A DNA stretch of 64,000 bases from Nostoc sp. LEGE 12450 (GTDB lineage Bacteria > Cyanobacteriota > Cyanobacteriia > Cyanobacteriales > Nostocaceae), in assembly GCF_015206895.1 (NCBI RefSeq), contig NZ_JADEXU010000026.1, forward strand, positions 1-64,000, in the 5' to 3' direction. Positions within the stretch are counted from its first letter, which is position 1, and each line of letters opens with the position of its first letter. Below the pieces are notes generated by a model, which was not told where the DNA came from, made no database searches, and saw nothing but the letters and a program-made list of their open reading frames with translations. The translations under genes were made by a program, and so were the position numbers. Below are positions 1 to 64,000 of the stretch, one piece after another.

Positions 1-112
1 GTTAAGGGATTGGGCATTGGGCATTGGGCATTGGGTATGGGGCATTAGTTATTAATTCTTCTCTCCTATGCTTCCCCTGTTCCCTCATTCCCCTACTCCC
101 CACTCCTCACTT
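1..112. repeat. Composite heptamer repeat (G-rich block, spacer, C-rich block)
   Basis: Bases 1-47 are imperfect heptamers of the ATTGGGC / TGGGGCA kind. A short AT-rich spacer (AGTTATTAATTCTT) follows, then a pyrimidine-rich block of CCCCT / TCCCC words to about 112. The two blocks are roughly complementary and could fold into a hairpin. The same plan recurs near 25775, 33322 and inside mfd at 63714. It lies just upstream of ndhC, so the ndhC promoter is either inside or upstream of it. Confidence 0.7.
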
Positions 113-142
113 AAAATACTCCATAAGCGGTAGATACTCATT

Positions 143-505
143 GTGTTTGTCCTCAGCGGTTACGAGTACCTTCTAGGCTTCTTCATAATCTGTAGCCTAG
201 TACCTGCCTTAGCGCTCTCAGCTTCCAAGCTCCTACGACCCAGTAGTTACAGTCCAGAACGTCGTACTACTTATGAATCTGGTATGGAACCCATCGGGGG
301 AGCCTGGATTCAGTTCAACATCCGCTACTACATGTTTGCTCTAGTCTTCGTTGTCTTTGATGTGGAGACTGTTTTCTTGTATCCTTGGGCGGTAGCTTTC
401 CACCGTTTGGGGCTATTGGCTTTTATTGAAGCGCTAGTCTTTATTGCAATTCTTGTAGTCGCTTTAGTTTACGCGTGGCGTAAAGGAGCTTTGGAATGGT
501 CTTGA
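143..505 (+). CDS. ndhC: NAD(P)H-quinone oxidoreductase subunit 3 (NdhC)
   Basis: Membrane subunit of the thylakoid NDH-1 complex, which takes electrons from ferredoxin to plastoquinone in respiration and cyclic electron flow. The 120-residue length is normal for the family. There are three hydrophobic segments (about residues 8-28, 63-83 and 90-112). The conserved loop [12 protein letters not shown] and the motif [12 protein letters not shown] are present. It uses a GTG start, which gives the expected N-terminus [13 protein letters not shown]. The stop overlaps the ndhK start by ten bases, so translation of the two is probably coupled. Confidence 0.97.
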
Positions 506-1233
506 ATTCTAATTTAACAACTCAGGACAAACAGCGAATCATCAACCCCATTGAGCGGACTACAATCACTCAAGACCTTTCAGAAAACGTCATTTTGACG
601 ACGGTTGATGACCTCTACGACTGGGCGCGGCTTTCTAGTCTGTGGCCGTTGCTGTTTGGTACTGCTTGCTGCTTTATTGAGTTTGCAGCTTTAATTGGCT
701 CCCGATTTGACTTTGACCGTTTTGGACTAATTCCCCGTTCTAGCCCCCGCCAAGCCGATTTAATTATTACGGCAGGGACTATCACGATGAAGATGGCTCC
801 CCAACTGGTGCGTCTTTATGAACAAATGCCAGAACCTAAGTATGTAATTGCGATGGGAGCTTGCACAATTACTGGTGGGATGTTCAGCGTTGATTCCCCT
901 ACGGCAGTGCGCGGAGTTGATAAATTGATTCCTGTGGATGTGTACTTGCCTGGTTGTCCTCCCCGTCCAGAAGCAATTATCGACGCAATTATTAAGCTGC
1001 GGAAGAAAATCTCCAATGAATCGATGCAAGAGCGGGATAAAATTAAGCAAACTCACCGCTACTACAGCACGACTCATAACCTGAAGCCAGTAGATGAAAT
1101 CTTAACTGGTAAGTATTTGCAGTCAGAAACTCGCTATGCACCACCGAAGGAATTGGCGGAAGCGATCGGTATGCCAATACCACCTGCATTGCTGACAGAA
1201 AAGGCGCAAAAGGAGGAACAAACCCGTGGCTGA
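496..1233 (+). CDS. ndhK: NAD(P)H-quinone oxidoreductase subunit K (NdhK)
   Basis: Peripheral-arm subunit of NDH-1 that holds the N2-type [4Fe-4S] cluster next to the quinone site. The cluster cysteines are visible in [22 protein letters not shown] and [12 protein letters not shown]. It has 245 residues, typical of cyanobacterial NdhK with its longer C-terminal tail. It overlaps ndhC upstream and ndhJ downstream (eight bases), the usual cyanobacterial ndhC-K-J order. Confidence 0.98.
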
Positions 1234-1756
1234 AGAAGAATCTAAACCAGTACCAGCAGAGAAAGAAGAGTCATTGGTACAAGCGGGTAAAGTTTCCCAG
1301 TGGTTGACGGAAAATGGTTTTGACCATGAGTTTTTAGCACCAGATAAGAATGGTGTAGAGATAATTAAGGTGTCGGCAGATTTCTTGCTTCCCACCGCTA
1401 CAGCCCTTTATGCCTACGGGTTTAATTATCTCCAGTGTCAAGGTGGTATTGACCTTGGCCCAGGACAGGAATTGGTGAGCATGTATCACTTGATTAAAGT
1501 CGGTGATAATAGCGATCGCCCCGAAGAAGTTCGAGTTAAGGTATTCTTACCACGGGAAAACCCCGTAGTGCCTTCTGTGTACTGGATTTGGAAGGCCGCA
1601 GATTGGCAAGAGCGCGAGTCTTACGATATGTACGGCATTATCTACGAAGGACACCCAAATCTGAAGCGGATTTTGATGCCAGAAGATTGGGTGGGTTGGC
1701 CTTTGCGGAAGGATTACATCTCGCCTGATTTCTACGAGTTGCAGGACGCTTATTAG
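1226..1756 (+). CDS. ndhJ: NAD(P)H-quinone oxidoreductase subunit J (NdhJ)
   Basis: Peripheral-arm subunit of NDH-1, homologous to the 30-kDa subunit of complex I. The family motif is seen near the C-terminus: [20 protein letters not shown], followed by [19 protein letters not shown]. It has 176 residues. The GTG start at 1226 is supported by a strong ribosome-binding site (AAAAGGAGG, about 1208-1216) inside the end of ndhK and by the overlap with the ndhK stop. Confidence 0.97.
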
Positions 1757-1770
1757 ATAGTGCTGAATGA

Positions 1771-1793
1771 GACGCGATTCATCGCGTCTGTAC
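1771..1793. repeat. Short palindromic dispersed repeat (GACGCGAT hairpin)
   Basis: GACGCGAT-TC-ATCGCGTC is a perfect eight-base-pair stem followed by TGTACA. The core recurs at 1971-2038, 6455-6523, 20120-20146, 29165-29240 and 61060-61081, always between genes. Confidence 0.75.
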
Positions 1794-1820
1794 AATATAG
1801 TGCTGAGTTTAGATAGTGAT

Positions 1821-1856
1821 TAACCCCTTTCCGGTAGCGGAGAGGGGTTATGTTTT
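1821..1856 (+). terminator. Intrinsic terminator of the ndhCKJ operon
   Basis: A 13-base arm TAACCCCTTTCCG at 1821-1833 pairs with CGGAGAGGGGTTA at 1838-1850 around a GTAG loop, with one mismatch (T opposite G). TGTTTTTGG follows. It lies 65 bases after the ndhJ stop. Confidence 0.75.
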
Positions 1857-1970
1857 TGGTGTTTTATGTCAAGTTGGTTGACAAAATTAGCTGTAATTGG
1901 AGGCAATACGGTTCGGTTAAGGTTTTTTGATGAAAATTCTAGATTGCTAAAGATGCGATAATTCATCACC

Positions 1971-2038
1971 AAGACGCGATAAATCGCCGTCTCTACAAAA
2001 CGACTGATTATTGTAGAGACGGCGATTCATCGCGTCTT
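1971..2038. repeat. Large inverted repeat of the GACGCGAT family
   Basis: The 28-base arms at 1971-1998 and 2011-2038 are reverse complements with one mismatch and enclose a 12-base loop. The arms carry AAGACGCGATAAATCGCC and the outer TTGTAGAGACGG word. The ends and size suggest a small non-autonomous element. With the neighbouring terminator and short hairpin it accounts for most of the gap between ndhJ and 2170. Confidence 0.8.
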
Positions 2039-2169
2039 GTCTAGGGAAGCGCGGAGGTTCGCAAAGGAGATGTCTAAAATGTTCAGTGAAATTTCCTAGT
2101 AATCGGAATCCTGTCTCTCCCGTTGTATCTGTATTTGTGGGACAATTTAATCTAAATATTTAAAATAAT

Positions 2170-2565
2170 ATGTCAGAAACACCCCAAGATGACGGCATTT
2201 GGATTGTAACGGATGAAACTCCTAAAATATCGATTCCTGACGGTGCTAAAGGCGGGAGTATTAATAGAGCCAGTTGGGGAGAGGAAACTATCAGGGAAAG
2301 CACTGGTAGCAAAGGGGTAGGAGATGCCGTTAAGGTTAGCGCTCAAACATTAGAGCAAAATATGACTCACTTTCTCAAACTCGTGGGAAGTTTGTTTAGT
2401 CAAGCTGAACAGCAAGCAAAAGTCCACTCCAAGATGCAGCTAGATGAAATTGAGCTATCGGTAGAAATTAGTGCAGATGGGGAAGTTAAATTAATTGGCA
2501 GTGGTGTCAAAGCTGGGAGTAAAGGAGCAATTAAGCTGAAGTTCAAGCGCCAAGAATCACAGTGA
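2170..2565 (+). CDS. Small Pepco-like companion protein of the caspase gene
   Basis: A 131-residue soluble protein with no signal peptide. The N-terminus includes DDGIWIVTDE. A helical middle (about 55-90) is followed by a strand-rich end, LDEIELSVEISADGEVKLIG, then GSKGAIKLKFKRQ. This resembles the Pepco/Trypco type of effector-associated constant component, small domains encoded beside caspase- or trypsin-like effectors in NTP-dependent conflict systems. That assignment is from memory of the family and is not certain. The stop is one base before the ATG of the caspase gene, so the two are almost certainly co-translated. It may be an adaptor that holds or recruits the protease. Confidence 0.6.
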   Translation: MSETPQDDGIWIVTDETPKISIPDGAKGGSINRASWGEETIRESTGSKGVGDAVKVSAQTLEQNMTHFLKLVGSLFSQAEQQAKVHSKMQLDEIELSVEISADGEVKLIGSGVKAGSKGAIKLKFKRQESQ

Positions 2566-2566
2566 G

Positions 2567-4369
2567 ATGGCAAAAAATTGGGCGATCGCGATCGGAATTA
2601 ACCAGTATTATTATCTGCAACCGCTAAACTATGCCAAGCGGGATGCGCTGTTAATGCAAGAGTTCCTGAGCAATGAAGCCGGATTTGAGCGGATATTCTT
2701 CTTCTCTGATGACTCCCCTGAACTTGCTGGAAAATCGACTCGCCCAACTCGCACTAACTTGCTGCGAATCTTGCGACAGCTATTTGACAATCCCTTTATG
2801 GGAGGAGGGGATAATTTCTGGTTTTTCTTCAGTGGTCATGGAATGAGACACGGTGGACGTGATTATCTCATACCCTGTGATGGCGATCCAGAGGATGTTG
2901 AAAATACGGCAATTGCGATTAACGTTGTGACTGAACGCCTACGTCGCTGCGGCGCTGATAATGTTGTCTTGATTCTGGATGCTTGTCGTAGTCTAGGTAC
3001 TCGTGCTGGCGAAGGCATTGGGCGACAAACCGCAGAAGAAGCACGTCAACAAGGAGTTATCAGCATATTTTCCTGTAGTCCACAGGAGTATTCTTATGAA
3101 ATTGAGGCTTTACAACAAGGTGCTTTTACTACTGCACTACTAGAAGGGTTAGGAATTCAAGGTAAATGCGCTACTGTTGAACGATTGGATCAGTATCTCA
3201 AAGTTCGTGTGCCTGAACTGGTTCGCCAGCATAAGAATACAAAGCAAACACCTTATGTTATTGCTGAACCTGTGGATAAATGCCACCTAATACTTGTGCC
3301 ACGATATGCAACTCAAACAGATATCGCCACGCTGAAAAATGATGCTTACCAAGCAGAAGCCGACAGGAATTTAGATTTAGCAGAGCAATTATGGATTCGG
3401 GTATTAGCTGCGGCTTCAGGGCAAGATACAGTTGCGATCAAAGCAATTCAAAGAATTGAAAGGTTGCGGTGGGAACTTCAAGAACCATCTTCACCACAAC
3501 CTCATCCTAGTATTGAAAATTCCCCTAAGGGAATATTTACAGTTGAAAAAAATCGCTTAAAAACCTTTCAATTTGAAGTGGTTACGGTAAATGCAAAAGG
3601 AAATATCACTAACCGCCGTAATGAGGAAGCGAAATATTTTGAAGAAAATTTAGGGAATGGTGTCACCTTGGAAATGGTGCAGATACTAGGGGGAACCTTT
3701 ATGATGGGTTCACCAGAAAGAGAAGCAAAACGACTAGATCATGAAATTCCACTGCATCAAGTAACCGTTCCTAAGTTCTTCATGGGGAAATATGCAGTTA
3801 CCCAAGCACAGTATCAAGTAATTATGGGCAGTAATCCTTCTAAATTCAAAGGTGAGAAACGACCTGTAGAACGAGTTACTTGGGATGAAGCGGTAGAGTT
3901 TTGTAAAAAGTTGAGCCAGAAGACAGGAAAAACCTATCGACTACCTAGTGAAGCCGAATGGGAATATGCTTGTCGCGCCGGAACAACTACACCGTTTTAT
4001 TTTGGCGAAACGATTACCACAGATTTAGTTAACTACCACGGTGACTATCCTTACGGCGCTGCACCAAAGGGGGAATATCGTCAACAAACAATAGATGTAG
4101 AAAAATTTCCGCCTAATTCTTTCGGTTTATACGATATGCATGGTAATGTTTTGGAATGGTGTCTAGATGTATATAATAACAATTACCAGGGTGCGCCAAA
4201 AGATGGTAGTGCCTGGATGACTGGTAAAGATAATGATATAAAGCTCCTGCGTGGCAGTAGTTGGATCAACATTGCTAGGGATTGCCGTTCTGCCTATCGC
4301 GGTAGGTACGCGCGCGCGGATCGTAGCAGCAATGTTGGTTTTCGCGTGGTGGCTGTGGCTGTGGCGTGA
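2567..4369 (+). CDS. Caspase-like (C14) protease fused to FGE/SUMF1 C-type-lectin domain; putative DGR variable protein
   Basis: 600 residues. Residues 1-245 form a caspase/metacaspase p20-like domain with the dyad His91 (FFFSGHGMRHG) and Cys140 (LILDACRS). Residues 250-305 are helical, like a short TPR or linker. Residues 366-597 are a formylglycine-generating-enzyme/SUMF1 domain: GGTFMMGSPE, YRLPSEAEWEYACRAG, YDMHGNVLEWC, GFRVV. Such domains in bacteria are usually binding modules with a C-type-lectin fold. Residues 561-595 (LRGSSW to GFRVV) match the usual DGR variable region: fixed RG..W, CRSA and GFRVV words are separated by positions whose codons look like mutated AAC/AAT. Likely role: ligand-triggered protease in a conflict or programmed-cell-death system, with a diversified recognition surface. 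No reverse transcriptase lies in the window. Confidence 0.85.
   Translation: MAKNWAIAIGINQYYYLQPLNYAKRDALLMQEFLSNEAGFERIFFFSDDSPELAGKSTRPTRTNLLRILRQLFDNPFMGGGDNFWFFFSGHGMRHGGRDYLIPCDGDPEDVENTAIAINVVTERLRRCGADNVVLILDACRSLGTRAGEGIGRQTAEEARQQGVISIFSCSPQEYSYEIEALQQGAFTTALLEGLGIQGKCATVERLDQYLKVRVPELVRQHKNTKQTPYVIAEPVDKCHLILVPRYATQTDIATLKNDAYQAEADRNLDLAEQLWIRVLAAASGQDTVAIKAIQRIERLRWELQEPSSPQPHPSIENSPKGIFTVEKNRLKTFQFEVVTVNAKGNITNRRNEEAKYFEENLGNGVTLEMVQILGGTFMMGSPEREAKRLDHEIPLHQVTVPKFFMGKYAVTQAQYQVIMGSNPSKFKGEKRPVERVTWDEAVEFCKKLSQKTGKTYRLPSEAEWEYACRAGTTTPFYFGETITTDLVNYHGDYPYGAAPKGEYRQQTIDVEKFPPNSFGLYDMHGNVLEWCLDVYNNNYQGAPKDGSAWMTGKDNDIKLLRGSSWINIARDCRSAYRGRYARADRSSNVGFRVVAVAVA
4247..4351 (+). other. 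Candidate DGR variable region (VR)
   Basis: This covers codons 561-595 of the caspase-FGE gene. Constant words (CGTGGCAGTAGTTGG, TGCCGTTCTGCC, GGTTTTCGCGTGGTG) alternate with codons such as ATC, ATT, GCT, GAT, TAT, GGT, TAC, AGC and GTT, at places where related cyanobacterial DGR templates are remembered to carry AAC/AAT. That is the expected footprint of adenine-directed mutagenesis. No template repeat was seen in the window. Confidence 0.6.
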
Positions 4370-4530
4370 GTACTCCCCAAAGCCAGAGTCGGTAAGTGGG
4401 AATTTATCGAGCGTACACCAGGGAGTCCAGACCTGAACCAGCGAGGAAGGCGACAACCTCCGAATATAAAACCGAGTCGGATAGCTTGGTAGGTTGCAAA
4501 ACCGAACAGTTGTTCGACTCAATTAATTCT
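4370..4530 (+). other. Structured tail after the DGR-like target
   Basis: This stretch is more GC-rich than the flanking DNA and has no convincing ORF. It ends with a perfect six-base-pair hairpin CGAACA-GT-TGTTCG at 4503-4516, enclosed by GAGTCG (from about 4474) and CGACTC. DGR targets often have a GC-rich mutagenic-homing site and a stem-loop after the variable region. This tail could hold such a site or be a DGR relic. Confidence 0.35.
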
Positions 4531-4550
4531 GCGACATTTAAAAGTAATTC

Positions 4551-4634
4551 GTAGGTTGGGTTGAGGAACGAAACCCAACATTACTTATCTACTCAACGCT
4601 GATGTTGGGTTTCACTTCGTTTAACCCAACCTAC
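4551..4634. repeat. REP-like element, copy 1 (GTAGGTTGGGTT family)
   Basis: It starts GTAGGTTGGGTTGAGGAACG and ends TTAACCCAACCTAC. Nested inside are ACCCAACAT and ATGTTGGGT, making a bipartite imperfect palindrome. It lies just beyond the 3' end of the RAYT gene (read on the minus strand). A close copy flanks the other end of that gene. Confidence 0.85.
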
Positions 4635-4660
4635 AATTTCAGCTACAATTCAGGCCATAC

Positions 4661-5203
4661 TTACTCTTTACCGATATTAGAGTCAAATACAATTCCTTGC
4701 CCAGCACCCCACGTAATATCATACGTACCCTGACGAACAGAACGATGAAAGCTGGAATATTCCCAATCTTTTGGAGCTTTCACTAAACCATGTTTGACAG
4801 GATTGTAGTGAATATATTCAAGGTGATTTTTAAAATCTACTTCGTCTCTAATCAAGTGTTCCCAAAAACTACGCTGCCAAATAGCCCTCTCTTTTTTATT
4901 TTGCCTAGAGGTAGATAGGTTTTCCTGTGATAAAGTAATACACTGGCGACTAAAATAGCTTTTGATCAAACGCCAACGAGTAGAAAAATTACAATCGCCC
5001 TGTGGTAATGTCCAAATACAGTGCAGATGATCTGGTAATAAAACAAAGGCATCAATTAGAAATGGGTGTTGTCGCATTACATAACTAAAAATATTTCTTA
5101 ATAAAGATACGTTAGTCGGTAAGCATAATAGTCTTTGTCTTTTATGGGTTACGAGTGTAAAAAAATAAGTGCCACCTTCTATTGTGGCTCGGCGATATTG
5201 CAT
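4661..5203 (-). CDS. REP-associated tyrosine transposase (Y1_Tnp, IS200-like)
   Basis: A HUH single-strand transposase of the RAYT kind, thought to cut and join REP hairpins. The HUH motif is DHLHCIW in LLPDHLHCIWTLP. The catalytic Tyr region is HLEYIHYNPVKHGLV, and the C-terminal DWEYSSFHR is typical of RAYTs. The ATG at 5203 gives the usual family start MQYRRATIEGGTYFFT (180 residues). A further ATG ten codons upstream (5233) is less likely. GTAGGTTGGGTT palindromes lie on both sides (4551-4634 and 5268-5341), as expected for a domesticated RAYT with its cognate REPs. Confidence 0.9.
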   Translation of the reverse strand: MQYRRATIEGGTYFFTLVTHKRQRLLCLPTNVSLLRNIFSYVMRQHPFLIDAFVLLPDHLHCIWTLPQGDCNFSTRWRLIKSYFSRQCITLSQENLSTSRQNKKERAIWQRSFWEHLIRDEVDFKNHLEYIHYNPVKHGLVKAPKDWEYSSFHRSVRQGTYDITWGAGQGIVFDSNIGKE

Positions 5204-5267
5204 TGAGTTAATTTTATGATGGTTATATTTCAATACGCTTGGGTTAGCGCCAAAAACCTTAAACTGT

Positions 5268-5341
5268 GTAGGTTGGGTTGAGGAACGAAACCCAACATTT
5301 CCGGGGCTTTGTTGGGTTACGCTTTGCTTAACCCAACCTAC
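5268..5341. repeat. REP-like element, copy 2 (GTAGGTTGGGTT family)
   Basis: It begins GTAGGTTGGGTTGAGGAACG and ends TTAACCCAACCTAC, with an inner CCCAACATTT and GTTGGGTT. It is the second flank of the RAYT gene and is in the same orientation as copy 1. Confidence 0.85.
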
Positions 5342-5479
5342 AATTTTTCTTAACTGAACCGTATTGGGTTATATTTCGCGCTTTATACTAAAGTATTGGT
5401 TATAAAGGATAGCGTTAACTTATTGCTTTTGAGATGTGAGTTAAGAAATGAGTGAAGGGCTATTTAAGAAATTAAAGTA

Positions 5480-5511
5480 GATGTTGGGTTTCGTTCCTCA
5501 ACCCAACCTAC
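5480..5511. repeat. REP-like element, half copy in inverse orientation
   Basis: ATGTTGGGTTTCGTTCCTCAACCCAACCTAC is the reverse complement of the left half of copies 1 and 2. The rest of 5342-5679 shows no supported gene. A 71-codon frame across this half repeat was not accepted. Confidence 0.8.
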
Positions 5512-5679
5512 GATTAAGTCTGATTTAGAGTTTGACGATACCCTTAGTCTATTTGCGGATTTTGGGATGTCAAAAGTCTCTGGGGACGCTTCAAAAGTTA
5601 ATCGGTAAAATATAGGATCGTGGTGCATTGTCACAAAGGTCAACGCACCCTTATATAAAGAAGCGGCGAGTCCAAACAA

Positions 5680-6048
5680 TTACTTCACAGATGTCACTGT
5701 TTGGTTTACTACTACGCGTGGTTTCTTGCGGTCTGACCTGCGCGTTCCACCAGCCATTTCATACTCATCACTATTTTTGCCATAGCAAGATGCAACATTC
5801 AACAGCATTTGCTCAGAATAAGTATTCAACTCACGTTCTGCTTCTAATAATGCATTGTGTGTCTTATCTACTATTGTTTGTGCTTGATTATAAGCGGCCA
5901 GCTTCTCTCGTAACTCAATTACTTTAGTGTTGTAAGTAGTAATTGAAAACCCATTACTAAAGTCTAACTTAGGGTTAATTGTCTGCATTCCTTCAATCCG
6001 TCGTTCAGCTTTGGTCAGTGACATGGAGTTTCGTTTCCGTTGCGTCAT
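5680..6048 (-). CDS. Small conserved cyanobacterial protein of unknown function
   Basis: 122 residues, no signal peptide or membrane segment. Residues 1-25 are basic (MTQRKRNSMSLTKAERR). Residues 45-85 form a probable coiled-coil helix (VIELREKLAAYNQAQTIVDK). A charged C-terminus contains YGKNSDEYEMAGGTRRSDRK. The last motif is remembered from small proteins scattered in Nostoc-type genomes, often near mobile DNA, but their function is not known. It stands alone on its strand. Confidence 0.6.
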   Translation of the reverse strand: MTQRKRNSMSLTKAERRIEGMQTINPKLDFSNGFSITTYNTKVIELREKLAAYNQAQTIVDKTHNALLEAERELNTYSEQMLLNVASCYGKNSDEYEMAGGTRRSDRKKPRVVVNQTVTSVK

Positions 6049-6230
6049 ATAGTTTTCCTGTTTGGATTAATTTATAAATAACCCTGCTCTTATACACTGA
6101 GTTATTTATATATCATCAAGATACGCAATAAGCAGATGCACCAGCCACAGTGAAGTTACAGAATTATAAAAGCATTGGATGGCATTAGCCAACTAGATAG
6201 ATGCGGGTATATTTGCTGAAATTCTTTGAG
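6049..6230. other. Left part of the 910-bp gene-free region before the ATPase gene
   Basis: AT-rich, with no frame or site that can be supported. The rest of the region (6231-6958) holds the tandem array, a GACGCGAT inverted repeat and an AT-rich leader before the ATPase gene. Confidence 0.5.
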
Positions 6231-6440
6231 AAAAGCAGGTTTTGAAGTCACAAAAGCAGGTTTTGAAGTCGTAAAAGCAGGTTTTGAAGTCGCAAAAGCA
6301 GGTTTTGAAGTCACAAAAGCAGGTTTTGAAGTCACAAAAGCAGGTTTTGAAGTCGCAAAAGCAGGTTTTGAAGTCACAAAAGCTAGTTTTGAAGTCGCAA
6401 AAGCAGGTTTTGAAGTCGCAAAAGCTAGTTTTGAAGTCGC
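6231..6440. repeat. Ten-copy 21-bp tandem repeat (array A)
   Basis: Ten uninterrupted 21-base units, AAAAGCAGGTTTTGAAGTC plus AC, GC or GT. Units 8 and 10 carry CTAG for CAGG. Because 21 is a multiple of three, frames stay open on both strands: KAGFEVT or KQVLKSQ forward, and TSKPAFV or DFKTCFC in reverse. The forward frame could start at TTG 6226 (77 codons) and the reverse frame gives 73 codons, but neither has a good start context. It is annotated as a repeat. Confidence 0.95.
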
Positions 6441-6454
6441 GGAGCTTTATCTCA

Positions 6455-6523
6455 TGTAGAGACCGATTTATCGCGTCTAAAAAATTGACACGTTAGAGAG
6501 ACGCGATAAATCGCCGTCTCTAC
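6455..6523. repeat. Inverted repeat of the GACGCGAT family
   Basis: TGTAGAGACCGATTTATCGC at 6455-6474 pairs with the arm around 6498-6523 (AGACGCGATAAATCG then CCGTCTCTACA). It is closely related to the element at 1971-2038, but the left arm has lost two bases. It directly follows the tandem array. Confidence 0.75.
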
Positions 6524-6524
6524 A

Positions 6525-6958
6525 AAGAATATACTCGTCAATTATTCTTTGACAGACTACTAACTAATAGTAACAACAGCTACCATCGCATCGGCTAGAA
6601 GGGGATGAGACAAAGCACACTAAAAATTTATTTTTATAACTGAAAATTTTATTTTATTTATATGTTAAGTAGCTTTCAGGATGTTATCTGTATAATCTAT
6701 CATTCAGTTTAAATTATCAAATGTATCATCTATCATTCAGTCTGATTGATTATTGACCTCTGTTACTTATTAATAGGTTGAAATTTGAGTATTAGGGTAT
6801 CTCTTTTTAAGACATAACATACCACTCACCTAGTAATTATTTATTAACGGAATTTGATAAATTATATAGACATACTCTATTCTAGACATTGCCTGAACTT
6901 GTGCTTCAAAAATCATGAGCCATTATATGAATAGTTAGCACGTTTACGGCACTATCCA
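6525..6958. other. AT-rich leader region of the ATPase gene
   Basis: No ORF. It contains a near-direct repeat, TATAATCTATCATTCAGTTT (about 6691) and TATCATCTATCATTCAGTCT (about 6723), 32 bases apart. The promoter of the ATPase/TPR pair must lie here, but no clear -35/-10 was fixed. Confidence 0.4.
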
Positions 6959-8251
6959 ATGTCTGAAGACTTATTAAACTCTTTTCAAGAAGCATACAGC
7001 AATCTCGAACTATTTCCGTTGATGGAACGGAACGAAATGGAAAGATTTAGAGTCGAATATGGTGATGATTTGATTGCAGACCTGAACCAATTAGTGGAAG
7101 ATAGTCCTAATGGAGACGGCAAAATTGTCTTTACAGGACATCGAGGATGTGGTAAGTCTACTTTGTTAGCTGAATTTAGCAGACAAATTCAAGATAAATA
7201 TTTTGTAGTTCTGTTTTCTATTGCCGATAAAATTGAAATGTCGGCGGTTAATCATATTAATATACTGTTTGCGATCGCAGTTAATTTAATGACAGAGGCA
7301 GAAGCACGCAAAGTTGATATTCCGCAATCGACTAAAGAAGCTCTTTATAAGTGGTTTGCTACCCGTACTCGCACTGAAGAATCTAATTTGCAAGCAGAAG
7401 TTAGTATAGGTTTTGACCTCTTAAAGTTGATTAGCTCTAAATTAAAAGCTGATGCTAGCGTTCGAGATGAAATTAAGCAAGAGTTTGAACGCAAGTTATC
7501 AGATTTAGTTGCAAGGATTAACGAAATAGCTGCTCTAATTCAAGCTGCAACAAAACAAAACGTTTTAGTAATTATTGATGATTTAGACAAACTTGACTTA
7601 GGTAGAGTTAACGAAATTTATCGAGATAACATTAAAGCTCTTTGTCAACCTAACTTTCAAATTATTTACACTATTCCGATCGCAGTTCTTCGGGAAACAT
7701 TTATTAGCACAATAATTGCTACTGAAACCAACGACCAAGTTGTGGCAATGCCTGTATTAAAAATTTTTGATAAAGGTAAAAATCGCTTTCCTAATGCTCA
7801 ACCTCGCCTAGAAGCAACAAAGATTCTCGGTGAAGTTTTACAAAAGCGGATTCCCAATGAATTAATCGCGGCAGAAACTGCTGAAAAAATTGTGATTTAC
7901 AGTGGTGGCGTATTGCGAGAGTTAATTCGGATTTCTAAAGAATGTTGCCGCATTTGTTTGCGAACTATCCGGCGAAATCCCTCAGCCGAAGTTATTATTG
8001 ATGATAAAATTCTTCTGCAAGCAATCAATAAAATACGCAATGATTTTTCGATACGCTTAGGAAAAACTGATATCGATATTTTGCAGAGCGTTTATGAACA
8101 ATTTATGCCCAACGATCCTAAACAAGCTGAGTTTTTAGATTTGTTACATGGGCTGTATGTTCTAGAATATCGCACTGATGAAACTTGGTATGATGTTCAT
8201 CCAATTATTATCGAAAGCTTGAAAAGACAGGGAGCCATTAATGCTAAATGA
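6959..8251 (+). CDS. P-loop ATPase (AAA/STAND-like), partner of the TPR protein
   Basis: 430 residues, cytosolic. Walker A is GHRGCGKST (60-68). Walker B is VLVIIDDLDKLD (about 200-211), whose IIDDLDK pattern is usual in AAA/STAND and ORC-like ATPases. A helical insert (about 145-195) lies between them. A candidate sensor region is QIIYTIPIAVL, and a winged-helix-like end (about 355-425) has IDILQSVYEQF and WYDVHPIIIESL. The stop overlaps the next ATG by 11 bases, which suggests fixed stoichiometry. Likely an NTP-driven switch or scaffold. The target is unknown. Confidence 0.8.
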   Translation: MSEDLLNSFQEAYSNLELFPLMERNEMERFRVEYGDDLIADLNQLVEDSPNGDGKIVFTGHRGCGKSTLLAEFSRQIQDKYFVVLFSIADKIEMSAVNHINILFAIAVNLMTEAEARKVDIPQSTKEALYKWFATRTRTEESNLQAEVSIGFDLLKLISSKLKADASVRDEIKQEFERKLSDLVARINEIAALIQAATKQNVLVIIDDLDKLDLGRVNEIYRDNIKALCQPNFQIIYTIPIAVLRETFISTIIATETNDQVVAMPVLKIFDKGKNRFPNAQPRLEATKILGEVLQKRIPNELIAAETAEKIVIYSGGVLRELIRISKECCRICLRTIRRNPSAEVIIDDKILLQAINKIRNDFSIRLGKTDIDILQSVYEQFMPNDPKQAEFLDLLHGLYVLEYRTDETWYDVHPIIIESLKRQGAINAK

Positions 8252-10001
8252 AGAATTATTTGATGAAGGAGAAAATCAAGATGCGTATGATGATTTAATT
8301 GTTTCTATTGAAGCTCAAAAACGAGGCTTAAATTTATTGATTGCGGTTTGCGATGATGCTAGCTTTCGTGATGAAATTATTGCTCAATATGAAGCTGAAC
8401 TACAACCTGCTTTCCGTCCATATCGAGCAACTTTAGCACGTCAGGAACCGAGCCTAAAAGCTGCCCTTAACCAACTGGTACAACAAGAAGAATATCTTCG
8501 TCAGCAGAATCCGGCGGTCATCACCGTAACGGGTGCTGAACAACTTTATTTTCTCAGGTTGGGAAATGAGCAATCGGAACAGGAAAAGTTTTTTGGTTAC
8601 TTACAGTGGACAAGGGAAGGATTGCGCGAATTTCCATTTGCGATCGTGCTTTGGGTAACTAATCAAATTTTAGTCAACTTAATTAAAAAAGCGCCTGATT
8701 TTTGGAGTTGGCGTAATGGTGTATTTCGGTTTGAATCTCAAAAGACAAATGCTATTCCTGGTAAAGAATTAGAAGCTATCCGCTTTGTTTTTCGAGATAC
8801 AGAATTAGCCAGCACAGATACTAATGAAAATAACCCCTTTTTCTTGCCTATTCAAGATTTGCAAAAACTAATCGAGAAAATAGAACAAGAACGGGGAACT
8901 AAAGACCCTACATTGGCTACTTTATACTCAAGATTGGGCGATATTTACCGCAGTAGATTAGATCGGGGTGAATCTCAAAATTATCAAGAAGAACAAGAAT
9001 TAGCAATTAAATATTGGCGACAGGCGAGTGAGCTACAAAATGAATTAGGTTTGCAGATAGATTTAGCTAATAGTCTCAACAATTTAGCCGGAATCTATCG
9101 TGCAACAGGACACTACAGCGAAGCCGAACCATTATATAAACAAGCTTTAGAACTGAGGAAACGCCTGCTAGGAGAAAATCATCCTTCTTTTGCTACTAGC
9201 TTGAATAATTTGGCAGGACTTTACAAATCTACTGGACAATATAGTAAAGCGGAACTTCTATATCAACAAGCTTTGGAACTGAGGAAACGCCTGTGGGGAG
9301 AAAACCATGCGGATGTCGCCGTCAGTCTGAACAATTTGGCATTACTATATGATGAGCAAGGACGTTATGACGAAGCAGAACCTCTGTATCTGCAATCATT
9401 AGAACTTGAAAAACGTTTGGTTGGTGAAAATCATCTTTCTTTCGCTCTTATACTGAATAATTTAGCGCTACTTTATTATCATCAAGGACGTTATACTGAA
9501 GCTGAACCATTGTCGCAACAAGCAATAGAATTAGATAAGCGATTTTTGGGAGAAGAGAATCCTGATGTTGCAACAGATTTGCATAATTTAGGATTGATAT
9601 ACCGCGCTCAAGGACGCTACGATCGAGCAGAATCTTTGTTTTTAGAATCCTTAGAACTGAAGCAGCGTCTATTGCAAAAGGCGCATCCACTTTTAGCAGA
9701 TACTATCTATGCTCTTGGCTATATGTACAGGGAGCAAGGACGCTACAATGAAGCGGAATCTTTATGTATAAAAGCCTTAGAACTTGATAAGCACCTATTG
9801 GGAGAAAATCATCCCAATGTTGCTGAAAGTCTGAATAATCTGGCAGAAATTTATCGTGAAACTGGACGTTACGGTGAAGCAGAACCGCTTTATTTGCAAG
9901 CTTTAGATATTTGTGAGCGAGTCTGGGGTGTAAATCATCACCGTAGTGTCTCTATTCGTCAAAATCTAGAAAAACTTAGTGTAGCAATGCGGGAGAATTA
10001 A
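8241..10001 (+). CDS. TPR protein with degenerate ATPase-like N-terminus
   Basis: 586 residues. Residues 1-190 look like a P-loop-fold domain without a Walker A: strand LLIAVCDDASF, then a Walker-B-like NPAVITVTGAEQL, then FPFAIVLWVTNQIL and FWSWRNGVFRFES. Residues 274-575 hold seven 42-residue kinesin-light-chain-type TPRs of the form LNNLA.LY...GRY.EAEPLY.QALEL.KRLLGENHP. The ATG overlaps the stop of the ATPase gene. The pair looks like a split STAND protein: NTPase on one chain, sensor/scaffold repeats on the other. The binding partner cannot be told from sequence. Confidence 0.8.
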   Translation: MLNEELFDEGENQDAYDDLIVSIEAQKRGLNLLIAVCDDASFRDEIIAQYEAELQPAFRPYRATLARQEPSLKAALNQLVQQEEYLRQQNPAVITVTGAEQLYFLRLGNEQSEQEKFFGYLQWTREGLREFPFAIVLWVTNQILVNLIKKAPDFWSWRNGVFRFESQKTNAIPGKELEAIRFVFRDTELASTDTNENNPFFLPIQDLQKLIEKIEQERGTKDPTLATLYSRLGDIYRSRLDRGESQNYQEEQELAIKYWRQASELQNELGLQIDLANSLNNLAGIYRATGHYSEAEPLYKQALELRKRLLGENHPSFATSLNNLAGLYKSTGQYSKAELLYQQALELRKRLWGENHADVAVSLNNLALLYDEQGRYDEAEPLYLQSLELEKRLVGENHLSFALILNNLALLYYHQGRYTEAEPLSQQAIELDKRFLGEENPDVATDLHNLGLIYRAQGRYDRAESLFLESLELKQRLLQKAHPLLADTIYALGYMYREQGRYNEAESLCIKALELDKHLLGENHPNVAESLNNLAEIYRETGRYGEAEPLYLQALDICERVWGVNHHRSVSIRQNLEKLSVAMREN

Positions 10002-10150
10002 AATTATGGTGTATTTTTTAGCTTGCAAGCGATCGCCTTTTTCTCAAACCGTTTGAGAATGCTGCAAGGTATTGATTTTATCGCTGATGTGTGGTAGGTT
10101 TAACCACAATCCAGAAGGTACTCTGTTGTTAAGCTGGCTCAAAAGTCTAT

Positions 10151-10318
10151 ATGGCAGACAGCAGTACAAGCAATCCCAATTCTCAACAAGAGTCTATTCT
10201 CAATGCTAATGTCAGCGATCAAGCCGCAGAGTCAGACTCTCTTGGTTTTGAACCTTATGTTAGTGCGATCGCTTCCCCAAGATCCCCGACTTCTCTAAGA
10301 AGTCGGGGATCTGATTGA
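10151..10318 (+). pseudogene. 5' remnant of a KAP-family P-loop NTPase gene, truncated
   Basis: An ATG at 10151 opens a frame MADSSTSNPNSQQESILNAN that reaches LGFEPYVSAIA, a sequence that in KAP-type NTPases directly precedes the Walker A region. Right after it the frame enters the hairpin repeat at 10280-10312 and stops at 10318. No Walker motifs follow and no 3' remnant was found after the RAYT gene. Inferred: insertion of the REP/RAYT unit removed or replaced the rest of the gene. Confidence 0.55.
10280..10312. repeat. REP hairpin of the second RAYT, left copy
   Basis: AGATCCCCGACTTCT and its perfect reverse complement enclose a CTA loop: 15 base pairs. The right copy is at 10942-10974. 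Confidence 0.92.
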
Positions 10319-10359
10319 GTTAAAAGGGCATACTAAAGCAAAATCTCATATTCTTGCCT

Positions 10360-10932
10360 ATGCCGCGACGACAAACCCCTCTGCAAACTGGCAACTTTTA
10401 CCATGTCTATAATCGGGGGAACAATCGCCAAAAGATTTTCTTTGAGCGTGAGAACTATATTTATTTTGTCCGGTTGATAAGGGAACATCTGATAACTAAT
10501 GCAGTAGATCTTGTTGCTTACTGTTTAATGCCCAATCATTATCACTTTTTAGTCTATCTGAGAGATGAAACTCTGTCTGAGGCAATGAAATCCCTCTCTC
10601 TTTCTTACACAAAGGCAATTAATAAGCGTTTTAATCGTTCTGGGGTGCTATTTCAGGGAAGGTTTCAAAGTATTCATATTTTACAAACTGACTATCTTCT
10701 CAACCTCTCACGTTATATTCATTTAAATCCAGTGAAAGCAGAACTGGTGCAGCAACCTGAAGAATGGGAGTTTTCCAGCTATTTAGAATATGCAGGATTA
10801 CGAGGAGGAACACTAGCCAAAACAGAGTATATCAAGATGCAAATTGAGTCAGAATTAGCTTATCAGCAATTTTTAACGGATCATAACCTACCTGATAGCG
10901 CTGGTTTCAAAAGACTGCTACTGGATGATTAG
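10360..10932 (+). CDS. REP-associated tyrosine transposase, second type
   Basis: 190 residues from the ATG at 10360 (a TTG two codons earlier is also possible). The N-terminus is the usual MPRRQTPLQTGNFYHVYNRG. The HUH motif is NHYHFLVYL in CLMPNHYHFLVYL. The catalytic Tyr region is LSRYIHLNPVKAELV, followed by EEWEFSSYLEY. It differs clearly from the RAYT at 4661-5203 and is bracketed by its own hairpin (AGATCCCCGACTTCT). The KAP gene stub precedes it. Confidence 0.92.
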   Translation: MPRRQTPLQTGNFYHVYNRGNNRQKIFFERENYIYFVRLIREHLITNAVDLVAYCLMPNHYHFLVYLRDETLSEAMKSLSLSYTKAINKRFNRSGVLFQGRFQSIHILQTDYLLNLSRYIHLNPVKAELVQQPEEWEFSSYLEYAGLRGGTLAKTEYIKMQIESELAYQQFLTDHNLPDSAGFKRLLLDD

Positions 10933-10941
10933 CCTAACTAA

Positions 10942-10974
10942 AGATCCCCGACTTCTTAAAGAAGTCGGGGATCT
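10942..10974. repeat. REP hairpin of the second RAYT, right copy
   Basis: A perfect 15-base-pair stem AGATCCCCGACTTCT with TAA loop, ten bases after the RAYT stop. It could also terminate transcription. Confidence 0.92.
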
Positions 10975-11028
10975 GAATAATCTGTAGTGGAAAGTGCGTA
11001 GGCGTAGCCCGTCGTAGACATCGCTGTA

Positions 11029-12105
11029 CTAGTCAACACTGACGAAACCAGCTTGCTCAATTGCTCTTTGTCCCTGGTCAGTTAATAAAAGTTTGGTGTA
11101 TGCATCCCCAATCTGCTGTTCGCGATCTTTGTTCTGCTTAATAATCACAAACAAATTAGCAATTATGGGATAGCTGCCATTTTTGATAGCTTCAGTATTT
11201 AGCTGGTTGCGCTGACGCGGACATTGCTCAGGCGACACCATCGGTTCCCGATAGGGGGGAATTAATTGACCAGCAGTCTGACCCAATGGCAAAGCCTTCA
11301 CACTACATTGAGGCACTACTGAACGGGCAGAACCGTAATACACACCACCAGGGATTTTACTGAGTTGGCGCACTGCCTCTGTAGTAGAGTAGACATATTG
11401 CACATTCGAGCCAAGTGCTTGCCCCTTCAAGTCGCTGTTGCTAGGGAATATTACCGTATCTGCGTCCTCTGGTCGTTGAGATAAAGGTGTGATGGGTAGG
11501 TTGGGTCCACCTACTTGATTCCAGTTAGTAATCTTCCCCAAATAAATCTGCTGCAATTGGTCAACAGTTAAACCTGGGACATTGAGTGATGGGTTGACTA
11601 CCACTGCTATTCCATCTATACCTACCTGACGTTGCTCAAGGGTGAAGCCTCGCGCTTTTGCTATAGCTTGTTCTTCATCTGTAAGGGGACGAGAAGACTG
11701 AGCAAAGTCTAGTTTTCCATCAAGTAACATCCGAATGCCTGAGCTAGAACCAGGGCTAGCATTAACAGGGTCTATATAACGTAATTGTAGTTCCGGGCGA
11801 TCGCTCTGAATCTGAGAATCTACTAATTGCCGAATAGATGCCCAAGCTGTACTTCCTCCGTAGTTAAATGAGGCAGTGGGGACATCTGCAACTGTCTGAA
11901 AACTGGATGTGGTATTAGAGACGGTCTTGAAATTTTGATTAGAAGAAGAGTCAACGCTGTTACGGGACAATAAATTCGGCTTTAGTAACCACCAAAGCAG
12001 CCCACCAATAACCATAAGTGTCAGCACTTTACCAATAATCAAACCTCTAAGAAAGAGGGAGATTTCGCTGTTAATTAAAGCTTTTTTTTGATTTGTATTG
12101 TCCAT
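11029..12105 (-). CDS. PstS-like periplasmic phosphate-binding protein with N-terminal membrane anchor
   Basis: 358 residues. One membrane segment (about 18-42) anchors a PBP-like_2/PstS domain (about 80-358). Family sequence is seen in LLDGKLDFAQSSRPLTDEE, then GIDGIAVVVNPS, LQQIYLGKITNWNQVGG and GGVYYGSARSVV. PstS proteins bind phosphate for the PstCAB importer, but no pstC, pstA or pstB is near. Instead a Ser/Thr kinase gene is 227 bases upstream on the same strand. It may be a sensory or accessory binding protein rather than a transporter part; this is inference. Confidence 0.8.
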   Translation of the reverse strand: MDNTNQKKALINSEISLFLRGLIIGKVLTLMVIGGLLWWLLKPNLLSRNSVDSSSNQNFKTVSNTTSSFQTVADVPTASFNYGGSTAWASIRQLVDSQIQSDRPELQLRYIDPVNASPGSSSGIRMLLDGKLDFAQSSRPLTDEEQAIAKARGFTLEQRQVGIDGIAVVVNPSLNVPGLTVDQLQQIYLGKITNWNQVGGPNLPITPLSQRPEDADTVIFPSNSDLKGQALGSNVQYVYSTTEAVRQLSKIPGGVYYGSARSVVPQCSVKALPLGQTAGQLIPPYREPMVSPEQCPRQRNQLNTEAIKNGSYPIIANLFVIIKQNKDREQQIGDAYTKLLLTDQGQRAIEQAGFVSVD

Positions 12106-12332
12106 ATTTTTAAGTGTTGTTTATTGTATTGATCTTACAGGAATTTATAAGTATTCATCGTAGAATAATTTTTAGAATATTTAGATTTAAATTAAATACA
12201 TAATAGCTAGTTAATAGGTATTTTTATGATTGCTGCTAGATTATTAACTTTTTCTAATGTATGGACTCATCTTTGATTTTTGCGAAGCTAGACCTACCGC
12301 ACTTACCCTACAGCACGCTGCGCGAACAGAAA

Positions 12333-13649
12333 TCAAAGTGGACTGCTATCATGAGACTCAATTTGCTTTTTAGTAATCTTTGCAATGCTGCAATTGTTTT
12401 TGCAGACTCCTTTTTTAGCTACTGATTTGGCTGTTAGGCTATTCACATTGGCATTAGTAAATCGTTGCTCAACAAATTTTTCTATAAAATTATTTAATTG
12501 AGTAGGTTTGTTTGGAGACGATGCACTTGTATTAATAAATGTATAGATTAAAATTAGTACTATAAAACTAGTGGTAGCACCAAGCCCTATTCCTAGAAGC
12601 AAAAGAAAGTTTCTATAATTTAGCAAATAGGTATCATCAGCATTTTGGTTGATGCCAGCAGATTCTGATGACTGTGGCAACAGCAGAGTAGAATTAAGTG
12701 CTTGCAAAGCTTCTGTAGCAGACTGATAACGCTGGTTGTAGCGATCGCGAACCATTGTATCTAAAACATTTGCAAGAGCATCACTTACCTGTACCTGATC
12801 GCGCCAGAGAACTTCTCCAGTATTGGGATCTTCTTTTATTTGCTCAGGGATTAAACCTGTCAAAGCTTGAATGCCTATCATCCCTACTGCATAGATATCG
12901 CTGCAAAGTTTTGGTTTTCCTTTAGCCTGTTCGCTTGGCATATAACCAGGAGTCCCAACAGCAATAGTTAAACCTGCTCCCAAAGCACCAATTTTCTTAA
13001 TACTCCCAAAGTCAATTAGCACAATCTTCTGATCAGAGTACCGCCGCATTAAATTTTGGGGCTTAATATCCCGATGAATAATGTTATTTTGATGGACGAA
13101 TGCCAGTACTTCCAGAATGTCTTTTAATAAACTTAAGACTGCACTCTCGCTCAGACGCTGACCTGAGACAATTTCTTGGGTTAACGCATGACCATCAATA
13201 AATTCTTGGACTAAATAGAAATCTCCATCTTCATCAAAATGGGCAAACAGTCTAGGAATTTGATCGTGGTCGTTGCCTAGCTGGTATAAAACTTCCGCTT
13301 CTCGATCAAATAACTTTTTAGCGATAGGTAGAACAGCAGGATTGGAATCTTTTGGTTGGAAATGTTTGACCACGCAATGGGGTTGTCCTGGTAAATCTAG
13401 GTCTACGGCTAAGTATGTATCACCAGAGCCTCCGCTTCCTAAGTGCTTGATAATTTCAAAGCGATTCCGAAGTGTTTTTCTGGTGAGAGAGTATTGATGC
13501 ATGTTACGTCTAGCACCTGCTAACAAGTAAGTATTACCAGAACCTCCGCTTTCCAGGAGTTTGACAGTCTCAAAGCGACTCCGAAGTTTTTTTCTAACTA
13601 GAGGGTTCTGGCTCATGTGGCGTATACTACTTGTTAATTTACTGACCAT
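12333..13649 (-). CDS. Membrane-anchored Hanks-type Ser/Thr protein kinase with duplicated N-terminal loop
   Basis: 438 residues. Kinase domain at about 64-330: glycine-rich loop GSGGSGDTYL (71-80), ATP lysine K95 (CVVKHF), catalytic HRDIKPQN with D194, DFG at 213-215, then GTPGYMPSEQ. One membrane segment (about 348-370) is followed by a C-terminal tail of about 65 residues, presumably outside the cytoplasm. Residues 12-42 are an imperfect copy of residues 50-80, shifted by exactly 38 codons, so the glycine-rich loop occurs twice (ESGGSGNTYL, then GSGGSGDTYL). The authentic start may be internal, at codon 12 or 50. Confidence 0.88.
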   Translation of the reverse strand: MVSKLTSSIRHMSQNPLVRKKLRSRFETVKLLESGGSGNTYLLAGARRNMHQYSLTRKTLRNRFEIIKHLGSGGSGDTYLAVDLDLPGQPHCVVKHFQPKDSNPAVLPIAKKLFDREAEVLYQLGNDHDQIPRLFAHFDEDGDFYLVQEFIDGHALTQEIVSGQRLSESAVLSLLKDILEVLAFVHQNNIIHRDIKPQNLMRRYSDQKIVLIDFGSIKKIGALGAGLTIAVGTPGYMPSEQAKGKPKLCSDIYAVGMIGIQALTGLIPEQIKEDPNTGEVLWRDQVQVSDALANVLDTMVRDRYNQRYQSATEALQALNSTLLLPQSSESAGINQNADDTYLLNYRNFLLLLGIGLGATTSFIVLILIYTFINTSASSPNKPTQLNNFIEKFVEQRFTNANVNSLTAKSVAKKGVCKNNCSIAKITKKQIESHDSSPL

Positions 13650-14116
13650 TCAGAGCTTGGGTGAGGTTATGAATACCTGCCGCTAGATTTGTTAATATTT
13701 AAGGCAGTTACCTTTTCAGGTAAACTATCCTTTGGAGCATTTTTATGGTTAGCTCCTTGATTTGGTTACTTGATTTGGTTAATTTAATACCTATTACAAG
13801 ATATCTTAATATAAAATTTATTTTTGGAATAGTTTAATAATTTTATCACTTAAGTAAATTTAACACTAGTCCCCAGTATTTATAACTGTAGCCAGAAGGC
13901 AACATTCAGTAGTTAGGATATTTATTTATTTTAACTTTAGGTCTGATTACTGACAAAATCTTATAGAGTAAAGTTTAAAAACACAGACATGCTTAGAGTG
14001 TATTTCCCAATTTTGTTACCAAATTTTAGTTATTACTGAGTAGCTAGACGTAAATAAATTAAAGTTTGTAGTGAGTTAGCGCGGTCTTCTCCCAAAGGGA
14101 GAGGCTAGCGCCTTTC

Positions 14117-14215
14117 CTTCTCTACGAGAGGCTGCGCCCTAAGCGGAGCTATGCCGCAGGCTTTACGGAACGCTCCGCGTTCGCGGAGCGTCTCGTAGAG
14201 AAGGGGGTTTCCCCC
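14117..14215. repeat. Nested palindrome cluster
   Basis: CTTCTCTACGAG at about 14118 pairs with CTCGTAGAGAAG at 14192-14203. Inside lies the perfect hairpin CGCTCCGCG-TT-CGCGGAGCG (14171-14190). Outside, GGGGGTTTCCCCC (14203-14215) forms another. GC-rich palindromes of this type are scattered through Nostoc genomes. Confidence 0.75.
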
Positions 14216-14355
14216 ATGAGCGACTAACGTTAGCGAGTCTTCGAGCGTCACCCGGAGGGGAAGGATTTTAGTCCTTGATAATCCTTGTTTCGCGCGATAA
14301 AAAATCACTTGTGTCAAAGTACAGACCGCAGTGGCAATCCATGAATTGCCCTAAG

Positions 14356-14447
14356 AGGATGTTTGAAAAGTCTTTTGTCGGTATCAAAAGTTTTAGATTC
14401 CTCTAAAGCGCCTAAAGTCACAGTAAAACACTTTTCAAACAATCACT
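14356..14447. mobile_element. Possible MITE or IS remnant
   Basis: GTTTGAAAAGT at 14361-14371 and ACTTTTCAAAC at 14430-14440 are perfect 11-base inverted ends about 90 bases apart. The interior has no coding capacity. Confidence 0.4.
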
Positions 14448-15003
14448 AACTGAAAATCATGGTTTTGACCATTGTTTGCATAGGTATTGAAATTCAACCT
14501 GTGTAAATTTGCAAACTTTATTTATTGGTTTAGCCTATCCTTTACGTATCAAATTACAGCATATTAACTGGTTATTCAATAGGTTCCAAAAAACATCCGA
14601 CTTTTCCGACTTTTCCCACCTTTTAGTTGCGTCTATAGTAATCCGCTTTCATTTTTGCTCGCGCAGTATAACGTAGCCATACTTACTTACGTGGCTAGGC
14701 AAGACGCAATAGGAAGGAAGGCTTTTTGAGTTGTACGAAGTTCTTTTCAAAAATCAAATATGAGCCCTATATGTTACTTGCAATAAGTCGGTTGTATTTA
14801 AAAGAGTAATAGTAGGAGTAGTTTCAATACTTGTCGGTTAAGGGGAAAAAGGGAAAGAAAAAACTTTTAACCCAAACCCAGTAACCTTTTCCCCAAACCA
14901 AATTCCAGTTTAAAATTTTAACCGAGCAGTATTGGGAGTAGTTTAAGCTTGTTTTAGTATATTTTCTATAAACCTTACTAAGTAAAAAATAAAACTATTA
15001 ATT

Positions 15004-15025
15004 AAAAAAGCCCCCTATAGGGGGC
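15004..15025 (-). terminator. Terminator of the ctaCDE operon
   Basis: GCCCCCTATAGGGGGC (15010-15025) is a perfect palindrome. On the minus strand it is followed by TTTTTT, 45 bases after the ctaE stop. Confidence 0.85.
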
Positions 15026-15069
15026 CTATTAAGTTGTTCGCGTGGAGTAAACAACTAAATAATTAATAC

Positions 15070-15696
15070 TCACAGGAGATAGAGTAATCCGAACAAAATA
15101 ATCCAAATCACGTCAACGAAGTGCCAGTAGATTTCGGCTGCTTCAATGCCAAAGTGCTTTTCGTTACTATAGTGACCCGGAAGGCGCGATCGCCACAACA
15201 CGGCAACAATGGCCAAAACGCCAATAGTAACGTGCAATCCGTGGAAACCAGTCAAAACGTAAAATGCACTAGCAAATAAATTGGTAGTCAAACCAAATTC
15301 TAAATGAGTATATTCATATACTTGACCCACCAAGAAAATAGCACCCATTGCAGCAGTAATTGCTAACCAAATCTGGGCACCCCGTGCATCATTCTTTTTG
15401 ATAGCAGTGTCAGCATTGTGCATGACAAAACTACTAGAAATTAGATTGATGGTGTTGACTCCAGGTAGCAATAGTTCTAATTCTGGGGTACCTGCTGGCG
15501 GCCATGCAGGTAAGGTAGCACGGAAAGCCAAGTAGGCTCCGAATAGCCCCATAAAAATCATCCCTTCAGCAATCAGGAAGACAACTAGCCCAAACATACG
15601 ATGGTCTGGATGTTCTTCGTGATGACCAACGGATGCTTCCGCCGTATGGTGATGATTGAGTTCGGTTTTAGCTGGGTCAATAGTTTGACTTTGCAT
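15070..15696 (-). CDS. ctaE: Cytochrome c oxidase subunit III
   Basis: Core membrane subunit of the aa3-type oxidase, without redox centres. The chosen ATG at 15696 gives MQSQTIDPAKTELNHHHT and 208 residues. An open extension upstream to 15810 reads through a low-complexity repeat block and is rejected as coding. Five hydrophobic segments are visible. Family sequence includes VVFLIAEGMIFMGLFGAYLA, then YVLTGFHGLHVTIG, and the end YWHFVDVIWIILFGLLYLL. Last gene of the ctaCDE cluster. Confidence 0.95.
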   Translation of the reverse strand: MQSQTIDPAKTELNHHHTAEASVGHHEEHPDHRMFGLVVFLIAEGMIFMGLFGAYLAFRATLPAWPPAGTPELELLLPGVNTINLISSSFVMHNADTAIKKNDARGAQIWLAITAAMGAIFLVGQVYEYTHLEFGLTTNLFASAFYVLTGFHGLHVTIGVLAIVAVLWRSRLPGHYSNEKHFGIEAAEIYWHFVDVIWIILFGLLYLL

Positions 15697-15716
15697 GAAT
15701 TTTTTAAAAGATAAAT

Positions 15717-15825
15717 TGGGGAGTGGGGAACCGGAAGTGGAGAAGCAGGGAGCAGGGAACAAGGGAGAAGAGTTTTCCTCTCTGCCTCTTTTGAATGCCC
15801 AATGCCCCATGCTCCATATCCTAAT
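15717..15825. repeat. Low-complexity G-rich/C-rich repeat between ctaD and ctaE
   Basis: A purine-rich run built from GGGGAGTGGGGA / GCAGGGAGCAGGGA words precedes a pyrimidine-rich run containing CCCAATGCCCCATGC. It belongs to the heptamer-type composite repeats seen elsewhere in the window. Confidence 0.6.
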
Positions 15826-17568
15826 TTATTTACGGTCTTCGGGATTAGCGGCAACCGCTGGATCGGGTTCTGCTCTTAATACTGAGTTTGGCCCACCAGA
15901 TAAGACGGGATTGGGATCGGATAAAGGTACACCTTCATTAGCATTTTCCAAACCGTAGTCGTAGGGGCCTGTGGCCAATACTGGGGTTTGATCAAAATTC
16001 TCGATCGCTGGCGGTGAGGTTGTCATCCACTCTAAGGTAAGTGCCCTCCAAGGATTATTACCAGCTTTCTCGCCGTATAACCAACTCCAAATTGCATTGA
16101 TGATGAAGGGAAATGTCGAAACTGCTAGTATGTAAGCGCCATAAGTACAGATTTCGTTGAGAAAGGTAAATTTGGGGTCATACTGGGCAATACGGCGGTT
16201 CATGCCCATTAATCCCAGCTTGTGCATTGGTAAGAAGGCCATGTTTAGACCAACTATTGTTAAGGCAAAGTGAACCTTACCCCAAAATTCGTTCACCATC
16301 CGTCCCGTCATTTTTGGGAACCAGTGGTAAATCGCCGCATAAATGCCGAGAACACTACCACCAAATAGCACGTAGTGCAAGTGTGCCACCACAAAATAGG
16401 TGTCGTGAACGTGAATATCAAAGGGCACTGCTGCCAACATCACGCCACTGATCCCACCAATCACAAAAGTGCCAACAAAGCCGATGGCAAATAGCATGGC
16501 AGTGTTCAGCCGGATTTTCCCACCCCACATGGTTGCTAACCAGCTGAAAATTTTAATCCCTGTGGGTACGGCAATGATCATGGTGGTGATCATGAAGAAC
16601 ATCCGCAACCAACCGGGGATACCGCTGGTAAACATGTGGTGCGCCCAAACAATTAGCCCCAGAAAGCTAATAGCAAGAGACGAATAAGCGATCGCTTTAT
16701 AGCCAAAAATCGGCTTGCGGGAATGGACGGGGATAATTTCTGAAATTGCGCCAAAAAAGGGCAAAATCATGATGTAAACCGCTGGGTGGGAGTAAAACCA
16801 GAACATGTGTTGGTAAACTACAGGGTCGCCACCGCCAGTTGGGTTAAAAAATGTTGTCCCGGCAATTAAGTCAAAGGCAAGCAGAATCAAACCTGCTGCT
16901 AACACTGGCGTAGATACCAAAGTCAGCGCCGAGGTAGCAAACATCGCCCAGCAGAACAAGGGCATTTGATGAACCCCCATACCAGGGATACGCATCTTGA
17001 GCAATGTCACCAAGAAATTAATTGCCCCTAAAATCGATGACGTACCTAGTAAAAGGACGCTCATAATCCAAATTCCCTCACCGACTTGACCTGTTACCAA
17101 GCTCAGGGGAGGGTAAGAAGTCCAACCTGCATCTGGTGCATCGCCTACCACTAAACTAGCGATCAACAATAAACCCGCAGGGGGAATCATCCAAAAGGCA
17201 ACAGCATTCAAGCGCGGAAATGCCATATCCTTTGCCCCAATCATCAAAGGGATGAGGAAGTTAGCAAAACCCGCACCAGCTGGCACGATCCACAAGAAAA
17301 TCATGATCGTGGCGTGCAGCGTAAATAAGCTGTTGTAGACTTCAGGGGTGACGAAATCGACTTCTGGGGTTCGCAGTTCTGTACGAACCAAGTCAGCCAT
17401 CACCCCACCAATGCAGTAGAAAATGAACGTAGTGACTAGGTATTGAATCCCAATCACCTTATGGTCGGTGTTGAAGCCAAAGTAGTCTTGCCATTTTCTG
17501 ATCCCCGGCTCCTCACTAAGGGCGGGGATATTGGCAGTTTCTTGCAACTGAGCTTGTGTCATAGTCAT
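15826..17568 (-). CDS. ctaD: Cytochrome c oxidase subunit I
   Basis: Catalytic subunit carrying heme a and the heme a3-CuB centre. 580 residues, twelve membrane segments. Ligands visible: H85 and H398 (heme a), H396 (heme a3), and H261, H310 and H311 (CuB). Y265 in HPAVY is the cross-linked tyrosine and K339 is the K-channel lysine. The end after residue 540 is hydrophilic. Two ATGs six bases apart (17568, 17562) are both possible starts. It lies between ctaC and ctaE. Confidence 0.97.
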   Translation of the reverse strand: MTMTQAQLQETANIPALSEEPGIRKWQDYFGFNTDHKVIGIQYLVTTFIFYCIGGVMADLVRTELRTPEVDFVTPEVYNSLFTLHATIMIFLWIVPAGAGFANFLIPLMIGAKDMAFPRLNAVAFWMIPPAGLLLIASLVVGDAPDAGWTSYPPLSLVTGQVGEGIWIMSVLLLGTSSILGAINFLVTLLKMRIPGMGVHQMPLFCWAMFATSALTLVSTPVLAAGLILLAFDLIAGTTFFNPTGGGDPVVYQHMFWFYSHPAVYIMILPFFGAISEIIPVHSRKPIFGYKAIAYSSLAISFLGLIVWAHHMFTSGIPGWLRMFFMITTMIIAVPTGIKIFSWLATMWGGKIRLNTAMLFAIGFVGTFVIGGISGVMLAAVPFDIHVHDTYFVVAHLHYVLFGGSVLGIYAAIYHWFPKMTGRMVNEFWGKVHFALTIVGLNMAFLPMHKLGLMGMNRRIAQYDPKFTFLNEICTYGAYILAVSTFPFIINAIWSWLYGEKAGNNPWRALTLEWMTTSPPAIENFDQTPVLATGPYDYGLENANEGVPLSDPNPVLSGGPNSVLRAEPDPAVAANPEDRK

Positions 17569-17607
17569 TAGTCATTGGTCATTAGTCATTAGTCATTAGT
17601 CATTGGA
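17563..17607. repeat. Short tandem repeat (GTCATTA)
   Basis: Six imperfect GTCATTA/GTCATTG units immediately upstream of, and slightly into, ctaD. A related repeat is found inside mfd at about 63012. Confidence 0.75.
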
Positions 17608-17629
17608 TTTTGACTAAATAACATATTGA

Positions 17630-18715
17630 TTAATGGTGAACTTGATGCAGAATTTCTGGTTTAATTCCCATATCCTTGGTGTAAGGAGCAAGAAATTCAT
17701 TTGGGGATAGATCGGCAGGGTTAACAGCAATGGCTTGATTTAGCGTTTCTTTGCTGGCAACTAGCTGTTCTTGCATCCATTTATCAAAGGCTTCTTGTGG
17801 CTCAACAACTACTGGCGCTCTCATTGCACCGTGGTAGGGGCCACAAAGTTCAGCACAGATTAGGGTATAATCTCCTGCTTTTTGGGGGGTGAAGCGAATC
17901 TCGCTTTGCCTACCAGGAATCGCATCTTGTTTCAGGCGGAACTCTGGCACCCAGAAAGCGTGAATGACATCGTTGGCGGTCATACTGATTTGCACTTCTC
18001 GCCCGATGGGGACGTGCATTTCACCTGTAGTTATACCAGTTTCAGGATAGGTGAAAATCCAGGCATATTGTAGACCAGTGACGTTGACTTGTAATTCAGC
18101 TGGTTTACCTGCTTTATCAGGAGTTCCCCCAATCGTTGGAGCAACACTACCTACACCTGGGGCATTCCGCAGTTGGGGAATTTGGTCAGCATTACGAACT
18201 GCTGCCGTAGCTGGATCTTGCATTGCCTCATCAGATTTTTCTTGATTGAGGTTGGGTTCGGTGCTAGGAGGAGTATCGCTTAAAGTTGCCGCCATCGCAC
18301 TTCCAGGCATTGCCATTGACTCCTGATTCATCATCGGCGCTTCATGAATAGCATGGGGATCAAAGCCACCGATTTCGTTGTAGACATCAAAGCTATAAAC
18401 AGAAATACCGATAACGATAATTGCTGGGATCGCCGTCCAGAGAATTTCTAGAGGTATATTGCCTTCAACTGGTGGACCGTCTTTATTGTCACCTGCACGC
18501 TGACGATATCTAAATGCAGAGTAAATTAAAATACCTTCAACGAGCAGAAATATCCCTGTAGAAACGATCATCATCGCGTTGAACAGACCATCCACCAAGA
18601 CGGCTTCATCAGTGGCGGCTGCTGGCAACAGACCGTGATTTTGACCGTACCAAAAGCTGGCTAGCGTTAGCACGATGCCAATGAGTAATGTCCAGATGGA
18701 AGTTGGAATCTTCAC
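17630..18715 (-). CDS. ctaC: Cytochrome c oxidase subunit II
   Basis: Accepts electrons from cytochrome c6 or plastocyanin at the CuA centre. 361 residues with a GTG start. Signal/membrane segment at 5-22, two further segments (about 45-67 and 90-112), then the cupredoxin domain with CuA ligands H252, C287, E289, C291, H295 and M298 (ICAELCGPYHGAM). Residues 115-205 are a Met/Pro/Ala-rich linker without a known domain, longer than in most bacterial CtaC proteins. First gene of ctaCDE, divergent from ctaA. Confidence 0.96.
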   Translation of the reverse strand: MKIPTSIWTLLIGIVLTLASFWYGQNHGLLPAAATDEAVLVDGLFNAMMIVSTGIFLLVEGILIYSAFRYRQRAGDNKDGPPVEGNIPLEILWTAIPAIIVIGISVYSFDVYNEIGGFDPHAIHEAPMMNQESMAMPGSAMAATLSDTPPSTEPNLNQEKSDEAMQDPATAAVRNADQIPQLRNAPGVGSVAPTIGGTPDKAGKPAELQVNVTGLQYAWIFTYPETGITTGEMHVPIGREVQISMTANDVIHAFWVPEFRLKQDAIPGRQSEIRFTPQKAGDYTLICAELCGPYHGAMRAPVVVEPQEAFDKWMQEQLVASKETLNQAIAVNPADLSPNEFLAPYTKDMGIKPEILHQVHH

Positions 18716-19119
18716 GGCTTACTTAATTGAATTTACTATGTTATCTCGAAGCTACTCACTTACTAAGGTAGTCTAGGCTGTCAGACATGGGGGACAAAGG
18801 TCTGAAATTTTTATTAATTTTTTTGACTATTTTAGTAATTTTGAGTAGGAGTTTACTATCATACAACGCCAAAAATAGATGCAAATCAGTGAAAAAGTTT
18901 AAGGAAAAATTTAGAATGCTTAAATTAATTGTGATTAATCCATTTCTGACATCTTGAAAAATACCTAAAGCTTCAGGTAAAACCTTTCTGGAGTGATTCA
19001 AAGTATAAGTGAGTGCTAATCTATAAACCCTTAGCCTATACGCTAGGGTGGAGATAGGACGCTAAAAGAAAATTGAAAATTTTAACAGATCCACCAAGAG
19101 CGGGCAGAAGGTATCGTTA
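18716..19119. promoter_or_regulatory. Divergent ctaC / ctaA intergenic region
   Basis: 404 bases without a convincing gene; an 81-codon minus frame at 18756-19001 has no family features. Both the oxidase operon and the heme A synthesis genes must start here. AT-rich, with no operator that I can name. Confidence 0.5.
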
Positions 19120-20061
19120 ATGAGCGAATTTGTCCTACAACAACAAAATGAAGCGGCTCTTCAGCAGCAAAAGCCCAAGGAAATGATTCGTCGCTTGGTG
19201 TGGAAAATATGCATAGCCACCTTAATTTTGATGGCAATAGGCAGTGCCACCCGCGTGATGAATGCTGGACTTGCTTGCCCAGACTGGCCCTTATGCTATG
19301 GCGAATTGGTGCCAGCCAAGCAAATGAATCTCCAAGTGTTTTTGGAGTGGTTTCATCGATTGGATGCAGCTTTAATTGGTGTAAGCGCGATCGCACTCTT
19401 CGGTTTGTCCTGGTGGCATCGTCGTTTCTTACCCAGATGGCTGCCTTGGGCATCCACATTTGCCCTGTTTTTAATTGTCTTCCAAGGCATCTTGGGGGGA
19501 CTCACCGTCACCGAACTGTTGCGGTTTGATATCGTTACCGCCCACTTAGGAACGGCGCTGTTATTTTTTAGCACCCTCCTGATTATCGGCACGGCACTCA
19601 CTCCCTATCAGGGAACTGGAACCGTTGGTAAGTTGCCTTGGGTAGGTTTAACTGCTGCTGTTCTGGTTTACCTACAAAGTTTACTAGGTGCTTTGGTAGG
19701 CTCTCGCTGGGCGCTACACCAATGCCTCGGCGGTTCTCAACTTTGTACGGTAATGTACAGCCATATTGCTGGTTTGGTGCCGCCAACAGTGGCAACCTTG
19801 GCAATGGTATTTATCTGTTGGCGTACACCAGCACTACATCCAGCCTTACGGCGACTGGCAAATATAGCTGGTGGGTTGTTAACCTTACAAATCTTGTTAG
19901 GATTCGCCACTTTCAAATTACACCTCCAAGTCGAGCCTCTCACCGTCTCTCATCAAGCTATAGGAGCTGCTTTGCTGGGTACTTTGGTGGCTTTCACAGT
20001 TCTCGCACTGCGTGACTGGGCTACTAGCCGCGACATCACAGTGTTGAGCAATGAATGCTGA
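19120..20061 (+). CDS. ctaA: Heme A synthase (COX15/CtaA family)
   Basis: Oxidises the C8 methyl of heme O to give heme A for the oxidase encoded next door. 313 residues, about eight membrane segments. Conserved histidines in EWFHRLDA, VTAHLGTALL, ALHQCLGG and VSHQAIGAAL match the two heme sites. The cysteine pair in GLACPDWPLC is also typical. The ATG at 19120 opens a soluble N-tail of about 25 residues. Followed by ctaB. Confidence 0.95.
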   Translation: MSEFVLQQQNEAALQQQKPKEMIRRLVWKICIATLILMAIGSATRVMNAGLACPDWPLCYGELVPAKQMNLQVFLEWFHRLDAALIGVSAIALFGLSWWHRRFLPRWLPWASTFALFLIVFQGILGGLTVTELLRFDIVTAHLGTALLFFSTLLIIGTALTPYQGTGTVGKLPWVGLTAAVLVYLQSLLGALVGSRWALHQCLGGSQLCTVMYSHIAGLVPPTVATLAMVFICWRTPALHPALRRLANIAGGLLTLQILLGFATFKLHLQVEPLTVSHQAIGAALLGTLVAFTVLALRDWATSRDITVLSNEC

Positions 20062-20119
20062 GTAGGGAGTGAGGGAACAGGGGGAGTAGCGGAAGGAAGA
20101 ATTTCTAACTCCTAACTCC

Positions 20120-20146
20120 TGTACAAACACGATTAATCGCGTCTCT
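20120..20146. repeat. GACGCGAT-family short repeat
   Basis: TGTACAAACACGATTAATCGCGTCTC; a weaker palindrome than the copies at 1771 and 61060. It lies in the 229-base gap between ctaA and ctaB, after a G-rich block (20064-20096). Confidence 0.6.
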
Positions 20147-20290
20147 CCTAATTCAGTGCTAAATTATGGCCGCAACGGCGAGTATTGCGACCCACGCAGG
20201 TGCAGAAAATCTGTGTTTCATTTGCCTGAAAAAGCCACCTTGAGCGGGGGCTGCATATAAGTTGTTGAAAAATAAGGAACCAGAGCCAAA

Positions 20291-21244
20291 ATGATTGAGA
20301 CTAATGTCTCTCGCCACCACGGAACGTTTTTACAGGTAATTCAAAGTTACTACCAGCTAACCAAGCCTCGGATTATTCCGCTGCTTTTGATTACCACAGC
20401 TGGGAGTATGTGGATTGCTGCTAAGGGTGAAGTAGACCCATTGCTGTTGCTAGTAACTCTCACTGGTGGCACTTTGGCTGCTGCAAGCGCCCAGACAATT
20501 AATTGTGTCTATGACCGGGATATTGATTATGACATGGAGCGGACGCGCCATCGTCCCATACCTTCGGGTAAGGTGCAGCCACGCGATGCTCTAATTTTTG
20601 CGATCGCACTAGCGACGATTTCCTTTACACTCCTAGCAGTATTTGCCAATCTGTTAGCCGCCCTGCTAGCTTTCTCTGGCATCGTCTTTTATATTTTGGT
20701 CTATACCCACTGGCTAAAACGCCACACCACCCAGAATATCGTTGTTGGTGGGGCTGCTGGGGCAATTCCAGCTTTAGTGGGTTGGGCTGCCGTCACAGGC
20801 ACATTAAGCTGGTCAGCATGGTTAATTTTTGCCATCGTCTTTTTGTGGACACCACCCCATTTCTGGGCTTTAGCTCTGATGATTCGGGACGATTACGCAA
20901 AAGTTGGGATACCAATGCTACCTGTGATTGAAGGTGATACGGCAACCGTGAAGCAGATTTGGTACTATACGCTGGTAACAGTATTTGCAACCGTGTTATT
21001 GGTTTATCCCTTGGGCGCGAGTGGAATTCTTTATGCTGCGATCGCCCTAAGTCTGGGAGGATTATTTATCCACAAATCTTGGCGGTTGTTGCAAAATCCA
21101 GAGGATCGCACTGTCGCTAGAGAGTTGTTTCTTTATTCCATCTCCTACATGATGCTGTTGTGTCTGGGGATGGTCGTGGATAGCCTTCCTGTTACCCATA
21201 ATCTAATTAATGCAGTGATCGATCAGTTGCATTTTATTGCTTAG
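20291..21244 (+). CDS. ctaB: Protoheme IX farnesyltransferase (heme O synthase)
   Basis: UbiA-family prenyltransferase that adds farnesyl to heme B. 317 residues, about nine membrane segments. The first Asp-rich motif is [20 protein letters not shown]. The second region, conserved as [20 protein letters not shown], is present. Provides the substrate of ctaA just upstream. Confidence 0.97.
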
Positions 21245-21408
21245 GGGATGCAAAATTTAGCGATCGCGTTTGGAAAAGTGACGCGATCGCATTTTCAGAA
21301 ATTAAAAAATATACATAATAATTTGAGTTTTGCTGATTTGCGATTAAAAGTAAAATTTCAGTCATAGACAAATCGATCAAAAAGCTAAATGAAGTTGTAA
21401 AAATCGAA

Positions 21409-21651
21409 ATGTTGACAAATTACATTCGTACAGCATTGCACAAAGCAACCTACGAGTTGCTTGAGGATGGAACTTTTTATAGCGAAATTCCAGAATGTCA
21501 AGGAGTTTGGGCAAACGCTACAACACTAGAAGCTTGCCGGGAAGATTTGCAAGATGCTCTTGAAGGATGGATTATTTTAGGATTGCGTTTGGGTCATACT
21601 CTACCGATACTCGATGGCGTTGACCTGAATTTCACCAAAGAGGTCGCCTAA
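21409..21651 (+). CDS. hicB: HicB-like antitoxin
   Basis: 80 residues with the HicB partial-RNase-H fold: ATYELLEDGTFYSEIPECQG, then VWANATTLEACREDLQDALE. There is no separate DNA-binding domain at the end. The stop shares its last base with the start of the toxin gene (TAATG), so translation is coupled. The antitoxin-first order occurs in cyanobacterial hicBA pairs. It should neutralise HicA and may repress the operon. Confidence 0.88.
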   Translation: MLTNYIRTALHKATYELLEDGTFYSEIPECQGVWANATTLEACREDLQDALEGWIILGLRLGHTLPILDGVDLNFTKEVA

Positions 21652-21869
21652 TGCCACCCTTTGGATCGATTAATCGGCGGGATTTGATTCGTTATCTGAA
21701 AGATGCAGGTTTTGATGGCCCTTACCCAGGTGGGAAGCATCAATACATGGTAAAAGGTGAATTAAAGCTGACAATTCCCAATCCGCATCAGGGAGACATC
21801 AGCCCAAGCTTACTAAATAGAATATTACGTCAAGCTAATATAAGCAGAGATGAATGGGAGGCGTTATAA
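21651..21869 (+). CDS. hicA: HicA-like mRNA interferase toxin
   Basis: 72 residues, dsRBD-like fold. The catalytic His lies in PGGKHQYMVKG. NPHQGDISPSLLNRILRQA is the usual C-terminal part. Such toxins cleave mRNA independently of ribosomes. It partners the overlapping hicB. Confidence 0.9.
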   Translation: MPPFGSINRRDLIRYLKDAGFDGPYPGGKHQYMVKGELKLTIPNPHQGDISPSLLNRILRQANISRDEWEAL

Positions 21870-21941
21870 ATTATATGCCCGATCGCTCATGAGACAATAA
21901 TCTCTCGTGCGATCGCACCAGGGGCTAACTCAATTGATTCA

Positions 21942-21957
21942 GGGTGTAAATACACCC
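21942..21957 (+). terminator. Weak hairpin after hicBA
   Basis: GGGTGT-AAAT-ACACCC, a perfect six-base-pair stem, about 70 bases after hicA. No strong U tract. Confidence 0.35.
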
Positions 21958-22103
21958 AATTTCTGCTTACTGGGTTTCACGAGTCTTTATATTTTTGGGC
22001 AGATTTACTTCTGATAGCGTCTACAGTCTCAAGTTACTTTTGCTAGCGTAGTGATATAAGGTTTATCGCTCCCCACTAAGCAGTTGGAAGCAAAAGGATT
22101 AAT

Positions 22104-22979
22104 ATGGCTCATTTAAATCAGCGTCGCTCTCAAAATGTCAACGGCGATTTTTATGTAGATACTACCTGTATTGATTGTGATACCTGTCGCTGGATGGCTC
22201 CTGAAGTATTTTATGATGTCGACGATCAATCGGCTGTTTATCATCAACCAACGAATGAGGCGGAAAGATTAGCCGCACTGCAAGCACTTTTAGCTTGTCC
22301 TACTAGTTCTATTGGCACAGTTGAAAAGCCAAAAGATATCAAAGCTGTTCAACAAAGCTTTCCAATATTAGTAACAGAAAATATTTACCACTGCGGCTAT
22401 CATTCTGAAAAATCTTACGGTGCTGCTAGCTATTTAATTCAACTTCCAGAAGGTAACATTTTGGTCGATTCTCCCCGTTTTACGCCGCCTTTAGTCAAGC
22501 GTTTAGAAGAACTGGGGCCAATTCGTTATATGTACCTAACTCATAAGGATGATGTGGCAGATCATCAAAAGTTTGCCGAGCATTTTCAGTGCGATCGCAT
22601 CCTTCATGCTGATGATATTACTGCGGATACTCGCAATGTAGAAATACAGCTAACTGGTTCCGAACCATTTGCCTTGACTCCTGATTTCTTAATTATTCCA
22701 GTTCCCGGTCACACTAAAGGACAAACTGTCCTACTCTACAAAAATAAGTTTCTCTTCACTGGCGACCATCTCGCTTGGTCAGAAAGCTTGCATCAACTGG
22801 CTGCATTCCACAATGCCTGCTGGTATTCTTGGTCAGAACAGACTAAATCAATGCGTAGCTTGGCTAATTACTCTTTTGAGTGGGTGTTACCAGGTCATGG
22901 ACGAAGATTTCATGCTGATAAGGAAACCATACGCCAGCAGATGCACAAGTGTATTGAGTTAATGGAATCTTTGGATTGA
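22104..22979 (+). CDS. Ferredoxin-metallo-beta-lactamase-fold fusion protein
   Basis: 291 residues. Residues 18-78 form a ferredoxin-like domain with CIDCDTC and a later CP (LLACPTSSIG), enough for one Fe-S cluster. Residues 95-285 are an MBL-fold domain. Its first metal motif is THKDDVADH rather than the standard HxHxDH. PGHTKG, TGDH and LPGHG follow. Related proteins occur across cyanobacteria; the reaction is not established. A redox-linked hydrolase or oxidoreductase is possible. Confidence 0.85.
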   Translation: MAHLNQRRSQNVNGDFYVDTTCIDCDTCRWMAPEVFYDVDDQSAVYHQPTNEAERLAALQALLACPTSSIGTVEKPKDIKAVQQSFPILVTENIYHCGYHSEKSYGAASYLIQLPEGNILVDSPRFTPPLVKRLEELGPIRYMYLTHKDDVADHQKFAEHFQCDRILHADDITADTRNVEIQLTGSEPFALTPDFLIIPVPGHTKGQTVLLYKNKFLFTGDHLAWSESLHQLAAFHNACWYSWSEQTKSMRSLANYSFEWVLPGHGRRFHADKETIRQQMHKCIELMESLD

Positions 22980-23008
22980 CATTACAGCTATTTTCAGGTA
23001 AACCACGT

Positions 23009-23038
23009 AGTAGGGGCGCAAGGCCTTGCGCTCCTACT
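23009..23038. repeat. Palindromic hairpin after the MBL gene
   Basis: AGTAGGGGCGCAAGG pairs with CCTTGCGCTCCTACT with one mismatch and no loop. It is a widespread dispersed hairpin and could also act as a terminator for the MBL gene. Confidence 0.75.
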
Positions 23039-23125
23039 ATTTCACGAGATATGGAAAAGCCTAGGAAAAACTAACGTAACTCATACGATGTACACAAAAG
23101 TCTTTTAAAGCTGCCCCACATCTTG

Positions 23126-23293
23126 ACCTGTAATGCTAATGCATCGACTTGCAATGCTAATGCATCGACTTACAATGCTAGTGCATCGACTTACAATGCT
23201 AGTGCATCGACTTACAATGCTAGTGCATCAACCTGCAATGCCAATGCATCAACCTGCAATGCCAATGCGTCGACCTGCAATGCTAATGCAATA
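23126..23293. repeat. Eight-copy 21-bp tandem repeat (array B)
   Basis: Eight 21-base units of the form ACTTGCAATGCTAATGCATCG, with point variants (TAC/TGC, CTA/CCA, ATC/GTC). Each contains an ATGC..ATGCAT core. The unit length equals that of array A at 6231 but the sequence differs. A frame starting at an ATG in the array reads MLMHRLA-type heptads and ends soon after, so no gene is called. Located about 100 bases upstream of dhaK. Confidence 0.93.
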
Positions 23294-23399
23294 CTGTAGC
23301 TTTCTAGAATAGAGATTTAGACAGAGGTCAGACTCTATTGCATAGAAACGAGAAGCGCTATAACCTGAGTTTTAGCAACCTTTTAACCAAACACGGATT

Positions 23400-24473
23400 A
23401 TGAAAAAGCTGATCAACAAGCCGGAAGACTTTGTGCGAGAAAGTCTAGAAGGTATGGCGGCGGCTCATTCCGATTTAATTAAAGTAAACTACGATCCCGC
23501 TTTTGTCTATCGAGCCAATGCACCTATTCCGGGTAAAGTAGCAATTATTTCAGGTGGTGGCAGTGGACATGAACCAATGCACGCTGGCTTCGTGGGCAAA
23601 GGAATGCTTGATGCAGCTTGTCCTGGTGAGGTTTTCACTTCACCGACTCCAGACCAAATGCTAGAAGCAGCAAAGCTTGTAGATGGAGGCTCAGGTATCC
23701 TTTACATCGTCAAAAATTACAGTGGCGATGTCATGAACTTTGAGATGGCAACAGAGTTAGCCCGTAGTGAAGGCATTCGATCGCTAAATATTTTGATCGA
23801 TGACGATGTAGCAGTGAAAGATAGTCTCTATACCCAAGGACGACGGGGTGTAGGAACAACAATACTGGCGGAAAAAATTTGTGGTGCGGCGGCTGAGGCA
23901 GGGTATAATTTGCCACAAATAGCAAATTTATGTCGCCGAGTAAATTTGAATGGGCGGAGTATGGGAATTGCTTTAACGTCTTGTACAGTGCCAGCTAATG
24001 GAACACCGACATTTGAATTGAGCGATCGCGAAATCGAATTAGGTATCGGTATCCACGGTGAACCAGGAATAGAACGTACAGCTATCAAAGCAGTAGATGA
24101 GATTACCGAAATTTTAACGCGATCGCTCCTTGAAGATGCACCATACAGCCGCACACTGCGCGAGTGGGATGAAGACAAAGGAGAATGGGTAGATGTAGAA
24201 CTAACAAATCTCCCATTTGCTAAAGGCGATCGCTTATTAGCTTTCGTCAATAGTATGGGTGGAACTCCGATTTCTGAACTGTATATTGTTTACCGCAAAC
24301 TTGCCCAAATCTGCGAACAGCAAGGATTGCAAATTGTGCGAAACTTAATAGGCCCTTACATCACATCTCTAGAAATGCAAGGTTGCTCCATTACCCTGCT
24401 GAAATTAGATGATGAAACGATCCGATTATGGGATGCACCAGTAAAAACACCAAGTTGGCGCTGGGGAATTTAA
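23400..24473 (+). CDS. dhaK: Dihydroxyacetone kinase subunit DhaK
   Basis: Binds dihydroxyacetone covalently through a histidine. 357 residues. H219 in [12 protein letters not shown] corresponds to the substrate-linked His. H57 in [16 protein letters not shown] and D109 ([11 protein letters not shown]) are the other catalytic residues. DhaL follows 13 bases later. No DhaM phosphocarrier is nearby, so the phosphate source (PTS or ATP) cannot be settled from the window. Confidence 0.95.
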
Positions 24474-24486
24474 CTAATTACGAATT

Positions 24487-25134
24487 ATGTTGAGTCAGCC
24501 GCAGATATTACAATGGTTGCAGGCTTATGCAACTGAGATAGAGCAGAATAAAACCTATTTGACAGAATTAGATGCTGCGATCGGAGATGCTGACCACGGT
24601 ATAAATATGGATCGCGGCTTCAAAAAGGTAAGTATTCTGTTACCAACTCTTACAGACAAAGACATCAGCAACATTCTCAAAACCGTCAGTATGACCTTAA
24701 TTTCTTCCATTGGCGGTGCTAGTGGCCCTCTTTATGGAACCTGGTTTTTACGAGCTAGTACAGCAGTAGTAGATAAGCAAGAATTAACAGAACAAGATGT
24801 GTTAGGGCTACTCCAGGCAGGCTTAGACGGCGTGCTGCAACGTGGCAAAGCGCAACTAGGAGACAAAACAATGGTGGATGTGCTATCTCCGGCTATAGTC
24901 GCTTTTGAGCAGGCTGTAGGAGAAAGCAAGGGAACGCTGGAAGCGATGCAACAGGCTGTAGCAAAAGCCCAAAAGGGGTTACAAGAAACTATACCTATGC
25001 AGGCCAAAAAGGGACGGGCTAGCTATTTGGGGGAAAGAAGTATCGGACATCAAGATCCAGGAGGGACTTCTGCTTATTTAATGTTGAAAAGTTTGTTAGA
25101 GGTGTTGGAAAGTAGCCAAACAACTAACCACTGA
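24487..25134 (+). CDS. dhaL: Dihydroxyacetone kinase subunit DhaL
   Basis: ADP/ATP-binding subunit, 215 residues, all-helical barrel. The Mg-nucleotide aspartates are in IGDADHGINMDRGF. GGASGPLYGTWFLRA and GRASYLGERSIGHQDPGGTS are diagnostic. Transfers phosphate to DhaK-bound dihydroxyacetone. Same operon as dhaK. Confidence 0.95.
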   Translation: MLSQPQILQWLQAYATEIEQNKTYLTELDAAIGDADHGINMDRGFKKVSILLPTLTDKDISNILKTVSMTLISSIGGASGPLYGTWFLRASTAVVDKQELTEQDVLGLLQAGLDGVLQRGKAQLGDKTMVDVLSPAIVAFEQAVGESKGTLEAMQQAVAKAQKGLQETIPMQAKKGRASYLGERSIGHQDPGGTSAYLMLKSLLEVLESSQTTNH

Positions 25135-25156
25135 AAATTAACGAACCGCATAATCA

Positions 25157-25750
25157 CTATTGCCAAAAATCAGTGACATCGTATCCTAGTTCCGCTAATA
25201 TGTGCCGGAGCAGGGGTAAACTGAGTCCTATTACATTGCTGTGACAGCCTTCAATTTTTTCAACAAAAAAACTACCAAAACCTTCAATGGCAAAGGCTCC
25301 AGCACACTTTAGTGGCTCACCTGTGGCAACATAAGCAAGAATTGCGCGATCGCTCATTTGAGCAAAGTAAACCCTTGTAACTTGAGACTTGACTATAGTG
25401 CGGTTTTGCTCAAGGTCAATTAAGGCGTGACCTGTATACAAGTCGCCAAAGTTACCTTGCATTATCTGCCAACGGGCGATCGCTTCAGAAGTGTCTGCTG
25501 GTTTGCCGTAAATTTCACCATTCATGGACAAAACTGAATCACAACCCATAATCAAAGCTGATTCAAACTGCGGGGCTACAGTTTCCGCCTTATATCGGGC
25601 AAGAGTTTTGACCAATTCTGCTGGTTCACTTAATTGGATTTGCGACTCGTCAAAGTCACTGGCTCGAACTATCGGTTCAATACCAACAGTTTGCAACAAG
25701 CGGCGACGAGCTGGGGAAGCTGAGGCAAGTACAAAGGGTGGAATTTTCAT
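25157..25750 (-). CDS. maf: Maf-like nucleotide pyrophosphatase
   Basis: Hydrolyses non-canonical or pyrimidine NTPs to NMPs (house-cleaning). 197 residues. N-terminal [16 protein letters not shown] is the nucleotide-binding signature. [18 protein letters not shown] and [27 protein letters not shown] follow. Convergent with dhaL, 22 bases apart. Confidence 0.94.
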
Positions 25751-25770
25751 GAGATTTATAAAAGCTTGTT

Positions 25771-25852
25771 AATTGGGCACGGGGCATGGGGCATTGGTGA
25801 TTAAATTTCTTTTCTATCCCCCATTCCCCATTCCCTATTCCCTATTTCCCAA
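25771..25852. repeat. Composite heptamer repeat between maf and psbP-like
   Basis: GGGCACGGGGCATGGGGCAT, then the AT spacer GGTGATTAAATTTCTTTT, then CCCCCATTCCCCATTCCC. Same G-block/spacer/C-block plan as 1-112, 33322-33410 and the insertion in mfd. Confidence 0.75.
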
Positions 25853-26398
25853 TTAATAGACAGAAAAAGAATTTACAACCTCATCAATCATTCCTTTAAC
25901 TCTCTGCCAGCGTTTTTCAGGAATTGAGGCGTTGAGGGTAAAAAGTTTGCCACGGCTAACAGCGACGCTGGCGATGTTATGCCGTTGCTGTTTATTGGGA
26001 AGTTTAACCTCATACTCTAAAAGGTAGTAGGTTTTACCGTCTACTTCTCGCTCTGCGGCATTGACTAATTCAGCCGAACGACCAGAGTCAGGAGGTGCAA
26101 GAGCAGCTTTTCCCAACTTATATCCTACTTCTGTTGGGGTTCCCAATTCTGATAAAGTTTTACCTTCTGGAACTGGGCTAATCACAACCGAAACGTTTTC
26201 AGACACCTCAATCAAATCGTGGAAAACCACATCTGGCCCGTTGGCAACTTTAACTTGTAGCCACCCGTTAGGATATGAAAACTGATAGCCATCACTAGTG
26301 TCTACAAAGCTTTTGAGTCCAGCCGCAGCTGCTATATCAGAATTACTCAGGCTGAAACTCAACACCAATAGCAAAATTAATACAATTCTTTTCCACAT
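25853..26398 (-). CDS. PsbP-like protein (CyanoP family)
   Basis: Luminal protein of photosystem II, thought to help assembly or stability. 181 residues. Signal peptide at 1-26 (MWKRIVLILLLVLSFSLSNS to IAAAAG), then the PsbP fold: DTSDGYQFSYPNGWLQVKV, VVFHDLIEVSENVSVVISPV and YYLLEYEVKLPNKQQRHN. No cysteine follows the hydrophobic stretch, so unlike lipoprotein CyanoP forms this copy looks like a signal-peptidase-I substrate. Confidence 0.92.
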   Translation of the reverse strand: MWKRIVLILLLVLSFSLSNSDIAAAAGLKSFVDTSDGYQFSYPNGWLQVKVANGPDVVFHDLIEVSENVSVVISPVPEGKTLSELGTPTEVGYKLGKAALAPPDSGRSAELVNAAEREVDGKTYYLLEYEVKLPNKQQRHNIASVAVSRGKLFTLNASIPEKRWQRVKGMIDEVVNSFSVY

Positions 26399-26787
26399 CT
26401 ATACGAGTTCCTTTAGGCTGGGGACAACACCAGGCTTGCATCATTTCTCGTTTTTATTCTCCCACCAAGCGGGACGCTTCGGATGACGCGTTTCGGGGTT
26501 GCTTAAGCGATCGCCTGTTTTTGGAAAGACTGTTTCTTTACACATCCCTTATTTCATCAAATACCCGAACGGTAAGTTATTACGCTGTCTTAAACTAACT
26601 AAAAGTGAGCGTAAATCTTTGACAACTTTTGCTAAATCTAAGTAAGTTGGCACAATAAAACCAAACTATGTAAAGAGAAATGAACTAGGCTAAAATCCTT
26701 ATACCTATTGCTTATCGCCTGTTGTCTATTGCCTTATTCCAACAATAATTATTTACGATCACTTACTTAAGTTAGCTAGTGAAATGA
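26399..26787. other. 389-bp intergenic region
   Basis: Between psbP-like and the aldo/keto reductase, both on the minus strand. No gene, one HIP1 site (about 26508), no repeat of note. The psbP-like promoter should lie near 26400-26500. Confidence 0.4.
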
Positions 26788-27654
26788 TTAAGTTGCGCGA
26801 TCAATTTTTTGTACTTCTTCTTCAGATAGTTTCACATTGATAGCTTGTGCTGAGTCTTCAATGCTAGAAACCTTGCTAGCACCAGGAATTGGCAAAATAG
26901 CGGGCGATTTGGAGCGTAACCACGCTAGAACGATACTGTATACTGATACGCCTTTTTCTTTCGCTAAGTTAGCGATCGCCGGAATATCTTGTAAATCTTG
27001 ATGGCGACGTCTACCACCAAAGGGACTCCAAGGCAAAAATGTCAATTCTTGCTGTTCGCAATACTTCAATACACCGTCCTTTTCTGGCTGTCGTTGCCAA
27101 GGGCTGTATTGATTCTGCACCGAGACAATATCTACTACATCTCGCGCCCGCTTAATTTGTTCAACGGAAAAGTTAGAAACTCCCACAAACCTAATTAAAC
27201 CTGTCTCCACTGCTTCTTTCACTGGCGCAAGGGATTCTTCAATGGTGTACTTACTATCGGGTGAATGGTATTGCCAAACATCGATGGGTTTGGCACCACC
27301 TAACGCCTCAAAACTGACTCGAATTGTTTCGCGCAAATGTTCTGGGTTGCCGTTGCTTGTCCAGTTGCCATCGGGACGCATCAAACCGCCCTTAGTTGCC
27401 ACAATTACTTGGCTAACATCGCCTTTATAACTAGTAAGCGCCTTGTGAATTAGTCGCTCGTTGTGGTGTTTTTCTGACTCATCTTTGCAGTAAGAATCGG
27501 CGGTGTCAATAAATGTAATACCCAAATCCAAAGCTCGATGAATAACTTCGATTGATTGCGATTCGGGAGGGCGATTAGAGATTGACATGGGCATACCGCC
27601 CAAACCGATCGCACTCACAAAGATACCAGTTTTTCCTAGCTGTTTGGTTTCCAT
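26788..27654 (-). CDS. Aldo/keto reductase
   Basis: NADPH-dependent oxidoreductase of the AKR superfamily, 288 residues from the ATG at 27654. An in-frame TTG nine codons earlier is less likely. Catalytic tetrad regions: FIDTADSY (Asp, Tyr), VIVATKGG (Lys) and WQYHSPD (His). The cofactor region is near the end, RSKSPAILPIPGASKVS. Substrate unknown. Confidence 0.9.
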   Translation of the reverse strand: METKQLGKTGIFVSAIGLGGMPMSISNRPPESQSIEVIHRALDLGITFIDTADSYCKDESEKHHNERLIHKALTSYKGDVSQVIVATKGGLMRPDGNWTSNGNPEHLRETIRVSFEALGGAKPIDVWQYHSPDSKYTIEESLAPVKEAVETGLIRFVGVSNFSVEQIKRARDVVDIVSVQNQYSPWQRQPEKDGVLKYCEQQELTFLPWSPFGGRRRHQDLQDIPAIANLAKEKGVSVYSIVLAWLRSKSPAILPIPGASKVSSIEDSAQAINVKLSEEEVQKIDRAT

Positions 27655-27813
27655 ACTTCTAGCTATAGCTTTCTGCCCCAATTATCCCAGCTAGTCAAAG
27701 CTTTTTGAGGGATTTATCATAAATCCTCCCTAGTACTTAGATTTGGTGATAAGTGAATGGGCTACTAAGGGAATACTCTACTCAGGGGTTAAGTATTCTA
27801 TACACAAGCACCG

Positions 27814-28575
27814 ATGAAAATTGTAGAGGAAACCCGTACTAGATTACAGCTAAAGCATCGACCGCTCAGGTATTGGGTCATCGGGTGGTGCATTTTTACT
27901 GTCTGTTTAAGCTTCTTGATTTACTGCTTATTTTTTGAGTCTACTTCAGTTAGTCTTAATTGCGATCGCCTCTCGCCAAGCAAAATTAATTGTGAATTGA
28001 GACAGTTTAATTTGCTGGGAAGGATGGAGAAACTCAGAATGTTTGATCCCAGTGAAGCATACATTCTCACAAAAACTGGCAGCAAAGGGTCGAAAAGCTA
28101 TCAGGTTATAATTGTGACTCCATTTAAAGATTTTCCTCTTTTATCCCATCTTAGTTATGAACAAAATCAAGAATTTACCTTGAAAACCAACGATTTTATC
28201 AACTCTAATAAAACTTCGCTATTTGTACAGCAAAATCAGCGAAACTATCTATTTTTCTTAAGTTTATCTATATTAATTATCATGGCGATCTCTGCTTTTT
28301 TTGCAACATCACCTGTAACTACCTGCACCTTCTATAAAAGTATCGATAAGGTCTTTATCGAACGTAAAAGTCTTCGTGGCAATCAAGTTATTGAACATCC
28401 ACTAGAAAATATTCTGTGTTTTGACATCAAAGAAAGGCAATATAAATACTCTAAGCTTTATCGGGCTGTAATTGTGCTGAAATCCTTCAAAGAAATCCCA
28501 ATCAATCCACAATATACTGATGAAAGAAGCGTTAGATATGCAGTTTCTAGGATACTCTTATTTCTAAAGCTTTAA
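27814..28575 (+). CDS. Two-span membrane protein, possible bacterial PH-like domain
   Basis: Not recognised as a named family. 253 residues. Membrane spans at about 22-43 and 144-165 bracket a loop with SLNCDRLSPSKINCELRQF (two cysteines). The C-terminal 85 residues are strand-rich with a final helix (IDKVFIERKSL, LENILCFDIKERQYK, YRAVIVLKSFKEIPI), resembling bPH-type membrane-associated domains. Monocistronic. Confidence 0.6.
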   Translation: MKIVEETRTRLQLKHRPLRYWVIGWCIFTVCLSFLIYCLFFESTSVSLNCDRLSPSKINCELRQFNLLGRMEKLRMFDPSEAYILTKTGSKGSKSYQVIIVTPFKDFPLLSHLSYEQNQEFTLKTNDFINSNKTSLFVQQNQRNYLFFLSLSILIIMAISAFFATSPVTTCTFYKSIDKVFIERKSLRGNQVIEHPLENILCFDIKERQYKYSKLYRAVIVLKSFKEIPINPQYTDERSVRYAVSRILLFLKL

Positions 28576-28883
28576 CAAAAACTATCCCCACTACTTACCA
28601 CTATGCCCATAGACTGAAGTCATAGATCGCTGACTTATCTAGGAAGCTGGGGATATTGTCTATCAAAAATGATTTAGGATTTGCTATATAGACACGAAAT
28701 GCCTAGATTAAGGAAGCTTGAGTCACTTTCAACTGAAATTTTACATCCAGCATTCTCGATTAGTACCATTCTTACTCAACTAAAAATACTCACTTTGTCA
28801 GTTTGTCTATTTAGGCTATTTTTGGTACATAAAATAAGAAGCCTACACGAGCGGCTGTTATTCTACACTTGACATAAAGCATT

Positions 28884-29150
28884 GTGAGTGCTAAAAGACG
28901 ACTGCCAGAAACCATTGCCCATGTCAGAATCACCCGCCAATCTTGGCAACACGGCTTCCTTGAGGGTGAAGTGAGTGCAGGTGAGTTTGAGTGGCATTTC
29001 CAGTGGCATTTTCGCCGGGGAGAACTTGCCGTCAAGCCTTCCCAAGGCCGCGCTTTAATCAAAGAACCCCTTGGTCGATTTTTGGAGCAACAAGATTATC
29101 AGCTAGAGCCTGGAGGAGATTATGCTTTTACTATTCGGGCGGAACTTTAA
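28884..29150 (+). CDS. DUF3146 family protein
   Basis: 88 residues, GTG start giving MSAKRRLPETIAHVRITRQS. Compact soluble protein, rich in strands: GEFEWHFQWHFRRGELAVKP, then LIKEPLGRFLEQQDYQLEPG. I recognise it as a small cyanobacteria-restricted family of unknown function. No operon partner. Confidence 0.78.
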   Translation: MSAKRRLPETIAHVRITRQSWQHGFLEGEVSAGEFEWHFQWHFRRGELAVKPSQGRALIKEPLGRFLEQQDYQLEPGGDYAFTIRAEL

Positions 29151-29160
29151 AAGTTAGGAG

Positions 29161-29245
29161 TTAGGGGAGACGCGACACCAGTCGCTACAACGGGGGGAAC
29201 CCCCGCAACGCGCTGGCTCATTAATCGCGTCTGTACAGGAGTTAA
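29161..29245. repeat. Repeat cluster with GACGCGAT-like ends
   Basis: It starts GGAGACGCGACACCAGTCGC, continues with a GGGGGGAACCCCCGC hairpin and ends ATTAATCGCGTCTGTACAGG. It appears to be a GACGCGAT-type element with another palindrome nested in it. Confidence 0.6.
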
Positions 29246-29257
29246 TTATGTAATTCC

Positions 29258-29713
29258 TCACTCTTGACTGCTGGGTGTTGATTCTGTGAGGCGGTTTAAG
29301 TATCTTTCGATTAAGAGAATGGCAACAATGTCATCTATCGGTCTTGGAGGCTGTCGTAGACCTTGTGGCAATAGCTTTGTTAGCCCTTTGGGTGGGAACA
29401 TTTGCCAATAGCGATCGCGTGCTTCTAAGGTTGTATACCGCTCATCCACTAAAATAATACTCAGAGGTTCTGTCAATTCCTGATACAACTTCTGTCTCCA
29501 CTGCTTGGCTGTAGTTTGGTCGCCCATCACCATCAAGGAGATCGGAAACTTTTGACGCAGTGTTTCAATGGTAGCGATCGCCTCTTTTGCTAGCACAACC
29601 TGATGATAATACAATTGCCGATCCAGTCCCATCACCGCTAAACCACACTTATCTCGACCTGGATCAAACCCCAATATGACTGGTTGCGTTGGCGAAAATT
29701 CGCGTAAAGTCAT
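29258..29713 (-). CDS. YqgF/RuvX-like RNase H-fold nuclease
   Basis: 151 residues. Acidic catalytic sites: Asp in VILGFDPGRDKCGLAV, Glu in ILVDERYTTLEARDRY, Asp in RPIDDIVAILLIERYL. These fit the YqgF family (pre-16S rRNA processing / Holliday-junction-resolvase-like). It is divergent from the classical YqgF, so it may be a second cyanobacterial paralogue. Confidence 0.82.
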   Translation of the reverse strand: MTLREFSPTQPVILGFDPGRDKCGLAVMGLDRQLYYHQVVLAKEAIATIETLRQKFPISLMVMGDQTTAKQWRQKLYQELTEPLSIILVDERYTTLEARDRYWQMFPPKGLTKLLPQGLRQPPRPIDDIVAILLIERYLNRLTESTPSSQE

Positions 29714-29828
29714 AAGAAATTAAAAATAAAAATTAAGAATTAGAAATCAATAAATGCAATCACAGCAACTATTTTGAATGCTGTTGAATATGTTTAAATC
29801 TTACTAATAACAGTGTGCAAATAATATT

Positions 29829-31319
29829 TTAAGTACTAAAAATAATTTTTCCGTTGACTATTGCCACTAATTTTACTCTCAATGGCCCGGCTGTATAAGT
29901 GTCCTCTGCTGCGATCGCTTTGATCTCCAAGGGTTGATTATACTGTCTTAATTGGGCGACAAAGCGCAAGAAAGTCCCCTCTACCTGCACATCCTCGACA
30001 ATCCCGGCATTACGAGCCCGAAATTGGGAAGCAGAAATTAGTATTTCCAAGCGCTGCTGTAACTGATAGGATGTCATGGTTTTGGAATCGGCACTAGTTG
30101 TTGCTAGCACTGCACCTCCCGAAAAAACCAATTGATTTCGCGCTGTATCGGCGAAAAACTCTATCTGTTTTTCTCCCCTGACGTAATTACCAGCCGAGAA
30201 AATTCGCACCACATATTCTTGACCATCGCTAATCTGCTTGCTCAATTGGTCAACCCTATCCTGAGTCACCCGCAGTAGCTCTACATTGGCAGGATTTGCC
30301 CCAGGCTCACTTAATTCCAGGTTGGCGTTGCGATTGGCTTCTTGTAAAAGTTGTACCACTGCCCGACGAGCCGCAGTCGGTTGGATAACACGAATTACAG
30401 CAGCAGACAAAACTTGACCGCGAACTAAGGCCAACTTACCTAGACGCAGGTCGCGGTAAGACTGATAATATTTTTCCAGCCTGGCAACTTCTAGTTCTAG
30501 TTGTTCTTGTTGTGCTTCCAATTCTTTCAGGCGCGATTCCCGTTTGGCAATCACTTCCTCTCGTGCTGCAACTTCTACATTACGCTTTTGAATCAATTGA
30601 TCGAGTTGGCCAATTTTTTTATCGCGTTGTTCTATCGCTTCTTGACGGTTAGCCAGTTCGCGATCGCGTTTTTCAATAGCTGTTTTGGCTTCGTCAATGG
30701 CTTTTTTCGCTTCAGCGTACAGTCGTTGTCGTTCTGTCTTCAGTAGTTCAACTGCCGCCTGTAGCTCTTTTCTTTGATTGGAAACGCTTTGCAACTCAGC
30801 TATGGCTTTTTGGTACTGAGTTACAACTTGTCCTAACTGACCTTGAGTGCGTTGGAGTTGAGTTTGAGTTTGGGCTTGTTGACTAATGGTGCGGTTCAAC
30901 TGAGCTTGTGTTTGGAGTTGTTTGGCATTCGCTGCCTGTAAAGACTGATTAATTGCCTGTAAGTCTTGTTGTGCTTTTGCTTGGGCAATTCTTGCTTGAT
31001 TTAGCTCACTTTCTACCTGACTTTTCTGAGTTTCTGCGGTTTTTAGCTGTTCCCGCTTCTGTCTGAGGTCTGTTTGAATATCTTCTAATTCAAAGACTCC
31101 CTTCCGCAAGCCTTCATCGGCAGCGAATAAAATTCCTAATGTTGATGCTGAAATCAAACCGCCCGTAAAAATAGTTACCACTACGGCAGTATTTTTCGGA
31201 CGAAGCTTAAAAAGTGAGAGGCGGGCTTTGCCAACTCGTGTGCCGATGCGATCGCCCACGGTGGCAATTACGCCTCCCAGAATTAAAATTGCTGCGATGA
31301 GGATGTATCCGGTGGTCAT
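29829..31319 (-). CDS. DUF3084 protein, membrane-anchored coiled coil
   Basis: 496 residues. Two membrane segments (about 3-22 and 46-66) precede a long Gln/Glu/Lys-rich coiled coil (about 75-290) with repeated QTQAQLNRT / QTQTQLQRT words. The C-terminal ~200 residues are globular. The start YILIAAILILGGVIATVGDR and the link KARLSLFKLRPKNTAV are typical of DUF3084. Function unknown; possibly an envelope or cell-shape scaffold. Confidence 0.88.
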   Translation of the reverse strand: MTTGYILIAAILILGGVIATVGDRIGTRVGKARLSLFKLRPKNTAVVVTIFTGGLISASTLGILFAADEGLRKGVFELEDIQTDLRQKREQLKTAETQKSQVESELNQARIAQAKAQQDLQAINQSLQAANAKQLQTQAQLNRTISQQAQTQTQLQRTQGQLGQVVTQYQKAIAELQSVSNQRKELQAAVELLKTERQRLYAEAKKAIDEAKTAIEKRDRELANRQEAIEQRDKKIGQLDQLIQKRNVEVAAREEVIAKRESRLKELEAQQEQLELEVARLEKYYQSYRDLRLGKLALVRGQVLSAAVIRVIQPTAARRAVVQLLQEANRNANLELSEPGANPANVELLRVTQDRVDQLSKQISDGQEYVVRIFSAGNYVRGEKQIEFFADTARNQLVFSGGAVLATTSADSKTMTSYQLQQRLEILISASQFRARNAGIVEDVQVEGTFLRFVAQLRQYNQPLEIKAIAAEDTYTAGPLRVKLVAIVNGKIIFST

Positions 31320-31487
31320 CTTTAGCTACCGAAATCCTTCCAGATACAGCCTACTACTTTTAAGCATTGTCTGCGGAGAAGTGGAAGTTGGCAATAGCTG
31401 AAATTATTCAATTTTGGATTTACCTCTAGCTATTTGTGTCATCTTTCAAAATAGAACACGCGCCGATTCCCCTTTCTCCGATTGATT

Positions 31488-32159
31488 TTATGTGAATTGC
31501 CTACTTAAGGTAACAGGTTTATGCACGGTAATCTTCTTTTTGTGGATAGAAATCATCTTTTTCTCACGCAAATCCCCTAGTAGCCTAGTAACGGTAACAC
31601 GGGTTGAACCAATTGCTTCTGCGATCGCCTGATGAGATAACTTCAGATCAATAGTGATCCCATCTGCACAAGGAACGCCAAAATCCCGACAAAGAATTAA
31701 CAAAAAACTCACCAACCTAGAACCCATATCTCGGTGAGCGAGAGTTTCAATCATCATCTCTGTTTGTAAAATGCGCGAAGAAAGACCCCGCAGCATTAAC
31801 ATTGATAATTCTGGATTTTCCTTGAGTGCTTGCTCTACTTGTTCAATTGGGGCTGACAGTAATTCCACAGGGGTAAATGCAACCGCATGGTAAAACCTAT
31901 CCGACTTATTTCCTGTCAGCAATGACAAAACACCAAAAACACTATTTTCCCGAAGCAATGCTACTGTTATTTCCTCTCCTGCCTCGTACACCCTAGAAAG
32001 TTTAACAGCACCTTTCAAAAGAAAATAAACTCGTTCGGCAGGATCGCCAGGAAAAAAGATCGTTTTATTGCGTTCAAACGTTTCCACAACTGGCGGAAAC
32101 GCCCCGGTCGCCATCTGACGAAATACATTTGCTAGGGCTTTATCTTGTGTCACGATCAT
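31488..32159 (-). CDS. ntcA: Global nitrogen regulator NtcA
   Basis: CRP-family activator that responds to 2-oxoglutarate and turns on nitrogen assimilation and heterocyst genes. 223 residues from the ATG at 32159 ([20 protein letters not shown]), the usual NtcA start. Six more open codons upstream are ignored. Effector domain at 20-135, dimer helix [20 protein letters not shown], and [23 protein letters not shown]. An NtcA site lies about 90 bases upstream, consistent with autoregulation. Confidence 0.98.
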
Positions 32160-32247
32160 CTCCCTTCCCCTACCCAATGCCGGAAAAACAAAAACTGATT
32201 ACCTAAGAATACACCCGAAAAATGAATAAAGCACCGTCAACCTTTCT

Positions 32248-32261
32248 GTACTTTCCTATAC
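32248..32261 (-). promoter_or_regulatory. NtcA-binding site upstream of ntcA
   Basis: GTACTTTCCTATAC matches the NtcA consensus GTAN8TAC exactly. It is 89 bases from the ntcA start and 279 from fabI. A -10-like TTTATTCAT lies about 20 bases downstream on the minus strand. Confidence 0.7.
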
Positions 32262-32539
32262 TCAAACTAATCGCTTCATAACTGTTTGTTTATAATGATA
32301 CATAATTGTTGATCCTTTCAGCTACTAATTGTTGATAAGTAGTTCCAATAACTGTATTAAAAAGGGTTTTTTAAAGAACAAATAAAGATATCTTGAGAAA
32401 ATCTTTAGGAAAAATCAAGATTTTTGCCACAGCAAACACCCTTCTCAATATTCATTTTTGCAAATCCTGTATAAAACAAAGACTAAACGTGCCTCAGATT
32501 CTAGTATGCTCCTAATGATCGATCGCATTAACAATTTCT

Positions 32540-33316
32540 ATGCTGAATCTGACTGGAAAAAATGCTCTTGTTACAGGTATTGCCAATAACCGCTCGATCG
32601 CCTGGGGCATCGCCCAACAGCTGCATAAAGCCGGAGCAAACCTGGGTATTACCTACCTGCCGGATGAACGCGGCAAAATGGAGAAAAAAGTTGCGGAGTT
32701 GGTAGAACCCCTCAACCCAAGCTTATTTCTTCCTTGTAATGTCCAAGATGAGGAACAGATTCAATCTACCTTTGAGACAATTCGTGAGCAATGGGGGAAG
32801 CTAGACATTCTCATCCATTGTCTGGCCTTTGCCAGTAAAGACGATTTAAGTGGAGACTTTAGCCAAACTTCTCGTTCTGGCTTCAACACTGCCTTAGAAA
32901 TCAGTACCTACTCGCTGGTGCAGTTAAGTGGTGCAGCGAAACCTTTGATGACTGAGGGAGGTAGTATCGTCACGCTGACATATTTAGGCGGTGTCAGAGC
33001 AATTCCTAACTACAACGTTATGGGAGTTGCGAAAGCAGGGTTAGAAATGAGCGTGCGTTACCTAGCTGCTGAACTAGGACCACAAAATATCCGCGTCAAT
33101 GCCATCTCTGCAGGCCCCATCCGCACCTTAGCATCTTCAGCAGTTGGTGGAATTTTGGATATGATCCATCATGTCGAAGAAGTAGCTCCCCTGCGCCGTA
33201 CTGTCACTCAGCTAGAAGTGGGTAATACTGCCGCTTTCTTATGTAGTGATTTGTCCAGTGGTATTACCGGACAAGTGCTGTATGTAGATGCAGGATATGA
33301 AATTATGGGAATGTAA
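32540..33316 (+). CDS. fabI: Enoyl-[acyl-carrier-protein] reductase (NADH)
   Basis: Last step of each fatty-acid elongation round. 258 residues, SDR fold. N-terminal cofactor region ALVTGIANNRSIAWGIAQQL. Catalytic Tyr and Lys in IPNYNVMGVAKAGLE. AGPIRTLASSAVGG follows. Divergent from ntcA across a 380-base gap. Confidence 0.97.
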   Translation: MLNLTGKNALVTGIANNRSIAWGIAQQLHKAGANLGITYLPDERGKMEKKVAELVEPLNPSLFLPCNVQDEEQIQSTFETIREQWGKLDILIHCLAFASKDDLSGDFSQTSRSGFNTALEISTYSLVQLSGAAKPLMTEGGSIVTLTYLGGVRAIPNYNVMGVAKAGLEMSVRYLAAELGPQNIRVNAISAGPIRTLASSAVGGILDMIHHVEEVAPLRRTVTQLEVGNTAAFLCSDLSSGITGQVLYVDAGYEIMGM

Positions 33317-33321
33317 GATAA

Positions 33322-33413
33322 TTGGGGCATGGGGCACTGGGCATTGGGCATTGAGTATTAAAATTCTTGTCCATTCCCTATGCCCTATGCCCTATGCCCT
33401 ATGCCCTATTTCC
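33322..33413. repeat. Composite heptamer repeat between fabI and hisB
   Basis: GGGGCATGGGGCACTGGGCA, the spacer GAGTATTAAAATTCTT, then four tandem ATGCCCT units (33379-33406). Reading hisB from an upstream ATG would translate this block ([10 protein letters not shown]), which argues for the start at 33415. Confidence 0.85.
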
Positions 33414-33414
33414 A

Positions 33415-34050
33415 ATGCAAATTAGCAAAGTTAATTCAAACTACGACCATTCAACTAAAAACCCTCGGATTGCCACTGTTCACCGTACTACTGGTGAAAC
33501 TGATGTACAAGTTACCATCAATTTGGATGGTAGAGGAACTTGCACGGCAGCAACAGGTATTCCGTTTTTAGATCACATGTTGCATCAAATTGCCTCCCAC
33601 GGGCTGATTGATATAGATGTCCAAGCCAAGGGAGACTTGGAAATTGATGACCATCACACCAACGAAGATGTAGGCATTACTTTAGGCCAAGCTTTCAACC
33701 AAGCACTAGGCGACAGAAAAGGTATTGTCCGCTTTGGTAATTTTCTTGCACCATTGGATGAAGCTTTAGTTCAGGTAGCGCTAGACTTTTCTGGACGGCC
33801 TCACCTCAGCTACGGCTTGCAAATTCCTACCCAGCGCGTAGGAACATACGACACCCAACTCGTGCGCGAATTCTTTGTAGCATTGGTAAACCATAGCCAA
33901 ATGACACTCCACATTCGGCAACTGGATGGCATTAATTCCCACCACATTATAGAAGCGACATTTAAAGCCTTTGCAAGAGCAACACGGCTAGCAGTGGAGA
34001 TTGACCCCCGTCGTGCTGGTCTAATTCCCAGTTCTAAAGGCGTTCTCTGA
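33415..34050 (+). CDS. hisB: Imidazoleglycerol-phosphate dehydratase
   Basis: Histidine biosynthesis, Mn-dependent dehydration of IGP. 211 residues from the ATG at 33415 ([20 protein letters not shown]). Metal-binding motifs [21 protein letters not shown] and [14 protein letters not shown] are intact. An upstream in-frame ATG was rejected because it lies in repeat DNA. No other his gene is near, as is usual in cyanobacteria. Confidence 0.97.
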
Positions 34051-34188
34051 AAGTAGTCAAAAGGGGCATTAGTTATTTCGCCTCTAGTCTCCAATACCCA
34101 ATAATTGACACACGACTTGGTGATGGTTATTATCAGCCTACTAGGTAACTTGTAATTAATACCAAGCTGGTAATTAGGTTAAACCAAG

Positions 34189-35172
34189 ATGAAGTCAGTT
34201 GCAGATGACCCAGATTCTCAACTTAATACGGCAGACACTCCGCCAGTAGTCCTAACTTCTGAGTTGCGAAAAGTCTATCGCACTGGTTTTTGGCTAAATC
34301 AAAAAGTCGTATCTCTCAAAAACTGTTCTTTAACGGTTTACAAAGGCGAAACCTTTGGGTTGCTAGGGCCAAACGGTGCTGGTAAAACCACCCTTTTAAA
34401 ATTGTTGCTGGGAATTATTCATCCCACTTCTGGACGGGGATTGTTATTGGATAAGCCTATAGGCGATCGCAGTGTTAAGCAACATATCGGCTATCTGCCA
34501 GAAAATCCCTATTTGTATGACTATCTCACTGGCTGGGAATTTTTGCAGCTAGCTGCTGGACTATTCCAAATTCCCCAAAGTGTCCAACGCCAACGCATTC
34601 CCCAACTGCTGGAATTAGTGGGTTTATCCCAAGCTGATGCCCGCAAAAAGCTTTTACGCCGCTATTCAAAAGGAATGCTACAGCGTGTTGGCATGGCACA
34701 GGCGCTAATTAACGAGCCAGATTTGGTTTTTCTGGATGAACCAATGTCTGGTCTCGATCCGGTGGGACGTTACCAAATGCGGGAAATTATCCTGGCGCTA
34801 AAAGCTGCTGGAAAGACGATTTTTTTCAACAGCCATGTTCTTAGTGAAGTAGAACAGATTTGCGATCGCATTGCCATCCTTGCTCAAGGTGAACTAATTT
34901 GCTCTGGTTCCCTTAATGAACTTTTAGGCGTAGACAACACATATTATGTAAAAGGTCAAGGTGGTGACTGGGAAATTCTCAAAAAATGGATACCCACTCT
35001 CAGATTTGAACCTGATGGTTCCTGGCAAGGTACACTACAAGCCGATTACTATGATTTCCTCGCTAGTGTTCGTCTGATGGAAGGTAAAATTATTGCTATG
35101 AACTTGTCGCGTTACTCCCTAGAAGAGTTTTTTATTCAACAAATTCAAAGAAAAAATAACTTAGTTAATTAA
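34189..35172 (+). CDS. ABC transporter ATP-binding protein
   Basis: 327 residues. Walker A is GLLGPNGAGKTTLL, Q-loop region GYLPENPYLYDYL, signature RYSKGMLQRVGMAQ (YSKGM instead of LSGGQ, normal for the ABC-2/DrrA group), Walker B LVFLDEPMSGLDP and H-loop FNSHVLSEVE. A C-terminal regulatory part of about 90 residues follows. No permease adjoins it, so partner and substrate are unknown. Confidence 0.92.
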   Translation: MKSVADDPDSQLNTADTPPVVLTSELRKVYRTGFWLNQKVVSLKNCSLTVYKGETFGLLGPNGAGKTTLLKLLLGIIHPTSGRGLLLDKPIGDRSVKQHIGYLPENPYLYDYLTGWEFLQLAAGLFQIPQSVQRQRIPQLLELVGLSQADARKKLLRRYSKGMLQRVGMAQALINEPDLVFLDEPMSGLDPVGRYQMREIILALKAAGKTIFFNSHVLSEVEQICDRIAILAQGELICSGSLNELLGVDNTYYVKGQGGDWEILKKWIPTLRFEPDGSWQGTLQADYYDFLASVRLMEGKIIAMNLSRYSLEEFFIQQIQRKNNLVN

Positions 35173-35708
35173 TTTCGTTGCCAAATACTCAATTCTAGAT
35201 TTGTTTGAGCAACGTATATACGTGGTATCTTTTTACAGAATAACCTTAAATTTCCGCCTTTTTGAGTTTGTCTTTGCTCAATCAAACTTACAAAAAACTA
35301 AATTCCAGCCTTTTTCCAAGGTTATTTGTAGTTAATCGATAATGGAGTTCATAACTTTTGCAAAAATTACTACTAATAGAATATTTAGAATCACAGTTTA
35401 AGTGTCATTTAATTGACTTTGGTAGAAATGCGTTATTGGTAAGTACCTCTTTACATAACAGACAATTTTTTATATAAACTGCGTTTATCTACGTAAATCA
35501 CATATTTTTTGAGAATCCCCAGATTCAAGTTTGCTCAACTTTAAATTAACTTTACTAAAAATTCAAATTCAATAAACAAATTTCCTCCGGAAAATTACAC
35601 TTTTCGGGGAAAATAAGAGTGTTGGGGAACTTGAATACTTAGGTATAGTCAAAATTAAAATGTTTAGACAGTACTTTATTAATCGTAGTTTCAGAATCTC
35701 AGGTAAAT
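35173..35708. other. 536-bp upstream region of the EPS export gene
   Basis: AT-rich with no ORF. It contains TTTCCTCCGGAAAATT (about 35580), a small dyad (TTCC..GGAA). Probably holds the promoter of the OPX gene and possibly regulatory sites for the EPS locus; none can be named. Confidence 0.4.
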
Positions 35709-37178
35709 ATGCTTAACACAAGTTTGTTTAAATTCCTAACTCAGCCAGTTGTGGGTGTGGCTTTGTTAAGTGCTGTCAATGTCGCTGTGCCATTTGCGAG
35801 TCTAGCTCAGGGACAACCATTACCACCAACTACACAAACACCAGGCACACAAACACAATTAGATACTAATTATTCATTAGGAGGCGGCGATCGCATCCGG
35901 GTAAATGTATTTGAAGTACCTGAATATACAGGAGAATACCAAGTTCCCCCAGGTGGAGCAATTAACCTACCTTTAATTGGCAGTGTGTCAGTCCTCGGTC
36001 TAACAACTGAACAGGCTGCTGACGAAATTGCTAGAAGATATGCTCGCTTCCTCAAACGTCCCTTAATCTCAGTCAATCTGTTATCGCCTCGTCCCATCAA
36101 TATTTTCGTTGCCGGAGAAGTGACACGTCCAGGAGCTTACACTCTTAGCTTGAGCGGAGGCGCGGGAGACAATCCAGGTGTGCAATACCCCACTGTATTA
36201 GCCGCATTGACAACAGCACAGGGCGTAACCTTGGCTGCGGATGTGAGTCAAATTCAATTAAGGCGTAAAATAGGACGTTCTTCAGAGCAAACCGTTAGCG
36301 TCAATTTGAAGGAACTTATCCAAACAGGTAGGTTATCGCAGGATATTACCTTGCGCGATGGAGACACTATAGTTGTGCCAACAGCAACCAACTTCAACGT
36401 GGCAGAATCTCGTAATATATTTGCATCTAACTTTGCTGCCAGCCAAACCACGCCTCGGACGGTAACAATTATTGGTGAAGTTAATCGTCCCGGTTCGTAT
36501 CTTGTTACCCCAGCCAGTACAGATGCTCAGGGAGGTGCAGCAACTAACAGTGGTACTGCTAATCCCAATGGTCTACCAAATGTGACACGGGTTATCCAAC
36601 TAGCAGGGGGAATTACAGCACAGGCTGATGTTCGTAATCTCAGGCTACGTCGACTTACAAGAACTGGCTCAGAACAGGCTATAGATATTAACCTTTGGCA
36701 ACTATTGCAGAGTGGCGACGCTAGTCAAGACATCATCGTGCAAGACGGAGATACGATTGTTATTCCGACGGCAACTGAAATTAACCCCGCAGAAGCTACT
36801 CAATTAGCTACCACTACCTTGTCTCCTACACGAATTCAAGTTGGTGTGGTAGGCGAAGTTAAAAAACCAGGCTTAACAGATGTTCAGCCAAATAGCTCTT
36901 TAAATCAAGCTATACTGGCAGCTGGCGGATTTAATGATGCCAGAGCTAGTAGCAGTGCTGTTGATTTGATTCGCCTCAACCCTAACGGTTCTGTCACTAA
37001 ACGCATAGTAAAAGTGGATTTTTCTGCTGGCATTAATGAGCAAACTAATCCCATACTCCGCAATAATGATGTTGTTGTAGTCAACCGATCTGGTTCCGCT
37101 AAGACTGGCGATACCATAAACACTATAACTGGCCCTCTCGGTGTTATCTTTAATCTTCTGAACTTGTTCGGACTCTAG
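35709..37178 (+). CDS. Outer-membrane polysaccharide export protein (OPX/Wza-like, SLBB domains)
   Basis: 489 residues. Signal peptide at 1-34 (ending FASLAQG). The Poly_export domain (about 52-130) has YSLGGGDRIRVNVFEVPEYT. Three SLBB-type repeats follow: FVAGEVTRPGAYTLSL, TIIGEVNRPGSYLVTP and GVVGEVKKPGLTDVQP. Expected to form the outer-membrane/periplasmic exit channel with the Wzc-like kinase encoded at 41015-43243. Signal peptide without a clear lipobox cysteine. Confidence 0.93.
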   Translation: MLNTSLFKFLTQPVVGVALLSAVNVAVPFASLAQGQPLPPTTQTPGTQTQLDTNYSLGGGDRIRVNVFEVPEYTGEYQVPPGGAINLPLIGSVSVLGLTTEQAADEIARRYARFLKRPLISVNLLSPRPINIFVAGEVTRPGAYTLSLSGGAGDNPGVQYPTVLAALTTAQGVTLAADVSQIQLRRKIGRSSEQTVSVNLKELIQTGRLSQDITLRDGDTIVVPTATNFNVAESRNIFASNFAASQTTPRTVTIIGEVNRPGSYLVTPASTDAQGGAATNSGTANPNGLPNVTRVIQLAGGITAQADVRNLRLRRLTRTGSEQAIDINLWQLLQSGDASQDIIVQDGDTIVIPTATEINPAEATQLATTTLSPTRIQVGVVGEVKKPGLTDVQPNSSLNQAILAAGGFNDARASSSAVDLIRLNPNGSVTKRIVKVDFSAGINEQTNPILRNNDVVVVNRSGSAKTGDTINTITGPLGVIFNLLNLFGL

Positions 37179-38154
37179 TTTAAGGCACAGATGCAAATTG
37201 GGGGCGTTGGTTAAACTTCTCCGTCCCCAAGATTACAATATATATAGTCAAAGAGATTGCTCTTGGTGTATTCCCTTGGGAGAGAGCAATATTCATCTCT
37301 CTTGAACTGTCCTCCACAATACCACCTCTTTTTATTAACTGGACTTACGCACTCAAAACCAGAAAGCTCGATCCCTCTTAAAAAAAAGCGAGTATCTCTT
37401 AGGCGTAAGTATTAGTTAAATTACAGCACTTCCCAGTAAATGAAATACACCTCTCCCCAACACTTACCAGATACTCTTATTTGACCACAGGATAAGACAA
37501 TACTAGAGTACAAAACTGTCTTGCCTTTTGTGATCGCTTGTTAAATAATATGTTTTTATACTATATTTTAAACATCTCTGCGTCTTATTACTTACTAGGT
37601 CATTCTGTAAACCGAAAGCTCGCACTGAAAATTCTTAATTTGCTATTGATATACCTTTTAAAAATTTGTTTTAGCCACTCTGGTTCTTTATGATAATGAG
37701 AATATTTTATAAAAGAGATGTAATAAAGCATTTTCTATATATGAATTTTCTGATTTTGGTGATTATCATTATCATAAGTATTATTTAAGTCAAATACCTG
37801 TTTCATGACAGATATACTATCTTAACTACAGATACCACGTATACACAGTAGAATGATGTCCAATTGGAAATGATGTCATTTGTACCGTTGGTTAGTGTCC
37901 ATTAATGTGATGATTCTGTATACTGATACTCTTTTTTCAGTACTTTTACCAAATAGTTGTCATTTTTTAAAACACTACCTAAAAAAGCATTTCAGCGATA
38001 TTTACGTGGAAATGCTCAGGTGTAAACCTGATAAACCGTTTATAAACTTACAAATGGCAGTTACACGACCGTATCCAATACTGACTTACTGACCAAGGCT
38101 AGAGTTACTGACCGTTGACGATTCAGTTTTTGCAATATACCCTATTTTTCCCCT
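37179..38154. other. 976-bp gene-free region
   Basis: AT-rich. Contains ACTTACGC (37343-37350) and GCGTAAGT (37403-37410), short inverted ends 68 bases apart that may mark a tiny mobile-element remnant. A 70-codon frame at 37880-38092 has no family features and was not called. Confidence 0.45.
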
Positions 38155-39543
38155 ATGATGATTCATGGTTTAGGCTTTCTCAGTTTAAGTGCATCTCTTG
38201 TACTTCCGTGGGCATTAACAGGTCTGGTTCAAGGACAAAGAATAACAGAGTCTTTAGTTAAAGATGTTCGTCAGTTATCCACCGATCAAACCACACCACT
38301 ACCAAGTCGCAAGCTGATCAGCCAGGTTACAACTACAACCTACTATGTTAGTGGTAGCGGAAGCGACAAAAATAGCGGACTCACTCCGTCATCTGCCTTT
38401 AGGACAATTCAAAGAGCAGCAGACCTAACTAACCCTGGCACTACAGTACTGATCATGGATGGGGTATACAAAAATAGTTCCCCTAGCGGTTCAGCACTAG
38501 TAATTAAACGCTCTGGAACGGCAAATTCATGGATTACCTATAAGGCATATCCTGGAGATAAGCCAAAAATTCAGCACAATGGATGGAATGGAATTTCCAT
38601 TCAGAATGGAGCCTCATATATTGAGGTAAATGGTCTGGAGGTTGCAGGTAACAATACCAATATAACCCTTAGTTATGCGCTGAGTCAGAAGTATAATAAA
38701 TCCAACCCACTGACGAGTGGAAACTGCATAAATATAGATGGCCGACAAAATGGTCGCCCCCACCATATACGTATTCTCAGCAACAAAATACATGATTGTG
38801 GAGGTGCGGGCATTTCAGTTACGGCCTCAGACTATATAACAATAGATAATAACGAGGTGTTCAATAATGCCTGGTACTCAGTCTACGGTTGTAGTGGTAT
38901 TTCGATCCTTGAACCTTCCAATTATGACAACAGCCAAGGCTACAAGATTTTTGTAACTAGAAACAAGGTCTACAACAATAAAATGTTAGTTCCCTGGATT
39001 TTCAATGGAAAGTTCCAAGACGGTAATGGCATTATTGTTGATCGTTCAAGAAAAACTGGGTATCGAGGACGTACTTTGATTGCCAACAATATCTCATATA
39101 AAAATGGTGGTTCGGGCATGCATACCTATGACAGCTACCATGTCGATATTGTCCACAACACAGCTTATCTGAATAACCAGACTGAGGGAATTAATTACGG
39201 TCAAATAATGAGTAATTATTCAGATGATATCAAAGTTGTCAATAACATCCTTTATTCTGCGCCTAACAAACCACTAAGCTTTAATAATAAAAGTACTAAC
39301 ACTACTTTTAACTACAATCTCTACAACAACAACAACGGCTCTCGTGTAAATTCTGCTGGTCCTAATGATATTATCGCAGATCCTCTGTTTTTAAATGCCT
39401 CAAATGGTGACTTTAGACTCAACAAAGAGAGTCGGGCCATCAATAGTGGTTTTAAGTGGAATAATTTGGCAACCGATATTCTAGGCAACTCTCGTGTGTA
39501 TGGTTCAGCCTCCGATAGAGGGGCATACGAAATGAGGTATTAG
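38155..39543 (+). CDS. Secreted right-handed parallel beta-helix protein
   Basis: 462 residues. Signal peptide at about 1-28 (MIHGLGFLSLSASLVLPWAL). The fold begins YYVSGSGSDKNSGLTPSSAF then FRTIQRAADLTNPGTTVLIM, the usual start of DUF1565/pectate-lyase-like helices. Helix rungs follow, rich in Asn ladders (ITIDNNEVFNN, ILSNKIHDCGG). Close in form to PL9-type lyases or mannuronan-type epimerases. Since it sits in the EPS locus it may cut, trim or modify the exported polymer; that is inference. Confidence 0.82.
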   Translation: MMIHGLGFLSLSASLVLPWALTGLVQGQRITESLVKDVRQLSTDQTTPLPSRKLISQVTTTTYYVSGSGSDKNSGLTPSSAFRTIQRAADLTNPGTTVLIMDGVYKNSSPSGSALVIKRSGTANSWITYKAYPGDKPKIQHNGWNGISIQNGASYIEVNGLEVAGNNTNITLSYALSQKYNKSNPLTSGNCINIDGRQNGRPHHIRILSNKIHDCGGAGISVTASDYITIDNNEVFNNAWYSVYGCSGISILEPSNYDNSQGYKIFVTRNKVYNNKMLVPWIFNGKFQDGNGIIVDRSRKTGYRGRTLIANNISYKNGGSGMHTYDSYHVDIVHNTAYLNNQTEGINYGQIMSNYSDDIKVVNNILYSAPNKPLSFNNKSTNTTFNYNLYNNNNGSRVNSAGPNDIIADPLFLNASNGDFRLNKESRAINSGFKWNNLATDILGNSRVYGSASDRGAYEMRY

Positions 39544-39781
39544 TTAACAACGGCAAAGGTATTGAGTCAATAATAGTATGGCATCGGGTTGTAGGCAAAA
39601 TGCTGATTTATATAGTTTTTTGTCTACAACCCTTTACTTTTGTTAGAACGGTTATTTGTTTGGATAAAATGGAGATAAACAATCTGGGGCGTTGCTAATT
39701 TCATGTATGAAAATGATCCCTCTTTTGTTACTACGGGGAGAGTATAATCAGAAGGCAACCTGGAAAAAGTAAGTAACAGGA

Positions 39782-40720
39782 ATGGTTACACCACGTAGAC
39801 AGGCAGTAAACACAGTTGCTTTTATAGATAACTATTGCTAACACTATTATTCAGTATTTGAGGATGTGAGGCATTTTGAAGCTTTAAAATTTTTACATTT
39901 GGGAAGACTTTCATAAATTTCACGAAAATCTCTGCAAGAAATAGCTAAAACAGTGGGGCTAAAGGATAGCCAAACACTACATCATTTTTTCAGAGATGCA
40001 CTGTGGGATGTCAAAAAACTAAAAGAAATTAGGCTGTGGTTAACAAAAATGTTTATTGGATAAAGAGAAATAATTTTATGTATTGATGAAACAGGGGATA
40101 AGAAAAAAGGAAAATCGACAGATTATGTAACCAGCCAATATATTGGGAATTTAGGCAAGACAGAGAATGGCTGGGGTATCGGTAAATGCTTACGGTGTGG
40201 TAGATGGGATTACTTATCCACTAATGTTCCAAATATTTAAACCAAAAAATCGCTTAAAAGAAGGAGATAAATACAAGAGCAAGCCCCAAATAGCGGTAGA
40301 GATTATTCAAGAATTGCAAGAATGGGGATTTCAAATCAAATTAGTTTTAGCAGATAACCTTTTAAACAAGTCAAAAACGAACTGGGTTGGGCTGACTTTC
40401 GTTTGACTGATTATGAAAGTATTGAACGTTGGTGGGAAATAATTTTTAGTGCCTATCTTTTAGTCAGCGTTCAAGCCACCTACTTTCAGTTTAATCAACA
40501 ATCAAGCACAACATCTACTTCAGAAGTTTCGTTACACACTGAATCTAATCTTCTTCACTATAGCCAACATCCTTATTGGGAGTCCGGCACTACATGGAAG
40601 AGTGCCTTAAATAATTTGAGATTGATTATTCAACCCTATATTTTTTACTGCTTGATTCAACCTTGGCTCACAGTATTCCATATTCCTGGCATTAAAACGT
40701 TGCTTTTTGAAATTAATTGA
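39782..40720 (+). pseudogene. IS701-family transposase, inactivated
   Basis: DDE transposase broken by several in-frame stops (after FIDNYC, GRLS and KMFIG) and by frameshifts near 40165 and 40390. Recognisable pieces: LCIDETGDKKKGKSTDYVTS, QYIGNLGKTENG, VSVNAYGVVDGITYPLMFQI, KPQIAVEIIQELQEWGF and ADFRLTDYESIERWWEIIFS. The jump from VLADNLL to NKSKTNW suggests an internal deletion that removed an active-site segment. Cannot make an active enzyme. Confidence 0.85.
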
Positions 40721-40835
40721 CTTCATGAATGATTTTCGGGCTTCTCCAGTCAGTTTCTCTATTGCTAGTTGAATCTCTTGCTGATTTTTATTTTCCTAAA
40801 GTAACAAAAGAGGGATGATTCTGCATTATATTAAA

Positions 40836-40871
40836 ATATTTGTAGAAACGTTGCATTGCAACGTTTCTATA
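40836..40871. repeat. Hairpin inserted near the IS right end
   Basis: TAGAAACGTTGCA pairs with TGCAACGTTTCTA. It is similar in style to the TGTAGAGACG-ended repeats of this genome and lies between the inner and outer inverted repeats of the IS. Confidence 0.7.
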
Positions 40872-41014
40872 TCTGGATTCATACCGCAATTCAGCAACGC
40901 CCAATCTTGGATTAAAAGAACTAGGAAATTTTAGTTAATGGTTGCCCAGTATATGCGATTTAAGTGTGGAACAGTTTATCTATGTCTTTTAGTATCCCCT
41001 AAACTTTGGAGATT

Positions 41015-43243
41015 TTATTTTTTTGCAAGCCCCTTAAAGTTTTTTATAGGCTCCATTGGTTTAAAATATTCATGATTGTGATATAAGTAACCACTAGATT
41101 CATTTTTATCAATGATTCCATTCACCACTAAACCTAAGACATTGTAATTGGATCTCTCTAACATCTCTTGAGCCGCGTTAGCACTATTAGAATCAATTAC
41201 CCCAGGGCGAGCTACTAACAAAATGCCATCAGTCATTTGACTTACAGTCAAAGCATCAGCAGCCAAAAGAAGAGGAGGAGCATCAATAATTACAAAATCA
41301 TATTTGTATTGAGAAGAGAAATTTTCAATTAGTGATGCCATCCGTTTTGAATCAAGTAAAGCAAGTGGATTGGGAGGTCTAACTCCAGCAGTTAAAACAT
41401 CAAGATTATCCATTACCTTAGCTACAGCAACATCAAATTCAGCCTGACCTACAAGAACCTCACTCAAGCCAAGTGCATTGCTTATTTGCCAGAGATGATG
41501 CTGAGAAGGAACTCGCATATCTGCATCAATTAGTAAAACTTGACGTCCTAATTGAGCCATCGCTGCTGCTAAATTAGCTGAAACTTTAGACTTGCCTTCT
41601 TTAGGAACTGCGCTAGTTACCACAATAGTTTTAAGCACTTTATCTGAACTCAGGAATTTCAGATTTGCTTGAATCATTCTGTACATTTCGCTAGTTAAAG
41701 AGTAAGGCGTATCTCTAACAGCAATTGTTTGAGTTATTGATTCTGTATTTGAATAACGAGAGCGAACCTTTTTAACAGACAAAGGAACAATTCCTAGCAA
41801 CGTATATCTAAATATATCTCTGACTTCCTTAACTGTTTTCAGGGATCTATCTCTCATGCCTAGAAAAAGAACAGTTGTAGTGGCTAAAAATAAACCAAAC
41901 ATCACTCCTATTACTAAAACAACAATTTTTTTGCCTTCTACTGGCTCTTTTGGTACTAAAGCCTGAGCAATAATCCGCGAATTGGCTGTATTTGTATTTT
42001 CAACTAGCTGTAATTCTTGAACCTTTTTCAATAGGGTTTGATATGTGGATTGTGCAACTTCAACTTTCCGTTCTAACTCCCGTTGATTTTGTGCTAGCTG
42101 TGGTAGAAGTTTAATTCGCTTTTCGTAGTTGGAACGGGAATTAGACAAAGAGGAGAGTCTTTTAGCTAAACCAAAGCGCTGTATTTCTGACTGGAGAAAA
42201 TTTTGGATCAGGCTTTGTCTTAGTTCTCCAATCTGCAATACGTTCTGTGAAACTTGTGCTTGATTGCCAACAGTCTGACCAATTTGCTGTTTTAGGAGGG
42301 CTTTTAAACTAGCTTGCTTTGCTTCTAAGTTAATAATTACGGGGTTGTCATCTAGGAAACGGCTACGCTCAATTGCTAGCTGTCGCTCGGTTTCTTGAAG
42401 TTGTGCAAGAACTCCCTGCACTGCCGGTGACTGACTAAGGGCGCTGACAGCGATCGCTTCCTGAGAATCTAGCTCTACTTTCTGGCGCAGTTCATTGGTT
42501 TGGGCGTTTACCTCATCCAGCTGAGCCTTAACAGTATTCATCTCATTGTCTAGATTTCCAATGGTTGCAACGGCTGACTTTGTTTCCTCTGATAAATCTG
42601 CTATCTGATACTTCTGTTTAAATATACGTAGAGATACTTCTGTATTATTAAGAATTTCCTGAGTTTTAGGAAGCTGTTTAGCAATAAATTGACGAGTTGC
42701 TGCTGCCTCGGAGCGATTTGTCAGAATATCATTTTCTAAATAAAAATTCATGATTGTATTGACCACTGCCGCTGATTGTTCGGGGTCAGGGCTGGTATAG
42801 CTAATTCGCAATACATCGGTCGCACTAACAATTTTTAGCGTCAAAGATTTTCGGAGCTTTTCTACTTCTAGAGGTTTACCTTCTTGGTCTTTCAGTTTTA
42901 GTTTATCTATTGTCCTCTGCAATAAAGTAGGCGAAGAAATAACTTCTATCTGAGTGTTGATAGGATTTTGAGTTGCTAGCAGCGATTTTAAATCTCCTCC
43001 ATCTCCTCCTTCAGTGTTAGTAGGCAAAAGACTAGAGCCTACTACTTTAAAAGAAGGAATTCTAAATAATAGTTTTCCTTCGGCTTCATAGGATGGCTTC
43101 ATAAACTGTGTAGCTATAGCACTGAGAATAACTGTAGCTGTAAATATCGCAGTAGCAGGTAGCCACCATTGTTTCAATATGAATAAGTAGCGACTAAGGT
43201 CTAAATCAATAGATTCTCTAGATTCCGTAGATTTTTCTGACAT
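41015..43243 (-). CDS. Polysaccharide co-polymerase / BY-kinase (Wzc-like)
   Basis: Inner-membrane chain-length regulator and tyrosine autokinase. 742 residues. Membrane span at about 30-50, periplasmic Wzz domain with long coiled coils (about 190-430), second span at about 447-467, then cytosolic BY-kinase. Its Walker A is AVPKEGKSKVSANLA (about 540-553), Walker A' LLIDADMRVPS (about 570) and Walker B FVIIDAPPLLL (about 650). The C-terminus has a modest tyrosine group (SGYLYHNHEYF). Works with OPX 35709-37178. Confidence 0.93.
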   Translation of the reverse strand: MSEKSTESRESIDLDLSRYLFILKQWWLPATAIFTATVILSAIATQFMKPSYEAEGKLLFRIPSFKVVGSSLLPTNTEGGDGGDLKSLLATQNPINTQIEVISSPTLLQRTIDKLKLKDQEGKPLEVEKLRKSLTLKIVSATDVLRISYTSPDPEQSAAVVNTIMNFYLENDILTNRSEAAATRQFIAKQLPKTQEILNNTEVSLRIFKQKYQIADLSEETKSAVATIGNLDNEMNTVKAQLDEVNAQTNELRQKVELDSQEAIAVSALSQSPAVQGVLAQLQETERQLAIERSRFLDDNPVIINLEAKQASLKALLKQQIGQTVGNQAQVSQNVLQIGELRQSLIQNFLQSEIQRFGLAKRLSSLSNSRSNYEKRIKLLPQLAQNQRELERKVEVAQSTYQTLLKKVQELQLVENTNTANSRIIAQALVPKEPVEGKKIVVLVIGVMFGLFLATTTVLFLGMRDRSLKTVKEVRDIFRYTLLGIVPLSVKKVRSRYSNTESITQTIAVRDTPYSLTSEMYRMIQANLKFLSSDKVLKTIVVTSAVPKEGKSKVSANLAAAMAQLGRQVLLIDADMRVPSQHHLWQISNALGLSEVLVGQAEFDVAVAKVMDNLDVLTAGVRPPNPLALLDSKRMASLIENFSSQYKYDFVIIDAPPLLLAADALTVSQMTDGILLVARPGVIDSNSANAAQEMLERSNYNVLGLVVNGIIDKNESSGYLYHNHEYFKPMEPIKNFKGLAKK

Positions 43244-43402
43244 AAATCTTCCTAAATACAGATATTAAGTAAGAAACTAAAAAAGACTTAGAGAATGCAC
43301 AAACCACTGCAATTGACAAGAATGATGCGATTTGACAATATGACAATAGTATAGACTATCTAAGTTATAAATTCAGTTCCTATTGTCGCACAATAATGCC
43401 AA

Positions 43403-44596
43403 CTAGCTTTGCCAAATCTTCTCATAAGCCTCTAACAATTTTGGAACTTGATATTGCCATTCAAGAATCTTCTCCATTCTCAGTCGTCCTTCGGCTCCTA
43501 TCTTTTCTCTTAATTCAGGAAAATCTAGAAGCTCTAGAATTTTCTCAGCAAATTCGACCTCATCATTAGGCTTGGCATAAAGAGATGCTTCCTGTGCAGA
43601 ACGTCTTCCCTCTCGCAAATCAAACTGGACAATTGCTTTTCCCATCGCCATGTATTCGAGGATTTTATTCATAGTGCAGTTTTCGTTATAAGCAGATGTT
43701 GGGGAGGGTTCTACACAAACATCACAACTGGAAAGCCTTTCTAAAAGTTCCTCTCCTTGCTTAAACCCTGTAAATTCTACAAACTCACTCACTCCTAACT
43801 CTTTGGATAAAACTTTAAGTTTTTCGGCTGCTGGTCCACTACCAATCAACATAAAGTGAATATCTTGGCGATTTTTTTTCTGGGTAATATAATATACTAT
43901 TCTCAGAAGATAATCAATTCCCTCTGGCTCACCCATAACACCCATATATCCTATCAAGTGCTTCTTACCTCTACGATAATTCGGATTTGGGAGCATTCTG
44001 TGAAAACGAGAAAGGTCGGGCGCACTACGAACTACAAAGACCTTCTCCGGTTTCTTGTGTCCACGGGTAAGAGCTACCTCTCGGTGCGACTCGTTCGTTG
44101 AAATTACTATATCTGCTGTGGCATAGGTCAAGCGTTCAGCCCAGCATAATCCATGATAAAAAATATCCCGCCGTTGATACTTAGCTTCATACATCTCTGG
44201 ACTGAGGTCATGATGGTCAAAGATGACCCAGATGCGATGAAATAATTTAAACCATCCTGCTACTAAAAAAAGTAAATCCGGCGGATTACAAATATGGATA
44301 ACATCAAAACCACGCTCTCGCCATACCCGTTGAGCTAGACGGAATTGCCAATTAATCGCCCAACTATACTCTCGAAGATAACCAAAGACAGAACTTTCTT
44401 CTGGTGGTAGAGGATGACGATAAATGTGAATTTTCTCAATAATCTCGTAAGATTTCTCAAACCCATTACCTGTTGGTGAAATTACGCTAACTTCATACCC
44501 AGCTTTTTGCAAAGTAGTTGCTTCCATCCATACCCGCCGATCAAAGGGAACTGGCAGATTTTCAACGATAATTAGTACTTTTTTAGGTAATGCCAT
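43403..44596 (-). CDS. Glycosyltransferase family 4
   Basis: 397 residues, GT-B fold. N-terminal VLIIVENLPVPFDRRVWMEA is typical of the WcaI-like group. The donor domain has GYMGVMGEPEGIDYLLR and the late motif AYNENCTMNKILEYMAMGKA, with the second catalytic-region Glu. Transfers a sugar to the lipid-linked EPS repeat; donor and linkage unknown. Same strand as the Wzc-like gene. Confidence 0.9.
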   Translation of the reverse strand: MALPKKVLIIVENLPVPFDRRVWMEATTLQKAGYEVSVISPTGNGFEKSYEIIEKIHIYRHPLPPEESSVFGYLREYSWAINWQFRLAQRVWRERGFDVIHICNPPDLLFLVAGWFKLFHRIWVIFDHHDLSPEMYEAKYQRRDIFYHGLCWAERLTYATADIVISTNESHREVALTRGHKKPEKVFVVRSAPDLSRFHRMLPNPNYRRGKKHLIGYMGVMGEPEGIDYLLRIVYYITQKKNRQDIHFMLIGSGPAAEKLKVLSKELGVSEFVEFTGFKQGEELLERLSSCDVCVEPSPTSAYNENCTMNKILEYMAMGKAIVQFDLREGRRSAQEASLYAKPNDEVEFAEKILELLDFPELREKIGAEGRLRMEKILEWQYQVPKLLEAYEKIWQS

Positions 44597-44757
44597 AATA
44601 ATCTCAACTCTTAATCAGTTTAGTAAAACACTGACTTGTCAGTTCTAAAATCTGCCTTTTTGGGGTAAATTTTAGTGATACCTGGTGAAACTGGGCTGAA
44701 TCAAGTGCAGGTCTGCATTTTTATAGGTTTCTATTTTGCAGTGCTAGATTTATCATT

Positions 44758-45840
44758 TCAACTTAACACTGAACGATATAAATCAAGAAAATAAATCCAG
44801 TGATTTTTGATATCAAGATGAAAAACACTTTTTCTCGCTTTAGATCCTAAAGAAAACCTCAAATCCTCATTTTCAATCAAAGACCTAATAGCATCTGATA
44901 GCTGATCAACACTTCCTGGATTAACGATTAATCCATTTTCAGATTGAGTAACTATCTCAGGTATGCCTCCTACTGGTGTAACGATGACTGGTAATTCCCA
45001 AGCCATTGCTTCCAGCATTGCTAGTGGGAGACCTTCGTTATAAGAGGGCAACACAAAAACATCTGCCTTCCTTAAAAGAATATCACGTTCATCTGACCCT
45101 ATCCAGCCAGGCAATTGTATATAGTTTTGTAGATTTAAAGTCGTAATTAAATTGCGTGCCTGTTCTATGTCTCCATCTCCTGCCATAATCAGACTTGATC
45201 TGGTTTTATATTCAGTAGGCAAAAAAGAAAAAGCTTTGATCAAATCAAATGCTCCTTTCCGTTGACCAATTCGTCCTAAAAAAAGTAAGTTCACTTTTGC
45301 AAAAGCTGAACGGTGTGGAACTTCAGCAGGAACTTTTACTGGATTGTAAAAAACTACAACTTGTTCAGGTTTCAGACCAAGGTTTTCTATATAGAAGCTT
45401 TTCCAACTTTCAGATAATACAATTAAGCGTCGACACTTGCAAATAACCCAACTTAGCAATTTCTGTGCCCATTTTGGAAGTCCAGCATAGAAAAGATGAA
45501 ATTGACTACCATGAGCATGTAAAATTATTGGCTTCTGAAATACCCAAGCTAAAAGTGCCATAATTGCTTGCCGTAAAACACTGCCACGCTGTGAAATTTG
45601 AATTTGAACAATATCAACTTCTTCCCTTATTAACATCCATATAAATTCCCATATAGCTTTCAAAAATACTATAATTTTGAGTACGATAGCTCCTTCTTCG
45701 TGAGTAATGATATGAGAGACTTGGACTTCAGAAGGAGCATACTCCAAAAAAAGTTTCTCATAACCGGAAATACCACCCTGCTGGAGTAAGCTAGGGCCTA
45801 GCATGATAATCTTGAAAGTATTAGTATTAGTTCGATACAT
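44758..45840 (-). CDS. Glycosyltransferase family 4
   Basis: 360 residues from the ATG at 45840 (MYRTNTNTFKIIMLGPSLLQ). A TTG 16 codons upstream is less likely. Acceptor-side loop LGPSLLQQGGISGYEKLF. Donor side: VNLLFLGRIGQRKGAFDLIK, then FVLPSYNEGLPLAMLEAMAW with the EX7E-type Glu pair. Part of the EPS repeat-unit assembly. Confidence 0.9.
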   Translation of the reverse strand: MYRTNTNTFKIIMLGPSLLQQGGISGYEKLFLEYAPSEVQVSHIITHEEGAIVLKIIVFLKAIWEFIWMLIREEVDIVQIQISQRGSVLRQAIMALLAWVFQKPIILHAHGSQFHLFYAGLPKWAQKLLSWVICKCRRLIVLSESWKSFYIENLGLKPEQVVVFYNPVKVPAEVPHRSAFAKVNLLFLGRIGQRKGAFDLIKAFSFLPTEYKTRSSLIMAGDGDIEQARNLITTLNLQNYIQLPGWIGSDERDILLRKADVFVLPSYNEGLPLAMLEAMAWELPVIVTPVGGIPEIVTQSENGLIVNPGSVDQLSDAIRSLIENEDLRFSLGSKARKSVFHLDIKNHWIYFLDLYRSVLS

Positions 45841-45986
45841 AACCTGTAACTTGTAAATAATGGGTCTATATTCTAATTCATATATCAATGAAAGAATTAA
45901 AATTATCGTTTGATGTAGTTTTACGAAATTCCAGGCGCTGCATAGTAGTTATCTCATTAAACCGGGGAATTATATTGATTCTATTT

Positions 45987-47213
45987 TTATAGATTTGCTC
46001 GTGTAGGAACTTTGCTTGATAATATTGCTGATACATAAAGTATCCATTCAAGACTATTTTGCTCTAACAAGGAGGTTTCAGTTAGATTTGAAAGAATAAT
46101 AAAGGTAAGATAAACTAACAGCCATAAATTTTCAGATGTTTGCTCCCGCCGAATTAAATATATGGCTCTTAATAAATTAACAACAAACCCAATTGCAAAA
46201 ACCAAGATTCCTAGTAGACCCAACGCTACCCAGAGATCGAGAAAACCATTGTGAGCATTAGGAGCATTCCATTGTATCGTTTCTATAACACTAGCAGAGT
46301 AACCATTCTGCTCAATCCAGAATGCGCCATACCCATATCCTAACCACGGTTTTTTGGCAATCATCTCCAAGACAGCAGGCCATAATTCTGAACGCCCAGT
46401 GAGTGTTGTATCTTTACCTACTGAACCTAAGATTGTATCAGCTTGTGAGATAAACCAGATATAAAAAGTTATGGCAACGGTAGATAGGAATGTTAAAATA
46501 GGTATCATTACTTTATACTTTAAAGTTAAAATTCGATAATATATAAAAAAGGCAGCTGTAATAATTATAAAATTACCTATAGATGTTGTTGATTTTGATA
46601 AAAATACAAGTAATCCAGAAGTAACATAGCCAAACCATAAAACCCAGCGATTTTCTCGATTAGTCATTGCAAGAAAGAAAAAGACTGCGCCACTAAGTAC
46701 AAATCTCTTACCAAGAACATTCTTCTGCGGGTATATTCCTCGCCAAGCAACTGTATCAAAGTCGGCTCCGATACCATATTGTGGTATTAAGAAAACAAAT
46801 AAGAAACACAGTACTGCTGAGATGCCAAGCATATATGCACATAACTTTAGCTGTTGCTTTAAGGTGTAGCGTGAAGCTAAATAAAGCCCAAACAGCATTG
46901 TTCCTGTAAGTCCAAAAACACGACGTATAGTAGTATCTGAGTCTATAGACCAAAAAGTAGAAAGTGCACAAACTAAGAGTAATATCCAAATAAATTTATC
47001 TCTGCTAAAGACGTAAGTAACCTTCTTCCAACGCAGAGTAATTAAGCAAAGGGTAACTATATAAGTAAAAGTGAAAAACAATCTAAAGATGATTCTATCA
47101 ACTTGTTTGACGGTAAAGCCTTCCGTTATAAATGCATCTATTGGACTGCCTGAATAGATCATCAAACAAGTGGCTGTAATTAATTGTTCAGCAAAAATAA
47201 AAAATTTCCTCAT
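45987..47213 (-). CDS. O-antigen ligase/polymerase family protein (Wzy-like)
   Basis: 408 residues, about eleven membrane segments. The conserved periplasmic loop contains LTGRSELWPAVLEMI and NAPNAHNGFLDLWVALGLLG, the usual Wzy_C/WaaL signature with its functional His. Because a flippase and priming enzyme are encoded beside it, the polymerase role is favoured over ligation. Confidence 0.88.
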   Translation of the reverse strand: MRKFFIFAEQLITATCLMIYSGSPIDAFITEGFTVKQVDRIIFRLFFTFTYIVTLCLITLRWKKVTYVFSRDKFIWILLLVCALSTFWSIDSDTTIRRVFGLTGTMLFGLYLASRYTLKQQLKLCAYMLGISAVLCFLFVFLIPQYGIGADFDTVAWRGIYPQKNVLGKRFVLSGAVFFFLAMTNRENRWVLWFGYVTSGLLVFLSKSTTSIGNFIIITAAFFIYYRILTLKYKVMIPILTFLSTVAITFYIWFISQADTILGSVGKDTTLTGRSELWPAVLEMIAKKPWLGYGYGAFWIEQNGYSASVIETIQWNAPNAHNGFLDLWVALGLLGILVFAIGFVVNLLRAIYLIRREQTSENLWLLVYLTFIILSNLTETSLLEQNSLEWILYVSAILSSKVPTRANL

Positions 47214-47523
47214 TACTTATAAAATACAAGTATTATTATTGTATACGTGTTAAACAAATTATCAAAGTTTTGATTAGCAGTCTCAGTTAATTTTGAAAAA
47301 TACTTTACTATCTGTTTTTATTTAGTCACCTTTGATGAAGTGGCTATCTTTTTGGAAAGCAAGTTAGGCTTAAAATCCTATAATTTTAGTAAATATGTTT
47401 TGCGTTTCGCGCTATTGTTATAGCCACAATTTCCTTTTTTAGTGGTTTTGAAATTACGCTTCAAGTTTTTTTTTGTAATTCTTTTTATCTTCTACCTTCT
47501 GCGTTTCTATTTTGAAGAGCCTC
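47214..47523. other. 310-bp intergenic region in the EPS locus
   Basis: AT-rich, no gene and no recognisable repeat. Confidence 0.4.
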
Positions 47524-48510
47524 TTATGTTTTGAAATTCCTGGTGAAAACAGAGCGAACTTTCTGTCTTAATTGTTGAGGAAACAACCACATAGTTAAGT
47601 ACAGTAATATATCAATTGGTCGGAGCTTCCCCCAGCGTATAGCTTCCCACAACAAAGGAAAGAAGGCTTTCCAATCACCTACGGAGGAGGCAGAAGGAGT
47701 TGTAATTGTTACAATAAAACCTGAGTAAGCCTTTGGGGTTACTAAATTGCGGGTGGAACGAATCCAATCCAAAGAATATTGCCAGTCATTGATGTTGCTT
47801 AAGCGCTCGATTCCCATGTCTGAATGCCAGATTGACATAGCCTCAGGTACAAACTCTACTCCTACACCTTCCATAACACTAACCCTAAGCAACCACTCCC
47901 AATCCTCATGTCTATAAAATTTTTCTTCTAAAGGCATTTTTTGCACTAACTCTTTTTTCACGAAAATAGTTGAGGTTTGTATACAGCCTTCTCCTTTAAA
48001 AAAGGAGTTACGCGCAAAAAGATATTCACTTAAAGGTTCAGAGAGGTTAGGTAGCCTTCTCGGACAAATAAACTCACCTTTTTGAGTCTGGGAAATAAAA
48101 CGACTGGCAACAACTGGAAAATCATAATGGGAATTATTTGCTACTTCAAGTTGACGCTCCAATTTTTCTGGAAGCCATTCATCATCATCATCTAAAAAAG
48201 CGATCCAAGTGCCCTTAGCTTCTTTCACACCAGCATTTCTAGCACCAGATGGGCCAACATTTTTTTGTAGCTCTATCACTCTCAATCTTACATCAGCTAT
48301 CTCAGATAGTACATTGGCTGTTTCCTGATCTGGTCCGTCTATTATCACAATCACTTCAATTGATTGCAGCGTTTGAGTTAATGCGGTTATGACACCTCTA
48401 GCAACAATTTTTGGTCTATTGCGTGTAGGAATTACCACGCTAACTATCGTTTGGTCGCTTTCATTTATCATTGTTAATTTTCTGTTTGTTGTTTTTTTAC
48501 TTAAAGACAT
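47524..48510 (-). CDS. Glycosyltransferase family 2
   Basis: 328 residues, GT-A fold. Start motif VSVVIPTRNRPKIVARGVIT, then NVGPSGARNAGVKEAKGTWI and the donor-metal motif FLDDDDEW. HEDWEWLLRVSV is the usual acceptor-side ED motif. The start could be 48510 or the ATG at 48468 (MINESDQTIVSVVIP). Part of the EPS cluster, followed by wzy-like. Confidence 0.92.
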   Translation of the reverse strand: MSLSKKTTNRKLTMINESDQTIVSVVIPTRNRPKIVARGVITALTQTLQSIEVIVIIDGPDQETANVLSEIADVRLRVIELQKNVGPSGARNAGVKEAKGTWIAFLDDDDEWLPEKLERQLEVANNSHYDFPVVASRFISQTQKGEFICPRRLPNLSEPLSEYLFARNSFFKGEGCIQTSTIFVKKELVQKMPLEEKFYRHEDWEWLLRVSVMEGVGVEFVPEAMSIWHSDMGIERLSNINDWQYSLDWIRSTRNLVTPKAYSGFIVTITTPSASSVGDWKAFFPLLWEAIRWGKLRPIDILLYLTMWLFPQQLRQKVRSVFTRNFKT

Positions 48511-48584
48511 TCAATATTCATTGCCATATTTATCTTAAAGTTTGAAATTTTCCTGTTTTATAAACATTGTTCGTCATTTAGATT

Positions 48585-50018
48585 TCATCCCTTCCTTAAA
48601 AGTTTTTCCTTTATAATATGAATTCCACCTAAAGCATGAATACTTATAAAAATAACAAATAAAATATAAGAGGAAGTCGCAATAATTAGAGTTGATAAAA
48701 ATTCTAAATTAAGTTCTTTTAAAATTAAGAATACAACTATCATCAAACTGCTGATCGTAAGAGGGCGGCGAATAATTATCCATAAATTTAATGGGAATAA
48801 GAGGGTATAGGTGAAGTAAACATACTGACTAAAGCCGAGAATAGTCATTAGTAATGACATTATAGCTGCACCTAGTAACTGATATTGCGAAACTAATACT
48901 ACACCTGCCAAACTTCCTAATATAGTTGTGATAACCACTTCACGCAGGTTAATTATCTCAAAATGGTTGGCTACAAGTAGATAGCAGAGCGTCCGAATGA
49001 AAGGCAAGAAAAGTAGTGATATGGCAGTTATACTCAGCGCTAGGCTTCCTTGAGCAAAGCTAGAATCATAAACAAAAACCAGTAAATCTTTGCCAAAAAA
49101 TAACAATCCAAGGAACAACGGTAATCCCATAGCTAGTAGAATTTCGATAAAGCTTTCAGCTATCTGCTGCTGCTTTTTCCATCCTTGATCTACTACTTGG
49201 GATAGTCTCGGAAACATTGCTACAATTATACTATTGGCAATAATCAAAAATGGTTGCAGCAGTTGTGCAATTCCACCAAAAAGACCTACTAAAAACTCAT
49301 TTCCTAGCAATGAAAGAATTAAGATTTGAATTCTGCTACTTATTACAGCTATTGCTTCAATAGCAAAAAATGTCCGTGCAGTTTTAATTATATTCCATAC
49401 AAAATCACCATCAATCTGCCATTGGATTCTGACAAAGCGTGTTATAATAATCCATTCAATTACCAGAATTAGTGTTTCCGAAAAAAATAGTATCGCTCCC
49501 AAATATTCAATTCCATACTTCAGTTGTATTGCCCAGATCATTATTAGTAGGCGTAGGACATACACTGGAACTGTAGCAATGGCAATCAAATGCATCTTTT
49601 CTTTGGCTTGAAAAATTGCCTCCGTGATATTGGAAAGTGCAAAGGGAATGATCGTCAAGCCCATGATATAGCAAACTGTAGAGGTTTTGGAGCTATATGG
49701 AAGTAAAAAAACTATAACCACTAATGCCCCATAACTGAAGAAACTAAATATTAACTGTAGCCACGTACCACTCATTAAATAAACTGGTGTTTTTTCTGGC
49801 TCACGGGCTAGTTCTCTTGTAAATAATATCTTTAGCCCCTGTGAAGCTATGCCTACAAATATAAAGTAGTAGCTATACGCTAACAGATACTGCCCTAAAG
49901 CCTCAGCTCCTAAAGTGCGAGCAATAGCAGCGGTCAATACAAAGGCCGTAATGCTTTGTGCTAACCGATTTACTATCATTGAAAGGGAATTACTTATAAG
50001 TTTGTACTTTTCTACCAT
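48585..50018 (-). CDS. Polysaccharide flippase (Wzx-like, MOP superfamily)
   Basis: 477 residues, about 14 membrane segments. N-terminus with NRLAQSITAFVLTAAIARTL and EALGQYLLAYSYYFIF is typical of Polysacc_synt proteins. Flips the undecaprenyl-linked repeat unit to the periplasm. Confidence 0.9.
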   Translation of the reverse strand: MVEKYKLISNSLSMIVNRLAQSITAFVLTAAIARTLGAEALGQYLLAYSYYFIFVGIASQGLKILFTRELAREPEKTPVYLMSGTWLQLIFSFFSYGALVVIVFLLPYSSKTSTVCYIMGLTIIPFALSNITEAIFQAKEKMHLIAIATVPVYVLRLLIMIWAIQLKYGIEYLGAILFFSETLILVIEWIIITRFVRIQWQIDGDFVWNIIKTARTFFAIEAIAVISSRIQILILSLLGNEFLVGLFGGIAQLLQPFLIIANSIIVAMFPRLSQVVDQGWKKQQQIAESFIEILLAMGLPLFLGLLFFGKDLLVFVYDSSFAQGSLALSITAISLLFLPFIRTLCYLLVANHFEIINLREVVITTILGSLAGVVLVSQYQLLGAAIMSLLMTILGFSQYVYFTYTLLFPLNLWIIIRRPLTISSLMIVVFLILKELNLEFLSTLIIATSSYILFVIFISIHALGGIHIIKEKLLRKG

Positions 50019-50499
50019 TCTTACAATTATTAATTCAGCTTAATTCCTTTTAAATTACTAAATACCTATGTATCTCATAATTTGATTTTTTCCGATATAT
50101 CGTCAATTTTTATTTGTTCTATGCACAGATTTATTTAATAACCTGTGCTTTCAGACCGCCAGAGAGCTTCATTAAATAGACAAGTAATAATATATATTAA
50201 TAAATTAAAAAAATCTCAATTAAATCCGCAAATTAAACTTTAAGTTGCAATATTTGTAACAATACATAATCATTATAGTTATTACCTGTTCACTATGATT
50301 TTATTTGTTTTAACTTTGATTGGGCTTATCTAAAACCAGCAGCGCAGCTAGGTTTAATTTACCCAACAATAAACCTAGTTTTTTAGCAAAAACTTTTTTG
50401 TACTTTACTACTTACCGTTCAATTTCATTAAAGTAAAACTGCTCGATCCCAAAGGTTTCACTGTCAATATTGATGCTTAACAAGTGGATAAAATCAAGA
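50019..50499. other. 481-bp intergenic region in the EPS locus
   Basis: Strongly AT-rich. No ORF or clear repeat. It separates the flippase from the priming transferase, so a promoter for the downstream minus-strand genes may be here. Confidence 0.4.
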
Positions 50500-51942
50500 T
50501 TAGTAAGCACCTTCTTTTTTCAATACTACCATAACTGTTTTGAGCAAAATTTCAAAGTCTAAGCCAAGAGACCAATTTTCAATGTAGTTAAGATCAAGAT
50601 TTATCACTTGTTCAAAATCCACAATATCCGAGCGACCTGAGACTTGCCAAAGACCTGTAATACCAGGCAAAACTTCGTGTCGAATAAAATGATGTTCAGA
50701 AAACTTGTCTACATCTCTAGTAGGTAATGGACGAGGACCGACTATACTCATTTCTCCAAGGATAACGTTAAAAAGTTGAGGTAATTCGTCTAAGCTATAA
50801 CGTCGAAGAAATTTTCCAACTCTAGTAATACGAGGATCGTCTTTAATTTTAAATATAATCCCATCTTTCGTTTCATTTAAAGCTTCTAATTCTTTCTGTA
50901 ATTTTTCTGCATCAGACCTCATAGTTCTGAATTTCCATACTTTAAACTGTTGCCCATGTAGACCTATACGGGTTTGCCTGTAAAATATTGTGCCAGGAGA
51001 GTCCAGTTTTATAGCTATAGCTATAGCTATGTAAATCGGAAATGATAACATTACAAATAAACTTGCAAAACAGAAATCACAGGTACGTTTTATCCAAAAA
51101 TCCTTACCTGTAATTATCGGACAATCCAAACTCAAACAAGGCATTCCCCCTATTTTATTAAATTCTACGTTTTTATAAATTGGTTTTAATTCCATCGGTA
51201 AAATATGTACTTGAATACCAGATGCTTGAAATAACCAGCATAAAAACATTCTATTTTTTAGAGCATCCCAAGATATAAAAACCTCTGTTACACCTAGTTC
51301 ATTAAGTTGATTCAATGTTTTTTGACGCTGATATCTGTCTAATGAATTAGCATGAGCAGTTCCAGATACAATATAGTGCTTTTCTTTTTTAATAAAGCTA
51401 GCAATCTGCTCATGGTCTTGAGGATCACAAATAATAAAGACAGAAGAACGAACTATTTTCTTCTGCTTACGGAGATATTCCAAAGTAATATTTACAGTGT
51501 ATCTACCAGTGCAAATAAATAATATACTTAGAAGCCAAGATAACAATATTAATTTTGGGCGTGTAATATCAACAACTGGTTGATACAAAAAACAAGCAAA
51601 GAGTATTAATCCATGAGCAAAACTTAGCGATTTAATAATGTTCAAATAGTCATAGCGTTTTTGACCTTCTCTATAAATACCTTCTATAGCTAGCGATCCT
51701 ATTTGAATACCAATAGTTATTAAAATCGGTAAGTAATGACTAGGTAGATCCCAAGAAAAATTACCATAAAAAGATTTGTATCCAGCAAAAAACCAAGCTA
51801 AGGATAAAAGGGTATAGTCTACCAGAAACAATGTTATTAATCTCAACCACCATGAACCTTTACGTACCCTCACAGATGCAGATGCACGTAAATCCAAAGG
51901 CACTTCACTGAATTTATTTGTTGTAATGCTTTGATTACTCAT
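50500..51942 (-). CDS. Priming polyprenyl glycosylphosphotransferase (exopolysaccharide)
   Basis: Starts the repeat unit by moving a sugar-1-phosphate to undecaprenyl phosphate. 480 residues from the ATG at 51942 (MSNQSITTNKFSEV). A GTG four codons earlier is also open. Five membrane segments, a Rossmann-like middle (about 165-275), and the Bac_transf domain from about 285: FYRQTRIGLHGQQFKVWKFR, RYSLDELPQLFNVILGEMSI and VGPRPLPTRDVDKF. First minus-strand gene of the EPS group. Confidence 0.93.
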   Translation of the reverse strand: MSNQSITTNKFSEVPLDLRASASVRVRKGSWWLRLITLFLVDYTLLSLAWFFAGYKSFYGNFSWDLPSHYLPILITIGIQIGSLAIEGIYREGQKRYDYLNIIKSLSFAHGLILFACFLYQPVVDITRPKLILLSWLLSILFICTGRYTVNITLEYLRKQKKIVRSSVFIICDPQDHEQIASFIKKEKHYIVSGTAHANSLDRYQRQKTLNQLNELGVTEVFISWDALKNRMFLCWLFQASGIQVHILPMELKPIYKNVEFNKIGGMPCLSLDCPIITGKDFWIKRTCDFCFASLFVMLSFPIYIAIAIAIKLDSPGTIFYRQTRIGLHGQQFKVWKFRTMRSDAEKLQKELEALNETKDGIIFKIKDDPRITRVGKFLRRYSLDELPQLFNVILGEMSIVGPRPLPTRDVDKFSEHHFIRHEVLPGITGLWQVSGRSDIVDFEQVINLDLNYIENWSLGLDFEILLKTVMVVLKKEGAY

Positions 51943-53494
51943 TGTTAGGAACACTTGGTATATTTAAAATTTGATGGAATTTTATCAAAACTTAATAACT
52001 TAAATATTAAGACAAGTGATATATTCCACATTTTCATTCCAAAGAAACCCGTTCTTTGTAGTCTAAATATTATTAACTATTTGGTTCGGAGTAACTTTAA
52101 TTTCTCTATCAAAAACATATTCCACGATCGGTTTGAGGAAATTTACTACCCAGATATTTAGCTTTTGTTGCAGGTTAAGATTCCGTTTAGTCTGGATTTT
52201 TTGGTTGGTAAGTTAACTTCTTATAGTTTAATAAAATTCCTGACATGACATTAATAATTAAATAGGTCAGGTAAAATATTAGGCTTTTGAAAGGGCGTAG
52301 CAGATGAACTGAAGTTATTACAGTTCTGTTGCAGAGTTTTACTTCTATGAGACAATTATGTTCCTTCGGGAACTACTGTAGCATATCTAGCTAGATGAAT
52401 TTAGCTTTGCTTAGAAGTTTTCTGTTTTTTACGCATAATTACTTAATTAGCAAAACTTACACACATAAGATATAACGAAACGCATTAAAAGTTTGAATAT
52501 TGTTACAAAAATTTACAAAAATTGTTTTGTGCTTGATTTTGTGTCAGTCTCATGGTTATTTTTAGAGAATTTTGTAACAGATTAACGATAATAAATTCTC
52601 ATAAATGAACAAAATCTATCTGTGAGTCTTGTTATATCTGCATTTATAGATAGTTTCACCTTCTAAGCCTTTTTTCCTACATTATCTTTATGCCAATGAT
52701 AGTTTTTATGGAGACCTGATTTGAGAATCGGAGCATTAAGTAAAAAATATTACGCCACGTTGTGTGAAGGAAATCGCTAAGATAGCTTAATACACGTACT
52801 TTTAATCTCCGTATGTTCTTAAATTTCAATTCGGATTGCTATAGTCCTGAGTTGCCAGTTCCTCTCTTATGTGTTTTTAGTATATGCAGTTCATGACCCC
52901 TACTTAATTATTTAAATAAATCATAATCATGGCTTCACGTTATTTTTACATACAAAGAAACACAATGAAGATTCGGTAATAAATATTTTTTACCTTAACA
53001 ATCTCCTATAAAAAAAGATAAACTTTTTTCAATATTAATTTCCGTAAGTCTATATTTTGCTAAAGCAAAAAAGTTTAATTTGGGAACTAAAATGAATTCT
53101 GTAAAAAAATCCCATGCATTGCTATACCTAAAAAATTGAATAATGATACTTTTACTTGAATGGTATTTAAAGGCTATTACTTAAAATTAAACGTTTGTTA
53201 AAAATGGAGATTTTTATGTTAGATTTAAGTCGATTATCTACAGAGCTAAATATAGATTATATTTGAAGATTATATTTGAAAATTTATATGATTGACCTGT
53301 GTACGAGAACCTAGAAAATGTTCGCCCAGCATCCCACCTCTGAAGCCAAGCTAGTTAGTGTTTATACAATTTCGGGCTTCTATGCTGAGATACTTAATGT
53401 ATAGCCTCGCATAGGATTTGATGTAAACCCATATACAATAAAGAATAAATAAATTAAAATAATGGCATCTCCTTAGGGAGTTGGTACATAGAAA
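51943..53494. other. 1.55-kb AT-rich gene-free region before the NRPS gene
   Basis: Very AT-rich, with no frame that can be supported (a 68-codon plus frame at 51955 looks random). Both the priming transferase (minus) and the NRPS (plus) must be expressed from here. No repeat family, RNA gene or riboswitch was recognised. Confidence 0.5.
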
Positions 53495-56400
53495 ATGCAG
53501 ATAAATAGGCAAATTTCAGAGTATAAACAAAATATTCCCTTAAACACCTTAACTAATATCCTCGATACTCAAGTTATACAGGAATGGAATGATACTGAAT
53601 TAGCTCATCAGGATTTGTGCATCCACCAAATGTTTGAGATGCAAGTTGAGCGATCGCCTCAGTCCATTGCTGTAATATTTGAAAATACACAACTTACTTA
53701 TTGGCAGCTAAATCAGCAGGCTAATCAAGTAGCACATCACCTACGTGCTTTAGGCGTTGGTCCTGAAGTACTTGTGGGCATTTGCCTAGAGCGCTCCTTG
53801 GAGATGATAGTAGGACTACTGGGAATTCTCAAAGCTGGGGGTGCTTACGTGCCTTTAGATCCGGCATATCCCTCAGAGCGTTTAGCCTTCATATTGGAAG
53901 ACACTCAGACACCAGTATTGTTAACCCAAGAAAAATTGCTCAAGAACTTGCCACCGCATCAAGCACAGGTAGTTTGTCTCGATTCAAATTGGCAAGGAAA
54001 TATTCAAAACAGTCAAGAAAATCCTGTAAATGAAACGACAGATCATAATCTCATCTACGTAATTTACACATCTGGTTCTACAGGAAAGCCCAAGGGTGTT
54101 ATGATCCCTCACCGTGGCATCCGCAACCAACTCTACTGGCGGCAAACAACCTTTAGATTAACTCAGGTAGATAAGGTTTTACTGACTATTTCTTTTAGCT
54201 TCGATCCCTCAGTATGGCAGATATTCTGGCCATTGTGCTTCGGAGGGCAATTGATCGTGGCTCGCCCTGGTGGACATCAAGACACTGCATACCTTGTGAA
54301 GGTCATTACTGAGCAGCAAATCACTGTTTTGGCCTTAGTACCTTCTATACTGCGTGTCTTACTAGAAGAAAAGGGAATTGAGAATTGCTCATTTCTAAGG
54401 CATATTACCTGTGGTGGTGAAGCTTTACCTGGCGAACTCATAGAACGCTTTTTTGCCAAACTGGATTTGGACAATGTTCTCTATAATTGCTATGGCCCGA
54501 CAGAAGCCTCTATTGATACCACTTTCTGGACTTGTCAGCGCGGCACTAATTCTACCATTGCTCCCATTGGTCGCCCCATTACCAATGCAGAGATTCACAT
54601 TCTCGATGACAATTTGCAGCCTGTACCTGTTGGTGAATCAGGTGAACTGCACATTGGTGGTATTGGTTTGGCACTAGGCTATCTTAACCGTCCAGAATTG
54701 ACCATAGATAAGTTTATTTTCAACCCTTTTAGCTCTGAACCTGGGGCACGTCTTTACAAAACTGGGGACTTGGCACGTTACTTAAGCGATGGGAATATCG
54801 AGTTCCTTAATCGCATTGACGACCAAGTGAAAATACGTGGCTTCCGAATTGAATTGGGAGAAATTGAAGCGATATTAGGTCAACATCCAGCCCTAACGCA
54901 GACTCTAGTTATAGTCAGAGAAGATGTTCCTGGTGACAAGCAACTCGTAGCATATATTGTTGCCAAGCCAGAGCAAATTCCTAATCAGGTTGAATTGCGT
55001 CGCTTTTTGCAAGGTCGGTTACCTGAGTATATGGTACCTGCTTTCTTTGTATTTTTGGACACCTTGCCATTAAATCCTAACGGCAAAATAGACCGCCGCG
55101 CTTTACCTGCACCGCATACATCTGATTTTGGTCTGTCAACTAACTTTGTCCCACCCCAGAATGCTACAGAAGAGGTGTTAGCTAGCATCTGGGCGAAAGT
55201 TTTGCGTCTAGAACAAGTAGGTATCCAGGACGATTTTTTTGAATTGGGAGGTCATTCACTGCTGGCCACTCAAGTGATGTCTCGGATTCGTCAAGCTTTT
55301 CAGATAGAGATACCGTTGCAACTCTTATTTGAGAATCCAACGATCGCTACTTTAGCTCAAATGATTCCTACGGCAACCCGAAGCGGGAACCAGACTATTC
55401 CCCAAATCGCCAACAGAGAATCAGCCCCTTTATCGTTTGCCCAGCAGCGAGTCTGGTTTTTACAACAATTACAACCCGACAGCCGAGCGTATATTCTCTC
55501 AAATGCACAACGCTTAAGCGGCAAATTAAATGTGAGTGTATTACAACAGTCACTAGATGCGATCGTTGTCCATCACGAAGCACTGCGAACAAACTTTATT
55601 ACGTCACTCGATGGTAACCCCATACAAGTAATTGCCACGCCTCGTCCAGTGGAACTCAAAATAATTGAGGTAACACAAGATCAAGTGGAATTTATCCTAA
55701 AGAAAGAGGCGCAACGCCCCTTTAACTTAGAATCCGACTTGATGCTACGAGCTACTTTGCTCCAGGTAGACGAACAAGAGCATATACTCTTGTTGGTCAT
55801 GCACCACATCGCCTCAGATGGCTGGTCAATAGGTATTATCGAGCAGCAGTTAGCAGAAGTTTATGAAGCCTTTTTGAGGGGTAAGGCTTCTCCCTTGCCA
55901 AAATTGCCCATTCAGTATGCCGATTTTGCTATCTGGCAACACCAATGGCTATCGGGTGAAATACTATCGGGCCAAATCGACTACTGGAAAACCCAGTTAG
56001 CAGGTGCAAATACTGTATTAGAATTACCAACTGACCTACCACGGCCAGCAGTTCAAACTTACCAGGGAGCAGTACAATCCCTGATCCTAACCCAGAATCT
56101 CAGTGCATCGCTAAAAGAACTCTCCCATCAACAGGGTGTTACCCTATTTATGACATTGCTGGCGGCTTTTGGGACAATACTGTACCGCTACACGGGGCAA
56201 GAAGATATTCTCATCGGTTCCCCCATTGCTGGCCGCAACCAGGTTGAAACGGAAGGGTTGATTGGCTTCTTTGTCAATACCCTAGCCATACGCACTAACT
56301 TTGCAGGCAATCCAAGTTTCCGGCAGTTACTTAGTCAAGTTCGAGAAGTAACACTAGGAGCTTATGCCCATCAAGACTTGCCTTTCGAGAAGCTAGTAGA

Positions 56401-59392
56401 AGAACTACAGCCAGAGCGAGATATGAGCCACTCGCCACTGTTTCAGGTAATGTTTGCCTTCCACAATACCCCAAGCCAACTTTGGGAACTTCCGGGATTG
56501 AGAATTGCACCTCTAGACGTGCATAGCGGCGCAGCAAAGTTCGATCTTACCCTAGATATTAAAGAAACTTCAGAGGGAATCAAAGCTGGGATTGAATACA
56601 ACACAAACTTATTTGATGCTACAACTATTGCCCGAATGCTAGGGCATTTCCAAACTTTACTTGAAGGTATCGTCGCCAACCCGGAACAGCATATTTCAAA
56701 TTTGCCTCTGTTAAAAGAATCTGAACAGCATCAGCTACTAGTGGAGTGGAATAATACTCAAACTGACTACCCTAAAAATACCTGCATCCATCAGTTATTT
56801 GAAGCTCAAACCGAAAGAACTCCCAACGCCATTGCCGTAATCTTTGACAACCAGCAATTAACTTACCAGCAACTCAATGATTATGCTAATCAGTTAGCGC
56901 ATTATCTGCAATCACTGGGAGTCAAACCAGAAATTCCAGTGGGGATTTGTGTAGAGCGATCGCTAAATCTAATAATTGGACTTTTAGGTACCCTTAAAGC
57001 AGGTGCATCCTATGTACCCCTAGACCCAGCCTATCCCCAAGAACGCTTGGCGTTCATGTTGCAAGACTCACAAATTTCCATTTTATTAACCCAGCAAAAT
57101 TTATTAAAAACTCTTCCATCCCACCAAGCCCAAGTTATCTGTTTAGATAGCGACAGAGATTCCATTGCTGCATATCAGCCAAATTCACCAGAAACATACA
57201 TTACTCCTGATAATTTAATTTACACAATTTATACTTCTGGCTCCACAGGCAAACCCAAAGGTGTACAAATTACCCATCGCAACGTCCTCAACTTCCTCAC
57301 AGGGATGCAACAGCACCTACAATTAACGAATATTGATAGTCTGTTGTCAGTTACTTCTCTATCTTTTGATATTGCGGTTTTAGAAATTTTTCTTCCCCTA
57401 ATACTAGGAGCCAAGATAATTTTAGTCAGTCGGGAAGTTACTGTCGATGGGTTCAAGTTATTACAACAACTCAATAACTCTGCTCCTACTGTTATGCAAG
57501 CCACTCCTGTGACTTGGCAAATGTTACTAGAAGCAGGATGGAAAGGAAATGCACAACTGAAAATTCTCTCTGGTGGTGAAGCCTTAACTCAAAATTTAGC
57601 TAACCACTTACATCAAAGAGGTGCTGAAGTTTGGAACTTATACGGCCCCACAGAAACAACTGTTTGGTCTACAATTAATCGAATTGAACAGCAAGAAGCT
57701 TTAGTAAGCATTGGCCGTCCTATAGCCAACACCCAGATTTATATTTTAGATAAATATTTGCAACCCTTACCCGTGGGTGTTCCAGGAGAACTACATATTG
57801 GTGGTGCAGGTTTAGCACGGGGTTATTTCAATCAGTCTAAACTAACAACAGAAAAATTTATCCATAATCCATTCAATTGCGACTCTGAAAGCCGCCTTTA
57901 CAAAACAGGTGACTTGGCCCGCTACTTAAGCAACGGTAATATCGAATACCTTGGCCGTCTCGACAATCAAGTAAAAATTCGTGGTTTCCGCATCGAACTG
58001 GGAGAAATTGAAGCTTTACTAGCACAACACCCAACCATACAGCAAAATGTCGTCATAGCTAGAGCTGATAATTCAGAAAACCAGCGACTAGTCGCTTATA
58101 TTCTTCCTCACCCAAAACAGGCACCAACCACAGACGAACTGCGCCAGTTTCTCAAACAGAAACTGCCAGAATATATGGTGCCTAGTGCTTTCATTTTACT
58201 AGATACCCTACCTTTAACCCCCAACGGCAAAATCGACCGTCGCGCTTTACCAGCACCAGACTCAACAAGGCTTGATTCAGAAAACACCTATGTTGCTCCC
58301 CGTGATGAAATAGAATTACAACTGACCAAAATTTGGGAACAAGTTCTGGGCATTCAGCCTATCGGTGTCAGAGACAACTTCTTTGAGTTAGGAGGGCACT
58401 CAATATTAGCAGTAAAACTGTTTTGGCAAATTGAAAAGACATTTAATAAAAATCTGCCCCTTGCCATTCTGTTCCAGTCAGGTACTGTAGAGGCTATAGC
58501 CAAAATAATCTGCCAAGAAGAAAATATAGCAAGAAACTTGGCTTCAGTAACTACCTTAGAACAATCAAAATCTAGCTGGTCATCCCTGGTAGAAATTCAA
58601 CCCAATGGTTCCAAACTACCTTTCTTCTGTATTCACGGACTGGGTGGAGAAGTATTGTGTTTCCGTGAATTGGCACTGCATCTGGGATCAGATCAACCAT
58701 TTTATGCACTCCAGCCACAAGGGTTAGATGGAAAACAGCCATTGCATACGCGGGTTGAAGACATGGCAACTCACTACATTCAAGAAATCCAGACCCTTCA
58801 ACCCAATGGGCCTTATTTTTTGGGAGGTTATTCTTTTGGGAGTGTAGTTGCTTTCGAGATGGCTCGGCAACTCCAAGAGCAAGGTAAAGAAGTGGGTATT
58901 CTAGTTATCCTTGATAGTTGTCGTCCAGGTTATAGTTGGCGTGCCTCATTTCTCAAGCGAGTTCTTTTGCATTTAAATAATATTGTTCAACAAGGGCCTT
59001 TCTACCTTTGGGAAAGAGCTGTGCAATGGAGTTATTGGCGTAAGCAGCGTCTCCAAAATAGATATAAGCGTTACTTGGAAGAGGTACTTGATTTACCTGC
59101 AAATGACAACCACTTAAAGATTATGGATGCTAATACTCAAGCCGTCAGTGAATATATATTTTCACCTTACCCTGGTCGAGCTATCCTCTTGCGAACAGAC
59201 GATGATAGTCGAGGTGAAGCTATAGGCACACGATACGATCCTCAATTTGGCTGGGGCGAACTAGTTACTGGAAAATTAGATATCCATTACATTCCTGGAT
59301 CTCACGATGGCCTATTTAATGAGCCGCATGTACAGGTGTTAGCAGAAACATTGAGAAATTGCTTAATCCAAGCGCAGTCTCTAAAAAATTAA
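53495..59392 (+). CDS. Dimodular non-ribosomal peptide synthetase (A-PCP-C-A-PCP-TE)
   Basis: 1965 residues. A1 about 30-535, PCP1 Ser588 (GGHSLL), C domain about 640-1060 with HHIASDG (H770, H771, D775), A2 about 1095-1580, PCP2 Ser1636 (GGHSIL), then a type-I thioesterase with Ser1780 (GYSFG), an Asp in LDSC and His1937 (GSHDG). The first module lacks a C domain, so A1 loads the starter. Hand alignment to GrsA suggests code DPWAICCIDK for A1 (unassigned) and DILQISLVWK for A2 (nearest remembered: glycine). No E, MT, Cy or KS domain. Product probably a released or cyclised dipeptide. Confidence 0.93.
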   Translation: MQINRQISEYKQNIPLNTLTNILDTQVIQEWNDTELAHQDLCIHQMFEMQVERSPQSIAVIFENTQLTYWQLNQQANQVAHHLRALGVGPEVLVGICLERSLEMIVGLLGILKAGGAYVPLDPAYPSERLAFILEDTQTPVLLTQEKLLKNLPPHQAQVVCLDSNWQGNIQNSQENPVNETTDHNLIYVIYTSGSTGKPKGVMIPHRGIRNQLYWRQTTFRLTQVDKVLLTISFSFDPSVWQIFWPLCFGGQLIVARPGGHQDTAYLVKVITEQQITVLALVPSILRVLLEEKGIENCSFLRHITCGGEALPGELIERFFAKLDLDNVLYNCYGPTEASIDTTFWTCQRGTNSTIAPIGRPITNAEIHILDDNLQPVPVGESGELHIGGIGLALGYLNRPELTIDKFIFNPFSSEPGARLYKTGDLARYLSDGNIEFLNRIDDQVKIRGFRIELGEIEAILGQHPALTQTLVIVREDVPGDKQLVAYIVAKPEQIPNQVELRRFLQGRLPEYMVPAFFVFLDTLPLNPNGKIDRRALPAPHTSDFGLSTNFVPPQNATEEVLASIWAKVLRLEQVGIQDDFFELGGHSLLATQVMSRIRQAFQIEIPLQLLFENPTIATLAQMIPTATRSGNQTIPQIANRESAPLSFAQQRVWFLQQLQPDSRAYILSNAQRLSGKLNVSVLQQSLDAIVVHHEALRTNFITSLDGNPIQVIATPRPVELKIIEVTQDQVEFILKKEAQRPFNLESDLMLRATLLQVDEQEHILLLVMHHIASDGWSIGIIEQQLAEVYEAFLRGKASPLPKLPIQYADFAIWQHQWLSGEILSGQIDYWKTQLAGANTVLELPTDLPRPAVQTYQGAVQSLILTQNLSASLKELSHQQGVTLFMTLLAAFGTILYRYTGQEDILIGSPIAGRNQVETEGLIGFFVNTLAIRTNFAGNPSFRQLLSQVREVTLGAYAHQDLPFEKLVEELQPERDMSHSPLFQVMFAFHNTPSQLWELPGLRIAPLDVHSGAAKFDLTLDIKETSEGIKAGIEYNTNLFDATTIARMLGHFQTLLEGIVANPEQHISNLPLLKESEQHQLLVEWNNTQTDYPKNTCIHQLFEAQTERTPNAIAVIFDNQQLTYQQLNDYANQLAHYLQSLGVKPEIPVGICVERSLNLIIGLLGTLKAGASYVPLDPAYPQERLAFMLQDSQISILLTQQNLLKTLPSHQAQVICLDSDRDSIAAYQPNSPETYITPDNLIYTIYTSGSTGKPKGVQITHRNVLNFLTGMQQHLQLTNIDSLLSVTSLSFDIAVLEIFLPLILGAKIILVSREVTVDGFKLLQQLNNSAPTVMQATPVTWQMLLEAGWKGNAQLKILSGGEALTQNLANHLHQRGAEVWNLYGPTETTVWSTINRIEQQEALVSIGRPIANTQIYILDKYLQPLPVGVPGELHIGGAGLARGYFNQSKLTTEKFIHNPFNCDSESRLYKTGDLARYLSNGNIEYLGRLDNQVKIRGFRIELGEIEALLAQHPTIQQNVVIARADNSENQRLVAYILPHPKQAPTTDELRQFLKQKLPEYMVPSAFILLDTLPLTPNGKIDRRALPAPDSTRLDSENTYVAPRDEIELQLTKIWEQVLGIQPIGVRDNFFELGGHSILAVKLFWQIEKTFNKNLPLAILFQSGTVEAIAKIICQEENIARNLASVTTLEQSKSSWSSLVEIQPNGSKLPFFCIHGLGGEVLCFRELALHLGSDQPFYALQPQGLDGKQPLHTRVEDMATHYIQEIQTLQPNGPYFLGGYSFGSVVAFEMARQLQEQGKEVGILVILDSCRPGYSWRASFLKRVLLHLNNIVQQGPFYLWERAVQWSYWRKQRLQNRYKRYLEEVLDLPANDNHLKIMDANTQAVSEYIFSPYPGRAILLRTDDDSRGEAIGTRYDPQFGWGELVTGKLDIHYIPGSHDGLFNEPHVQVLAETLRNCLIQAQSLKN

Positions 59393-59829
59393 TCTGACAA
59401 CCCGCTACCTTCGCAAGAGAAGTCAACCAATTTTGGATTTTGCTATAACTTAGGCACGAGTTACAGAATATAGATGGATTTGCGGAACGTCTGTCTGCGA
59501 TACGCTAGGCGAACGTAGAGAAGTGGCTTGCCGCAGAAGCGCAGAGGACACTGATAAATCAGAGTTTGAGAGATATATTTTACGTAAATCTTATTTGGAT
59601 CGGCGAATGGAAGTTGAGGAAGATTTGAATTCTAGCGGTACTAGGATGAGATAATTATTCTGTGGAATGGGAATACTGGTCGCAGTCCAATAACCAAAAG
59701 ACCTGACCAATTTAATATGCGATGAATCTTGCTAGTGTCACTGATTGAACAGAGGTAGTTATTGTGGCACTGTAGGCTTGAATGACTGTCGTTTTTTATT
59801 TATGTTGGTAAGCAATCCACAATCTACTG
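59393..59829. other. 437-bp region after the NRPS
   Basis: No gene. At about 59475-59545 there is a GC-rich palindromic patch (CGGAACGTCTGTCTGCGATACG and GGCGAACGTAGAG words), like those in the 14-kb cluster. No strong terminator was seen for the NRPS. Confidence 0.4.
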
Positions 59830-61011
59830 ATGCTATATAGACGATTTGGACGCACAGAATTACAGATGCCAGTGTTTTCCTGCGGTGGCATGAGATATCA
59901 GTTTAAGTGGCAGGATGTCCCCAATAATGAGATTCCTGCTGATAGCCAGGCGAATCTGGAAGCGACGATTAGAAGGGCTGTCGAGGTGGGGATTAATCAT
60001 ATTGAAACTGCTCGTGGTTATGGCACTTCCGAAATGCAATTGGGAAGAGTTCTACCCCAGCTTCCCCGTGAAAAGTTGATTGTTCAGACAAAAATCAGCC
60101 CAAAGGAAGATGCGAAAGAATTCCGCGAGACATTTGAACAATCATTAAAAAATCTTCAGCTAGATTATGTCGATCTACTGGGATTGCACGGTATCAATCA
60201 TACTGAGTCATTAGACTATAGCATCCGTCCCGGTGGTTGCTTAGAAGTAGCACAGCAGTTGCAAGCAGAAGGAAAAGTTAGATTTATTGGCTTTTCCACA
60301 CACGGATCAACAGATACAATTGTGCAGACAATTAATACCAATCAATTTGATTACGTGAACCTGCACTGGTACTACATTAATCAATGGAATTGGGCGGCAA
60401 TTGAAGCAGCTAAACGCCATGATATGGGGGTGTTTATCATTAGTCCATCTAATAAAGGAGGTTTGTTGTATGAACCTCCCCAAAAATTAGTGAATCTTTG
60501 CGCTCCTTTGAGTCCAATGGTGTTTAATGATTTATTTTGTTTGAGTCATCAAGAGGTGCATACTCTGAGTGTGGGAGCAGCAAAACCACAAGATTTTGAT
60601 GAACACCTGAAGACTTTAGAATTAGTAGATCGGGCATCAGAAATTTTGCCGCCAATTTTAGCAAGGTTGGAAGAAGAAGCGATCGCTACTTTGGGAGAAG
60701 ATTGGGTAAAATCCTGGGAAACAAATCTACCAACCTTTGACCAAACCCCTGGTGAGGTAAACATTCGGGTGATTTTATGGCTGCGGAATTTAGCGATCGC
60801 CTACGACCTGGTAGATTATGGCAAAATGCGCTACAACCTACTTGGTGATGGCGGTCACTGGTTTCCTGGTAATAAAGCAGATCGGCTACAGGAATTAAAC
60901 TTGCAGCAATGTCTTGCCCGCAATCCCCATGCCGATAAAATCCCCCAATTTCTGGAGCAAGCGCATCAGATGTTGGCGGGTGAAGCGGTCAAACGTCTAT
61001 CTAAGACTTGA
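59830..61011 (+). CDS. Aldo/keto reductase of the COG1453 type, Fe-S cysteines lost
   Basis: 393 residues. AKR barrel at 1-270: INHIETARGYGTSEMQLGRV (catalytic Tyr; Asp replaced by Glu), IVQTKISPKE (Lys) and LLGLHGINH (His). SPSNKGGLLYEPP is conserved in this subgroup. A helical C-terminal part (about 270-393) usually ends in a CxxCxxCxxxCP ferredoxin motif; here that place reads NLQQCLARNPHADKIPQFLE with one cysteine. Substrate unknown. It follows the NRPS at 437 bases and could be unrelated to it. Confidence 0.82.
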   Translation: MLYRRFGRTELQMPVFSCGGMRYQFKWQDVPNNEIPADSQANLEATIRRAVEVGINHIETARGYGTSEMQLGRVLPQLPREKLIVQTKISPKEDAKEFRETFEQSLKNLQLDYVDLLGLHGINHTESLDYSIRPGGCLEVAQQLQAEGKVRFIGFSTHGSTDTIVQTINTNQFDYVNLHWYYINQWNWAAIEAAKRHDMGVFIISPSNKGGLLYEPPQKLVNLCAPLSPMVFNDLFCLSHQEVHTLSVGAAKPQDFDEHLKTLELVDRASEILPPILARLEEEAIATLGEDWVKSWETNLPTFDQTPGEVNIRVILWLRNLAIAYDLVDYGKMRYNLLGDGGHWFPGNKADRLQELNLQQCLARNPHADKIPQFLEQAHQMLAGEAVKRLSKT

Positions 61012-61015
61012 CGAA

Positions 61016-61045
61016 TAGGGAATTGGGAATTGGGAATTGGGCGAT
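61016..61045. repeat. GGGAATT tandem repeat
   Basis: Three to four GGGAATT units of the heptamer class, just after the aldo/keto reductase stop. Confidence 0.7.
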
Positions 61046-61059
61046 AAATAACTCCTATA

Positions 61060-61081
61060 CAGACGCGATTAATCGCGTCTC
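61060..61081. repeat. GACGCGAT-family short palindrome
   Basis: AGACGCGATTAATCGCGTCT, a perfect 10+10 palindrome, between convergent genes. Possibly a bidirectional terminator. Confidence 0.8.
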
Positions 61082-61099
61082 CTAACTCCCCAGCGATCG

Positions 61100-62428
61100 C
61101 TAGTCAGATTTTTTTGTATCTAGTGATTTAGTTGCCTTCGGTACCACTAGCACTTTGTCAACGCGGTTTCCATCCATATCCATCACTTCAATTCGCATAC
61201 TTTGCCATTCAAAATGATCTGCGGCGGCAGGAATACGACCTAAATGGGTGATGACAAAACCGCCCAAGGTTTGATAACTGCCGCGTTCCTCGGATTCCCA
61301 CTCTTCCATACCAAAAAGTTCTAAAAACTCCTCTACAGGTAACATCCCATCCAAAAGCCAGGAACCATCTTCACGTTGCACAGCTTGGGGTTGATCCTGT
61401 CCATCTGTTGAAGGAACATCACCTACGATTTCGCTCATGATGTCGTTGAGAGTAACTAATCCTTGTATTACGCCGTATTCATCCACTACTAATGCCATGT
61501 GAGTAATGGTTTGCTTGAACAATTCCAAAACTTTCAATCCACGGGTACTTTCTGGCACGAATACGGGCTGTCGCAAGCCCACTGTTAAGTCTAGCGCTTC
61601 TCCTCGGAAACTCCTGGCTAATAAGTCGGTGACAGGTATTACACCCAGCACGTTGTCAAGTCCCGCCTGACACACTGGATAGCGAGAATAGGCACTCTCA
61701 ACCATTTTTTGGCGATTTTCTTCGGCAGTGTCTTCTAAGTCTAACCAGACGATATCGGGACGGGGTGTCATTAAGTAGCTGACGGGGCGATCGCCTAAAC
61801 GAAAGACTCGCTCTACCATATCCTGTTCGGCTTCCTCAAAGGTTCCCGCCTCAGTGCCTTGCTCAATTAAGATTTTTATTTCTTCTTCGGTGACTTGCGG
61901 CTCGGTAGAAGCTGTTATTCCCAGCACTCGCAGGATTAAATCTGTAGAAGCGCTTAATAGAAAGACTACTGGAGAAGCGATCGCAGCCAAGGCTTGCATC
62001 GGAATCGCTACAATCGAGGCAATCCTTTCTGGATTATTTAATGCCAGACGCTTTGGTACCAATTCGCCAACAATCAGCGACAAATAGGTAATGATCAAAA
62101 CGACTATTCCAAAAGATATCGGTTCGCTATAAGGTGCTAACAAAGGCACAAGTTTTACATAGACTGCCAATCGGTTGGCAATTGTTGCTCCTCCAAAAGC
62201 ACCAGTCAGGATACCGATTAGGGAAATACCTACTTGAACGGTTGACAGGAAATGATTTGGAGATTCAGCGAGTGTCAATGCTACCCTAGCCTTGGCATCT
62301 CCTTGATTGGCAAGCTGTTGTAGCCTGACTTTCCGAGCTGAGACAATCGCCATCTCAGACATAGAAAACACGCCATTGGCAATAATTAGCACCAAAATGA
62401 TTAAAATTTCAAAAGTGATGGGAGACAT
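61100..62428 (-). CDS. CNNM/CorC-type transporter (DUF21-CBS-CBS-CorC_HlyC)
   Basis: 442 residues. DUF21 membrane domain (1-185, three to four spans) begins IANGVFSMSEMAIVSARKVR. Two CBS domains (about 210-330) include VSYLMTPRPDIVWLD and THMALVVDEYGVIQGLVT. A CorC_HlyC domain (about 345-430) follows. Often annotated haemolysin-like; family members are linked to Mg/Co homeostasis. Monocistronic, convergent with the AKR. Confidence 0.92.
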   Translation of the reverse strand: MSPITFEILIILVLIIANGVFSMSEMAIVSARKVRLQQLANQGDAKARVALTLAESPNHFLSTVQVGISLIGILTGAFGGATIANRLAVYVKLVPLLAPYSEPISFGIVVLIITYLSLIVGELVPKRLALNNPERIASIVAIPMQALAAIASPVVFLLSASTDLILRVLGITASTEPQVTEEEIKILIEQGTEAGTFEEAEQDMVERVFRLGDRPVSYLMTPRPDIVWLDLEDTAEENRQKMVESAYSRYPVCQAGLDNVLGVIPVTDLLARSFRGEALDLTVGLRQPVFVPESTRGLKVLELFKQTITHMALVVDEYGVIQGLVTLNDIMSEIVGDVPSTDGQDQPQAVQREDGSWLLDGMLPVEEFLELFGMEEWESEERGSYQTLGGFVITHLGRIPAAADHFEWQSMRIEVMDMDGNRVDKVLVVPKATKSLDTKKSD

Positions 62429-62668
62429 GTTTAAAATTGCCGCTTATCAGAGCGAATGTAGCTCAATACCTAGTATCTAGTATTAAAGGTGCTTCTATAA
62501 ATGCTTTTACTGTACACAAAGTAATAGTTATAGTTCTTAAGTCTATTAGTTGCTGTGCATTATTCTTCCATCGAAAGAATAAGAAGGCTGTCAACACTTT
62601 TAAAATAGTTGACATAAACTGCCCCAAGATTTTCTGACTCACAAAGACTCCCACCGCTAGTTGTACTT

Positions 62669-64000
62669 ATGTCATTTTCTTCTATTGTGCGTGCCTTAGC
62701 GCGATCGCCGCTCACCACTGAATTTATTTCTAAGCTAAACCGACAACAAGAATTGCGGTTAAATGGCATTTCTCGATTGCCCAAGGGTTTAGTCGCTTCG
62801 GCATTGGCTCAGTCTCAAGGTAAGAATTTGTTCGTAGTTTGCGCCACTCTAGAAGAAGCTGGACGTGTTTATGCACAACTGGAGGCAATGGGATGGCAAA
62901 CAGTACATTTTTACCCCACCTCCGAGGCTTCTCCCTACGAACCTTTTGACCCGGAAACTGAGATGAGTTGGGGGCAAATGCAGGTATTGGCGGATTTACT
63001 CAAGAGTCAAGAGTCATTGGTCATTAGTCAGTTGTCATTAGAAACAAACCAAGAACAAATGACAAAGGACATAGACGCTTCTGCGGCTTCCCGCAGGGTA
63101 GGACAAAGGACAAATTTAGCAATTGTGGCTACTCAAGGGGCGTTGCAACCACATTTGCCACCACCAGAAGCTTTTGGGGAATTCTGTCTTACCTTGAAGC
63201 GGGGGATGGAATTAGACTTAAATGCCTTCAGTGAGAAAATCACGATTCTGGGGTATGAACGAGTACCTCTGGTGGAAATGGAAGGACAATGGAGCCGACG
63301 GGGTGATATTGTTGATGTTTTCCCAGTTTCATCTGAGTTTCCAGTCAGGTTGGAATGGTTTGGCGATGAAATCGAGCAAATGCGGGAATTTGACCCTGCA
63401 ACCCAACGTTCCGCACTCGATAAAGTTGACCAGTTAATTCTTACCCCCACTAGCTTTGCTCCTATCGTCATGGCGGCACTCAACAAAAGCACTGAGTTCC
63501 GAGTGCTGAGTCCTGAGTTAAATCCTGACTCAGAACTTAGCACTGAACACTCATCATTGTTGGAGGGTAGTCGTCGCTTTTTGGGGTTGGCTTTTGAGCA
63601 ACCAGCATCTCTGCTAAACTACTTGTCAGAAAATACCTTGATTGCCATTGATGAGCCAGAACAGTGTCATGCTCATAGCGATAGCTGGGTCGAAAATGCT
63701 GAGGAACAATGGAGAATGGGGCATGGGGCATTGGGCATGGGGCATGGGGAAGAATCTACCCCCACTCCCCTAACATTGCCGAAAATTCATCGGTCGTTTG
63801 ATGAGTGTTTGGCTGACATTGCCAAATTTAAAACACTATATTTATCGGAACTGTCAGAGGAAAATAGTGGGATCAATCTTTCAAGCCGATCGCTTCCAGT
63901 CACGCCACACCAGTTTGCTAAACTAGCTGAAACCATCCGTCAAGAGCGCGATCGCAATTTCTCAATCTGGCTGCTTTCTGCTCAACCTTCGCGTTCTGTC
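62669..64000 (+). CDS. mfd: Transcription-repair coupling factor, N-terminal part (runs off the window)
   Basis: The ATG at 62669 opens 444 codons to the window end with no stop. It begins MSFSSIVRALARSPLTTEFI. VCATLEEAGRVYAQLEAMGW, FYPTSEASPYEPFDPETEMS, ILGYERVPLVEMEGQWSRRG and DIVDVFPVSSEFPVRLEWFG are the UvrB-like N-terminal domains of Mfd, the ATPase that removes stalled RNA polymerase and recruits UvrA. The helicase part lies outside. Three segments (about residues 112-150, 273-296 and 347-367) are translated repeats inserted in frame. Confidence 0.93.
   Translation, partial: MSFSSIVRALARSPLTTEFISKLNRQQELRLNGISRLPKGLVASALAQSQGKNLFVVCATLEEAGRVYAQLEAMGWQTVHFYPTSEASPYEPFDPETEMSWGQMQVLADLLKSQESLVISQLSLETNQEQMTKDIDASAASRRVGQRTNLAIVATQGALQPHLPPPEAFGEFCLTLKRGMELDLNAFSEKITILGYERVPLVEMEGQWSRRGDIVDVFPVSSEFPVRLEWFGDEIEQMREFDPATQRSALDKVDQLILTPTSFAPIVMAALNKSTEFRVLSPELNPDSELSTEHSSLLEGSRRFLGLAFEQPASLLNYLSENTLIAIDEPEQCHAHSDSWVENAEEQWRMGHGALGMGHGEESTPTPLTLPKIHRSFDECLADIAKFKTLYLSELSEENSGINLSSRSLPVTPHQFAKLAETIRQERDRNFSIWLLSAQPSRSV
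63003..63116 (+). repeat. Repeat insertion 1 inside mfd
   Basis: GTCATTGGTCATTAGTCA followed by AACAAATGACAAAGGACA words, with a small palindrome GCTTCTGCGGCTTCCCGCAG between. Translated as SLVISQLSLETNQEQMTKD and so on. Similar GTCATTA repeats stand upstream of ctaD. Confidence 0.7.
63486..63556 (+). repeat. Repeat insertion 2 inside mfd
   Basis: GAGTGCTGAGTCCTGAGTT faces ACTCAGAACTTAGCACTGA, an imperfect inverted repeat built of AGTGCTGAGT words. Translated in frame (FRVLSPELNPDSELSTEH). Confidence 0.65.
63714..63772 (+). repeat. Repeat insertion 3 inside mfd (composite heptamer element)
   Basis: GAATGGGGCATGGGGCATTG, the spacer GGGGAAGAATCT, then CCCCCACTCCCC: the same composite plan found between genes at 1-112, 25771 and 33322. 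Read in frame as RMGHGALGMGHGEESTPTPL. Confidence 0.8.

What the first reader, a model, noticed from the sequence alone, without database searches (positions are those of the whole stretch)
6959..10001. Coupled ATPase and TPR/degenerate-ATPase pair: possible split STAND system
An AAA/STAND-like ATPase overlaps by 11 bases a protein with an ATPase-like N-domain lacking Walker A and seven kinesin-light-chain TPRs. One active and one inactive NTPase domain plus a repeat sensor is a design seen in conflict and signalling switches. The neighbourhood (caspase module, RAYTs, KAP stub) is defence-island-like.
Basis: partly seen in the sequence, partly recalled or inferred. Interest (0 to 1): 0.6.

Follow-up and report, generated by a model that had tools for sequence, protein, structure and literature searches.

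The report
Coupled ATPase and TPR-protein gene pair
Two overlapping genes in a Nostoc-type cyanobacterium encode an ATP-driven protein and a partner made of an unnamed domain plus protein-binding repeats; related gene pairs recur in cyanobacteria, and this copy looks like a conserved regulatory switch rather than a fast-evolving anti-phage sensor.

Summary
ATPase 6959-8251 (intact Walker A and B) overlaps by 11 nt the 586-aa protein 8241-10001, which has a Walker-less N-domain and seven 42-aa kinesin-light-chain TPRs. The pairing is systematic: ATPases of this family are followed by an N-domain protein in 36 of 39, 16 of 17, 17 of 17 and 48 of 49 cases, and sampled genomes of the genus show 3-9 N-domain matches each. 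Partners carry TPRs, nSTAND1-WD40 or NACHT-TPR; the type follows the ATPase tree. The ATPase is ORC/Cdc6-STAND-like. The N-domain has no family model and no Walker A in 268 rows; its fold is unresolved, so 'degenerate ATPase' is unproven.

The defence-island argument is weak for this copy: it is in 23 of 23 sampled genomes of the genus and under purifying selection (median omega 0.06 ATPase, 0.11 TPRs) like ndhK/ndhJ, unlike the nearby caspase-FGE gene (0.36, n=4). Shared ndh/pstS/kinase/cox neighbours were seen in 26 of 49 loci. Outside the genus the subfamily is patchy (48 of 243 genomes).

Best reading: a two-protein NTP-driven receptor switch. It resembles the published nSTAND2 two-gene design; membership could not be tested.

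The parts
6959..8251 (+). ATPase gene, 430 aa, ORC/Cdc6-STAND-like P-loop protein; reading the C-terminal end as a winged helix is inference
   Evidence: 90-98% identical in the 22 other sampled genomes of the genus; median omega 0.060 over 47 loci
7133..7162 (+). Walker A (TGHRGCGKST, residues 59-68)
   Evidence: G60 H61 G63 G65 K66 S67 invariant in 27 of 27 non-redundant family rows; motif form in 188 of 189 ATPase ORFs of at least 380 aa
7562..7597 (+). Walker B strand (VLVIIDDLDKLD, residues 202-213)
   Evidence: D207, L209 and D210 invariant in 27 of 27 rows
7901..7918 (+). SGGVLR motif (residues 315-320), read here as a sensor-2-like lid motif (name recalled)
   Evidence: S315 G316 G317 R320 invariant in 27 of 27 rows
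8241..10001 (+). Partner gene, 586 aa: unnamed N-domain plus TPR array; first 11 nt overlap the ATPase gene
8268..8744 (+). N-domain (about residues 10-168), no Walker A; conserved R125 and PDFWSW
   Evidence: in 268 rows the Arg is kept in 97%, the Asp in 99%, the last Trp in 97%; no convincing Pfam, NCBIfam or PADLOC family in 36 members
8613..8615 (+). Near-invariant Arg125 (QWTREGL), candidate contact or finger residue (inference)
   Evidence: 97% of 268 rows; coupled with the WSW Trp in a weak covariation analysis
9066..9947 (+). Seven 42-aa kinesin-light-chain-type TPRs (residues 276-569)
   Evidence: TPR_10, 7 stretches

Best explanation
The two genes encode a dedicated two-protein switch. 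The ORC/Cdc6-STAND-like ATPase is the motor or timer and binds its partner through the partner's conserved N-domain. The TPR array of the partner is the receptor that reads a cellular protein or peptide ligand. Ligand binding would release or trigger the ATPase, which would oligomerise with the partner (perhaps as a mixed ring) and act on a target not encoded in the pair, possibly DNA or another signalling protein. Shown: two genes, strong linkage, intact ATPase motifs, Walker-less N-domain, TPRs, stable match between ATPase clade and partner type, purifying selection. Inferred: physical complex, oligomerisation, ligand, output. For this copy I think a conserved regulatory role in Nostoc more likely than fast-evolving phage sensing.
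For: Linkage in 36/39, 16/17, 17/17 and 48/49, with the -11 overlap in 44 of 48 genome contigs pairs, which suggests translational coupling. Active-site residues invariant in the ATPase family; the ATPase model, mean pLDDT 57.8 only, matches Cdc6/Orc1, RdrA, the BrxC N-terminal domain and TnsC. Partner C-termini are TPR, nSTAND1-WD40 or NACHT-TPR, and the type needs only 3 changes on the ATPase tree of 76 rows. Median omega 0.060 ATPase, 0.085 N-domain, 0.114 TPR over 47 loci, in the range of ndhK 0.081 (n=6) and ndhJ 0.121 (n=8) and below Pepco 0.36 (n=6) and caspase-FGE 0.36 (n=4). Present in 23 of 23 sampled genomes of the genus.
Against: No experiment or co-folding shows that the two proteins bind. 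Neighbourhood linkage could mark co-regulation only. The N-domain fold is unknown. The subfamily is patchy outside the genus (48 of 243) and some copies look interrupted (L197, L207; L122; stops inside several distant hits), as for a dispensable or conflict system, though assembly errors are not excluded. Family relatives lie on cyanobacterial plasmids. A shared genomic place was seen in only 26 of 49 loci. Purifying selection as such does not exclude a defence role.
Confidence: 0.5

Rival explanations
1. It is an anti-phage or self/non-self conflict switch of the STAND kind: TPRs sense an invader, the ATPase assembles with the partner, and an abortive response follows through other proteins.
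For: Several paralogous partners carry nSTAND1-WD40 or NACHT-TPR; multi-copy family (3-9 N-domain matches per sampled genome of the genus); family relatives on plasmids; patchy at order level. Papers of which I read passages predict such systems in multicellular cyanobacteria (PMC7159879, PMC8195603).
Against: This copy is in all 23 sampled genomes of the genus and constrained like ndhK/ndhJ; no effector domain was recognised in either protein; the partner's C-terminal type does not swap quickly; PADLOC matches of the ATPases are weak.
Confidence: 0.25
2. It is a member of the published nSTAND2 two-gene class (active plus eroded STAND, eroded one fused to a variable module), with TPRs or nSTAND1-WD40 in place of GT4 or HEPN. 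This does not exclude either functional reading above.
For: Two-gene layout and one partner without nucleotide motifs match the description (PMC8195603 section 15, read in full). DAP3 is among the weak Pfam matches of the ATPase (5 of 27 members), and the paper places nSTAND2 near Dap3.
Against: No nSTAND2 alignment was available. The N-domain was not shown to be STAND. No GT4 or HEPN module was listed for the four large paralogous partners scanned (best 25 families each); other partners were not scanned with Pfam for these, apart from L195.
Confidence: 0.35
3. The pair is a housekeeping neighbour linked to NDH-1 function: ATPase and TPR protein act as an assembly factor for the complex that includes the ndhCKJ products encoded just upstream.
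For: ndhJ lies upstream of the pair in the window and in 8 of 49 genome contigs pair loci, among them Brasilonema and Scytonema, and ndhC, K and J in 4 of 20 order-level loci (L188, L190, L192, L206). TPR proteins often serve in assembly (general knowledge).
Against: In 16 of 20 order-level loci no ndhC, K or J was found within the flank; in 41 of 49 genome-contig loci ndhJ was not within the short flank; paralogues lie elsewhere.
Confidence: 0.1

Closest known systems
nSTAND2 two-gene system (eLife 2021, PMC8195603, section 15 with the legend of Fig. 6C)
   Same: Two-gene operon; one intact and one motif-less protein; the motif-less one carries the extra module
   Different: Reported modules are mostly GT4 or HEPN, here TPR, nSTAND1-WD40 or NACHT-TPR; the inactive STAND fold is claimed there, not demonstrated here; described there as mobile, while this copy is in every sampled genome of its genus
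iSTAND of MoxR-vWA ternary systems (eLife 2020, PMC7159879, passages read)
   Same: Inactive NTPase-like component proposed beside an active AAA+ ATPase; found in cyanobacteria
   Different: No MoxR or vWA gene among the window neighbours scanned with Pfam; the ATPase here is ORC/STAND-like
BREX BrxC-BrxB
   Same: Active ORC-like ATPase with a motif-less partner; the BrxC N-terminal domain (9zll_B) is among the fold matches of the ATPase
   Different: The BrxB likeness of the N-domain does not beat the reversed BrxB alignment (P 0.011 against 0.0055); in the BREX stretches fetched that show both genes BrxB precedes BrxC, here the ATPase comes first; no other BREX gene among the Pfam-scanned neighbours
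nSTAND1-WD40 and NACHT-TPR proteins (Pfam PF20703, PF05729)
   Same: The same modules occur in paralogous partners
   Different: The window protein has TPRs only, its NTPase is encoded apart

Membership tests
STAND / ORC-Cdc6-like P-loop ATPase (6959-8251) | Walker A and B with an ORC/STAND-like core | tested here: met
   Walker A/B invariant; AAA_22 in 27 of 27, AAA_16 25 of 27, nSTAND_NTPase5 18 of 27 members; fold match Cdc6 at E 2e-5 on a pLDDT 57.8 model
STAND / ORC-Cdc6-like P-loop ATPase (6959-8251) | Helical lid and winged helix after the core | tested here: inconclusive
   Helices follow the core in the model, but its C-terminal part has low confidence
Inactive STAND (N-domain of 8241-10001) | P-loop (STAND) fold | tested here: inconclusive
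   Model pLDDT 46, no fold match below E 0.87, hhalign to the ATPase not significant, no PDB sequence match better than E 0.077, covariation on 268 rows not decisive
Inactive STAND (N-domain of 8241-10001) | No Walker A | tested here: met
   0 of 268 rows have a Walker A-like motif; loss from an ancestor is not shown
nSTAND2 two-gene system | Two-gene operon, one protein with intact and one without NTP motifs | tested here: met
   operon inferred from the 11-nt overlap
nSTAND2 two-gene system | Sequence kinship with the published nSTAND2 family | not testable with these tools
   Supplementary files cannot be opened here; no model named nSTAND2 appeared in the listed Pfam matches
nSTAND2 two-gene system | Conserved arginine finger in both proteins | tested here: inconclusive
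   N-domain R125 kept in 97% of 268 rows; R297 and R320 invariant in the ATPase; none proven to be a finger
MoxR-vWA-iSTAND ternary system | MoxR ATPase and vWA gene beside the iSTAND gene | tested here: not met
   None of the Pfam-scanned genes between 143 and 13649 nor COX3 at 15070 is MoxR or vWA; paralogous loci were not examined for this
BrxB (PF08747) | Sequence match to BrxB | tested here: not met
   No BrxB hit in 36 N-domains; hhalign P 0.011 is no better than the reversed BrxB alignment, 0.0055
Defence island resident (this copy) | Sporadic presence and relaxed or positive selection | tested here: not met
   In 23 of 23 sampled genomes of the genus; median omega 0.06-0.11. Patchy at order level
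Defence island resident (this copy) | Variable locus rich in defence genes | tested here: inconclusive
   26 of 49 loci share ndh, pstS, kinase or cox neighbours; 6 share only the caspase, Pepco, RAYT or orf122 genes; 17 share none within short flanks; a caspase gene is near in the window and in 9 of 49

The most novel reading that the evidence does not exclude
A so far unnamed family of split receptor switches, expanded in Nostoc and related cyanobacteria: a constant ORC/STAND ATPase plus a constant new domain (signature TRE...PDFWSW) that couples it to a few receptor modules (TPR, nSTAND1-WD40, NACHT-TPR), with one copy kept throughout the genus for a core cellular role.
Probability: 0.4. 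Interest if true: 0.6.

Novelty: new variant of a known kind. Interest (0 to 1): 0.42.

Why it matters
I found no assigned function for these multi-copy, conserved gene pairs with STAND-like ATPases, and the N-domain has no convincing model in Pfam, NCBIfam or PADLOC. A coupled pair with a constant core and a few stable receptor types gives a simple handle: one deletion and one pull-down in a laboratory Nostoc would help to tell whether this design is regulation or immunity. The contrast inside one window between a constrained pair and a faster-evolving caspase module also warns against reading a STAND-like gene near a caspase as defence without further evidence.

Tried and rejected

BrxB idea: a first hhalign with 8 BrxB rows gave the lowest P (0.008) after the families that themselves contain the N-domain. 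With 18 BrxB rows P was 0.011. In favour: the 34 clustered families, reversed, gave no P below 0.056. Against: the reversed 18-row BrxB alignment itself scored better, 0.0055. I dropped it as unproven. BrxC: hhalign with the ATPase covers 52 columns around Walker A (P 2e-4); other Walker A-bearing families also score that way.

Covariation on 268 N-domain rows (effective number about 131 at 80% identity) did not settle strand order: of 20 strand-pair tests the lowest were b1-b4 antiparallel p 0.02, b1-b3 antiparallel p 0.07 and b1-b4 parallel p 0.10.

The script by which partner types were first labelled missed the TPRs (51 'other'); it was redone with a local TPR profile. In one search, 20 of 75 stayed 'other'; for the tree I filed 19 of them as TPR after reading the printed sequences by eye, and L195 apart (TPR plus an AAA-like domain).

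A first wording of this report called the locus fixed; a recount showed shared ndh/pstS/kinase/cox neighbours in 26 of 49 loci, so that claim was cut down.

Relatives outside Cyanobacteria were not reached: A4 could not be used for viral contigs, a locus could not serve as centre, a viral scan with a 73-aa piece of the N-domain found no relative, and plasmid hits were all cyanobacterial. The genome-contig scan finds close relatives only.

Literature: in the listings of searches no title or abstract start named this pair; of these papers four were opened in part (PMC7159879, PMC8195603, PMC12839542, PMC10907252). The library holds open PubMed Central papers only.
Full report
WHAT IS THERE. The window lies in a genome of 8.8 Mb; the nearest named loci are Desmonostoc muscorum and Nostoc species at 96% protein identity, so it is a Nostoc-type cyanobacterium. 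ORF 6959-8251 (+, 430 aa) and ORF 8241-10001 (+, 586 aa) overlap by 11 nt. The first passes Pfam cut-offs for AAA_16, AAA_22 and KAP_NTPase and holds GHRGCGKST and VIIDDLDKLD. The second has, above cut-off, TPR-type and similar repeat matches only, with best stretches from about residue 250 on and seven TPR_10 stretches, seen as seven 42-aa units at residues 276-569. The first 178 residues on their own match no Pfam family up to E 1.

A FAMILY OF PAIRS. The N-domain and the ATPase were sought in 39 genomes (own and relatives): 32 and 33 of 39 have matches at E <= 0.001. All 23 genomes of the genus (own included) hold a close copy of each (N-domain 84-100%, ATPase 90-100% identity), and each of the 23 has 3 to 9 N-domain matches in all. 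I then asked in fetched loci whether ATPases of at least 300 aa are followed within 1,200 nt on the same strand by an N-domain protein: 36 of 39 in 38 loci picked by hand from the ATPase hits, 16 of 17 in loci picked for the N-domain, 17 of 17 in loci of the TPR subfamily, 48 of 49 in genome-contig loci. The last three sets were chosen on the N-domain side, so only the first tests the linkage without that bias. Of the five misses, L135, L177 and L048 do hold an N-domain that my ORF list missed, near the end of the stretch; L118 is an orphan with an aroE-like gene downstream by my reading, and L145 has an extra ATPase. A few N-domain proteins of 157-167 aa have no such ATPase directly before them (L137, L144, L187).

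PARTNER MODULES. Of four large paralogous partners scanned, three carry WD40 repeats (two list nSTAND1 among the best 25 families; the third, L134, bears a Walker A of that form) and one carries NACHT plus TPRs. A motif and profile labelling of 75 pairs gave 23 nSTAND1 type, 3 NACHT type, 1 TPR with another AAA-like domain and 48 TPR; 19 of the TPR labels were assigned by eye. On an ATPase tree of 76 rows (75 and the window) these labels need 3 changes, the least possible, against 23.8 in shuffles. Near-copies inflate such clustering, the search was quick, and the program warned of long branches. So the receptor type stays with its ATPase clade and does not swap freely.

THE ATPASE. In 27 non-redundant rows G60 H61 G63 G65 K66 S67, D207 L209 D210, R297, S315 G316 G317 R320, Y404, W410 and a few others are invariant. 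188 of 189 ORFs of at least 380 aa keep the Walker A form. AAA_22 is matched by 27 of 27, nSTAND_NTPase5 by 18 of 27, ORC-CDC6-like by 3 of 27 (E <= 0.01). A model of modest quality (pLDDT 57.8) finds Cdc6/Orc1, RdrA of RADAR, the BrxC N-terminal domain and TnsC. This is an ORC/STAND-like ATPase; the finer clade is not fixed.

THE N-DOMAIN. 268 aligned rows contain no Walker A-like motif. Most conserved are an Arg (97%; R125 here), the motif PDFWxW (P 91%, D 99%, F 84%, last W 97%), a Gly (96%), a Leu (95%) and a Phe (93%). With 36 members, no Pfam, NCBIfam or PADLOC family matched more than two of them, and no match was better than E 0.001 (best 0.032, 0.0045 and 0.0012). A consensus found nothing better than E 0.032 in Pfam, and the profile nothing better than E 0.077 in the PDB. 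The model is unusable (pLDDT 46) and gave no fold match (best E 0.87). hhalign against the ATPase family is not significant (E 0.04, probability 1.3%), though the piece aligned includes the Walker B strand. A BrxB likeness appeared (P 0.008; 0.011 with more rows) but did not beat the reversed BrxB alignment (0.0055). Covariation is not decisive. So 'inactive ATPase' is possible but unproven; what is shown is an unnamed domain without nucleotide motifs.

CONTEXT AND EVOLUTION. Upstream are ndhC, ndhK, ndhJ (143-1756), then Pepco (2170-2565), a caspase-FGE gene (2567-4369), a RAYT and a 122-aa ORF; downstream a second RAYT, a PstS-like gene, a Ser/Thr kinase, COX3 and further cox-like ORFs read by eye. 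Of 49 genome-contig loci with the pair, 26 share at least one of ndhC/K/J, pstS, the kinase or COX3 at 70% identity or more (ndhJ in 8, pstS in 20); 6 more share only the caspase, Pepco, RAYT or 122-aa genes; 17 share none within the held flank (for most about 4.7 kb upstream and 6 kb downstream, less in some). In Brasilonema and Scytonema (L041, L043) ndhJ ends about 0.2 kb before the ATPase and no caspase gene was found in the stretch. In 20 order-level loci of the TPR subfamily, 4 have ndhCKJ next to the pair. Median omega against the window copy over 47 loci: ATPase 0.060, N-domain 0.085, TPR 0.114. With the same method: ndhK 0.081 (n=6), ndhJ 0.121 (n=8), pstS 0.166 (n=20), kinase 0.233 (n=20), orf122 0.323 (n=17), Pepco 0.36 (n=6), caspase-FGE 0.36 (n=4). 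The small n come from short flanks and absence. Partner proteins range from 439 to 1119 aa among more distant orthologues (L043, L049) but are 580-616 aa in most of the loci. Pairwise omega averages over sites and could hide a few fast sites.

RESULTS THAT POINT THE OTHER WAY. The subfamily is found at E <= 1e-40 in 48 of 243 genomes of the order, the N-domain at E <= 1e-8 in 37 of 146 genomes of the phylum sample. Some ATPase genes look interrupted (L197, L207; L122; hits with stops inside). Relatives of the ATPase lie on 8 plasmid records and of the N-domain consensus on 7, all cyanobacterial. About half of the loci do not show the shared neighbours. These fit a dispensable, mobile, possibly defensive family.

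READING. The family looks like a two-protein NTP-driven receptor switch, and the window copy like a settled, core member in its genus. I put 0.5 on the switch reading with a regulatory role, 0.25 on a conflict role for this copy. The closest published design is nSTAND2: two genes, one intact and one eroded STAND, the latter fused to a variable module (PMC8195603: section 15 in full; other passages). PMC7159879 (passages) and PMC12839542 (passages) give the iSTAND idea; PMC10907252 (passages) discusses nSTAND1/NACHT sensors in multicellular bacteria. Membership in nSTAND2 could not be tested because its alignment was out of reach.

VERDICT. It is a new variant of a known kind with an unnamed domain, of moderate interest.

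Noticed in passing
window 2170-4369: A Pepco gene (Pfam, E 3e-36) sits directly before a caspase-FGE gene; both show a higher omega (0.36; n=6 and n=4) than the pair. Pepco was seen in 8 and the caspase gene in 9 of 49 pair loci, with short flanks.
   Followed up: partly
window 12333-13649: A Ser/Thr kinase that matches a PADLOC PD-T4-6 model very well (E 3e-102), yet it lies with pstS in 20 and with COX3 in 19 of 49 pair loci, so the defence label may be misleading.
   Followed up: partly
window 4661-5233 and 10354-10932: Two RAYT-type (REP-associated) transposases flank the region of the pair.
   Followed up: no
window 5680-6048: A 122-aa ORF of unknown family is a neighbour of the pair in 18 of 49 loci with an omega of 0.32 (n=17).
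   Followed up: no
L144:5107-8001 compared with L137: A stand-alone N-domain gene of 167 aa has similar neighbours in two genomes; in one of them a gene that reads like a TIR protein (by eye) and a 213-aa ORF lie just before it.
   Followed up: no
L145:4859-10581: One locus holds an ATPase, a 156-aa N-domain protein and a 1304-aa N-domain protein in a row, which could be a duplication or a split of the partner.
   Followed up: no
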